Under the pieces are notes generated by a model. That model had not been told where the DNA came from and ran no database searches. It saw only the letters and a program-made list of their open reading frames with translations. From contig JAPCJI010000011.1 of NCBI GenBank assembly GCA_027887005.1, positions 1-39,236 on the forward strand: DNA of 39,236 bases. Reading direction: 5' to 3'. Below, in pieces: positions 1 to 39,236 of this stretch. The number at the start of each line of letters is the position of its first letter. Position 1 is the stretch's first letter. A program made the translations under genes and the position numbers. This DNA comes from Nitrososphaerota archaeon (GTDB taxonomy: Archaea; Thermoproteota; Nitrososphaeria; Nitrososphaerales; Gagatemarchaeaceae).

Positions 1-1190
1 ACGTTCTTCTCGTCGGAGACCAGTCCCTCGCTCTCAAGGAAGTGCTGCGCGCGGGCGAAGCTCGAGCGCATGTCCTCGACGACGTCGGAGGGGAGGGTGT
101 TCTTGTTCGTGGTGTACGTGGCCTCGATGTCTCCCTTGTGACCCATGAAGAAGGCCCTGTAGTCCCTGATCATCAATCCCCTGGACTCCGCAAGCATCAG
201 CCGCGTTGCGAAAGTGACACGCAGGTCATAGGGCCTGGCGTCGATCCTGCAGTATACCAGCCTCTTCTTGATGATCCTCCCGATCAGCGTGGTCCTCATG
301 AAACGGTTCTTGCTGCGCCAACGGTTCGACATCCCTGGCGTCAGGAGAGGGGACGAAGCGTCGAGCTTCTCACCCACCTTCGCTCTCTCCTCCAGGTACT
401 CGCTGAGAAACCTGCACCCCTCTGCCGGAAGGAAGGTGAAGTATTGGTGCCTGGTCTTGCTCAGGTCCCTTCTGACCACTATCATTGCCGGTATCTTTCG
501 GAATGAGACCTTGACCTCGCCGGAATCGTTTTCCATCACCAGTTCCGGCATGTCTCCCAACGTGAGACCGTCCGTTCCTTCGTAATTGCCTAACGATTCA
601 GGCCTCAAGCCCGACTCGATGATCACGACGGCGGCGCTTCTCGCCTGGGAGGATGCCGTTGAGAAGAGCAGCGCTTGCTCGGAGCTGGTCAGCGCGTCCT
701 TGTTCCTGAGGGTGGGAGTGTCGTTCTCGCCCCTGATCTTGATCTTCCCCACGACCTGGACTCCATTGTGAGAGAGCCATGATTTCACGGCCTTCATGTT
801 CGACTGTATGTAGCTGCCGGCCTTTCCTTGGTTCTCAAGCTCGGTGACGAGGTCCATCAGGAAATTGTAGGCCCATCGCTCGTCCGACCTCGCGTGCAAC
901 ACCAGATCGTGTGGACGGAGGGCCCTTGTACTGCAAAGGAACCCGAGCCTGCGCAGGTAGACGCTGGCCGTAAGCCTTGATCCCCTACAGACATTATCAT
1001 ACCAGCGCTGAAGGTCCGTGTCCTCCTTCAAGAGAGCCCAGTACGGAGACCTCGACCTTCCCCTGTAGACCCGGCTCTTTTCACCACTTGTGGAATTGCC
1101 TTCTTCCTTCTTTCCGGGAGGACCCTCTTTGACCAGTCCTTGATTCACAATAGAGATGTCGCCGGATATTCTTAACGGGGGTTCCAGCAC
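1..1190 (-). CDS. Tyrosine recombinase/integrase of an archaeal integrated element (partial, C-terminus outside window)
   Basis: The reading frame is open on the minus strand from next to tRNA-Arg to the window edge (about 396 codons). It shows the tyrosine-recombinase catalytic set: first Arg in ESGLRPESL, then RPYDLRVTFAT (the HxxR box with Tyr in place of His, as I recall for archaeal provirus integrases), the MGHKGDIEATYT block with GH, and the nucleophile Tyr. An N-terminal SAM-like/arm-binding region precedes these. Possible starts are GTG 1190 or GTG 1148; neither has a clear Shine-Dalgarno. The open frame has no stop going back into the 3' half of tRNA-Arg, so the int 5' end and the tRNA 3' end are contiguous. 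Integrases of this class recombine at tRNA 3' ends, so this is the int-proximal end of an element extending left. No other element gene is visible, and the stop codon lies beyond position 1. Confidence 0.85.
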   Translation of the reverse strand, partial: MLEPPLRISGDISIVNQGLVKEGPPGKKEEGNSTSGEKSRVYRGRSRSPYWALLKEDTDLQRWYDNVCRGSRLTASVYLRRLGFLCSTRALRPHDLVLHARSDERWAYNFLMDLVTELENQGKAGSYIQSNMKAVKSWLSHNGVQVVGKIKIRGENDTPTLRNKDALTSSEQALLFSTASSQARSAAVVIIESGLRPESLGNYEGTDGLTLGDMPELVMENDSGEVKVSFRKIPAMIVVRRDLSKTRHQYFTFLPAEGCRFLSEYLEERAKVGEKLDASSPLLTPGMSNRWRSKNRFMRTTLIGRIIKKRLVYCRIDARPYDLRVTFATRLMLAESRGLMIRDYRAFFMGHKGDIEATYTTNKNTLPSDVVEDMRSSFARAQHFLESEGLVSDEKN

Positions 1191-1200
1191 TGAAGAGTAG

Positions 1201-1314
1201 CGGGCCCGGTGGGATTTGAACCCACGACCTCTGCGAGCCTTCGGCTCCCTACAGCTTAGAAGGCTGCCACGCTATCCGTACTTCGCTCTCAACGTGGATC
1301 TGCGCTACGGGCCC
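1201..1314 (-). tRNA. tRNA-Arg(TCT) with two small introns; probable integration site
   Basis: The 7-bp acceptor stem is GGGCCCG/CGGGCCC with discriminator G at 1201. The D-stem is GCGC/GCGT, the anticodon stem GCAGC/GCTGT with loop CTTCTAA (anticodon TCT), and the T-stem GTGGG/CCCAC with loop TTCAAAT. The gene is 114 nt, about 40 nt longer than a mature tRNA. The D-loop carries about 20 extra nt, with complementary ATCC and GGAT near its ends, and the variable loop carries a 20-nt intron with a good BHB. Neither sits at the canonical 37/38 position. The integrase gene begins immediately downstream of the 3' end. Confidence 0.9.
1229..1248 (-). other. 20-nt variable-loop intron of tRNA-Arg with BHB motif
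   Basis: On the minus strand the order is: CTGT, a 3-nt bulge AGG, a 5-bp hairpin GAGCC-GAA-GGCTC, then GCAG pairing with CTGT (one G-U), then a second 3-nt bulge AGG. This is the 3-4-3 bulge-helix-bulge recognised by archaeal tRNA-splicing endonuclease. Removing 20 nt between equivalent positions of the two AGG bulges restores a 5-nt variable loop AGGTC. The exact cut is ambiguous by 1-2 nt because the bulges are identical. Confidence 0.8.
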
Positions 1315-1400
1315 GAGGAACGCCGTCCGTGGTTTCGACATAAGTCTTTGCCGCACCTCCCCGTCTCACAGCGGTCGAACCGAGTCCTAATTCGGAAGGA

Positions 1401-1420
1401 TTTTATCACATGTGAGGTGA
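1401..1420 (+). promoter_or_regulatory. TATA-like element and possible RBS of glmM-like gene
   Basis: TTTTATC (1401-1407) is centred about 27 bp before the TTG at 1431, which would give a leaderless mRNA. GAGGTGA (1414-1420) lies 10 nt before the same TTG and could serve as a ribosome binding site if transcription starts further upstream. Both support TTG 1431 as the start. Confidence 0.5.
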
Positions 1421-1430
1421 AACAGACGCC

Positions 1431-2798
1431 TTGGCCGCATCCCAGCAGCGGCTCTTCGGCACCAACGGAGTGAGGTTCGTCCCCGGCATCTCCTACGACC
1501 TGGATTTCGCGATCAACCTCAGCGAGGCCATCGGGACATACTTCGGAAGCGGGGAGGTCCTTGTTGGCCAGGACGGAAGGGTCTCCAGTCCCGCCCTTGC
1601 CAACGCAGCCATCTCAGGACTGATGAGCTCCGGCGTGGACGTGGCCGAGGCCGGGCTCGTCCCCACTCCCGCCCTCCAGTACGCAGTGAAGACCATGGGC
1701 TCCAGAGGCGGAGTGATGGTCACCGCTTCCCACAACCCTCCCCAGTACAACGGCCTGAAGGTCGCCGGCCCCGATGGAGTCGAGATTCCCAGACTCGACG
1801 AGCAGAGGATAGAGAAGATATTCTACGACAGGTCGCAGACGAAGGCCGACTGGAAGGGGATAGGGGTCGCGAGGCCCGAGCCTTCGGTCGTGAAGAACTA
1901 CATCTCAGGGATCCTCTCCAAGGTAAACTCCAAGGTCATCTCCGACAGAAAGCTCACTGTCGTGATAGACGCAGGCAACGGGGCCCAGAGCGTCGCCGCC
2001 CCCTATCTCGTCGAGGCCCTAGGCTGTAAGGTGATCACTCTCAATTCCGTAGTGGACGGGACTTTCCCGGGCAGGGGACCCGAACCGACACCCGAGACCC
2101 TGAAGGACCTATCCGTCACCGTGAAGTCTGTCGGCGCCGACCTGGGGGTAGCCTTCGACGGCGACGGCGACCGCTCGATGTTCTGCGACGAGGAAGGTCG
2201 AATCCTCTGGGGGGACCAGACGGGGTGCATGATCGCCGACTACATCCTGGAGAAGCATCCCGAAGGAACGGTCGTCACCTCTGTCGCCTCGACCCAGGCA
2301 ATCGAGCTCGTAGCGAAAAAGCACCGGGCGAAGGTCTACAGGACCATGGTCGGAAGCGTAGAGGTCTCCCGGACGCTCGTGGAAAGAAAGGGCCTCTTCG
2401 GGTTTGAGGAGAACGGAGGGTGCATGTATGCGCCCCACATCCCGGTCCGCGACGGGGCCATGACAACGGCCCTCATGCTCGAATGTCTTGCCAGCAAGGG
2501 GATGGCCTTCTCCAGAGCCCTCGCCTTCGCTGTCCCGAAGTTCTATCAGTCTAAGGGCAAGTTCGAGGTGGACAGGAAGAAGGTCGACTCGGTGATGAAG
2601 GCCGTCGAGCACCAGGCCAAGGGGGAGGTCGGGAGAATCGACGGGGTGAAGGTCTGGATAGATGAGCAGTCCTGGGTGCTGGTTAGGCCGAGCGGGACCG
2701 AATCGATAGTCAGGATCTTCGCCGAATCAGACAGCCAGGAGAAGTCCGACTTGCTCCTGAAGAAGTTCTCAAAGATCGCGAAGGCTGCCTCAGTCTAG
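1431..2798 (+). CDS. glmM: Phosphoglucosamine mutase / phosphohexomutase (GlmM-like)
   Basis: An alpha-D-phosphohexomutase of 455 aa, the usual archaeal length, starting at TTG. It interconverts hexosamine or hexose 6- and 1-phosphates, probably glucosamine-6-P to glucosamine-1-P for UDP-GlcNAc synthesis. Visible motifs: N-terminal LFGTNGVRF; active-site loop TASHNPPQYNGLK with the phosphorylated Ser at residue 100; metal-binding DGDGDR at 243-248; sugar-binding EENGG near 325; C-terminal phosphate-binding RPSGTES near 422. The final 9 nt overlap the convergent thiL. UDP-GlcNAc would feed the glycan genes at 26852-30710. The exact sugar specificity (GlcN, Man, Glc) cannot be decided from motifs. 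Confidence 0.9.
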   Translation: MAASQQRLFGTNGVRFVPGISYDLDFAINLSEAIGTYFGSGEVLVGQDGRVSSPALANAAISGLMSSGVDVAEAGLVPTPALQYAVKTMGSRGGVMVTASHNPPQYNGLKVAGPDGVEIPRLDEQRIEKIFYDRSQTKADWKGIGVARPEPSVVKNYISGILSKVNSKVISDRKLTVVIDAGNGAQSVAAPYLVEALGCKVITLNSVVDGTFPGRGPEPTPETLKDLSVTVKSVGADLGVAFDGDGDRSMFCDEEGRILWGDQTGCMIADYILEKHPEGTVVTSVASTQAIELVAKKHRAKVYRTMVGSVEVSRTLVERKGLFGFEENGGCMYAPHIPVRDGAMTTALMLECLASKGMAFSRALAFAVPKFYQSKGKFEVDRKKVDSVMKAVEHQAKGEVGRIDGVKVWIDEQSWVLVRPSGTESIVRIFAESDSQEKSDLLLKKFSKIAKAASV

Positions 2799-3665
2799 GT
2801 GCGTCCAGCCGGCATCCTCTATCCGACGCCAACGTCCCTTCGACTTCAGCACCATCTTGCCTTTCTTGGATGTCGCCCGACCTATCCGGAGAAGCTTGCC
2901 CCCGGCCTGTCTTGCAGCCTTCTCGGCCGCAGCGAGCTTGGCCGGCGCCACCGTCCCCACTATGACATACTCCTCTCCGCCTCCCAGGACAAGTTCGTCA
3001 GCCGAAAGCCCATTCAGTTTTGCGAAATTCGCGACCCCCTCCGCGATTGGCAGCGAGTCCACTTCGAACCCCACGCCGCCGGCCCTTGCAAGGGTGTGGA
3101 GGCTCCTCGCAAGCCCGTCGCTGGAATCCATGGCTGAGGTCAGATACTTCCCGAGCGCCAGACCGACGGCGAGGTTCGGGCTGGGGTCGGTTACGCTCCT
3201 GACCACTCTCTTCCGGAATCTGCTCTCGGCCCTGGCCCCCTCCTCCAGGATCTGCAGCCCCGCGGGTGGATTTCCAAAGGCGCCGGTAACCACCAGGATA
3301 TCTCCAGGCTTCACTCCATTTCGTCCGACCACCCGCCGACTGAACCCCAACATCACGCAATCGATCACAAGCTCCGAAGCTTCGTTGGTGTCCCCCCCGA
3401 CCAGGTTCACCCCCCACTTCCTCTCCGCATCCCTCAATCCTTCCCCAATTTGGTTCACTTGGGCTTGGGTGGTCCCCCTCCTCAAGCCGAGCGAGACCAT
3501 GAACGAGTCCGGCTTCACCCCCTTGGCCGCGAAGTCGCTCACGCACATGGCCACCGCCTTCCTCGCCGCCTGTCTGTAGTCCATCCCGGCCGGCACATCA
3601 GTCCCCTCGACGAGCATGTCCACCTTCAGCACAAGCTTCCCCCCGCGGGTGGGGACCAGGGCCAC
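2790..3665 (-). CDS. thiL: Thiamine-monophosphate kinase (ThiL); true N-terminus uncertain
   Basis: Phosphorylates thiamine monophosphate to thiamine diphosphate with ATP, the last step of cofactor synthesis. Family signatures: KVDMLVEGTDVP, MCVSDFAAKGVKP, NLVGGDTNEAS, GVKPGD.LVVTGAFG and SSDGLA. GTG 3665 is the only ATG/GTG/TTG near the N-terminus, but it falls just after the conserved metal-binding GDD. The in-frame codons before it (to 3758, after a TGA at 3759-3761) encode plausible ThiL N-terminal sequence ending PSGYYPIGDDVALVP. So translation probably starts upstream at a non-standard codon (CTG 3737 is one candidate), or there is a frameshift or sequence error. The gene sits just downstream of the phosphomutase at 3751-5046 on the same strand. 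Confidence 0.88.
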   Translation of the reverse strand: MALVPTRGGKLVLKVDMLVEGTDVPAGMDYRQAARKAVAMCVSDFAAKGVKPDSFMVSLGLRRGTTQAQVNQIGEGLRDAERKWGVNLVGGDTNEASELVIDCVMLGFSRRVVGRNGVKPGDILVVTGAFGNPPAGLQILEEGARAESRFRKRVVRSVTDPSPNLAVGLALGKYLTSAMDSSDGLARSLHTLARAGGVGFEVDSLPIAEGVANFAKLNGLSADELVLGGGEEYVIVGTVAPAKLAAAEKAARQAGGKLLRIGRATSKKGKMVLKSKGRWRRIEDAGWTHLD

Positions 3666-3750
3666 ATCGTCGCCTATGGGATAGTATCCAGAGGGAACCC
3701 TCCCGGCCTTGCCAAGGATCGATTGTATGACCTGCAGTTCGTCAGGCGTC

Positions 3751-5046
3751 TTACCTGCTCAGCTCCTTGATCTTCGCAGCGAAGGTCTTCGCAATCTGGC
3801 CCGCCCTCGCGGAGGTTCTCGCCTCGGCCGAGACCCTCACCAGGTCTTCGGTCCCCGAGGGCCTGACGAGGACCCATTCATGCTTGTCCAGGATTATCTT
3901 CACCCCGTCCGAAGTGTCGGCCCCGTTGTACTTCTTTGCGAGGGCCTTGAGCGCCTTCTGCACCCTTCCGCGAGGAACCACCAGGGCCACCCGCTCCTGA
4001 CAGTAGGAGGGGATTGAATCGTACAGCTTCCTCCCCTGCTTCCTGAGCCCTCTTATGATCACAAGCGCAGCCAGCATCGAGTCCCTGCAGTAGTTGAACT
4101 CCCCGTCTATCAGGCCGCCGCTGCTCCCCTCTCCGCCGAGCCTCGCTCCCTTTTCTTTCATGACCGCAACCGCGTTGGCCTCTCCCACCTTCGACCGAAA
4201 GACCTGCCCTCCTGCCTTCACGACCACGTCATCCACTGCCTGGGTGGTGTCAAGCGACACCACGACCCTCTCGCCCCGTTCGACTACCTCCGAGAGCGCC
4301 AGCGTCAGCATGTAGTCGCCTGACTTCTTCCTTCCTCCAGAGTCGACGATGACCAGCCTATCTCCGTCGCAATCGAAGGCCAGTCCAATGTCGCATCTCC
4401 TTTCCTTGACAAGCTTCCTGAGGACAAGGAGCTCGTCCGCAACCGGGTCGACCTTCCTGTTGAAGACCCCATAGGCGTCATTGACGGAGACAATCTCGCA
4501 ACCGAGCCTCTTCAGAACTTGCGGGGAGTGCGAAGCTGCCGCCCCTCCCCCGAGGTCCATGGCCACCTTGATTCCATCGCAGGAGCCAGCTCCGAACCGC
4601 AAGACGAGGTCTTCCACATAGGTCGGCCGTGTAGCTCTCCTAATCGTCCCGGCTCCGAATTTATCTCGCCTCCCGGGCTCCCCTCCAACGACCGCGTCGA
4701 AGACTTCCTTCCCTATGCCTATGCCCTCGTCTATGAACTTCAAGCCGTTGAACTCGGGCTCGTTGTGCGATGCGGTGACCATGACCGCCGGCTTCCTCCT
4801 CTCCCGACTCTCCCTGAACAGAGCCGGCGTCGAGATTATCCCGTAGTCGAGAACCTGTGCCCCCCCGGCCATGATCGCTGCAGCGGCTGCTCTGCTCATC
4901 GCCGGCCCTGTGCTCCTCGTGTCTCTGCCTAGGAGGACTTCGTCCGACCCGACCGCGATTACGAAGTTCCGTGCGAAGCGCGAAACGTCCTCCAGGGTCA
5001 TGTCCTGGTTGAGTATCCCCCTGATGCCGCTCAATGACGCTATCAA
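3751..5046 (-). CDS. Second phosphohexomutase (phosphoglucosamine/phosphomannomutase family)
   Basis: A 431-aa paralogue of the enzyme at 1431-2798. Motifs: N-terminal SLSGIRG (in place of the usual GTxGxRG), active-site TASHNEPEFNGLKF with Ser at residue 93, metal loop DCDGDR at 225-230, sugar loop EGSSGG, and C-terminal RPSGTEDLVRV. All catalytic elements are present. Two paralogues in archaea usually divide phosphoglucosamine and phosphomannose/phosphoglucose work, but I cannot assign which is which. Start is TTG 5046; the next gene upstream is divergent. The end is tightly followed by thiL, so the two are probably co-transcribed. Confidence 0.88.
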   Translation of the reverse strand: MIASLSGIRGILNQDMTLEDVSRFARNFVIAVGSDEVLLGRDTRSTGPAMSRAAAAAIMAGGAQVLDYGIISTPALFRESRERRKPAVMVTASHNEPEFNGLKFIDEGIGIGKEVFDAVVGGEPGRRDKFGAGTIRRATRPTYVEDLVLRFGAGSCDGIKVAMDLGGGAAASHSPQVLKRLGCEIVSVNDAYGVFNRKVDPVADELLVLRKLVKERRCDIGLAFDCDGDRLVIVDSGGRKKSGDYMLTLALSEVVERGERVVVSLDTTQAVDDVVVKAGGQVFRSKVGEANAVAVMKEKGARLGGEGSSGGLIDGEFNYCRDSMLAALVIIRGLRKQGRKLYDSIPSYCQERVALVVPRGRVQKALKALAKKYNGADTSDGVKIILDKHEWVLVRPSGTEDLVRVSAEARTSARAGQIAKTFAAKIKELSR

Positions 5047-5162
5047 ATGGTTCGCCCGCGTAGTTACGCAAAGGGTCGCTTAAGGTGAACGATTTTTGAG
5101 CTTGGGTCTTTTGATTGCTGGAGGGCTCCTTCTGAAACGAGTTGCGGGTAAAGGGGTTCCGC

Positions 5163-5639
5163 GTGAAGAGGAACGCAGGAATCGGGGAGTACAAGCTGAC
5201 GGATGTCTTTGAAGGCCTCGAGTCCTCTTCCTCCCTCCTCAAGGTCTTCGGTTCGAAGGCCCAGATGACCAAGGTGATGAAGCACCTCAAGCTTCGGGTC
5301 GAGCCCCACGACTCCGGACTCTGGCTGGACAGGGCCACAGGGACCATATGCGTCGGGTTCAAGCAATTAACCAGCGCGAAGGCCGAGTTCCTCTACCTCG
5401 ATGTCATCCACGTCTTGGTCCACGTCAGGCAGTTCCTGGAGGGTAAGGAGCTGTACGACCAGGCCTTCGAGTACGTAGAGAGGCCGACCGAGCTGGAGGC
5501 CTACAGGTTCACCATCGCCGAGGCCAGGAGGGTCGGCATGGGCGAAACCGAGATCCTGAGGTACTTGAGGCTGGACGCCGCGGACGACTCGGAACTGGGA
5601 AAGCTGATCGAGAAGATAGGCGTCAGGGCGCGCCGGTGA
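5163..5639 (+). CDS. Uncharacterised protein with a degenerate zincin-like HVLVH motif
   Basis: 158 aa from GTG 5163, preceded by AAAGGGG; an in-frame TTG at 5142 is an alternative. I do not recognise a named family. The centre reads LDVIHVLVHVRQFLEG followed about 20 residues later by ERPTELEAY. This resembles minimal gluzincin folds (HELVHVRQ plus a downstream acidic ligand), but the catalytic Glu of HExxH is Val here. It is therefore either an inactive metal-binding relative or a different fold. No signal peptide or membrane segment is seen, so it should be cytosolic. It is divergent from the phosphomutase gene and convergent with fumC. Confidence 0.75.
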   Translation: MKRNAGIGEYKLTDVFEGLESSSSLLKVFGSKAQMTKVMKHLKLRVEPHDSGLWLDRATGTICVGFKQLTSAKAEFLYLDVIHVLVHVRQFLEGKELYDQAFEYVERPTELEAYRFTIAEARRVGMGETEILRYLRLDAADDSELGKLIEKIGVRARR

Positions 5640-5662
5640 ATACTTCCGTTTTCCGCTGAAAA

Positions 5663-6994
5663 CTACTTCCGAGCCTTCTTCGACGGGATCCCTGGCTTCA
5701 CCAGGTCTTTCATCTCGAGCATCGAGTCGACCTCCTTGGGTCCGTAGCCGAGCCCCGCAAGAGCCTTCCTGATGGGGACTCCCTTGGCAATCTGCTTCCC
5801 CAGGACTGCTGCCTTGTCGTAGCCTATCTTAGGAGAGACCACGGTGATGAGTGCGGGGCTCGTCTCCGCATAGCTCCTTAGTTTCCCTTTCATGGGGACC
5901 ACTGCATCCACAACAAGCGACGCCACCTTGCTCAGCGCCTCGGTCAGGAGCTTCGCCTGGAGCACTATGTTGTATCCCATCAGGGGTACTCCCATGGTCA
6001 TCTCGAACTCCCCAAGGGTGGCGGCGACAGTGTTGGCGGAGTCTAGCCCCTGAACTTGGGCGCAGGCCAGCAGTGCGCTTTCAAGCGTGACCGGGTTCGT
6101 CTTGCCGGGCATTATGCTGCTCCCCGCCACCTCCTCCTGGGTCGGGATGTCTATCTCTCCAAGCCCCGTCAGCGGTCCCGAGAACATGAGCCGCAGGTCC
6201 TGGCAGAGCCTTGAGAGGTCCACGCATACTGACCTCATCATCCCGCTCAAGGACGAAACGTCCGTGAGGAGCCTGGTGGGCCTGAACTTGTTCTTCGCGC
6301 TCGAGAACCCCAGCCCTGTCCGCTGGGCGATCTCCTTCGCCACCATCCCTCCGAACCTCGGGTCAGCGTTGAGTCCTGTCCCCACTGCCGTCCCCCCGAT
6401 TGGAAGTTCGAACAGGTATTTCATCGCCTTCTTCACCAGCTGGGCGTCCTTGTCGAAGGCGTCAGCATAGGCCCCGAATTCCTGACCCATGGTCACCGGG
6501 AGCGCGTCCCGTAGATGCGTCCTCCCGGACTTGTAGACCGTCGAAGTCTTCTTCGAAAGCGCAACCAGGCTCTTCCGCATCTTGTCCATGGCGGGCAGAA
6601 GGTCTGCGTTCACCGCATAGGCGGCCGCGATCCTAACGGCCGTCGGGCCGACGTCGTTGGACGACTGGTTCATGTTGACATGGTCGTTCGGGTGGACGGT
6701 CTTCCCAAGTTCGGCCGACGCGAGCTCCGCGAGTAGTTCGTTGGCGTTCATGTTGAGCCCGGTCCCCGACCCTGTCTGGAAAACATCGACAGAAATCTGG
6801 TCGTCGTGAGTGCCCTTCATGAGCTCCTTTGCCTTCGCCTGAATAACCCTGCTCAAGTCCGCGTCGAGGAGGCCCAGGGCCGCGTTAGACTTGGCAGCCG
6901 AGAACTTTATGGCGCCGACCGCCCAGATGATTTCGCGCGGGAAGCGCGTCCCCGTGCTCAAGAAGACCCCCTTGGAGCCCTCTACGTATTTCAT
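5663..6994 (-). CDS. fumC: Fumarate hydratase, class II
   Basis: Reversibly hydrates fumarate to malate in the TCA cycle. Fumarase/aspartase-superfamily motifs: TGSGTGLNMNANE, HPNDHVNMNQSSND, GRTHLRDALPVTMGQEF and the catalytic flexible loop GSSIMPGKTNPV. THL rather than TQL in the third motif favours fumarase over aspartase. I chose ATG 6994 (443 aa). A longer frame reaches 7132, but the added residues do not resemble the family and would overlap the neighbouring gene. From 6994 the protein lacks most of the usual first 25-30 residues, going from MKYVEG straight to GTRFPREII. So domain 1 is shortened, but the active-site residues are intact. Confidence 0.92.
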   Translation of the reverse strand: MKYVEGSKGVFLSTGTRFPREIIWAVGAIKFSAAKSNAALGLLDADLSRVIQAKAKELMKGTHDDQISVDVFQTGSGTGLNMNANELLAELASAELGKTVHPNDHVNMNQSSNDVGPTAVRIAAAYAVNADLLPAMDKMRKSLVALSKKTSTVYKSGRTHLRDALPVTMGQEFGAYADAFDKDAQLVKKAMKYLFELPIGGTAVGTGLNADPRFGGMVAKEIAQRTGLGFSSAKNKFRPTRLLTDVSSLSGMMRSVCVDLSRLCQDLRLMFSGPLTGLGEIDIPTQEEVAGSSIMPGKTNPVTLESALLACAQVQGLDSANTVAATLGEFEMTMGVPLMGYNIVLQAKLLTEALSKVASLVVDAVVPMKGKLRSYAETSPALITVVSPKIGYDKAAVLGKQIAKGVPIRKALAGLGYGPKEVDSMLEMKDLVKPGIPSKKARK

Positions 6995-7046
6995 CGAGCC
7001 TGCGCGGGCCCTCACTGCTCTTAAGCCTACTCCTGAAAATGGGATT

Positions 7047-8288
7047 TCAGCGAAGCGACCCCTTCCAGAAATCCGGGACCCTGCTGGGGTAGACCACTTC
7101 CTTCGCGCCGAGGAACCCGCCAAGGTCTTCAATGGCCCTCGCGACCTCGTCAGCGGCCTGCCTGTCGTGGGGAGCCCCCTTCTCAGCGTGAACAGCGTTG
7201 ACGACCAGCCTCTTCCCTCTTCTGTCCATGACAGGGTCGACTCTGCCGATCAACCGGTCCCCCTGCAGGATTGGGAGGACGTAGTAGCCGTGGGTCCGCT
7301 TGTGCTTGGGGGTGTAGATCCCTATCCTGTAGTGGAATCCAAAAAGTGCGTCCGTCCTGTCTCTGTCGCAGATCAGGTTGTCGAAGGGAGAAAGCAACGT
7401 CGTCCTCGGCCTCCAGCGTCCTGACTCGATGCGGTCGAGCAGCTTCAGGTCGTCCGAATGCACGTAGTACTGCTCCTTCTCCCCTTCCACCTGGACCCGC
7501 TCGACCTTCGATTCATCCTCCAGACGTTGGAGGGTCCCGACTAGGTTCGGGTATCTCCCCCGAAGGAAGTGGAACCTGATATTGGCCTTGGTCGCCATAC
7601 CGAGTGCCTTGATTGCCCTCTGGACGGCGTGATGCTCTACCTCCTCTTCGGTCAGGTCTCCTTTCTCTGTCCAGGCAGGGAGGAACTCCTCCGTAAGCCC
7701 CCAGACCTTCTGTATCCCCTGCCGCCCGACGACCATGATATCGCCCCGGAAGAAGAGATATGTGAGCATCCGGGAAACGTCGCTCGAAGAACTCCACCCC
7801 ATGGTATGCTTGTTCATGCGGGGTTTTTCGAACTGTCTCGAAAGGCGCGGCCCCCTTTTCAGTTCGTCCAGGATGTACTGCTTCACCTTGGCGTTCTCCC
7901 TTACCCATTCCTTGACTCTGGCCCCCCACAGCGGAGAGATCGGCGCGTCGTCCGGCCAGTTCTTCATCATCGGATAATACAGCGGGTAGTCTTCGGTGAG
8001 GACGATCGAGGCTCTGTGCGCCCAAAACTCGAAGAGCTTCTTTTCCTTCCAGAGGAGCTTGTCCAACTCCGAAAGGGCATAGCTCCCCAGCCGGCTCCAT
8101 AGCACAGTCTGGTGACTCGGAGCGACCGCGCTGATCGGGTCGAGCTGTAGGCATCCGATGTCCCGGATCACTTGGAGAATCCGCGCTGCGTCATGCTTCG
8201 TCCTGGATTCGTCCGCAAGATGCTGCTTGACTATGGAAAGCCTTCTCGCAGACTCGCGCGAAGTGACGATTCCGGCCCTAGGGGACAA
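7047..8288 (-). CDS. YcaQ/AlkX-family DNA glycosylase (winged-helix, HTH_42)
   Basis: 413 aa, matching the family of DNA glycosylases that unhook interstrand crosslinks and remove bulky alkylated bases. Near the N-terminus it carries the family's Q-hydrophobic-D catalytic motif as QLD (48-50) in CLQLDPISAVAPSHQTVL. Further family features are FEFWAHRASIVL, a winged-helix repeat region, and a late LLSPFDNLICDRDR segment. It lies upstream of fumC on the same strand with a 52-bp gap and is preceded by the Fe-S carrier gene. No signal peptide or membrane segment. Substrate range cannot be read from the sequence. Confidence 0.85.
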   Translation of the reverse strand: MSPRAGIVTSRESARRLSIVKQHLADESRTKHDAARILQVIRDIGCLQLDPISAVAPSHQTVLWSRLGSYALSELDKLLWKEKKLFEFWAHRASIVLTEDYPLYYPMMKNWPDDAPISPLWGARVKEWVRENAKVKQYILDELKRGPRLSRQFEKPRMNKHTMGWSSSSDVSRMLTYLFFRGDIMVVGRQGIQKVWGLTEEFLPAWTEKGDLTEEEVEHHAVQRAIKALGMATKANIRFHFLRGRYPNLVGTLQRLEDESKVERVQVEGEKEQYYVHSDDLKLLDRIESGRWRPRTTLLSPFDNLICDRDRTDALFGFHYRIGIYTPKHKRTHGYYVLPILQGDRLIGRVDPVMDRRGKRLVVNAVHAEKGAPHDRQAADEVARAIEDLGGFLGAKEVVYPSRVPDFWKGSLR

Positions 8289-8345
8289 ACGGTGCGGGGT
8301 GTCGGCCAGCTGAAATAATCGTTGCGAAGCTGAAGGGATTGGAGC

Positions 8346-8705
8346 CTAGTGGCCGCCGTGGTTGCCGCCGCAGCCGCACTCTTCCGCGTGGACGTTGGGG
8401 TTCTCGATCTTGAAGCCAGTCCTCTGAAGGCCTTCTACGAAGTCAATCTTGGACCCCCTGATCAGCTCTTCGTCTGCCTTCCCCACAACGACCTTGAATC
8501 CGCCGACCTTCTCGAAGACGTCGGTTTCAGCGGGCTTCTCTTCCAGGCTGAGAGCGTACCTGTATCCGCCGCTGCAGGCGCAGCCGCCACCCTGGTAGAC
8601 CTCGATCCTCAGATACGAGTCTGAAGCCTTCTCCGCCTCAAGGACCTTGCTCAACCGCTCCTCCGCAATGGACGTGAAGTTCACCAAAGGCTGCATTTTT
8701 TGCAT
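8346..8705 (-). CDS. A-type iron-sulfur cluster carrier (HesB/IscA/ErpA family)
   Basis: 119 aa, carrying and delivering Fe-S clusters to apoproteins. The three family cysteine sites are visible: the first within GGGCACSGGY (Cys42 and Cys44) and the C-terminal ECGCGG pair (Cys110 and Cys112). An extra Cys in the first motif and a His-rich tail (NHGGH) are unusual. Clients in this window would include the radical-SAM AmrS. Start is ATG 8705, with ATG 8696 as an alternative. A TATA-like element (8731-8740) lies about 30 bp upstream. Confidence 0.92.
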   Translation of the reverse strand: MQKMQPLVNFTSIAEERLSKVLEAEKASDSYLRIEVYQGGGCACSGGYRYALSLEEKPAETDVFEKVGGFKVVVGKADEELIRGSKIDFVEGLQRTGFKIENPNVHAEECGCGGNHGGH

Positions 8706-8971
8706 TCTTTTCTCATCTGCCCCCTCTTTCTATTTAATACTTTCTTAGACTGATACTGCACAACGAATGTTGGGTTTCCACCCTCTTATCTGCATTCATG
8801 GCCCGCCAGGCCGTGACCCGACCGTTAACACCAAGAACCAGAACCCTCCAAGTTACCAGAACCCTTAGACTGCGTCTATGAGTCAGCCCTCGGGCGGATA
8901 GAATAGGGGAAACGAGCCCCTTAGACGCGACAAATGTTTTTGGCAGAGACACCAGAGATTGCCAGAGGGCC
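8706..8971. promoter_or_regulatory. 266-bp intergenic region with repeated short motifs
   Basis: Nothing convincingly coding. It contains the iscA-like promoter (TATTTAATAC, 8731-8740) and three copies of CTTAGAC (8744, 8864, 8920). It also has an 11-bp direct repeat ACCAGAACCCT at 8837-8847 and 8855-8865 (18-bp period), and a perfect inverted repeat TAGAC-TGC-GTCTA at 8866-8878. These could be operator sites for the two divergent genes or part of an untranslated RNA. Confidence 0.4.
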
Positions 8972-9139
8972 TTGACCGAGTATCGTTATTGCGAGAAGTG
9001 CATGATACGCACCGAACACGAGGCGATAGTCGACACCAGGGACTACAACCCGAGGGGACGGGGTCTGTACAAGTGCAAGAGGTGCGGGAGGGTCAAATCG
9101 ATGCGCCATCTGCGGCCTAGCTCCGAAATAGGCTACTGA
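8972..9139 (+). CDS. Small zinc-ribbon protein, 55 aa
   Basis: A short gene starting at TTG 8972, preceded by GAGGG (8966-8969 region). Two CxxC pairs, Cys7/Cys10 (YCEKC) and Cys35/Cys38 (YKCKRCGR), are separated by a charged linker, giving a classic four-Cys zinc ribbon. The C-terminal tail is basic (KSMRHLRP), suggesting nucleic-acid or ribosome binding. No named family recognised. High third-position GC and conserved spacing support a real gene. Confidence 0.75.
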   Translation: MTEYRYCEKCMIRTEHEAIVDTRDYNPRGRGLYKCKRCGRVKSMRHLRPSSEIGY

Positions 9140-9184
9140 TTTTCACAAGCCGACCCAGTTTTACCATGAACTTGCTAACACACG

Positions 9185-9192
9185 AATATATA
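9185..9192 (+). promoter_or_regulatory. TATA box of the permease-oxygenase operon
   Basis: AATATATA is centred about 27 bp upstream of TTG 9217, so transcription would begin at or next to the start codon (leaderless). This supports TTG 9217 over the internal ATG at 9232. Confidence 0.65.
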
Positions 9193-9216
9193 CACTGGAT
9201 TTTTTAGCAGTATCAC

Positions 9217-10836
9217 TTGCCTGATTCTGACATGCCCGAGAAGAAGGCGCCTGCGGCTTTCGTAAGGGAGAGCACAGGTCTGGTAAAGAATGTCTCCTTC
9301 ATCGACACCATCTCGCTCAACCTCAGCAACATGTCGATTGGGCCGCTGCTGACGACCATAGCCGGCTCTACAGTCGCCACGCTCTTCATCGTCCCGACGG
9401 TTACCGGACTTAACCTCGTCGCGGCCTCGATTATTGCCTTCATCCTCTCGATTCCCCAGGTGATTGTTTACACGATGATGTCCCGGCGCTTCCCAAGAAC
9501 CGGCGGAGATTACGTCTGGATCTCCAGGACCTTCGGCGGGTTCTTCGGCAGCACGATGTCATTCTTTGGATATACTATGGAGACGCTCGCGTTCCTCGCC
9601 CTTGTCGCGGTGTTGACCGATTTCGCAATCGGAAGCGTCGGGCTGACCATGGCTTTCTCCTACTACGGCTACACGGGGACGGGTGCGCTCCCGATATTCA
9701 ACTGGTTCAGCCTCTTTTCAGACCCGACTACGCAGTTCCTGGTCGGGGCGATACCCTTCGCCGGCGTCATCCTCCTGAACATCTGGAAGCCGAAGGCAGG
9801 GTACAGGCTCGTGTCTGCCCTGACGATCTTCGGGGTGTTCGCCCTCCTGCTGGCCATCGGGACTCTCCTTTGGGCAGGCCAAGCTGGCGTGCAGAACTAC
9901 ATCAACGGCAATGCCCCGTTCTTGCAGTACGGCGGGGCTAACTCGACCTATCAGGCGTTGGCGAGCTCCTACAAGCCGTCCAGCCTCCCGTTCGACATCA
10001 ACTTCTCGAACGTTCTCTACATCATGCCTGTGATGTTCGCCTTCGTCTATCCCTGGCTCAACGCTGCCCCGGCGGTTGCGGGTGAGATCAAGGGCCAGAG
10101 AGCACTGAAGTGGAACGTCCCGATTTCAGCGATAACCGCTTTCGGTCTGCTGACCTTGGCGCTGGGCGTCCTCTACTACGTGGCGGGAATGCCCTTCGTG
10201 AACGCGGCCTTCAGTAGCCATGCATGGAGCGTCGCTGGGTTGAACTTCTTCACCCTCGCCATGGCAGTGTCTGGGAACGTCTATGTCGCTTGGATAATCG
10301 GCCTGGGGCTAATCCTGATGCAGTTCGGCACCATCGCCTACGGAGTCATAGTCTTCTCGAGATACCTGCTGGCGCAGTCATTCGACAGGTTCCTCCCGTC
10401 TAAGCTCTCCTACGTCAGCCCAAGGTTCGGCTCTCCCATCGTCGCGATGCTGGTCGACCTGGTGATCGCCGTCGGACTCATCGCCCTCGCGACCTACTTC
10501 TACGGGAGCTTCTCGGCACTCTTCAGCGCGATCCTAGCCTCGATGATCTACTTCGTATTCATCGGGCTGGCCGCCGCAACCCACGCCTTCAGGAATGAGA
10601 AGGGGGGCGCGAGGGTACTCCTCGGCACGGCTGGGATACTCAGCGCTGGCGTCTTCGCGTTCATCTCCTACCAGTACCTCACCAGTCCCACCTTCGCCAT
10701 CTTCAACTGGATCAACGAATCATACCTCATAATCACGCTGATTGGCGGCGCGGTGATCTACCTCGCCTCGTGGCAGTATCACAAGAGAAAGGGAATCGAC
10801 ATTTCCCTCAACTACAAGGAACTTCCGCCCGAGTAA
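9217..10836 (+). CDS. APC-superfamily amino acid/amine permease
   Basis: 539 aa, almost entirely hydrophobic helices (about 12 membrane segments), with the amino acid-polyamine-organocation fold. The first segment region reads NLSNMSIGPLLTTIAGS, followed by RRFPRTGGDYVWISRTFGG, which matches the conserved APC stretch after TM2 (P.xGGxYxW.SR). The C-terminal tail is short and charged (NYKELPPE). It imports an organic nitrogen compound by H+ or Na+ symport; the substrate is unknown. The stop is 12 bp before the Rieske oxygenase start, so the two are an operon and the permease may import that enzyme's substrate. Confidence 0.88.
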   Translation: MPDSDMPEKKAPAAFVRESTGLVKNVSFIDTISLNLSNMSIGPLLTTIAGSTVATLFIVPTVTGLNLVAASIIAFILSIPQVIVYTMMSRRFPRTGGDYVWISRTFGGFFGSTMSFFGYTMETLAFLALVAVLTDFAIGSVGLTMAFSYYGYTGTGALPIFNWFSLFSDPTTQFLVGAIPFAGVILLNIWKPKAGYRLVSALTIFGVFALLLAIGTLLWAGQAGVQNYINGNAPFLQYGGANSTYQALASSYKPSSLPFDINFSNVLYIMPVMFAFVYPWLNAAPAVAGEIKGQRALKWNVPISAITAFGLLTLALGVLYYVAGMPFVNAAFSSHAWSVAGLNFFTLAMAVSGNVYVAWIIGLGLILMQFGTIAYGVIVFSRYLLAQSFDRFLPSKLSYVSPRFGSPIVAMLVDLVIAVGLIALATYFYGSFSALFSAILASMIYFVFIGLAAATHAFRNEKGGARVLLGTAGILSAGVFAFISYQYLTSPTFAIFNWINESYLIITLIGGAVIYLASWQYHKRKGIDISLNYKELPPE

Positions 10837-10848
10837 GCCCTTCACGTT

Positions 10849-11817
10849 ATGCTACTGGATTCAGTGCTGCTGAACGAATGGCACGTGGTCGCACGCTCAT
10901 CGGACCTGGCCGAGGCTTCTCTGCTCGGTGCCAGGGTCCTCGAAGAGGAGCTCGTCCTCTGGAGGGTCAAGGGGAGGGCCAACGTCTGGCAGGACCTCTG
11001 CGTCCACCGGGGGACGCGGCTCACCCTGGGGGCCATCGAGAACGACAGGCTCGTCTGCGGCTACCACGGCTGGACCTACAACGCCGACGGCGAATGTGTG
11101 AGGTTTCCTGCCCATCCTGAGCAGACTCCTCCACCCACTGCCAAGGTCAGGACGTACCAGACGGAAGAGAAGTACGGTCTGGTCTGGGCCTGTCTGGGTG
11201 AAAGCCCCGGGAAGATTCCCGCGTTCCCAGAGTGGGACGACCCATCCTATCGGAAGATCTTCTGCGGCCCCTACCGCTACAGGGCGAGTGGGCCCCGGGC
11301 GGTCGAGAATTTCCTCGACGTCGCCCACCTCCCCTTCCTGCATGCTGGCTACCTGGGCGAGAAATCTCATGCCGAAATCCAGGACTATCAGGTGGACGTG
11401 ACGGACGGGGGCATCGAGGCCCGGGACGTCCTCATCTGGCAGCCCGACCCCGACGGCACTGGAATCGGCAAGAACGTCAACTACACCTACAGGGTCCTGC
11501 GCCCCCTGACCATGTCGCTCTCCAAGAAGACGGAGGAAGGGGTCTTCTCGATCTTCGCGACCGTCACCCCAGTCAGCGAGTCCGAGTCTGTCGCCTGGTT
11601 CTGGCTCGCGCTGAATTACTCTCACGAGATGCCCGAGGAGGAGCTGAGGGCCTTCCAGGACAAGATAACAGACCAGGACATACCCGTGGTTGAGTCCCAG
11701 AGGCCCGAGAAGCTCCCACTCGACCTTCAAGCCGAGCTCCACCTCAGGTCCGACAGGATAGCCGTCGCTTACAGGAAGTGGCTGAGACAGTTGGGGCTGA
11801 CGTTCGGGACAGCCTGA
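10849..11817 (+). CDS. Rieske [2Fe-2S] non-heme iron oxygenase, alpha-subunit type
   Basis: 322 aa. The N-terminal Rieske domain has C51-x-H53 (LCVHRG) and C70-x2-H73 (VCGYHGW). The C-terminal catalytic domain has NFLDVAHLPFLH, giving bridging Asp157 and iron ligands His160 and His165. This layout matches oxygenases of the vanillate O-demethylase/PaO/choline-type group, which demethylate or hydroxylate aromatic or amine substrates using O2. No reductase partner is adjacent, so electrons must come from elsewhere. Co-transcribed with the upstream permease (12-bp gap). An oxygenase of this kind implies access to oxygen. Exact substrate cannot be assigned. Confidence 0.9.
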   Translation: MLLDSVLLNEWHVVARSSDLAEASLLGARVLEEELVLWRVKGRANVWQDLCVHRGTRLTLGAIENDRLVCGYHGWTYNADGECVRFPAHPEQTPPPTAKVRTYQTEEKYGLVWACLGESPGKIPAFPEWDDPSYRKIFCGPYRYRASGPRAVENFLDVAHLPFLHAGYLGEKSHAEIQDYQVDVTDGGIEARDVLIWQPDPDGTGIGKNVNYTYRVLRPLTMSLSKKTEEGVFSIFATVTPVSESESVAWFWLALNYSHEMPEEELRAFQDKITDQDIPVVESQRPEKLPLDLQAELHLRSDRIAVAYRKWLRQLGLTFGTA

Positions 11818-11837
11818 AGGCTACAAAGGAAAGCGGT

Positions 11838-12029
11838 CAGACCTTCTCCTTCATCGCCAACGTTACCGGGTCCTTCAGTATATACTGCGACATCTTCTGC
11901 CCGATTCACTGGGCGATGCAGAGCAGAGCCCTCTTGGCTAGTCGATTGTGGGCGAAGTCGTCCAAACCACAAATGTAGGAGATTCTGACATGATTCTGAA
12001 GTAGCCTTATAGAGAAAATCTTCAGTCAT
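11838..12029 (-). pseudogene. Possible decayed ORF upstream of the cupredoxin gene
   Basis: On the minus strand, one frame reads like protein-coding sequence (GLDDFAHNRLAKRALLCIAQ, a TGA, then IGQKMSQYILKDPVTLAMK and a stop at 11838-11840). A possible N-terminus lies in another frame (MTEDFLYKATSESC from 12029), so a frameshift plus a nonsense codon would be needed. It may be a relic of a divergent regulator gene mirroring the arrangement at 16888-17313, or chance. No product is claimed. Confidence 0.3.
11981..12017 (+). promoter_or_regulatory. Operator/promoter block of the cupredoxin gene
   Basis: Two direct repeats, GATTCTGACAT (11981-11991) and GATTCTGAA (11992-12000), lie exactly one 11-bp step apart. 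They are followed by GTAGCC and the TATA-like CTTATAGA (12005-12012), about 27 bp before GTG 12036. A nearly identical 37-bp block occurs at 17257-17293 (about 30 of 37 positions identical). The repeat lies where an archaeal activator, or a repressor competing with TFB, would bind. Confidence 0.65.
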
Positions 12030-12035
12030 TCATCC

Positions 12036-12449
12036 GTGCAAACAGCCCGACCGACGAAAGGAGGGAGAGGCAGAACCATAGCCATCATCGGCGTCGTGAT
12101 TATCATCGCGGTTGCAGCGGGAGCATATTACTTCTTCACTTCTCGCCCACGGACTGTACCAGTGACCATCCCGAACGGAATAAGCTCCAACCAGACCCTC
12201 AACTTTACCCCGAAGGCTATCACCGTCGTGGTCGGAGTGAACAACACGATCCAATGGACAAACCAAGATTCTGCAGCACACACCGTCACCTCCACCTCGA
12301 TCCCATCAGGGGCAAGTTCCTTTGATTCAGGCAACCTGAACGCCGGCGCAACCTTCACGGTCACCCTGACCACCCCCGGGACCTACCATTACCTTTGCTC
12401 CATCCACCCCGCGTGGATGATAGCGACAATAATCGTAAAGTCTGGCTAG
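12036..12449 (+). CDS. Membrane-anchored cupredoxin (type 1 blue copper protein)
   Basis: 137 aa from GTG, apparently leaderless. A single N-terminal membrane segment (about residues 13-34) is followed by an extracytoplasmic beta-barrel domain. Type 1 copper ligands are visible: His82 in SAAHTVTS, then Cys121, His124 and Met128 in YLCSIHPAWM, spaced as in plastocyanin/amicyanin-like proteins. It probably shuttles electrons at the outer face of the membrane; such cupredoxins are abundant in Nitrososphaeria. The 3' end overlaps the convergent membrane protein gene by 4 bp. Expression likely depends on the upstream tandem-repeat operator. Confidence 0.92.
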   Translation: MQTARPTKGGRGRTIAIIGVVIIIAVAAGAYYFFTSRPRTVPVTIPNGISSNQTLNFTPKAITVVVGVNNTIQWTNQDSAAHTVTSTSIPSGASSFDSGNLNAGATFTVTLTTPGTYHYLCSIHPAWMIATIIVKSG

Positions 12450-13321
12450 ACCTGAGCGGCAGACCTACGGGTTTCATCCAGTACGACGCACCCTTCTCTG
12501 AACACTCTCCCGAGACTTCGTGAAATCAGATAGGGTGTGGCCAGGAGGACCGGAAGGCTGAGGAGTATGAAGACCGGCTGGTAATACGCCAGGAGAACGG
12601 CAAATGAGACGGCCCCTCCGCCGCCCAGCACATTGGCGAAGAACAGTCCGGCACAGGTAGGGCAGCCAGTGAAGAGGCCTACCATGGCCCCCAACCCTCC
12701 CACCCAACCTCTCCCAACTCCTTTGGCTCGGCTGTCGAAGGCGAACGCCACCAGCGCGAAGTTCAGGCCAACCAGGGTCGAGGTCGCCAGAAGGAGCAGT
12801 ACGGTCAGTGGTATCAAAAGGAGTCCGAGGTGGTTGACCACGTAGACAGTGACCACAGGCGAATAGAGTGGAGCTCCGCAGCAGGCAGTGACGACGGCCG
12901 AAGGCAAGCTGGCACCGTAGGCCTGTCCGAAGTCAACTCCGGGCTGATAGACAATCATACTGGTAATCGCCGCATAGAAAAGTCCGTAAAGAACTGCCGC
13001 AGCTACGAAGTAACGCCGGTACTTCTTGACTGACAGGACGTGGGGTATCAACCACGCAGGCGACAACGGGGTGACTCCTCTGGCCACAGTCGTCCTCTGT
13101 CTGCTCGCCACTTCCTCTCGCAGGCCGAGGAACACCATCGCTACGCCTACCAGCAGAACCACCAGGTAGGTTTCGGCCACCAGAGTGAAGAACGCTGCCC
13201 GCTGAGGCGTTACGAATGCCATGAACCCTTCCTCGTTGACATAGATGAAGGTCGACGCCGCGGCCACAGCCACACCAATCAGAATCACAATGGGAACCGC
13301 CTGCCAGAAACGACCGCTCAT
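12446..13321 (-). CDS. Polytopic membrane protein with ACCGAP and GCPTCAG motifs
   Basis: 291 aa with about 6-7 predicted membrane helices. I do not recognise a named family. Two cysteine motifs stand out in mid-membrane context: TACCGAPLYS near residue 146, and FTGCPTCAGLFFANVLGGGGA near residue 219, a CxxC flanked by glycines. Paired cysteines could bind copper or haem iron or do disulfide chemistry. Its position tail-to-tail with a cupredoxin makes a role in copper handling or respiratory-complex assembly plausible but unproven. GATTCTCAGATTCAG on the minus strand (13322-13336) directly precedes the ATG and recalls the cupredoxin operator. Confidence 0.8.
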   Translation of the reverse strand: MSGRFWQAVPIVILIGVAVAAASTFIYVNEEGFMAFVTPQRAAFFTLVAETYLVVLLVGVAMVFLGLREEVASRQRTTVARGVTPLSPAWLIPHVLSVKKYRRYFVAAAVLYGLFYAAITSMIVYQPGVDFGQAYGASLPSAVVTACCGAPLYSPVVTVYVVNHLGLLLIPLTVLLLLATSTLVGLNFALVAFAFDSRAKGVGRGWVGGLGAMVGLFTGCPTCAGLFFANVLGGGGAVSFAVLLAYYQPVFILLSLPVLLATPYLISRSLGRVFREGCVVLDETRRSAAQV

Positions 13322-13405
13322 CTGAATCTGAGAATCACGCGGCCGGTTCGTTCGTTAAAGGTTTCTGGGCAACGCTAACATTGCGCCGCTTATTGGCCAC
13401 TGCCG

Positions 13406-13993
13406 ATGGAGTTCGAGGAGACGGTCCGCAAGAGGAGGATGGTCAGGCACTTTTCCGGTCGGCCAGTTCCCGAAGCAGCCGTCAAGCGCATAATGGAGCT
13501 CGCCCAGCACGCACCGAGCGCAGGCTTCAGCCAGGGAAGCGCCTACGTGGTGGTTACTCAGAAAGCCCTGAAGAAGAAGGTCGCCCGACTCCAGGGCGAG
13601 GTCGGATACACGAAGGGTGGTTTCCACCAGTGGATCTCAGAGGCACCAGTCGACATCGTCGCCTGCGTCAGCGAGAAGCTGTACCACGACAGATACAACG
13701 AACCCGACAAACTACAGAACGGCAAGGAGATTGACTGGCCGACTCCCTACTGGTTCTTCGACATCGGCGCCGGGTGCATGACCATCCTCCTCGCAGCGGT
13801 CGACTCGGGACTTGCTGCAGCCTTTTCCGGCGTGTTCGATCCGGCGGCAATGAGAAAGCTCCTGGGAATCCCCCGTCACTTCCATCCAGTCGGCGTAATT
13901 TCCATTGGCCACCCAGCCAAGGACAAGAGGTCTCCGTCCCTGAAAAGGGGAAGGCGGCCCTCCAATCAGGTGGTTCACTACGGGAAATGGTGA
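13406..13993 (+). CDS. Nitroreductase-family FMN-dependent oxidoreductase
   Basis: 195 aa. The FMN-binding N-terminus RKRRMVRHF, the APSAGFSQG loop, a mid-protein GCMTILLAAVDSGLAAAFSG helix and the C-terminal VGVISIGHPAK strand are all typical of the NfsB/BluB-like nitroreductase superfamily, which works as dimers with FMN and NAD(P)H. Natural substrates are unknown. The gene stands alone between a divergent membrane protein and a convergent tRNA gene. Cytosolic. Confidence 0.88.
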   Translation: MEFEETVRKRRMVRHFSGRPVPEAAVKRIMELAQHAPSAGFSQGSAYVVVTQKALKKKVARLQGEVGYTKGGFHQWISEAPVDIVACVSEKLYHDRYNEPDKLQNGKEIDWPTPYWFFDIGAGCMTILLAAVDSGLAAAFSGVFDPAAMRKLLGIPRHFHPVGVISIGHPAKDKRSPSLKRGRRPSNQVVHYGKW

Positions 13994-14060
13994 ATGCGAG
14001 CCCTGAGAGATTTGCCGAAGATTCTTGACCCGAACCAGGCAATCGGCCAATTTGTAAGGA

Positions 14061-14171
14061 AGCCGGCGGAGGGCTACCCGCCTGCCGAAGCAGGTTTCGA
14101 TCCCTCGACCCCACGCTTACGAGGCGTCTGAGCCCCCTGCGGTGTGCTCTACTAGGCTGAGCTACGCCGGC
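14061..14171 (-). tRNA. tRNA-Thr(CGT) with two non-canonical introns
   Basis: Acceptor GCCGGCG/CGCCGGC with discriminator T, D-stem GCTC/GAGC, anticodon loop CTCGTAA (anticodon CGT), variable loop GGGTC, T-stem GAGGG/CCCTC. The gene is 111 nt, about 37 nt too long. About 16 nt interrupt the 5' strand of the anticodon stem; removal restores CACGC/GCGTG. About 21 nt sit in the T-loop after ATCGAA, containing CCTGC-TTCG-GCAGG, a UUCG-capped hairpin. Removal gives a 74-nt tRNA with a 7-nt T-loop. Neither intron is at position 37/38. Confidence 0.85.
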
Positions 14172-14256
14172 TCAATCTCGACCCGAGCCGACTGGGCGTT
14201 AAATCCTTGCTCCTGCGGAAAGGGTTTTAGAATTGAGAAGAAAGGCCTCACTTTGC
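14172..14256. promoter_or_regulatory. Back-to-back tRNA promoters
   Basis: ATTTAACG on the minus strand (about 14188-14195) lies about 20-25 bp upstream of tRNA-Thr. TTTTAGAA on the plus strand (14225-14232) lies about 28 bp upstream of tRNA-Leu. Both fit archaeal TATA boxes. Confidence 0.5.
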
Positions 14257-14341
14257 GCGGGGGTCGCCCAGCATGGTCAACGGCGTGGGACTGAGGCTCC
14301 CATCCCTTAGGGGTTCGTGGGTCCAAATCCCACCCCCCGCA
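14257..14341 (+). tRNA. tRNA-Leu(GAG)
   Basis: 85 nt, class II with a long variable arm. Acceptor GCGGGGG/CCCCCGC with discriminator A, anticodon stem TGGGA/TCCCA, loop CTGAGGC (anticodon GAG), variable arm near TCCCTTAGGGG, T-loop TCCAAAT within GTGGG/CCCAC. No intron. Confidence 0.93.
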
Positions 14342-14371
14342 TTAATCTAGTCCGGCCCTGGCCGCACTGTC

Positions 14372-15166
14372 GTGGCGCGCAATTCCACACCACCCGCCTA
14401 CCCATTCAACCCGCCCCTGTCGGAAGGGATTGTGATGTCCCGGCCCAACAGGTTTGTCATGATGGTGCAGTCCAAGGGCCGTACGCTGAGATGCCACTGC
14501 CCGACCACCGGCAGACTCGGCGACCTCGACCTACACGGCATCCCCTGTCTGTTTTCCAATGCCCGGAACACTGCTCGGAAGACGGCCTTCACCGTCGAGG
14601 CGGTCTCAGCAGGTAAGACTCGAGAAAGGCCGAAGTCCTGGATCGGGATCAATCAGACCGCCGCCAACCGATATATCGAACATCTCCTAAGAACAGGACA
14701 ACTCTCCAGGATGGTCAAAGGAGAAGTGAAGCGGGAGGTGAGACTCGGCTCTTCGAGAATTGACTTCCAAGTTGGACGGACCTACCTCGAAGTCAAAACT
14801 CCTCTGATTGTCCTACCTTCCGCGCCCGGGGTTCGATCAGTGAGCAGGAGCAGGTTCAACTCCTATGACCGCTTGATCAAGCACATGACCGAACTAAGCA
14901 AGTCTCTCAAGGACGGGAAGCGTGCAGTCATCGTCATGTGCTACCTCTATGACGCCAAACGGTTCAAACCGCCGTCAGGCGACAGCGACAACTCCCGAAT
15001 CCTGGACGTGGCCCGGAAGGCGGAGGAAACCGGGGTCGAGACCTGGCAGGTCAACTTGAACCTCGACAGGAACGGAGTCACTCTGAACAAGTACTTCAGA
15101 AACCACTTGTTCTCCCGGAGCCGCACCAGAGATCATTCCAGTAGCGGACCAGAATCGCATAAGTAG
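14372..15166 (+). CDS. sfsA: SfsA-family DNA/RNA nuclease-like protein
   Basis: 264 aa, matching the SfsA family, originally called sugar fermentation stimulation protein: an OB-like N-terminal domain plus a PD-(D/E)xK nuclease-like domain. Signs: LSEGIVMSRPNRF near the N-terminus, CHCPTTGRLGDL (family H.PNTGR.xEL), RKTAFTVEAVSAG, and the nuclease core SRIDFQVGRTYLEVKTPLIVLP with acidic D..E-x-K residues. Start GTG 14372 is about 27 bp after a TTAAT element at the tRNA-Leu 3' end, so the mRNA is probably leaderless; an in-frame ATG at 14435 is less likely. Physiological role poorly defined. Confidence 0.85.
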   Translation: MARNSTPPAYPFNPPLSEGIVMSRPNRFVMMVQSKGRTLRCHCPTTGRLGDLDLHGIPCLFSNARNTARKTAFTVEAVSAGKTRERPKSWIGINQTAANRYIEHLLRTGQLSRMVKGEVKREVRLGSSRIDFQVGRTYLEVKTPLIVLPSAPGVRSVSRSRFNSYDRLIKHMTELSKSLKDGKRAVIVMCYLYDAKRFKPPSGDSDNSRILDVARKAEETGVETWQVNLNLDRNGVTLNKYFRNHLFSRSRTRDHSSSGPESHK

Positions 15167-15189
15167 CTACTCCCGCAAGAACGCGCCTG

Positions 15190-16869
15190 TTGCAGCCCGG
15201 AGCCAGCGATTTCCTGGGGAACCTCGCGAAAAAGTACTGGGATGTACGCATGTCCGCCGACCCACTTTTCGCGACGGTCATAGGCGACCGGCGTTTCAGC
15301 GACCGTCTCCCAGACATAACCCCTGAGGCACTTTCGCAAGTCGAAGGCAAGTACAAGTCAATTCTGACCCAGTGTCACGCAATGCCCGCAGATTCGCTTT
15401 CCGTTCGAGGCAGGCTGACTAGGACAGCTCTCCTGGAAGAGGTGAGTGCACAGCTAGACTACCTGTCGTGCCGCCTAGGAGATTGGACCGTGGACCCACT
15501 CCAGGGACCACAGATTGAGTTTCTGAACATGGAGTCCTATCAGCCTGCAGGGACTCCTGCGGAGGCGAATGCCATGGTAAGCCGATGGAACGGGATAGGC
15601 CATTTCTTCGACGACCACATCGCAAACCTTCGTCGAGGCCTCGGAGAGGGCAGGGTGACAGTCCGCGACTGCGCCCAAAAGGTCATCGACGAAATTCACG
15701 ACCTGAAAGGCAGGCCTGACGCCGAATGGGCGATGCTCCGCCCGCTATCCGCCAATCACGAAGACTGGTCCGAGGTCGAACGGCAGGAGTTCCGAGACCG
15801 AATTCTACTGACCTTCAACGAATCAATCCGCCCCGGCTACATCAGGTACTTCGAGTTCCTAGAAACCGAAGTTCTGCCATCCGCCCGCCTGCAGGACCAC
15901 CCCGGAATAATGCACATCCCCGGGGGAGTCGAATCCTACTCTCGCCTGATACGCGTCCACACTTCTCTCAACCTCGCCCCCGACCACCTGCACCAGACGG
16001 GGCTCCAGGAGGTCGCGAAAATCAACAAGGAAATAGAGGTTCTCGGAGGTCGAGCCTTCGGCACAGGAGATAGGAAGCAGATCCTCCACAGGCTGAGAAC
16101 TGACCCGTCATTGTACTTCTCCACCAGAGACGAAGTGGCCGAGAAAGCGGCGACCGCCCTGGCCAAGGCCAGGGACGCCATCAAGAACTGGTTCGGGAGG
16201 CTCCCGAGGGCCGAGTGTGAAGTGGTGCGCATGGAGGAGCACGAAGAGAAGAACTCGACCATCGCCTACTACCGCCAGCCCGCGGCGGACGGCTCAAGGC
16301 CTGGCCGCTACTACATCAACACCTCCGAGCCTGAGACCAGACCCCGCTACGAAGCCGAAGTGCTCGCCTACCACGAATCGATTCCAGGACATCATCTACA
16401 GATTGCCATAGCTCAGGAACTAGAGGGAATCCCGGAGTTCCGTAGGCAATCAGGGGTGACCGCATTCGTGGAAGGATGGGGGCTCTACACCGAACGCCTG
16501 GCGGACGAAATGGGCCTCTACTCGTCCGACCTCGACCGGATCGGCGTCCTCTCCTACGATGCCTGGCGAGCGTGCCGGCTAGTCGTTGACACAGGTATGC
16601 ATGCGAAGGGCTGGACACGCCAGCAGGCAATCGACTTCATGTTTGAGAACACGGCCCTGGCAAAGAACAACATAGTGAACGAAGTGGACAGGTACATCAC
16701 TTGGCCAGGACAGGCCTTGGCCTACAAGACGGGGCAGCTCGAAATGATGCGGCTAAGGCAAGAATCACAGAAGAAACTCGGCGAAGAGTTCGAAATCAAG
16801 AAGTTCCACGACTCGTTGCTGAGTAATGGGGCACTCCCTCTTGAGGCACTCCGCGAAGTGCTGCAATAG
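15190..16869 (+). CDS. DUF885-family putative metallopeptidase
   Basis: 559 aa from TTG 15190 (leaderless; ATAAG near 15160). The diagnostic zinc motif AYHESIPGHHLQIA is at about 393-406, with a downstream Glu-rich helix containing FVEGWGLYTERLADEMG. Earlier family features are DPLFATVIGDRRF near the N-terminus and YYRQPAADGSRPGRYYIN. DUF885 proteins are helical zinc-dependent carboxypeptidase-like enzymes; substrates are largely unknown. No signal peptide here, so it is probably cytosolic and could act in peptide turnover. It stands alone, convergent with the winged-helix regulator. Confidence 0.88.
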   Translation: MQPGASDFLGNLAKKYWDVRMSADPLFATVIGDRRFSDRLPDITPEALSQVEGKYKSILTQCHAMPADSLSVRGRLTRTALLEEVSAQLDYLSCRLGDWTVDPLQGPQIEFLNMESYQPAGTPAEANAMVSRWNGIGHFFDDHIANLRRGLGEGRVTVRDCAQKVIDEIHDLKGRPDAEWAMLRPLSANHEDWSEVERQEFRDRILLTFNESIRPGYIRYFEFLETEVLPSARLQDHPGIMHIPGGVESYSRLIRVHTSLNLAPDHLHQTGLQEVAKINKEIEVLGGRAFGTGDRKQILHRLRTDPSLYFSTRDEVAEKAATALAKARDAIKNWFGRLPRAECEVVRMEEHEEKNSTIAYYRQPAADGSRPGRYYINTSEPETRPRYEAEVLAYHESIPGHHLQIAIAQELEGIPEFRRQSGVTAFVEGWGLYTERLADEMGLYSSDLDRIGVLSYDAWRACRLVVDTGMHAKGWTRQQAIDFMFENTALAKNNIVNEVDRYITWPGQALAYKTGQLEMMRLRQESQKKLGEEFEIKKFHDSLLSNGALPLEALREVLQ

Positions 16870-16887
16870 CAGAATCTCCTTAGTTCA

Positions 16888-17301
16888 TCACCGATCTTCT
16901 GTCTTAGCCAAATCCAGATGCAACTCATCTGAAATCCTCTTGAAAATATCGATGCTCGCCTCCAGCCTGGGGGAAAGGAAGTACATGGCGCCGTACTTCT
17001 CTCCTTGGGTAACAACCAGGGAATTTGCCTTCAGTACTTCTACATGGTGGGTGATTGTCCTGTAGTCGACGCCGAGCTTCTCCGCCAACTGGTTTAGGTT
17101 CAGAGGCCTGAGACTGAGCTCATGAATGATTCGCGCACGGTTCTCGCCGCCCCTCGCACCGCCCAGGACGTACCAAAGCACGCGTTTCAGCTCATGGTCT
17201 TCAGGCAAGGAGGCTCCACATGTCGCTTCCGCGAACTTATAGGTCGAACTACCCAGGATTTTGAAGAGATTCTGAAATAGCCTTTTAGACAAACGAGGCA
17301 T
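16888..17301 (-). CDS. Winged-helix (ArsR-like) transcription regulator
   Basis: 137 aa. An N-terminal extension of about 45 residues, then a winged HTH: GGENRARIIHELSLRPLNLN, LAEKLGVDYRTITHHVEVLK as the recognition region, then the wing LVVTQGEKYGAMYFLS. The C-terminal amphipathic helix ends DLAKTEDR. No ligand cysteines are obvious. It is divergent from the three-TM gene with only 11 bp between the start codons. The tandem GATTYTGA operator for that gene lies inside this gene's first codons, so binding there would affect both genes. Autoregulation and control of the glycan operon are inferred. Confidence 0.88.
   Translation of the reverse strand: MPRLSKRLFQNLFKILGSSTYKFAEATCGASLPEDHELKRVLWYVLGGARGGENRARIIHELSLRPLNLNQLAEKLGVDYRTITHHVEVLKANSLVVTQGEKYGAMYFLSPRLEASIDIFKRISDELHLDLAKTEDR
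17257..17293 (+). promoter_or_regulatory. Operator/promoter block of the three-TM/glycosyltransferase operon
   Basis: GATTTTGAAGA (17257-17267) and GATTCTGAA (17268-17276) are tandem repeats one 11-bp step apart. They are followed by ATAGCC and the TATA-like CTTTTAGA (17282-17289), about 27 bp before ATG 17313. The block closely matches 11981-12017 in sequence and in distance to the start codon (19 versus 18 nt). It lies within the 5' coding part of the divergent winged-helix gene. Confidence 0.65.
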
Positions 17302-17312
17302 GAATCGATAGG

Positions 17313-17591
17313 ATGACTCCTCTCCTAGTGCTCGCGATAGCCCTCTATTCGGCTAACGCGGTTCTATTCGGATTCCTCGCCCATGTGTATGGAAAGACTG
17401 CCCTCTCGACAAAAGCGAAGTACGCTACTGGACTGTTCGTCTTCTCGCTTCTCCTAGTAGTTCAGAGCTTAGGAACAGCAATAGCCTACACTTCCTTTTC
17501 AGCATATCTTGACGACGCTGCACCCTATTGGTCGATCATGGGTTCCTTCGAGCTCGTCGGGGTACTCGCTCTGCTGAGGATTACCCTATGA
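17313..17591 (+). CDS. Small three-TM membrane protein paired with a winged-helix regulator
   Basis: 92 aa with three hydrophobic helices (about 3-25, 38-60, 72-90) and an N-terminus that starts directly in the first helix. No catalytic motif. Small three-helix proteins next to winged-helix genes are recurrent in archaea, where the membrane protein may sense or sequester the regulator; that is inference. The gene's TGA overlaps the next gene's ATG (ATGA, 17588-17591), indicating translational coupling to the glycosyltransferase. Confidence 0.8.
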   Translation: MTPLLVLAIALYSANAVLFGFLAHVYGKTALSTKAKYATGLFVFSLLLVVQSLGTAIAYTSFSAYLDDAAPYWSIMGSFELVGVLALLRITL

Positions 17592-18523
17592 GCCTGACTG
17601 AACACATCACCTCTCCTTCAGACTGCACCGTAGGAATCTGCGCCACGGGCCAGGCTGAAGACACGCCAGCTCTCGTAAGTCTCGTCCTCGCGGAGAGCTT
17701 CCCTGAAGGACTTCAGTTGAAGAAAGTGATTGTCGTCGCGAGCGAGTGCTCTGAAACAACAGTCTCGAAACTGAGGGCAATCCAGAAGCAAGAGAACCGG
17801 GTGCAACTCGTCTCCGAAGAGGTAAGACACGGCAAAGCAGATGCGATAAACAAGATCCTGACTCAAGCCAAAGGAGACATGATTGTCTTCGTAAACTCCG
17901 ATGCCCATCCTCAGTCCGGGGCGATATCTCATTTGCTTTCAATCCTCACCGCCGACGGACGCGTGGGCGCTGTCTCGGCGATGCCGGTAACCCAGCGCGC
18001 CGCAGGGGTGGCCTTCTCCATCGCAGACCTGATGTGGGCCACGCACAACCAATGCTCCCTCACGCTGAACCACATGAACCTGTCAAACCACACCTGCGAC
18101 GAGCTCGTAGCATTCAGGTCGAAGGCCCTGACACTGCTCCCGGAAGGCCTCGTCAACGACGGCGCATTCATGGCCTCGACCGCCCGAAGGAAGGGGTACA
18201 CAGTGAAATTCTCCACCGCGGCCAAAGTGGGGATTGAGACACCACAAAGGGTCTCCGACCTGATCGGCCAACGGAGGCGCATCCTGTTCGGTCACGCCCA
18301 GGTCTGGCGCAGAGTTGGGAAACCGCCAAGGACCGTCGAGTCTCTCTTGGTCTTCTCGCCATCGATTGGACTGAGGCTCCTCACCACGACAGTATCGAGG
18401 TGCCCTAGGTATCTTCTCGTGCTCCCCGTCGCCGTGGTGACCGAGTTTGTGGCCTCTGTCCTGGCTGTCTGGGATGGGCTCCGTTCGACGAAGAGGCATA
18501 CCGTCTGGAGGAGGTTCACTTGA
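17588..18523 (+). CDS. Family 2 glycosyltransferase
   Basis: 311 aa from ATG 17588, chosen because ATGA overlaps the upstream stop; a longer frame to 17528 lies inside the preceding gene. GT-A features: VGICATGQAED N-terminal strand, RHGKADAINKIL (nucleotide-binding K/N region), FVNSDAHPQSGA as the DxD-like motif, LPEGLVNDGAFM as the acceptor/catalytic acidic region, and QRRRILFGHAQVWRR late. The C-terminus has one or two hydrophobic helices, suggesting membrane association. It probably adds a sugar to a lipid-linked or surface glycan. Ends with a TTGA overlap into the next gene. Confidence 0.85.
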   Translation: MSLTEHITSPSDCTVGICATGQAEDTPALVSLVLAESFPEGLQLKKVIVVASECSETTVSKLRAIQKQENRVQLVSEEVRHGKADAINKILTQAKGDMIVFVNSDAHPQSGAISHLLSILTADGRVGAVSAMPVTQRAAGVAFSIADLMWATHNQCSLTLNHMNLSNHTCDELVAFRSKALTLLPEGLVNDGAFMASTARRKGYTVKFSTAAKVGIETPQRVSDLIGQRRRILFGHAQVWRRVGKPPRTVESLLVFSPSIGLRLLTTTVSRCPRYLLVLPVAVVTEFVASVLAVWDGLRSTKRHTVWRRFT

Positions 18524-19431
18524 CCCTTTCAGAGAGCAGCGCGGCTCGGATCTCCCTTCTAGTCGACGTGGCTAGGAGGCAAGGCTCCCTCATTTCGCTC
18601 CGCGAACTCCTGCCCCTCCTAAACGAGAGGACAACCGAAGCGGAACTCGCTGAAGCCTTCGACACCTTTCCTGTTCTCGGTTCCAAGTTCGAGCTGAAAT
18701 CGGGGTACGTCACAGCGAAGTCAAGTGCCGTCAGGGAGGCCCTGCTCAACAAGGAAAGAGGAAACAGGAAGGTGGCCGCGAGGAACCTGTCATATGCTGC
18801 CCAATTCATGCCCCTGATTCGTTCGAGCCCGTTCCGCATGGTCGCCGTAAGCGGGTCGACCTCCTACATGTCCAGCTCGCAATCACGTGACCTGGATCTG
18901 TTCTGCGTGGCCCCGCGGGGCAGAATGTGGTTCTCCCTCGCACAGGCTCTCCTGTTGGCGAGAGTCTTCAACCTAACAAGGTCCGCGGCACCTCAGCTCT
19001 GCCTCAGCTGTGTGATGGACCAAGACTACGCAGAATCAATCTTCGCAAATGAGCAGGACGCTCTGTTCGCGAGAGACGCTTTGGCGTCCGTAGTTCTGAT
19101 GGGTCGAGACACCTATGGATCGTTGCTGCGAAGTGCGAGTTGGATTCAATCGTTATACCCGGGTGCCTACTCCTTGCGCAGCAGACAGGTTTCGCCCACA
19201 ACCGCACCCCAGAGATGGGCGAGGTCATATGAGTTGGTCCTTGACCGGTTCCTCTATGTTGTCGTCGGTTCCTTCATCAAGATGAAGGCTTTCATCCTCA
19301 ACCGGAAACTCGCAGGCCGTCAGAGAAGGGAAGGGGTTTTCAGGATCCGTGCAGGGTATGACCACCTCATCTACGAATCAGCCAGGTACGCCGGGCTCAG
19401 GGCCGCCTATGCCGCTGTTCGCGCCGAGTGA
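18520..19431 (+). CDS. Nucleotidyltransferase-fold protein with N-terminal helix-turn-helix-like region
   Basis: 303 aa starting at TTG 18520, overlapping the upstream stop by 4 bp. Residues about 10-70 resemble a winged helix. Residues 108-130 read VAVSGSTSYMSSSQSRDLDLF, the GS(x)nDxD signature of the polymerase-beta nucleotidyltransferase superfamily (Gly112-Ser113; Asp124 and Asp126). The rest is helical and I recognise no named family. Coupled to a glycosyltransferase, it may be a sugar nucleotidyltransferase-like or regulatory enzyme; substrate not inferable. Confidence 0.75.
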   Translation: MTLSESSAARISLLVDVARRQGSLISLRELLPLLNERTTEAELAEAFDTFPVLGSKFELKSGYVTAKSSAVREALLNKERGNRKVAARNLSYAAQFMPLIRSSPFRMVAVSGSTSYMSSSQSRDLDLFCVAPRGRMWFSLAQALLLARVFNLTRSAAPQLCLSCVMDQDYAESIFANEQDALFARDALASVVLMGRDTYGSLLRSASWIQSLYPGAYSLRSRQVSPTTAPQRWARSYELVLDRFLYVVVGSFIKMKAFILNRKLAGRQRREGVFRIRAGYDHLIYESARYAGLRAAYAAVRAE

Positions 19432-19525
19432 ATGGGCGTTCAGATTGATGAGATATCATGTCTCGGCTCGACAGTCCCCGTCTAGCTCGAGGCAGGATGT
19501 CTCAGACAATTCGGAGCAGTAGGCT

Positions 19526-21097
19526 ATGCTTGCCGCACCAGGTCTGTCGATCGCAGGTATCCTGCTTCTGCTTTCAGTCCTTCTGAGCGTTGCCTTCTTC
19601 GTCTACGGTCTGAACACGTTGCATCTGACCCTAAGGTCCAGGCGGTACAGATTACCGGAGATGGCCCCGCTCACCAGCAGGCCTCCGGTGGCAATACATC
19701 TTCCAATCTACAACGAATTGTACGTCGTCGGCAGGCTGCTGAAGTCCTGTGTAGGCGTCGCAGATCGCTACGGAATGGGCCTGGTCAGGATCTTCGTCAT
19801 CGATGATTCCACCGACGAGACGCGCGAAGAGATTGACCGCTTGGCCTCCGACTACTCTGCCCAGGGCTACAAATTCAAGGTTATCAGGCGAGGAAGCCGG
19901 GCCGGTTTCAAGGCGGGGGCTCTCCAGACAGCCCTTGAGCAGACCCAGGAAACGTACGTGGCCATCCTCGACGCTGACTTCGTCCCTCCGGCCGACTTCC
20001 TCGAAAGGACCGTCTCCGTGATGGAGAACGACGCGGACGTCGGGTTCGTGCAGGGGAGGTGGGGCCACCTGGACAGGAACTACAATACCGTCACCGAATC
20101 CGTGGCGATTGGGGTAGACGCCCACTTCTACCTAGAACAGCAGGGAAGGAACGGCAGCGGCTACCTGATGAACTTCAACGGAAGTGCAGGCGTCCTCCGG
20201 ACCGACGCCATAAGGAAGGCCGGGGGGTGGGCTTCGGACACCCTCGCAGAAGACCTCGACGTGAGCTACAGAATCCAGTTGGGTGGTTACAGGGGGGTCT
20301 ACCTGAACGACCTAGAGGTTCCTGCGGAAGTTCCCCCCACAATCGCCAGCATCAAGCGACAGCAGGGAAGATGGGCGAGGGGGTCGTTGCAGACTGCCAA
20401 GAAACTCCTGGGCAGGATTTGGAGAACCAAGAACCTATCGACGGGTCAGAAGGTCGAGGCGGGGATTCATCTGACCTACTACCTTGTACATCCTCTGATG
20501 GTCGCCTCGTTCATCCTTGTGGTGGTCGCTGATTTTCTCTCTCTGGATGCGATCCGCTACGGTGTCCAAGTGGGAGTCCCGACATTATCGATGGCGTCGG
20601 GTTCGGCTAGCATCACCATTGAGACCATACAGGTCGTGCCATGGCTGGTCTTCTCAGCACTGATCGTCCTGTCGACCCTATCGGTGCTGATGTACTGCGT
20701 GCAGGCGGTCAGGGTCCAGAAGCTGGGTCTCTTCGCGAACCTGAGGAAGATAGCGTTCCTCGTCGTCCTTGGTTATGGGATGAGCATCAGCAATTCAGTC
20801 CAGGCGCTCAACGGTCTTCTGTCAAGTGAGACCGGCACTTTCTCTCGGACGCCAAAGTATGCCGTGGTCCATACGGGCGAAGATTGGAGCAAGAAGAAGT
20901 ACCAGATTCCGTTGAACTCCACGACCTTCCTTGAGGCAGGAGCAGTCGTGCTAGCCATATTCGCATCCGGGTGGGCGGTCTTGACTGGGAACCTGGGGAT
21001 TCTTCCGATCTTGTTTGTCTATCTAACAGGCTATGCATTTATACTCTATCTTACCATTCGACAGAAGATCGAATCTGGGGGGCATCGCGACGCCTAG
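19526..21097 (+). CDS. Processive-type membrane glycosyltransferase, family 2 (cellulose synthase/glucomannan synthase-like)
   Basis: 523 aa. N-terminal membrane helix (about 7-30). Catalytic GT-A domain with IDDSTDET (Asp93-94), ILDADF (Asp149, Asp151), TLAEDLDVSYRI (catalytic Asp243) and QQGRWARG (QxxRW, 279-283). Four or five C-terminal membrane helices follow. This D,D,D,QxxRW layout is typical of beta-glycan synthases and related lipid glycosyltransferases. A non-coding gap of 94 bp precedes it; it could still be part of the same transcript as the upstream genes. Likely makes or extends a surface polysaccharide or glycolipid. Confidence 0.9.
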   Translation: MLAAPGLSIAGILLLLSVLLSVAFFVYGLNTLHLTLRSRRYRLPEMAPLTSRPPVAIHLPIYNELYVVGRLLKSCVGVADRYGMGLVRIFVIDDSTDETREEIDRLASDYSAQGYKFKVIRRGSRAGFKAGALQTALEQTQETYVAILDADFVPPADFLERTVSVMENDADVGFVQGRWGHLDRNYNTVTESVAIGVDAHFYLEQQGRNGSGYLMNFNGSAGVLRTDAIRKAGGWASDTLAEDLDVSYRIQLGGYRGVYLNDLEVPAEVPPTIASIKRQQGRWARGSLQTAKKLLGRIWRTKNLSTGQKVEAGIHLTYYLVHPLMVASFILVVVADFLSLDAIRYGVQVGVPTLSMASGSASITIETIQVVPWLVFSALIVLSTLSVLMYCVQAVRVQKLGLFANLRKIAFLVVLGYGMSISNSVQALNGLLSSETGTFSRTPKYAVVHTGEDWSKKKYQIPLNSTTFLEAGAVVLAIFASGWAVLTGNLGILPILFVYLTGYAFILYLTIRQKIESGGHRDA

Positions 21098-21181
21098 TCT
21101 CAAAAGATTCACCTAGGGCGCAGTTCAACTGAAAAGAAGGTTAAGGGCCGGGACAAACGACCAGACCTCGGGCAGCTTGGC

Positions 21182-21925
21182 TTGAGTCTGGGAGAAAACG
21201 CCTCGCACGAAGTCAGACTTCCATGGTTGGCGAATTACGAAAAATACGATTACCGCCAGGTGTGGGCGGGCAAGCGTCTTGAGGACGCGGCACAGAAACA
21301 CATCATATCCAGCTGGCTCACTCCCGCCGAGAGGTGTTTGGAACTCGGGTGCGGCTTCGGAAGAATCACCCAGATTCTCGAACCGACTTTCAGAGATATC
21401 TTCGCACTGGAATACACTCCGAGAAACCTGACAATTGCGAAACAGAGGCTGAAGAAGACCAATCTTGCTAGGGCGGACATATCGAGGATCCCTGCGAGAG
21501 ATTCCAGTTTCGACTGCGTGGTCATGATTCGGGTCATCCATCTTCTTCCAGACCCCACGGCCGTCCTGAGGGAGGTAGCGCGGGTCTCGAAGGACGGCGC
21601 AACAGTAATCATCAGCATGCCGAACTTGGCAATGAACAACTTGCTCTGGGCTGCGAGGGGGCTCCGAACCAGGAATTCCGCGCGCGGTCCCTTTGTTTGG
21701 CCCTATGACGCGGGACCATACTTTGTCCCGATTAGTGACATCGCGCCGAGTGCTCTCAGGCTCGATAATAGAAGGGGAACTGGACTCCTAGACAACGCCG
21801 CAGGAAAGCTTCTGGAGCGCTTTACCCATCTCTATCTACTCGACGTCGCGACCAGCCCTCTTTGGTTCTTCAAACTGGATGTCTTCTTGAAGTTCCGGGT
21901 GGTAAAGACACAGGGCGACAAGTAG
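21182..21925 (+). CDS. SAM-dependent methyltransferase (class I)
   Basis: 247 aa from TTG. The SAM-binding motif I is CLELGCGFGRITQIL, followed by YTPRNLTIAKQRL, SSFDCVVMIRVIHLLPD (motif IV/post-II) and VLREVARVSKDGATVIISMPN, typical of UbiE/Methyltransf_11 proteins. The last third (FTHLYLLDVATSPLWFFKLD) is more hydrophobic. Downstream of the processive glycosyltransferase it may methylate a glycan or lipid carrier; the acceptor is unknown. No downstream partner on this strand. Confidence 0.87.
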   Translation: MSLGENASHEVRLPWLANYEKYDYRQVWAGKRLEDAAQKHIISSWLTPAERCLELGCGFGRITQILEPTFRDIFALEYTPRNLTIAKQRLKKTNLARADISRIPARDSSFDCVVMIRVIHLLPDPTAVLREVARVSKDGATVIISMPNLAMNNLLWAARGLRTRNSARGPFVWPYDAGPYFVPISDIAPSALRLDNRRGTGLLDNAAGKLLERFTHLYLLDVATSPLWFFKLDVFLKFRVVKTQGDK

Positions 21926-21956
21926 TCCGCCAATCTGGCAAGAGACCTTGGCGGGC

Positions 21957-22199
21957 CTACCCCCGGGCATTCCCCTTGAATCTGGAAAGCCTGTCCCATT
22001 CATGAATTATCTTCCTGATGTCATATCCGCATTCTTCCACGATTCCAGGGTAGGGGTCTGTCGTGGGGGCGACCTTGGCCCCCAGAAAGGCAGCAGAAAC
22101 GAAGAAGAAGCAAGCCCTCTTCTTGGTGGTGAAAGAGACGAGAAGACCGTTTGGTTCAACGAGTATCTTGACCGCCGTCCTCTCCTGCACCAGTTTCAT
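21957..22199 (-). CDS. Small hypothetical protein downstream of glycosyltransferase
   Basis: 80 aa; its ATG (22199) directly follows the stop of the upstream GT2 gene with no gap (TGA-ATG), as expected for a coupled gene. Sequence such as VKILVEPNGLLVSFTTKKRA followed by a DIRKIIHEWDRLSRF helix looks like a small globular domain. No family recognised. The alternative is that the 270 bp between the two convergent transcription units is non-coding. Confidence 0.5.
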   Translation of the reverse strand: MKLVQERTAVKILVEPNGLLVSFTTKKRACFFFVSAAFLGAKVAPTTDPYPGIVEECGYDIRKIIHEWDRLSRFKGNARG

Positions 22200-22934
22200 T
22201 CAATCCACCAACCTCAGATTGCGCCATTGGTCGGGCTGTAGGTAGCCTCTCAGGAACTTCAGATAGGAGACGGGCAGGTAGAGGACGTTCCTGTAGCTGC
22301 GGCTATTCAAACTCTGCAGAATGAACACCCGGAGTACGAACAAGAGCTGCCCGAGGCTGAGACCACCAGCAATTCTAGTGTTCGCTCCCTCCCACTCGGG
22401 TTTGTACTTGCGGAATCGTGACCGGTGAACCTTTGAGTTGGGGACGAAAACGGTGGAGAGACCGAGTGACCGAAGTCTTCGCTGAACGAAGTATTCTTCG
22501 CGGGCGTTGATCTCGCTTGGAATGACCCGCCCTCTGAAGTCCCTGGACCTCAGCACCACGAAACCCATCGGGAGCCCATAGGCGAATCGGTGGCCTACTC
22601 CCATCCCCTCCACCGCCCCAACCCGGGGGTCCTGCAATATCCTAGTGGCATCCCGGAAGAAGGAAGGTCGGACAAGCTCCTCGTCACTATCTACGAACGC
22701 CAGGAACTCAGTCTGGACCAGCTGAAACGCAAGTTGCCTGGCGTATCCCAGCCCGACATTCTCAAGATGCACCTCCGCCCCGAATTTCATCGCTATCTGA
22801 GCAGAAGAGTCGGTGCTATGCTGGTCGATGACCATCACCGGCGAGTCGGGCTCGCTCACACTTATGCTCGATAGACATCTTTCAAGCGTCATCGCAGAAT
22901 TGTGCGTGCACACGAAAAAGGTCAGTTCACGCAT
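22200..22934 (-). CDS. Family 2 glycosyltransferase
   Basis: 244 aa from ATG 22934; the frame is open to 23093 but the extra residues are a shadow of the upstream gene, whose stop overlaps this ATG by 8 bp. GT-A elements: ELTFFVCTHNSAMTLERCL at the N-terminus, VIDQHSTDSSAQIA, and the DxD-like FVDSDEELVRP. The C-terminal part (RSRFRKYKPEWEGANTRIAGG) is basic, with a possible membrane-associated helix. Likely transfers a sugar to a lipid-linked glycan together with the neighbouring GT87-like protein. Confidence 0.86.
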   Translation of the reverse strand: MRELTFFVCTHNSAMTLERCLSSISVSEPDSPVMVIDQHSTDSSAQIAMKFGAEVHLENVGLGYARQLAFQLVQTEFLAFVDSDEELVRPSFFRDATRILQDPRVGAVEGMGVGHRFAYGLPMGFVVLRSRDFRGRVIPSEINAREEYFVQRRLRSLGLSTVFVPNSKVHRSRFRKYKPEWEGANTRIAGGLSLGQLLFVLRVFILQSLNSRSYRNVLYLPVSYLKFLRGYLQPDQWRNLRLVD

Positions 22935-24096
22935 TTCTGGAATAGACTCCAAGGAAGTGGTCGCCGAGCCGGTTCCACGGAAGGTGACCCTGAATGGCGA
23001 CATCGGCGCGCTCCACGAAGCGGAGCGCCCCCTGGGGAGGGAGGTACCGGGTAAGGTTTGATGGGGGGAGGAGTATCCCGACCCCGTAGACACTCTTCAA
23101 CCTGAAGTAGCCCGAAAGGGCCGCAGATACGTCTGCCACCGAATACGCGTTGGAAGCGACACAGAACCTCGACTTGCCAACTGGCACTGGATTACGGAAT
23201 CGCGCGAAAGCCATCGAAGGCCTCAGCCTAAGAGAGTAGCCGAGGATCTCGTACATACAGTACCTGTTCCAAACGCCGAGTACGAGTTCACCATCATTCT
23301 TGATGAGCCGATGAAGACCGTCAACCATAGCCCCAAGCCGGGGCTCAGTGTTGACCGCGCCGTAGGTCGAATACGCGCCGTCAACCTTCTCTATGCCAAG
23401 CCCCTTGACGACGCTCCTGATTTCGTACGGCCTGCAGTGCAGCGGAACAACACTGTCCTCTAGTCCCTCACGACGAGCCTTCTTCATCATTACGTCGAGC
23501 ATTCTAGATGATATGTCGCAGGCAAGTACTTTGACGCCGCGCCTTGCTAGGCTAAGCGTTTCAGTGCCCGTGCCGCAGCCTACCTCAACAACTTGATCAC
23601 CGCCACCGAAGAGACTGCGAAGGAGACTTACGGAACGATTCCGAAGCCACAGATTCATCGGATTCCCAAAAATATGGCTGTCGTAGGTCTCTGCAACGCC
23701 GTCGAACGCGGCTTCAAGGTCAGAGTAGACCAGCTCGTCATAAGCTTCCGGTTCCTGGTCCAGAAGTTCGATTTCGACGTAAGTTGATTGGCCCCAATAG
23801 CGCTTCCTCACTTCCACCTCCCCGTATTTTCTGGTGAACGCCCCAAGAACGGGGTCCTTCAAGGAGTTCACCCGCACAAATCTTGCCTGCCCCTTCCATC
23901 GGCTGTTGCCTCCTGTGACGGTCAGAGAGGAATTCCGTTCCAGATTTGCCACCCAGTCCTGTCCGGTCCCCACCTGAGGGAAGACGACCATCCGTCCCCC
24001 GTACATCACGTACCTTACTAACACAGGATGAGGCTTCCCCGTTTTCCTCCCAGTGGTAACGAGGCGCACATACTGCCCGGCGTCGCTCAACGTCAA
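22927..24096 (-). CDS. Fusion: F420/FMN-binding split-barrel domain plus SAM methyltransferase
   Basis: 389 aa with two domains. Residues about 1-115 (VRLVTTGRKTGKPHPVLVRY, MVVFPQVGTGQDWVANLERN, WKGQARFV) resemble the deazaflavin(F420)-dependent nitroreductase/Ddn split-barrel family. Residues about 130-389 are a class I methyltransferase: YDSHIFGNPMNLWLRNRS, motif I VVEVGCGTGTETLSL, ACDISSRMLDVMMKKA, then GAYSTYGAVNTEP. I do not know this combination as a described fusion. It lies between glycosyltransferase genes in a tight operon (19 bp after, 8-bp overlap before). It may couple reduction and methylation of an isoprenoid or glycolipid intermediate; that is speculation. Confidence 0.82.
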   Translation of the reverse strand: MTLSDAGQYVRLVTTGRKTGKPHPVLVRYVMYGGRMVVFPQVGTGQDWVANLERNSSLTVTGGNSRWKGQARFVRVNSLKDPVLGAFTRKYGEVEVRKRYWGQSTYVEIELLDQEPEAYDELVYSDLEAAFDGVAETYDSHIFGNPMNLWLRNRSVSLLRSLFGGGDQVVEVGCGTGTETLSLARRGVKVLACDISSRMLDVMMKKARREGLEDSVVPLHCRPYEIRSVVKGLGIEKVDGAYSTYGAVNTEPRLGAMVDGLHRLIKNDGELVLGVWNRYCMYEILGYSLRLRPSMAFARFRNPVPVGKSRFCVASNAYSVADVSAALSGYFRLKSVYGVGILLPPSNLTRYLPPQGALRFVERADVAIQGHLPWNRLGDHFLGVYSRNA

Positions 24097-24115
24097 GAAA
24101 ACCCCAGTGAGACGC

Positions 24116-25888
24116 TTAAACGTTCGCAGGCATATTGCCCGAACCCGTCCTCCGGGGCCTCAAATCTGCGAAAAGGTATACCAGATACACAACGGTTGGA
24201 ATCAGACCTGCCACCAAGATGAAGAGCGTCGACGTTCCATAGAAGTAAGAGACTTTGAGTTGCTCTGCTATTGATGCGCCAAAGGTGAACTGATCGGGGA
24301 GGAGTATGGGTGAAACAAAGTAGAATGCGTTGTAAGAAAGGGCGACGAATATCAAGGGGAGTGCCGTGAAGACAATGGTGGCCAACTTTCGCCCCCTTAT
24401 CATGAGCAACGGAATTATCCAATAGAAGTACTGCGGATTCACGTAGTTGTAGGTCAGGAAGAAGACAAGTATCGAAATGGTGAGCCATTTCGTCACGTCT
24501 TGCGCCCTTCTCCAATACATCCACCCCAACATCGCGAAATACGCAGGAATGCCCACGACCAAGAACATGGGGACGGGAGGGGCCTTGAGGACAAAGAGTA
24601 CCTGCTGCCACGTCAGCCCATTGACGCTGAACTGGCCTGCGTAGGTGGGAATACCCCTAGCGTACACGAAAACGGATAGACTCTCGACCAGGTTTCCGTA
24701 GGCGCCATAGAGCGCAAGCGTCACAGCGAGGGCCGGGAGAATCGCAAGGAGCGGCTTCAGGGCACCCCCCCCTTCACGTCTCAATGAGACCACGAGCAGT
24801 ATCGGTATCAACAACACCGGCCAAACCTTGACCGCCGCGCCAAAGGACGCGAGCGCATAGGCATGATACGGTCTCCCTTTCTGAAACATGTAGATGGAGC
24901 CGACTGCAAGAAGCGTAGCAATCGGGTCGAGCTGCCCCCAAACGGTTGCGACCAGAACCACGAGGGGATTGGCTACCCATTTGACCACGAGAGTTTGATC
25001 TCCTGACATCCTCCCTACGAGTACACCTGTCCAAATGGCGGACACTACCATGGGAATCTTGAGCAACAGGACGAGTAGGGGGAGAGTCGGCGGGATGTAG
25101 GCTTGCCATACGCTGTACACCGCAGTCGCCCACCCAGGGTAGGTAAGCGCCGGGACACTGGGTAGTGTGGCGCCAGTGAAAAGCTGGTAGAGCGCGAATG
25201 AAAATGCGCTGTAGACCGCGTAAAGCGGGGGGTATGCCCACTTGAGCGCGCCGGGGTACACAGGTGGATTGCCCGCATCGAACGGGTTGACATGCTGGAG
25301 AATCCTCACTCCTGAGCTCAAGAGGAAGTAAACGTCGTACCTCTGACCTGTGAAAGGGGCGACGGCCAGATAGAGCCCCGCCGCCAGCAGGATGAATTTC
25401 TTCCTCCCGAGGCTCTTCCCGAAGAAGTAGAAGAGCCCCAGGACAACTCCTGCCAATGCATAGGAACCGATTGCTTCCGTGAATGCCGGGGGGTCGGAAA
25501 TAATCGAGAATCGAGATTCGGGGGAGGTGCAGTTTCCGCTGACCGCCCTTATGGAGTTCTCGCCCTGGTGCGCCCAGGACGTATCCAAACCCACATCCGC
25601 TTCTGTGAATCCGATCACGTTTCCTCTGAAACTGTCGAGTCCGCGCCACACCGTCCCGTTGAAGTACTCGAGGATGATAGTCTGGTTGACGAAGGCGAAC
25701 GAGTAGTTCACGTTCACAATCTCAGAGAACGCGACCGTTCCCTGGCTAGGCAGGCTAGAACCGGGGTAGTTCACCAACGGGGGCTGTGCTACGATTGAAA
25801 TGTCGCATCCCTGTGCCGCGACCGTAGACGCGGGTCCCAGGAGCACGATTAGGAGGGCCGCCGTTGTCGCGAAGACTGCCTTCTTCAA
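24116..25888 (-). CDS. GT87-like polyprenol-phosphate-dependent membrane glycosyltransferase with extracytoplasmic N-terminal domain
   Basis: 590 aa. Signal peptide (about 1-25, ending VAAQG), then about 125 residues of Asn-rich beta-type extracytoplasmic domain, then about 11 membrane helices. The membrane part begins near 140 and contains QRYDVYFLLSSGVRIL, HVNPFDAGNPPVYPG and KWAYPPLYAVYSA, the typical GT87/DUF2029 mannosyltransferase stretch with an acidic pair after TM1. Such enzymes use polyprenyl-phosphate sugars on the outer face of the membrane. The added N-terminal domain is unusual. Operon with the fusion protein and GT2 downstream and the phosphatase upstream. Confidence 0.83.
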   Translation of the reverse strand: MKKAVFATTAALLIVLLGPASTVAAQGCDISIVAQPPLVNYPGSSLPSQGTVAFSEIVNVNYSFAFVNQTIILEYFNGTVWRGLDSFRGNVIGFTEADVGLDTSWAHQGENSIRAVSGNCTSPESRFSIISDPPAFTEAIGSYALAGVVLGLFYFFGKSLGRKKFILLAAGLYLAVAPFTGQRYDVYFLLSSGVRILQHVNPFDAGNPPVYPGALKWAYPPLYAVYSAFSFALYQLFTGATLPSVPALTYPGWATAVYSVWQAYIPPTLPLLVLLLKIPMVVSAIWTGVLVGRMSGDQTLVVKWVANPLVVLVATVWGQLDPIATLLAVGSIYMFQKGRPYHAYALASFGAAVKVWPVLLIPILLVVSLRREGGGALKPLLAILPALAVTLALYGAYGNLVESLSVFVYARGIPTYAGQFSVNGLTWQQVLFVLKAPPVPMFLVVGIPAYFAMLGWMYWRRAQDVTKWLTISILVFFLTYNYVNPQYFYWIIPLLMIRGRKLATIVFTALPLIFVALSYNAFYFVSPILLPDQFTFGASIAEQLKVSYFYGTSTLFILVAGLIPTVVYLVYLFADLRPRRTGSGNMPANV

Positions 25889-25914
25889 CCGGGGCCTCGA
25901 TCTGTTTGGATGGC

Positions 25915-26412
25915 TTATGGCTTTACAGTCGAGGCGTAGTTGCGCACAGCATCCTCCTGAGACCGTTCGACGAATTCTGGCTTGACTTCTCTCAGAGTCC
26001 TCATTGCTTCATCGGCGCCCACTTTCTTCTCTTTGATCAGATAAGCCGCCAGCACGCAACCTGTCCTGCCCTCCCCCGCGAGGCAGTGCACGAGCACAGA
26101 CTCTCCCTGTTCCAACTGACCCCTGATGAAGGAGACCGCCGCGTCAAGAGCCGCCGCCCCTGGCGCGGCGTGGTCGTTCATTGGAATGTGATGGGTGACA
26201 ATCGAAAGCCCTTGCGCCCAGGCCGCAGGCAGCGCATCTTCAGTGAGAGTGAGTATGACGCCTATCCCCTGATCAGCTATCCACTCTACCTGACTCCTCG
26301 AAGCCGGATAGCCCGACCCGGCGAGCCTGCACTTCTCGATCCAAACGAAACCAGTCGGCTGGTCAGTAACCTTGGCTCTGAGTTTCCTTAGGAACACTCC
26401 TCCGGTCCCCAT
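25915..26412 (-). CDS. Dual-specificity protein phosphatase
   Basis: 165 aa. The signature loop VHCLAGEGRTGCVLA gives catalytic Cys110 and Arg116 (CX5R), with the probable general acid Asp80 in HIPMNDHAAP. N-terminal WIEKCRLAGSGYPASRSQVEWI matches archaeal DUSP/PTP proteins. It dephosphorylates Tyr/Ser/Thr or a small phosphorylated ligand. Located 26 bp upstream of the GT87-like gene in the same operon, it may control glycan assembly or simply share the promoter. No membrane segment. Confidence 0.9.
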   Translation of the reverse strand: MGTGGVFLRKLRAKVTDQPTGFVWIEKCRLAGSGYPASRSQVEWIADQGIGVILTLTEDALPAAWAQGLSIVTHHIPMNDHAAPGAAALDAAVSFIRGQLEQGESVLVHCLAGEGRTGCVLAAYLIKEKKVGADEAMRTLREVKPEFVERSQEDAVRNYASTVKP

Positions 26413-26458
26413 GATGGCCCACGATGAAGATTCGGTCGGATATAGACGTGCTTGCCGT

Positions 26459-26752
26459 TCAGCTTTCGAGGACTTCGAGCTTTCCGTACTTGCCCACGTT
26501 CAGGCGGAGCTCGCTCCGGAAGCTGTTGGTGTAGCCGTTCGTGACCCTGACCTTCGAGCCCTGCTTGACCATGTCAATCTGGTCGTCCCAGAGTGAGAGC
26601 TTGATCGTGCCGGTCTCGTCCTTCAGCATGCAGTCAGCCACCCTCGCCTCCCCTCCGGTCCTGAGGTTGACGGTGCGGGGGTCGGAGATCTCGGTTATCT
26701 CGCCCTCAGCGTCCACCCTTCTCATCCCATCGCGCAAATCCTTGACGTTCAT
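26459..26752 (-). CDS. Single-OB-fold ssDNA-binding protein (archaeal SSB/RPA-like)
   Basis: 97 aa consisting of one OB fold: MNVKDLRDGMRRVDAEGEIT, EISDPRTVNL, VADCMLKDETGTIKLSLWDDQ, KQGSKVRVTNGYTNSFRSELRLN. This matches short archaeal SSB/SOSS-B/RPA-like nucleic-acid-binding proteins that coat single-stranded DNA. No acidic C-terminal tail or zinc finger is present. First gene of a minus-strand run leading to the phosphatase. A clear TATA box precedes it. Confidence 0.9.
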   Translation of the reverse strand: MNVKDLRDGMRRVDAEGEITEISDPRTVNLRTGGEARVADCMLKDETGTIKLSLWDDQIDMVKQGSKVRVTNGYTNSFRSELRLNVGKYGKLEVLES

Positions 26753-26777
26753 TTGTCTCTCTTTGGTCTTTCAAGGG

Positions 26778-26788
26778 CCATATATAAC
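26778..26788 (-). promoter_or_regulatory. TATA box of the OB-fold gene
   Basis: GTTATATATGG on the minus strand, about 30 bp upstream of ATG 26752, predicting a very short leader. Confidence 0.65.
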
Positions 26789-26851
26789 ATTGAAGCGTTT
26801 GCATCCTCCCTCGAAACCGTTTAATCAGAAAGCATTCGCGGCTCCCCAAGA

Positions 26852-27886
26852 ATGACTCCGAGCTTGGCAGATGCTGGGCTCCTTACTCTCTCATTCCTGA
26901 TACCTCTTCTGGTGGTCGTGGTCGCAATGCCCGCTTACATCAGGTACCTCACCCGTTCAGGCAGGGTGGCCGATGACGTGCATAAGCAGCCCGTGACGAA
27001 GGTGCCTCTGCCCGCTGGACCACTTCTCCTTGCAGGCGCCCTCGCGGGCGAAGTGCTGGTCTACGCAGCCTTCGGTTCCCTGGTCCCCGTGGCCGTCATC
27101 GGTGCAGCCGCCATCGCGTTCGCGATCGGATTGGCCGACGACCTCTACGTCCTGGGAGGGAAGACCAAGCCCCTCCTTCTTCTCTTCGCAGCGGCCCCCC
27201 TCGTACTCCTCGTGATGGTCCAGACCAACCTCTACTTGCCTGCCCTAGCCTTCCCGATATTCGGAATGACCAGCGAACACTTCAGCATCTACACCGCCCT
27301 GGCGATAGTTTCCTTCCCGGTCGTCGCCAACGCCTTCAACATGATGGACTCGTTCAACGGAGAGATCTCCTGGTTCACCCTGCTCGCGACGTCCGCCCTG
27401 CTCTTCGCCGTCGTACTGCACGCATCCTTCGCTTCCGGATTCTCGCTTGCAAGGGTCGCTGCGACCCTTCCACTGCTCGCCGTCGCCGCAGGGTTCCTCA
27501 TCTTCAACAGGTTCCCATCCAGAGTCTTCGACGGGGACAGCGGGGCCTTGATGTTCGGCGCCATGTTCGCAGCCCTGGCGGTCACTGGAGGGGTCGAAAT
27601 AGCGGCCATGGTGGCGATCGTTCCCGCAATTCTGAACTCCTTCTACATCCTGTCAAGCGTCAGAGGCTTTGTGGAACGGAGGACGATGAAATCCAGGCCG
27701 ACCTATATGGGCGAGGACGGGCGCCTCTATGCCTCACCCGAGGCCGGAGCCCCGGCCACCCTGGTCAGGATGCTGCTGCTCGACGGCCCGATGTCAGAGA
27801 GGGAGCTGGTCAAAGCGGTGGCCATTCTCACCGGCATTGCCTGCGTGCTGTCCGGGGTCACTTCACTGATGACCTGGGTGTTGTAG
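26852..27886 (+). CDS. UDP-GlcNAc:polyprenyl-phosphate GlcNAc-1-phosphate transferase (ALG7/AglH-like)
   Basis: 344 aa with about 10 membrane helices. Transfers HexNAc-1-P from a UDP-sugar to dolichyl-type phosphate, starting a lipid-linked glycan. PNPT-family motifs: DDVHKQPVTKVPLPAG (Asp41-Asp42), GLADDLYVLGGKTK (Asp96-Asp97), NAFNMMDSFNG (Asn163, Asp166, Asn169) and FPSRVFDGDSGAL (Asp227, Asp229). A TTTAATC element about 30 bp upstream suggests a short leader. Placed with nucleotide-sugar biosynthesis genes, it probably starts the N-glycan or glycolipid made from the sugars encoded downstream. Confidence 0.92.
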   Translation: MTPSLADAGLLTLSFLIPLLVVVVAMPAYIRYLTRSGRVADDVHKQPVTKVPLPAGPLLLAGALAGEVLVYAAFGSLVPVAVIGAAAIAFAIGLADDLYVLGGKTKPLLLLFAAAPLVLLVMVQTNLYLPALAFPIFGMTSEHFSIYTALAIVSFPVVANAFNMMDSFNGEISWFTLLATSALLFAVVLHASFASGFSLARVAATLPLLAVAAGFLIFNRFPSRVFDGDSGALMFGAMFAALAVTGGVEIAAMVAIVPAILNSFYILSSVRGFVERRTMKSRPTYMGEDGRLYASPEAGAPATLVRMLLLDGPMSERELVKAVAILTGIACVLSGVTSLMTWVL

Positions 27887-27887
27887 T

Positions 27888-28142
27888 ATGAGACTCGTTC
27901 CCCTAGTCGGCATCGTCACCATCGCCTGGCTCCTAATCATCGGAGAGGTGTACCTCTTCTTCAACGTGATTCTGGCCTTCGCACCCCCCATCCATGAGCT
28001 GGGGAGCCTGACGGCACTCGCCCTCCTGAAAGTGGGGTCCACCCTTGGGCTCGGTGCGCTCTGGTTTGTGGTGATGTCCACCCTGGCGGAACTCTACACC
28101 AGTTCGAGGATCAGGCGCCTGACTCCCAGGCCTTCATCCTAG
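27888..28142 (+). CDS. Small two-TM membrane protein
   Basis: 84 aa beginning 1 bp after the AglH-like stop. Two hydrophobic helices (about 4-30 and 38-67) are followed by a basic tail (RIRRLTPRPSS). No family recognised. Tight spacing implies a partner of the GlcNAc-1-P transferase. Its last 32 bp overlap the convergent acetyltransferase gene. Confidence 0.8.
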   Translation: MRLVPLVGIVTIAWLLIIGEVYLFFNVILAFAPPIHELGSLTALALLKVGSTLGLGALWFVVMSTLAELYTSSRIRRLTPRPSS

Positions 28143-28593
28143 CGTCGAACTCCTTCCTAGTGTAGGCGACCTTCGCCGGGACGCCCATAACCACCACCCC
28201 AGGGGGCACGTCCTTGGTCACCACAGCCCCCATGGCTACGACACTTCCCTTGCCTATGGTCACGCCTGCCTTGATGACCGCCCGGGCCCCGATGACCGCT
28301 CCGTCTTCGATTCTGACCCCAATCATCCTCTTGCTCGGCGGGTAGGGGTCGTTGGTGAGCACGGCCGCGGGTCCGATGAACACGTTCTTGCCTATCCTCG
28401 ACAGCGGCGGGATGTAGGCGCTCCCCTCAATCTTGGTCCCACTCCCTATGCGGACGTCGTAGTCCACGTGAGCCAGCGACCCGATCTTCACGTTGTCTCC
28501 TATCACCGTCTTCGAACCCACCATGGCGAAGTGCCATATCTTCACCTTCTTCCCTATCTTCGCGTCTTTGGCTACGAAGTTGACTGGCTTCAT
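28111..28593 (-). CDS. Left-handed beta-helix (hexapeptide) N-acetyltransferase
   Basis: 160 aa dominated by hexapeptide repeats ([LIV]GxxxxI), such as AKIGKKVKIWHFAMVG, IGDNVKIGSLAHVDYDVRIG and AVIGARAVIKAGVTIGKGS, ending in VTKDVPPGVVVMGVPAKV. This matches WbpD/WlbB-type acetyltransferases that acetylate the amine of UDP-3-amino sugars with acetyl-CoA. It lies 4 bp after the Gfo/Idh/MocA dehydrogenase, the partner that makes the 3-keto intermediate in WbpB/WbpD pathways. The aminotransferase expected between them is not in the window. Confidence 0.88.
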   Translation of the reverse strand: MKPVNFVAKDAKIGKKVKIWHFAMVGSKTVIGDNVKIGSLAHVDYDVRIGSGTKIEGSAYIPPLSRIGKNVFIGPAAVLTNDPYPPSKRMIGVRIEDGAVIGARAVIKAGVTIGKGSVVAMGAVVTKDVPPGVVVMGVPAKVAYTRKEFDARMKAWESGA

Positions 28594-28597
28594 CCTC

Positions 28598-29536
28598 TCA
28601 CTTCAGGTAGATCGGGGTCCCTGACGAACTCGAGGCCAGGACTGCCTCGGCAATCCTCGTGGTCTTGAGACCGTCCTCGCCTGTGACGAGGGGCTGTCTC
28701 TTCTCTTCGATCGCCCTCGTGAACTCCTTCATTTCGAGCATGAGCGGCTCCTGGACGGTCATCTTCGGCACCGTGGTCACGTTATCCTGATGGATGCTCT
28801 GCTGCTGGGTCACGAAGTCCACGTCGATCACTCCTCCAGAGAAAACCGCCGTCAGCGTCCTGACCCTGTTCGGCGTGATCCAGTTGGTCACCAGGAACGC
28901 GGTCTTCTGCCCCGAGAATCCCAGAAGTATCGTCGCGAAGTCCTCGTGCTCGATGGGGTCGTAGAAAGCCCCGACCCTGGCAAACACCACTTTCGGTTCC
29001 TCCGCGAAGAGCCACCGGGCCGTGTCTATGTCGTGCACCGACGCGTCCTTGACGATTCCCACGTCGCCTATGTTCTCCCCCCTCTTGTTCTCCCTGTGGA
29101 ACTCCAGCAGTATCAGCTCTCCCATCTTGCCCGTAGAGATGCTCTTCTTGAGTTCCGTGATCGGGGGATTGAACCTTTCGATGAATCCCACGGTCAGCGA
29201 CCTGTTCGCCTTCTTCGCGGCCTCGATCAGGCTCTCTCCATCCTTGGTCGTCGTGGTCATGGGCTTCTCGACGAAGGTGTGGAGCCCGGCGGCCAAAGTC
29301 TGCGACGCCATGGCGAAGTGCGTTGACGCAGGGGTGCAGATGGTCACCGCGTCGAGCTTCTCCTTCTTCAACATCTCACCGAGCGAGTTGTAGGCCGGCA
29401 CGTGGAAGCTCTTCGAGAACTGGTCAGCGCTTTCCTTGTTCAGGTCGCAGATTGCGGCCAGGGACTGCAGCTCGCTGAGGACCCTCACATGGTTCTTCCC
29501 CCACCCGCCCGTTCCGACGACTCCTACCCTCGGCAT
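28598..29536 (-). CDS. Gfo/Idh/MocA-family dehydrogenase, probable UDP-sugar 3-dehydrogenase (WlbA/WbpB-like)
   Basis: 312 aa. N-terminal Rossmann motif GVVGTGGWGKNHVRVL, catalytic EKPMTTT, then FIERFNPPITELKK and VKDASVHDIDTARWL, typical of the WlbA/WbpB subgroup that oxidises C3 of UDP-GlcNAc(A) with NAD. Same operon as the acetyltransferase. A TATATCG element (about 29560) centred about 27 bp before ATG 29536 suggests a leaderless mRNA. With the acetyltransferase it would produce a 2,3-diacetamido sugar nucleotide, inferred from gene pairing. Confidence 0.88.
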   Translation of the reverse strand: MPRVGVVGTGGWGKNHVRVLSELQSLAAICDLNKESADQFSKSFHVPAYNSLGEMLKKEKLDAVTICTPASTHFAMASQTLAAGLHTFVEKPMTTTTKDGESLIEAAKKANRSLTVGFIERFNPPITELKKSISTGKMGELILLEFHRENKRGENIGDVGIVKDASVHDIDTARWLFAEEPKVVFARVGAFYDPIEHEDFATILLGFSGQKTAFLVTNWITPNRVRTLTAVFSGGVIDVDFVTQQQSIHQDNVTTVPKMTVQEPLMLEMKEFTRAIEEKRQPLVTGEDGLKTTRIAEAVLASSSSGTPIYLK

Positions 29537-29579
29537 CAGTTGACGCGCTCCCGCCCGATGCGATATAGGGTTATGCGGC

Positions 29580-30710
29580 TCACTCCCTCCTTAGGCTTGG
29601 AGTGGCGAAGATCAGGGTGATCTGGAGCTCTCTGTGCCCCTTGCGTGCCACCTTCAGCGCCTCGTAGTCCTCCTTCGAGCAGGCTATCACCACGTTGTGC
29701 TTCAGTGGGTCGAGGGCCTCCGACCCTCCCCTGAGCTTGGGACCGGACACGATGTCCACGTCAGTTACGTAATCCCTGAGCCTCTGCTGAATGCTCTCTG
29801 CCACCTGGAGCCTTTCCCCCCGCATTTCATACCTGTCCAGAGTCCAGAGCAGGCCTATCTTCGTCCTGCTTGCCTTGAGCTCCTTCTCCTTCAGGACCTC
29901 TCTCGTCTCGTCCACGACATACCTCACGTAGTTCTCGAAGCTCTTCAGGGTAGCCCCGGCGAGGTAGGAGATTGACTCCCCGGTCTCCTCGCTGGCCTGA
30001 ATCGCCTTCAGTTCAAAGAGGTGCTTCGCGAACTCGTCGATGTAGACCTCGGAAGCCTTCTGGAGGAGGACGTTGGCCTCCCTCGCCCGCCTGGCAAGCT
30101 CTATCTCAGTCACCGAGGCGATGGCTTCTCCCATCACGGACGAGGCATACTCGAGTTCGGCAGAGAAGATGTTCTGCGAGTTCTCCGTGAACCCCAGCGT
30201 CTCGAGGGGCTGCTTCTCCTTTATTCCTGCAATGGACACCACGGCCGGCTTCGGGTCCCCCGGCCTTAGGGGCATGTAGGCGTAGGTCAAGGTCGTCCCG
30301 ATCTTCAGACCGGTGTGCTTCTCGACCATGGTAATGTTCTCCGAGTTCCCTCCAGGCCCGGTGGGGAGGGCGTTGACCAGAGTGACTCCCTTGGTCAGGT
30401 ACCTGCAGAGGTCTCTCAGCTTCGACCCAGCCTCGATAAGCGTCTCGTCTGCGGGCCTCCTCAGCTTCGGGGCGAAGAAAATCACCTGAGCTTCTCCCAG
30501 GACCTGCTCAAGCGGCTTGAAGCTGAGCAGGGGTTCGGCACTCATCAACTCCTGAAGGTCGGGGTTCTTCCGAAGGAACGCCGAGTCGAGCTCCATGGCC
30601 ATCTGGAGCGACTCATCCACAATGGTCACCTGGGCCCTGTCGACGATGGCGGCCGCGAGCCTGTATCCTTCGCTCGTGAGACCGTACATCGCCACCTTGA
30701 TCTTTGCCAA
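29580..30710 (-). CDS. Nucleotide-sugar dehydrogenase-like Rossmann protein (divergent, catalytic Cys motif not found)
   Basis: 376 aa from TTG. The N-terminus KIKVAMYGLTSEGYRLAAAIV with the VTIVDES strand resembles the NAD-binding part of UDP-ManNAcA/UDP-glucose dehydrogenases, and TGPGGNSENITMVEKHTG fits their substrate-loop region. A helical middle (ELARRAREANVLLQKASEVY) matches the dimerisation helix. However, the GFGGxCxPKD catalytic-Cys loop of that family is absent. It may be an inactive paralogue, a regulatory subunit or a dehydrogenase of another class. Upstream of the WbpB-like gene on the same strand (43-bp gap), so probably linked to nucleotide-sugar synthesis. Confidence 0.7.
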   Translation of the reverse strand: MAKIKVAMYGLTSEGYRLAAAIVDRAQVTIVDESLQMAMELDSAFLRKNPDLQELMSAEPLLSFKPLEQVLGEAQVIFFAPKLRRPADETLIEAGSKLRDLCRYLTKGVTLVNALPTGPGGNSENITMVEKHTGLKIGTTLTYAYMPLRPGDPKPAVVSIAGIKEKQPLETLGFTENSQNIFSAELEYASSVMGEAIASVTEIELARRAREANVLLQKASEVYIDEFAKHLFELKAIQASEETGESISYLAGATLKSFENYVRYVVDETREVLKEKELKASRTKIGLLWTLDRYEMRGERLQVAESIQQRLRDYVTDVDIVSGPKLRGGSEALDPLKHNVVIACSKEDYEALKVARKGHRELQITLIFATPSLRRE

Positions 30711-30848
30711 AAGCCTGGATATGCCCGCCCGCCCGATTCTAATTATACTTTGAAAGGACTAGGTCGCGGTCGTCCGGCCTGGTCTTCCGAGTATTGCGGA
30801 ACATGGGTTTAATTCACAAAGCGTCAGCGGTTACGTCTAGGGAATACC

Positions 30849-31910
30849 ATGTCCAGTCAGAAGGCCTGGGTAGACGTACTGACTCCGAAACAGATCCTGT
30901 TCTTCAACCCCGTGATCAAGGAGCTAGAGTCCGCAGGCTGCGAGGTCCTCTCCACCTCGAGGAGCTACAGGGAGGTAGACCCCCTCGCCCGGAGGGCTGG
31001 CTTGGACCTGCGCTACGTGGGCGAGAGGGGAGGCAGGGGCCTGGTCGAACAACTCGAGGCCGCGACCCGTCGGCAGGCCGAGATGATCCCCATCGTCAAA
31101 GAGTTCGGACCCAGGGTAGCGGTTTCGATTGCTTCGGGGGTCTGTGCCCGGGTCGCCTTCGGACTCGGGGCAAAGCACATCGCAGTCAACGACTCGCCCC
31201 ACTCGGAGGTGGCGGGGCGGCTCTCTCTTCCTCTGAGCTACCACCTGATGTGCCCGTGGGTGATCCCCTACACGGCCTGGGCAAAGTTCGGGATCACCAG
31301 GAACCAGGTGACGACCTATCGGGCGCTCGACCCCGTGGCCTGGCTGAGGAGAAAGGCGATCGGTGGGCCCGTCCCCAGGCTTGACCCTGGGAAGAAGACG
31401 ATCACCGTCAGGGTCCAGGAAATCGACGCGCCGTACCTTGCAGGTGCAGACCGGGGATGGACAGACGTCGTGATTCAAGAGCTTGTCGATGCCTTCCCCA
31501 ACTACAACCTGGTCGCCCTCTGCAGGTACGAGTATCAGGTCGAAGAGGTCAGAAAGAGGTTCGGCTCGCAGTGCATCGTCCCCGACGACGTAGTGAACGG
31601 GCAGGGGCTCCTTGCAAAGACAGACCTGTTCGTAGGCATGGGAGGGACGATGAACGCCGAAGCAGTGCTCATGGGCGTCCCCACGATCTCTGCCTTCCAG
31701 GGGGAGCTCTACACCGACCAGTACCTCGAAAAGCTGGGGCTCCTCGCAAAGGCTCTCGACCCGAAGGCACTCATCAGACACGCGGAGCGGTTCCTCTCCA
31801 GCAAGTTCAGGGCGACCTACGCCAAGAAGGCGAAGAAGGCCTTGGATTCGATGGAGGACCCGGTCCCCAAGATCGCAGGCTTCATCCTCAAGACCCTCGA
31901 ACAAGGATAA
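30849..31910 (+). CDS. DUF354 protein (GT-B / UDP-GlcNAc 2-epimerase-like fold)
   Basis: 353 aa. WVDVLTPKQILFFNPVIKEL at the N-terminus and KTDLFVGMGGTMNAEAVLMGVPTIS in the C-terminal half match the archaeal/bacterial DUF354 family. That family has a GT-B fold related to UDP-GlcNAc 2-epimerase and MurG-type transferases. The Glu in MNAEA is where GT-B enzymes bind the nucleotide. Function is not established for the family; location beside sugar-nucleotide genes supports glycan biosynthesis. TTTAATTC lies about 39 bp before ATG 30849. Confidence 0.87.
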   Translation: MSSQKAWVDVLTPKQILFFNPVIKELESAGCEVLSTSRSYREVDPLARRAGLDLRYVGERGGRGLVEQLEAATRRQAEMIPIVKEFGPRVAVSIASGVCARVAFGLGAKHIAVNDSPHSEVAGRLSLPLSYHLMCPWVIPYTAWAKFGITRNQVTTYRALDPVAWLRRKAIGGPVPRLDPGKKTITVRVQEIDAPYLAGADRGWTDVVIQELVDAFPNYNLVALCRYEYQVEEVRKRFGSQCIVPDDVVNGQGLLAKTDLFVGMGGTMNAEAVLMGVPTISAFQGELYTDQYLEKLGLLAKALDPKALIRHAERFLSSKFRATYAKKAKKALDSMEDPVPKIAGFILKTLEQG

Positions 31911-31943
31911 ATCACCATCGGGGCCCGGCGTCCACTTGCCTGC

Positions 31944-32016
31944 AGCCCGGTGGTGTAGCGGTCAAGCATGCTGGCCTTTGGAGCCGGCGACCCTGGTTCG
32001 AATCCAGGCCGGGCTA
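31944..32016 (+). tRNA. tRNA-Gln(TTG)
   Basis: 73 nt, no intron. Acceptor AGCCCGG/CCGGGCT with discriminator A, anticodon stem CTGGC/GCCGG, loop CTTTGGA (anticodon TTG), T-loop TTCGAAT within CCTGG/CCAGG. ATAAAT about 33 bp upstream may be its TATA element. Confidence 0.95.
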
Positions 32017-32072
32017 TCTTTGAAACTCCAATCGGCTCAAGACTTTAACGAGCAGAAGGGACTGGGCTGGCG

Positions 32073-33029
32073 TTGGACCGCAGGACCTTCCTCACACTGG
32101 CGGAGCTTTCCCCGGCGGAATTGGGACTGATTCTGCGGCTTTCGTCAAAGCTGAAGAAGACAAGAGGCAAGACAGGTCGGTCGCTGCTCGAAGGAAAGAC
32201 CGTCGCCCTCGTGTTCGAGAAGCCGAGCACACGGACGAGGGTCAGCTTCCAGGTGGCTATCAGCGAGCTGGGAGGAAGCCCAATCACCCTCAGTTCTGAG
32301 GAGATGCAGTTAGGAAGAGGGGAGACCATCGAGGACACCGCCCTGGTGCTCTCGAGGTACGTCCACGCCGTCATGGCCAGGGTGAAGAGGCACGGGGACA
32401 TCGAGAGGCTGGCTTCCGCCTCATCGGTGCCCGTCATCAACGGGCTTAGCGACCTTTACCACCCAGTTCAGATCCTGGCCGACCTCCTGACGCTGCAGGA
32501 GAAGAAGGGCAGGCTCAGGGGCCTGAAGGTGGCATGGGTCGGTGACGGCGACAACGTCTGCAACTCCTGGATGATTGGGGCAGCCCTTTCAGGAATCAAC
32601 TTCGTCGCCGCGACCCCCGAACGCTACTCCCCGCTTCCAGCAGCCAAGGCTGTGGCGAACGTCTTCGCCAAGCGGTCAGGAGCCTCCATCACCCTCACCC
32701 ACGAGCCAACCGCTGCCGTGAAAGGGGCAGACTGCGTCATCACCGACACATTCGTCTCTATGGGATTTGACGCCGAGAAGCAGGACAGGCTCGCCGCCTT
32801 CATCCCGAGGTTCCAGGTCAACTCGGCTCTGATGTCACTGGCTAAGCGGGACGCCATCTTCCAGCACTGCCTCCCCGCCCACCGGGGCGAAGAGGTGTCC
32901 GCCGACGTGATCGACGGCAGACAGTCGGTGGTGTTCGACGAGGCAGAGAACAGGCTCCACACGACCAAGGCCCTGCTCTGCTTCCTCATGCTCGGGGCTG
33001 CAAGGTCCGTAAGGGCTGCCCGAAGCTAG
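32073..33029 (+). CDS. argF: Ornithine carbamoyltransferase
   Basis: 318 aa from TTG, leaderless (TTTAAC at 32044-32049). Transfers the carbamoyl group to ornithine to form citrulline in arginine synthesis. Carbamoyl-phosphate loop FEKPSTRTRVSFQ (STRTR 52-56), HPVQILADLLT (His130, Gln133), DTFVSMG in the ornithine-binding loop position, and HCLPAHRGEEV (265-275) with catalytic Cys266. Ornithine-type signatures distinguish it from aspartate transcarbamoylase. No arg genes adjoin it. Confidence 0.95.
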   Translation: MDRRTFLTLAELSPAELGLILRLSSKLKKTRGKTGRSLLEGKTVALVFEKPSTRTRVSFQVAISELGGSPITLSSEEMQLGRGETIEDTALVLSRYVHAVMARVKRHGDIERLASASSVPVINGLSDLYHPVQILADLLTLQEKKGRLRGLKVAWVGDGDNVCNSWMIGAALSGINFVAATPERYSPLPAAKAVANVFAKRSGASITLTHEPTAAVKGADCVITDTFVSMGFDAEKQDRLAAFIPRFQVNSALMSLAKRDAIFQHCLPAHRGEEVSADVIDGRQSVVFDEAENRLHTTKALLCFLMLGAARSVRAARS

Positions 33030-33037
33030 AACAGAGC

Positions 33038-33199
33038 TCAGACTGGAACCGGCGACATGAACACCTTCGCCTCCAGCGCGAAGTCGATTGCGTCACCTAC
33101 GGCCCTGGAGACCGCAGCCTTTCGCACACCGTCAACGAGGCGACCGACGTAGGAGACTACCTCCTAAGCATCGAAGTCCTGTCCTAAGCTCCGAACCAC
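33038..33199 (-). pseudogene. Short ORF interrupted by an in-frame TAG
   Basis: On the minus strand, 24 bp after the ZIP gene, a frame starts at GTG 33199 (VVRSLGQDFDA) and meets TAG at 33164-33166. It then continues in frame for 41 codons (EVVSYVGRLVDGVRKAAV, then AVGDAIDFALEAKVF) to TGA at 33038-33040. Composition and high GC3 look coding on both sides of the TAG. TAG ends other genes here (glmM, AglH-like), so it is most simply a small pseudogene or a sequence error. No product recognised. Confidence 0.4.
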
Positions 33200-33222
33200 T
33201 GAAGGTCCTGAAAACCGGCGCC

Positions 33223-34008
33223 CTAGGCCCCGCCGAGGGTCACGATCAGGTCTGTCAGGAATCCAGCGCAGAGTCCGATGAATATCCCCAACATCATGAG
33301 GTTGCTGCTGTACTGCCTGCGCCCCGTGCTGAACATGGTCATCGTGACGTATACGAGGGCACCGCCGGCAATCGAAAGGAAGAGCACGTAGGCCTCCGCG
33401 GAGTAGAAGAGGCTCCCCAGGACAGTTCCGATGAACGTGGGCGCCCCTCCGATGAACAACACCTTGACCAGGAACGAGGTCTTGGGCTTCGGGTTCGTCC
33501 CTATGAGCGGCGCCGTGATCCCGAAACCCTCAGTCGAATTGTGGGCCCCGAACCCGACGACCAGGACTATGGCCAGGCCGATCGCCCCCGACGCATATGA
33601 CTGGCCGATGGCGAGCCCCTCGCTCAGGTTGTGGGCGCCTATGCCCAGGGCAATCATGGTCGAGAGCTTCGCCGCGGTCCCACCGCCAGGGTTTCCTCCC
33701 ATGTACCTCCTCTCGTAGAAGACCAGGCCGAGCAGCCCCAGGGTCAGTCCCCCGAACATCAGGGCGAGGTCCGCGGCCGCCTCACCCGCGCTGGCAGTGC
33801 CCCGGAACGCCCCAAGCGCGGTGGCCGAGGTGAACTCCCATGCGTGGCTGAACACGTCGACGATCAGGAACATGAGAATCCCGATCGCCAGGGCGTTGAG
33901 GAATCCCCTGGTCCGGTCGCTAACCCCAAGGAGGACCACCGGGAGGCCGAAGAAGATGGTAAACCCAGCTACGGCGCCAAGGATGAGAAGCTCGACAATG
34001 TCCACCAA
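33223..34008 (-). CDS. ZIP-family metal transporter
   Basis: 261 aa, about eight membrane helices. Imports Zn2+ or another divalent cation into the cytoplasm. The two binuclear-centre motifs are visible: GAHNLSEGLAIG (His126, Asn127, Glu130) and GAHNSTEGFGI (His156, Asn157, Glu160). The loop between TM3 and TM4 is short and not His-rich. Start is GTG 34008 with a TATA box overlapping an inverted repeat just upstream, suggesting metal-responsive control. Confidence 0.92.
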   Translation of the reverse strand: MVDIVELLILGAVAGFTIFFGLPVVLLGVSDRTRGFLNALAIGILMFLIVDVFSHAWEFTSATALGAFRGTASAGEAAADLALMFGGLTLGLLGLVFYERRYMGGNPGGGTAAKLSTMIALGIGAHNLSEGLAIGQSYASGAIGLAIVLVVGFGAHNSTEGFGITAPLIGTNPKPKTSFLVKVLFIGGAPTFIGTVLGSLFYSAEAYVLFLSIAGGALVYVTMTMFSTGRRQYSSNLMMLGIFIGLCAGFLTDLIVTLGGA

Positions 34009-34032
34009 ATCGGTGACTCGTTCCGCTGCCTC

Positions 34033-34050
34033 ATAACATACGTTATATAC
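34033..34050. promoter_or_regulatory. Inverted repeat overlapping the ZIP TATA box
   Basis: ATAAC-ATAC-GTTAT (34033-34046) is a perfect 5-bp inverted repeat merging into TATATAAC on the minus strand. It is about 25-40 bp before the ZIP start codon, so a dimeric regulator binding here would block TBP. Confidence 0.5.
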
Positions 34051-34130
34051 ATTTGCTCGACCCTCTCATCTTCAAACCGATTTCGCCGCTGAAAATCCTT
34101 AATGCCGACCAAGCCGTTCTTCCCCATCGG

Positions 34131-35222
34131 ATGGCTCCTCCCACACGACTACTGGAAGCATCGGGGAAAGAGGCGGAGCTCTTCAGGAACCTCCCCAGCG
34201 GTCGTGTCCAGTGCACGGCCTGCGCAAGGATCTGCCAGATCGGAGAGGGCCAGGTCGGCTTCTGCGGGGTAAGAGGCGTCGTCGGGGGAAAGCTCTACCT
34301 CCTCGTCTACGGCAAGGTCATGGCAGGGCACGTCGACCCCATCGAGAAGAAGCCTGTCGTCCACTACCGACCCGGTTCGAAGATATTTTCCATCGCGACC
34401 AGCGGGTGCTCCTGGGCCTGCTCGTACTGCCAGAACAGCGACATAAGCCAGCTGCGCAAGATCGAAGGTATCGAAGCCACCCCTGAAGAAATCGTCACGA
34501 ATGCTCTGACATACGGTTGCGAGGGAATCGCATACACCTACAACCAGCCGACCATATTCATGGAGTACGCCCGCGACGTGGGGAAGATAGCGAGGTCCAA
34601 GGGCCTCTTCAACATCTTCGTCTCGAACGGCTACGACACCCCCGAAACGGTGAGCCTGATGCCCCAGTTCCTGGACTGCGTCACCGTCGACTTCAAGGGG
34701 AGCGGGGAGACCAACTTCGTCCGGAAGTACATCTCCATACCGAACTCTGACCCCATCTTCCAGAGCCTCCTTGAAGTGAAAAACAAGACCAAGGTCCACA
34801 TCGAGATCACCGACTTGATCATCCCCAGGGTGGGCGAGTCCCTGGAGGCGGCTGAGAAGCTCTGCCGCTTTGTCTACGACAACCTCGGTCCCGACATCCC
34901 CGTCCACTTCCTCAGGTTCCACCCCGACTACAAGATGATGGACTTCCCCTGGACCCCGGTCGAGACCCTCGAGAAGCACTACGAGATCGGGAAGAAGGCG
35001 GGTCTGAACTACGTCTACGTCGGGAACGTCCCCGGACACCCCGCCGAGAACACCTACTGCCCCGGCTGCGGCAGGGTGCTGATCAAGCGTTACGGCTACG
35101 AAATCCTCGAGTACAACCTAGACGCTAGGAACAGATGCAACTCGTGCGGTCAGAATACCCCGATAGTCGGTCCCCTAAGCCGCTCTGCCGGGGAGGACCG
35201 CTTCATCTCAGTGATCAACTGA
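34131..35222 (+). CDS. amrS: AmmeMemoRadiSam system radical SAM enzyme
   Basis: 363 aa from ATG 34131; a longer frame to 34053 adds an unlikely N-terminus across the promoter. N-terminal cysteine cluster C28, C31, C35 and C45 (CTACARICQIGEGQVGFC), radical-SAM CxxxCxxC at C93, C97, C100 (SGCSWACSYCQN), then YNQPTIFMEYA and FRFHPDYKM, and two C-terminal CxxC pairs (CPGCGR, CNSCGQ). This is the AmrS/PFL-activase-like enzyme of the AmmeMemoRadiSam gene set, whose chemistry is not well defined. The partner genes are not in the window. Overlaps the convergent trxB by 8 bp. Confidence 0.9.
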   Translation: MAPPTRLLEASGKEAELFRNLPSGRVQCTACARICQIGEGQVGFCGVRGVVGGKLYLLVYGKVMAGHVDPIEKKPVVHYRPGSKIFSIATSGCSWACSYCQNSDISQLRKIEGIEATPEEIVTNALTYGCEGIAYTYNQPTIFMEYARDVGKIARSKGLFNIFVSNGYDTPETVSLMPQFLDCVTVDFKGSGETNFVRKYISIPNSDPIFQSLLEVKNKTKVHIEITDLIIPRVGESLEAAEKLCRFVYDNLGPDIPVHFLRFHPDYKMMDFPWTPVETLEKHYEIGKKAGLNYVYVGNVPGHPAENTYCPGCGRVLIKRYGYEILEYNLDARNRCNSCGQNTPIVGPLSRSAGEDRFISVIN

Positions 35223-36159
35223 CTACCTTTACCTCCAGCTTCTGCTTTACGAACTTCTCTGCGTCCAGCAGGGCCTTGCACCCGTCTGCCGCGGCCGTGA
35301 TCGCCTGCCTGTATCTGAAGTCGTGAACGTCTCCTGCCACGAAGACGCCAGGCACGCTGCTCTCGGTGCGGTTCTTCACCACGACATACCCCTTGTCGTC
35401 GAGCTCGACCTGCCCCCTGAACATCTCCGTGTTTGGGTCGTAGCCTATGGCGACGAATAATCCGTCGACCTTTAGCTCCCCCTCCTGGCCTGTCTTCAGG
35501 TTCTTCGTCCTGACCCCCTCAACGTGCCCGTCTCCGAGCACATCGGTGACCGCTGTGTCCCAGATGAAACTGATCTTCGGGTTCGAGCGCGCCTCCTTCT
35601 TCAGAGCCTCGCTTGCCCTGAGCTCGTCCCTTCGGTGGATGACTTGGACCGTGGACGCGAATTTGGTCAGGAAGGTGGCCTCCTCCATCGCCGTGTCCCC
35701 TCCGCCGACGACCGCGACTTTCTTCCCCCTGAAGAAGAAGCCGTCGCATACGGCGCAGTTGGACACTCCCTTCCCCTGCAGTCTGGACTCGGACTCGAGG
35801 TTCAGCCTCCTGGGGTTGGCGCCGGTCGCGATTATGACCGACCAAGCCCTGACCAGCCCGCTGTCTGAGTAGACCTCGAAGGGGTAGACATTGAAGTTGA
35901 CCTTCACAACGTCCTCCTGTACCAGGTGGGCGCCGAGCCTCTCCGCCTGTCCCTTCATCTTCATTATCAGGTCGGGCCCCATCACCGGGTCCGTGAACCC
36001 TGGAAAGTTCTCCACTTCGCTGGTCAGCATGAGCTGCCCTCCGTACCTGGTCCCCATGAAGACTAGGGGGTCCAGGTCTGCCCTCGACCCGTAGATCGCA
36101 GCCGTCAGACCGGCAGGTCCAGACCCGACTATCACGAGCTTCCTGACTGTCTCATCCAT
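35215..36159 (-). CDS. trxB: Thioredoxin reductase
   Basis: 314 aa. FAD-binding GSGPAGLTAAIYGSRA at the N-terminus, redox-active SNCAVCDG (Cys135, Cys138), NADPH-domain VGGGDTAMEE, and the C-terminal GVFVAGDVHDFRYRQAITAA. Reduces thioredoxin with NADPH; length and motifs are those of the low-Mr type. Downstream (56 bp) of the secreted coiled-coil gene on the same strand. Confidence 0.95.
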   Translation of the reverse strand: MDETVRKLVIVGSGPAGLTAAIYGSRADLDPLVFMGTRYGGQLMLTSEVENFPGFTDPVMGPDLIMKMKGQAERLGAHLVQEDVVKVNFNVYPFEVYSDSGLVRAWSVIIATGANPRRLNLESESRLQGKGVSNCAVCDGFFFRGKKVAVVGGGDTAMEEATFLTKFASTVQVIHRRDELRASEALKKEARSNPKISFIWDTAVTDVLGDGHVEGVRTKNLKTGQEGELKVDGLFVAIGYDPNTEMFRGQVELDDKGYVVVKNRTESSVPGVFVAGDVHDFRYRQAITAAADGCKALLDAEKFVKQKLEVKVVS

Positions 36160-36215
36160 GGCCGTGCTTTCCGTTCGCTCTCCGCCTCATAAATCTGCCT
36201 CCGGAAGCCGGTCTG

Positions 36216-37874
36216 TTACAGCAGCTTCGCTTCTCTCTGGACCACGTGGAGCTCGTCGGAAAGCTGGTTGAGGGCCCTTTCGAGCCTCTTCGTGTACTGG
36301 GGGAGGAGCCTGTCGAAGACCTCCTTCCTCATCCTCCGCATGTAGAACTGCTCGTAGAGGTTGAGCTTGTCCTTGGCAGCCCTCTCCACTTCGCGCTCGG
36401 TGGTGTGTATCTGGTTGAGGAGCTCGAAGAACTTCTGGCTCGTCGACTTCTGCTTGACCTCGTTCAGCCTCTGCAGCGCCCTGCTCCTGAACGAATCCAG
36501 GCGCCCCCTGAGCTCGTCGAAGTATTCCTTGTTCAGCTCATTTGGGTCGACAGAAGCTATCTCGGGCCAGAGCCCGTTGATCAGGCTCGTCTTCTCCTCG
36601 AAGGCGGTGATCATAGTCGACGCAAGCTTGGTCGACGATTCCTCCTCCGTCTCCTCCTCTTCCGTCAGTGTCGTCCTCGAAACGAAGAGACCGAGAAGAA
36701 GAATCACGAAGACCGCCGAAGCGGCGGGGATGCCAGCGTTCACCGCCCAGGCGACGGACAGCGCATATGACAGCTGGGTCTTGCCCGCCTGCCAGGGGGT
36801 CACGTTGAGCATGGTCTGCGGCGGGTTGGTCAGGACCCTCACCCCTGCGGGGGCCGAAACAGTCATCGAATACGACCCGACAAAGGCCGCTATGGGCGGG
36901 GTGTCCGGAAGGTCGACCGTCACCTGGCCTCCGGTTACGGTGTAGTAGGACGTCAGGAGCGGGTACTCATATTCGATGGTATAGTTCCCCCCGGCCGCCA
37001 CCGAGCTCCCCGACCCGACGGCCGTGAGGTCCATCCTGAAGGAGCTGAGCGGGACGCTCGTCGGGTTCAGCAGGCGGGGCTCCTGGGCAGGTATGACAGT
37101 CACGTGGGCCTGCGCTGTGGTCAGGGGCGCGATTGCGAGCGCCGCCAGCGCGGTAGTCCCGAGGTTCTTGAAAGTCAGGCTGTCCGTCACCGTCGGGTCC
37201 CCTCCCGGCCCGACCGAAATCGTCCTGGAAGCGAAATACACGGCTAGTGGATGGAAGTCCTGCGTAGCTGACCCTCTGATCGGTTTGCCCACCACGAGCG
37301 CCCCGCCTGCCGCGACGTTCTTCTGGGTCCCAGCATAGGTGACGTTGGTCCCTGAAGAGACCACCGAGAGGCCGGAAGGAGCGCTGGCGAACTGCGTCGA
37401 CCCGGGCATCCTGACCACGTTCTGAAGCGTGCTGACTTCGGTGTCCAATGAGGGCTTGGTGAGGACCTGGATCTCGAGGCTTCCGTTCTTCGCAGTGGAA
37501 GTTACTCCGCTCAGAAGCACCCTGAGAATGAAGTCGGCCGTGCTCCCGGCAGCGAGCGATTGCCCTCCCCCGACGGTGTAGGAGCCGATGGCCGGACTTG
37601 ACGTGACCTGGAACCCCGAGCCGGTGAAGTTCGAAGCGGCAATCTTCGAAGACAGGTCCCCGAACCCAATGGTAATCGGAGGGATCGTGATTGCAGAGCT
37701 TTGATTATTGGTGAACTTCACAGTCTCGTTGACGACCGCGAACCCATACCTGTCCAGGGTGTACTGGCTGTCGACGAGGATCTTGGGGACCCCCTGGGCA
37801 TGGGCGACGAATGGGGCGGGCAGCATCATGGCAAGAAGAAGAAGCAAAATGGCCACTGAAATCGAGCGTCGCAT
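36216..37874 (-). CDS. Secreted/anchored protein: signal peptide, beta-rich ectodomain, one TM, cytosolic coiled coil
   Basis: 552 aa. Signal peptide 1-26 (AHAQG), then about 350 residues of beta-rich Gly/Ser/Thr sequence with at least two similar immunoglobulin-like repeats, each starting with a strand like VNETVKFTNNQS or VTDSLTFKNLGTT. One membrane helix near 376-400 (AVNAGIPAASAVFVILLLGL) is followed by an acidic linker (TEEEETEEE) and about 140 residues of helical coiled coil (DELRGRLDSFRSRALQRL). No family recognised. The overall topology recalls the OST subunit ribophorin I, but I see no decisive motif. It shares an AT-rich promoter region with gcvPA. Confidence 0.75.
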   Translation of the reverse strand: MRRSISVAILLLLLAMMLPAPFVAHAQGVPKILVDSQYTLDRYGFAVVNETVKFTNNQSSAITIPPITIGFGDLSSKIAASNFTGSGFQVTSSPAIGSYTVGGGQSLAAGSTADFILRVLLSGVTSTAKNGSLEIQVLTKPSLDTEVSTLQNVVRMPGSTQFASAPSGLSVVSSGTNVTYAGTQKNVAAGGALVVGKPIRGSATQDFHPLAVYFASRTISVGPGGDPTVTDSLTFKNLGTTALAALAIAPLTTAQAHVTVIPAQEPRLLNPTSVPLSSFRMDLTAVGSGSSVAAGGNYTIEYEYPLLTSYYTVTGGQVTVDLPDTPPIAAFVGSYSMTVSAPAGVRVLTNPPQTMLNVTPWQAGKTQLSYALSVAWAVNAGIPAASAVFVILLLGLFVSRTTLTEEEETEEESSTKLASTMITAFEEKTSLINGLWPEIASVDPNELNKEYFDELRGRLDSFRSRALQRLNEVKQKSTSQKFFELLNQIHTTEREVERAAKDKLNLYEQFYMRRMRKEVFDRLLPQYTKRLERALNQLSDELHVVQREAKLL

Positions 37875-37899
37875 GTGAATGTGACCAACGCCGCTACGT

Positions 37900-37910
37900 T
37901 CTTATTTTAA
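37900..37910. promoter_or_regulatory. Probable bidirectional TATA element between the coiled-coil gene and gcvPA
   Basis: CTTATTTTAAG is AT-rich on both strands. It is centred about 27 bp before gcvPA ATG 37932 and about 31 bp before ATG 37874 of the divergent gene, so one element could serve both, each nearly leaderless. Confidence 0.5.
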
Positions 37911-37931
37911 GCGTTTTTCGCCCCGACAAGG

Positions 37932-39236
37932 ATGCAAAACTCCTCTCACCATCCGCTCCTCCCCAACCTCGACCCTGCCCTGGTCTCGGAGATGCTGTCA
38001 CGGATAGGCGCGGGCTCCATCGACGAGCTCTTCTCCGACATCCCGGAGGGAGTCAGGCTCAAGCGCCGGTTGAGGATCCCCGAGGGGGACTCCGAGTACC
38101 TGGTCAGAAGGAAGGTGCAGTCGAGGCTTCGGGCGAACAAGACGCCCCCGGAGGCCCTCTGTTTTCTGGGAGGAGGAGTCTGGCCCCACTACGTACCCGC
38201 CGGGGTCGAATCCATAACCTCAAGACAGGAATTCTACACCAGCTACACTCCCTACCAGCCAGAGATCAGTCAGGGCATGTTGCAGGCGCTCTTCGAGTAC
38301 CAGAGCCTCATGTGCGACCTCCTCGGAATGGAGGCGTGCAACAGCTCCCTCTACGATTGGGCATCCGCGGCGGGCGAAGCCGTCAGGATGGCGGGAAGGG
38401 TGACGGGGAGGAAGCGCGCTCTCGTTGGCGCCAACATCGGCCCCAGAAGGAGGGAAGTGATCCAGACCTATGTGGAACCTATGGGGATGACATTACGTAC
38501 CGTTGACTTCGACAGGTCGAAGGGGACCCTCGACGAGAAGGACCTGAGGCGGAAGCTCTCGGACGACGTCGCCTGCCTCTACCTGGAGAATCCGAACTAC
38601 TTCGGAGTAATCGAGGAGGACGCCGAGGAGCTCTTTTCCGCGGTGAGTTCGGCCGGCGGCCTGTCCCTCGTCGGCGTCGACCCAACCTCGCTCTCTCTCG
38701 TCAAGGAGCCCGGAAGATACGGAGCCGACGTCGTGGTCGGCGAAGGGCAGCCCCTGGGCATCCCGATGAACTACGGCGGGCCTCACCTCGGCATCTTCGC
38801 AGTCAAGGACATGAAGCTCGCGCGGACCATGCCCGGGCGCCTCATCGGAATCACCACCGCCCTCTCCGACCCCACTCGCAGAGCCTTCTCCATGGTCCTT
38901 CAGGCCCGAGAGCAGCACATCAGGCGCGAAGCGGCCACCTCCAACGTCTGCACCAACCAGTCCCTCATGGCCGTAGCCGCAGCCAGCTACCTCTCCCTCC
39001 TGGGCAAGGAGGGTTTCAGGGCCCTCGGAGAGAGCATAATCTCGAACTCCCACTACGCAGCGAAGAGACTTTCGCGCATCAAGGGCGTGATGTCCCCTCA
39101 CTTCCACGGTTCCTTCTTCAAGGAGTTCGTCGTATCCTACGACAGGGCTAACGCGTCGAAGGTGTTCAAGCGCCTGGCGAAGAAAGGGGTCCTCGGAGGG
39201 TACCCAATGGACAGGAGCTTCGGCCTCCGCAGCCAA
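37932..39236 (+). CDS. gcvPA: Glycine dehydrogenase (decarboxylating) subunit 1, GcvPA (3' end outside window)
   Basis: 435 codons present, about 95% of the usual length of the N-terminal half of split P-protein. Binds with GcvPB to decarboxylate glycine using PLP (glycine cleavage system). Signatures: TPYQPEISQGMLQALFEYQSL split as usual, SLYDWASAAGEAVRMA, CLYLENPNYFGVIEE, GPHLGIFAV, and TTALSDPTRRAFSMVLQARE. The PLP lysine is expected in GcvPB, which should follow to the right. ATG 37932 is about 27 bp after the TATA element. Confidence 0.93.
   Translation, partial: MQNSSHHPLLPNLDPALVSEMLSRIGAGSIDELFSDIPEGVRLKRRLRIPEGDSEYLVRRKVQSRLRANKTPPEALCFLGGGVWPHYVPAGVESITSRQEFYTSYTPYQPEISQGMLQALFEYQSLMCDLLGMEACNSSLYDWASAAGEAVRMAGRVTGRKRALVGANIGPRRREVIQTYVEPMGMTLRTVDFDRSKGTLDEKDLRRKLSDDVACLYLENPNYFGVIEEDAEELFSAVSSAGGLSLVGVDPTSLSLVKEPGRYGADVVVGEGQPLGIPMNYGGPHLGIFAVKDMKLARTMPGRLIGITTALSDPTRRAFSMVLQAREQHIRREAATSNVCTNQSLMAVAAASYLSLLGKEGFRALGESIISNSHYAAKRLSRIKGVMSPHFHGSFFKEFVVSYDRANASKVFKRLAKKGVLGGYPMDRSFGLRSQ

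What the first reader, a model, noticed from the sequence alone, without database searches (positions are those of the whole stretch)
11981..17293. A 37-bp tandem-repeat promoter block shared by a cupredoxin gene and a winged-helix/three-TM/glycosyltransferase module
Seen: 11981-12000 reads GATTCTGACATGATTCTGAA and 17257-17276 reads GATTTTGAAGAGATTCTGAA. Both are 11-bp-spaced direct repeats followed by TAGCC and a TATA-like CTTWTAGA, and both lie 18-19 nt before a start codon. Neither flank is otherwise similar. The second copy lies within the 5' codons of a divergent winged-helix gene. GATTCTGACATG (12 identical bases) also occurs exactly at the start of the permease operon (9223-9234), and GATTCTCAGATTCAG abuts the start of the Cys-motif membrane protein (13322-13336, minus). 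Inference: these are sites of one regulator, probably the winged-helix protein at 16888-17301, linking copper electron transport, uptake/oxygenation and surface glycan synthesis in one small regulon.
Basis: partly seen in the sequence, partly recalled or inferred. Interest (0 to 1): 0.75.

Follow-up and report, generated by a model that had tools for sequence, protein, structure and literature searches.

The report
Archaeal two-promoter copper-protein/glycan regulon
In an uncultured soil archaeon, a small DNA-binding protein probably controls two promoters through a repeated 11-bp sequence next to the promoter core: one for a copper electron carrier, the other for a membrane-protein and sugar-polymer operon beside the regulator's own gene. 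The same wiring recurs in related genomes.

Summary
Two copies of GATTYTGA-n3-GATTCTGA fused to a BRE/TATA core (11981-12013, 17257-17289) are the only such sites in the 1.6-Mb genome. The window belongs, by kinship, to the Gagatemarchaeaceae (Thaumarchaeota group I.1c). In relatives the element recurs between a 106-aa winged-helix gene and a divergent three-TM gene, and upstream of one cupredoxin gene. Three pattern scans of 46 family genomes gave 16, 11 and 17 hits; reversed-pattern controls gave none. Besides the window, four genomes have a cupredoxin promoter with the element; in a fifth the regulator is directly divergent from a cupredoxin. A paralogous regulator subfamily carries a correspondingly changed tandem (GATTTGGA). 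TATA spacing is the same in all 36 regulator/3TM loci.

Three details fail. Copy 2 is intergenic (true start TTG 17208). The permease site (9223) lies in coding sequence and the Cys-protein site (13322) is not conserved. 'Glycan regulon' rests only on the operon downstream.

Most likely mode: BRE-proximal activator working like EarA or TFB-RF1. This is inferred; binding, direction and signal are untested.

The parts
11981..11999 (+). Tandem half-sites of copy 1: GATTCTGA cat GATTCTGA (11-bp period)
   Evidence: unique in genome except copy 2
12000..12013 (+). BRE/TATA core of the cupredoxin promoter (AGTAGCCTTATAGA)
   Evidence: fixed spacing to half-site in relatives
12036..12449 (+). Membrane-anchored cupredoxin, target 1, GTG start 22 nt after the block
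   Evidence: Pfam Copper-bind/Cupredoxin_1
16888..17208 (-). Winged-helix (ArsR-fold) regulator, 106 aa, start TTG 17208 (not ATG 17301)
   Evidence: orthologue starts, AF2 pLDDT 90, Foldseek CzrA/SmtB, Pfam HTH_20
17236..17243 (-). TATA-like element of the regulator's own divergent promoter (CCTATAAG on minus)
   Evidence: sequence; similar position in orthologues
17257..17275 (+). Tandem half-sites of copy 2: GATTTTGA aga GATTCTGA, intergenic
   Evidence: conserved at this place in relatives
17276..17289 (+). BRE/TATA core of the 3TM operon promoter (AATAGCCTTTTAGA)
17313..17591 (+). 92-aa three-TM membrane protein, first gene of target operon; constant neighbour of the regulator
   Evidence: AF2 three helices, pLDDT 93; no Pfam or PDB match; 36 loci
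17588..18523 (+). GT2 glycosyltransferase, overlaps 3TM stop (ATGA)
   Evidence: Pfam PF13641/PF00535
18520..19431 (+). 303-aa protein with nucleotidyltransferase-like GS...DxD signature (from reading the sequence; no Pfam match)
   Evidence: conserved in operon
19526..21097 (+). CelA/PgaC-like membrane GT2 glycosyltransferase, probably same operon (94-bp gap before it)
   Evidence: Pfam and NCBIfam; synteny

Best explanation
The 33-bp block is a regulatory promoter module. Two GATTNTGA half-sites 11 bp apart, on one face of the helix, abut the BRE/TATA core and are bound by the 106-aa ArsR-fold winged-helix protein encoded next to copy 2. The protein most likely acts as an activator that recruits or stabilises TFB/TBP (inferred; this is how EarA and TFB-RF1 work). 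It switches on its divergent neighbour, the 3TM-glycosyltransferase operon, together with one cupredoxin gene elsewhere. Shown: the element, its uniqueness, its conserved placement, its co-occurrence with the regulator, its recurrence at cupredoxin genes, and the matched change of site in the paralogous regulator subfamily. Inferred: physical binding, activation, and physiological meaning (adjusting a copper electron carrier and a cell-envelope module to one unknown signal, possibly relayed by the 3TM protein).
For: Only two sites in the genome, both at promoters. In 46 family genomes 16 class-A hits, reversed control 0: 13 at the regulator/3TM promoter, 2 at cupredoxin promoters; looser pattern 17 hits, control 0: 14 regulator/3TM and 3 cupredoxin promoters, nothing else. 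Cupredoxin promoters in G025, G004, G023 and, with a class-B site, G027; regulator directly divergent from a cupredoxin in G026. Paralogous regulators with helix Y-K carry GGA/CGA half-sites, Y-R ones TGA, 34 of 34 loci. Class-B pattern: 11 hits, control 0. Half-site to TATA spacing identical in 36 of 36 loci. Regulator has a DNA-binding ArsR-type winged-helix fold.
Against: No binding or expression data. The Y-R/Y-K and TGA/GGA change is one event on the tree. Fixed spacing may partly reflect BRE-TATA spacing. The weak-BRE test was inconclusive. ArsR-fold proteins are usually repressors. G004 and G023 cupredoxin sites were first found by a targeted scan before the genome-wide one, and the pattern was designed after seeing them. 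The G026 and G023 cupredoxin sites have a degenerate upstream half. For half of the class-A genomes no cupredoxin site was found.
Confidence: 0.63

Rival explanations
1. Same regulator and sites, but as a repressor: the protein bound at the BRE-proximal tandem excludes TFB until a signal (perhaps relayed by the 3TM membrane protein) releases it.
For: The downstream half-site touches the BRE (GAAATA); ArsR-fold proteins (nearest structures CzrA, SmtB) are typically repressors; regulator and main target are divergent, as in many autorepressor loci.
Against: The site lies upstream of TATA/BRE at a strictly fixed distance in 36 loci, the activator position in archaea (PMC5937170, PMC5512572). No Cys or conserved metal ligands for a classical ArsR switch.
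Confidence: 0.22
2. A different DNA-binding protein (for example a TFB paralogue or another winged-helix protein) binds the element, and the adjacent winged-helix gene is merely one of its targets.
For: No binding data; the genome has another related winged-helix gene (C5:2563, 43% identity).
Against: The site tracks the presence and the subfamily of the adjacent regulator; adjacency is kept in 36 loci. The C5 paralogue has no 3TM neighbour.
Confidence: 0.1
3. The blocks are a local duplication or chance promoter similarity without regulatory meaning.
For: Both copies lie within 5.3 kb of each other, so a stretch could have been copied.
Against: Flanks are dissimilar and linkers differ while half-sites are kept. 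The same pairing recurs in other genomes at unlinked places with cupredoxins that do not form one clade; reversed-pattern controls are zero.
Confidence: 0.03

Closest known systems
EarA (euryarchaeal archaellum activator; PMC5512572, PMC10665913)
   Same: Winged-helix regulator; short motif repeated one to four times immediately upstream of BRE/TATA at fixed distance; thought to help recruit TFB.
   Different: EarA motif is TACATA-like and its target the archaellum operon; here GATTNTGA in an 11-bp tandem with cupredoxin and 3TM/GT targets, in Thaumarchaeota. Sequence kinship to EarA was not tested.
TFB-RF1 (PF1088, Pyrococcus furiosus; PMC5937170)
   Same: Activator site just upstream of BRE and TATA; controls its own operon plus one distant operon, a two-target regulon.
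   Different: TFB-RF1 recognises a palindrome TCTG-N5-CAGA; here direct repeats. Activation shown there, inferred here.
ArsR/SmtB metal sensors (CzrA, SmtB)
   Same: Winged-helix fold (Foldseek E about 1e-5; Pfam HTH_5/HTH_20).
   Different: No cysteine, no conserved alpha3/alpha5 metal ligands, below the NCBIfam metalloregulator cut-off.
ArnR/ArnR1 (Sulfolobus membrane-bound regulators; PMC6396743)
   Same: HTH regulator tied to a membrane part, two boxes in the target promoter.
   Different: ArnR has HTH and TM segments in one protein and inverted-repeat boxes; here HTH and 3TM are separate divergent genes with direct repeats.
Copper-limitation motif regulons of Nitrososphaera viennensis (PMC7785015)
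   Same: Shared promoter motifs in Thaumarchaeota with ArsR-type regulators and copper proteins discussed.
   Different: Different motif, different class of targets, ammonia oxidiser; no match to GATTCTGA tandems.

Membership tests
ArsR/SmtB family (as fold) | ArsR-type winged-helix domain | tested here: met
   AF2 model pLDDT 90; Foldseek best hits CzrA, SmtB; Pfam HTH_20 above, HTH_5 at its cut-off
ArsR/SmtB metal sensors | Conserved Cys/His metal ligands | tested here: not met
   No Cys in the 106-aa protein or in most orthologues; no conserved alpha5 D-x-H...H pattern; NCBIfam HTH_metalloreg 33.7 bits against cut-off 55
BRE-proximal archaeal activators (EarA/TFB-RF1 type, functional class) | Binding sites directly upstream of BRE/TATA at fixed distance | tested here: met
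BRE-proximal archaeal activators (EarA/TFB-RF1 type, functional class) | Target promoters have a weak BRE | tested here: inconclusive
   Basal motif from about 250 upstream regions is too weak to rank the BREs
BRE-proximal archaeal activators (EarA/TFB-RF1 type, functional class) | Regulator stimulates transcription / recruits TFB | not testable with these tools
   needs in vitro transcription
EarA family | TACATA-like repeats upstream of the archaellum operon | tested here: not met
   Repeats are GATTNTGA; targets are cupredoxin and 3TM/GT genes
EarA family | Sequence orthology to EarA | not tested
   EarA sequence not compared
Cupredoxin (plastocyanin/azurin) family, for the six target genes | Cupredoxin domain | tested here: met

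The most novel reading that the evidence does not exclude
A previously undescribed archaeal signalling module: a one-domain winged-helix activator plus a divergent three-TM membrane partner of no known family. It has duplicated into subfamilies with separate, matched tandem operators and repeatedly captured different periplasmic redox proteins (cupredoxins; in the class-B subfamily possibly a molybdopterin oxidoreductase cluster) as targets. The 3TM protein would be the sensor or modulator of the regulator.
Probability: 0.3. Interest if true: 0.75.

Novelty: new member of a known kind. Interest (0 to 1): 0.56.

Why it matters
Little is known about transcription control in the uncultured group I.1c Thaumarchaeota. 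Here a regulator, its operator and a two-promoter regulon can be read from sequence with strong comparative support, and the operator differs in step with a paralogous regulator. This gives a small, directly testable DNA-binding specificity system (a few helix residues against TGA/GGA) and places a copper electron carrier and a cell-envelope operon under one control.

Tried and rejected
Permease site 9223 and Cys-protein site 13322: not conserved, wrong place or spacing. The extra 1-mismatch tandem at G000:C4:43999 has no TATA core. Most single-mismatch tandem hits in other families fall inside open frames without TATA. Weak-BRE hypothesis: basal motif built, inconclusive; the first attempt picked up coding-like sequence and was discarded. 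DUF7521-type membrane family, recalled from memory as possibly similar to the 3TM protein: no Pfam match even at E 10, no paper. 3TM fold search: no significant structure. No Rfam family in the region; no match of the module in phage records.

Full report
What was checked. They share two octamers 11 bp apart and a TATA-like element at the same distance, followed by a start codon 22-23 nt on (GTG 12036, ATG 17313). In the 1.6-Mb assembly these are the only two matches to the tandem, and the only two to the whole 33-bp pattern even with three mismatches; the reversed pattern gives none. A weaker tandem at C4:43999 has no promoter core.

Identity of the organism. Relatives with the same locus include contigs of Thaumarchaeota SubAcS15-57, REEA66 and NC_groundwater_1048. 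SubAcS genomes are described with the Gagatemarchaeaceae (group I.1c) in PMC10640624. The family assignment of the window is therefore by kinship, not by a direct record.

The regulator gene. Orthologues begin at a conserved x-[E/D]-D-x-E-L, which gives TTG 17208 here, 106 aa. Between 17208 and 17313 lie two divergent promoters: CCTATAAG on the minus strand for the regulator and CCTTTTAG on the plus strand for the three-TM gene. The tandem lies between them and is phased to the 3TM promoter. So copy 2 is intergenic. The protein models as an ArsR-type winged helix (nearest solved structures CzrA and SmtB). It has no cysteine and no conserved metal ligands, so it has the fold but not the defining features of a metal sensor.

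Footprint in relatives. In 46 family genomes the pattern GATTnTGAnnnGATTnTGAAn5CTTAWA with up to three mismatches hits 16 places; the reversed pattern hits none. Thirteen are the promoter of the 3TM gene beside the regulator's orthologue; in G016 both copies lie at contig ends that cut off the regulator. A second, looser pattern gives 17 hits, control 0: fourteen 3TM promoters and three cupredoxin promoters, nothing else. Genomes without a close regulator orthologue do not carry the element, apart from one unclear three-mismatch hit in G043.

Recurrent cupredoxin target. Besides the window, the element lies upstream of a cupredoxin in G025 (C18:89209), G004 (C1:23719, start 25 nt downstream) and G023 (C66:50112, start 25 nt downstream). 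In G026 the regulator is directly divergent from a cupredoxin with a degenerate tandem between them. A class-B tandem precedes a cupredoxin in G027. All are Pfam cupredoxins and they do not form one clade (modest support), so the link was probably made more than once. G025 and G027 came from unbiased pattern scans. G004 and G023 were first found by scanning 40 cupredoxin upstream regions with a matrix built only from 3TM-promoter sites: they score 29.4 and 25.2, the next best 8.2; the genome-wide scan, whose pattern was designed after that, then recovered them and nothing unrelated. My rough estimate: with about 0.5% of genes encoding cupredoxins, two cupredoxins among the four unbiased hits that are neither 3TM promoters nor the discovery case has a chance probability near 1e-4.

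Matched paralogues. Several genomes carry a second regulator/3TM pair, whose regulator is 44-50% identical. Its promoter has the same layout but a different octamer: GATTTGGA (class B). A class-B pattern gives 11 hits, control 0, nearly all beside such regulators. Across 36 regulator/3TM loci, helices with Y-R carry TGA and helices with Y-K carry GGA or CGA (34 of 34 loci with both traits scored). On the tree this is a single change, so it counts as one event. It still means that in genomes with both classes each regulator sits beside its own type of site. The distance from the half-site to the TATA is seven nucleotides in all 36 loci.

Mechanism. Sites directly upstream of BRE, repeated with helical phasing and at invariant distance from TATA, are the layout of archaeal activators that recruit TFB or TBP: EarA (PMC5512572, PMC10665913), TFB-RF1 (PMC5937170), Ptr2. 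I therefore favour activation (about three to one over repression), but the downstream half-site touches the BRE and ArsR-fold proteins are mostly repressors. The weak-BRE argument could not be settled. Binding itself is inferred.

What the regulon does. Target one is a membrane-anchored cupredoxin. Target two is the 3TM protein followed without gap by a GT2 glycosyltransferase, a protein with a nucleotidyltransferase-like GS..DxD signature but no Pfam match, and a CelA/PgaC-like GT2. The first three genes of this order are conserved in most class-A loci. In class-B loci the 3TM gene stands without these GTs, so the 3TM protein is the constant partner and the glycan genes are an addition in class A and its nearest kin. 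In SubAcS15-57 a class-B 3TM gene is followed by a secreted protein and a molybdopterin oxidoreductase. A homologue of that secreted protein carries a weak class-B-like site in G032. A common theme of periplasmic redox proteins is possible but not proven.

The permease site at 9223 is a single half-site in coding sequence and not conserved as a site. The 13322 site at the Cys-rich membrane protein has a different spacing and is not conserved. The permease/Rieske operon should not be placed in this regulon.

Verdict. A real, conserved promoter element with a strongly implicated local regulator and a two-promoter regulon. The mechanism resembles known archaeal BRE-proximal regulators; regulator, operator, 3TM partner and regulon are undescribed as far as the papers searched show.

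Noticed in passing
L151 (2791-3072 minus), L158 (4435-4716 minus): Class-B 3TM genes of SubAcS15-57 are followed by a secreted protein and a molybdopterin (sulfite-oxidase-like) oxidoreductase; a homologue of the secreted protein in G032 has a class-B-like tandem upstream (L178).
   Followed up: partly
L122 (G076) 7449-8531: In a neighbouring family a cupredoxin gene lies about 300 bp downstream of the 3TM gene on the same strand, another link between the pair and cupredoxins.
   Followed up: no
window 14063-14172 (minus): Looks like an intron-containing tRNA gene on the minus strand next to tRNA-Leu 14257-14341; ARAGORN with the bacterial setting and Rfam at gathering score do not list it.
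   Followed up: partly
window 12446-13321 (minus): Multi-TM protein with conserved-looking CC and GCPTC motifs, no Pfam or NCBIfam match, kept beside the Rieske oxygenase in relatives.
   Followed up: partly
L110 and L111 (G009): One genome carries two copies of the whole class-A regulator/3TM/GT locus.
   Followed up: no
window 18520-19431: 303-aa protein between two glycosyltransferases has a nucleotidyltransferase-like GS..DxD signature but matches no Pfam or NCBIfam model.
   Followed up: partly
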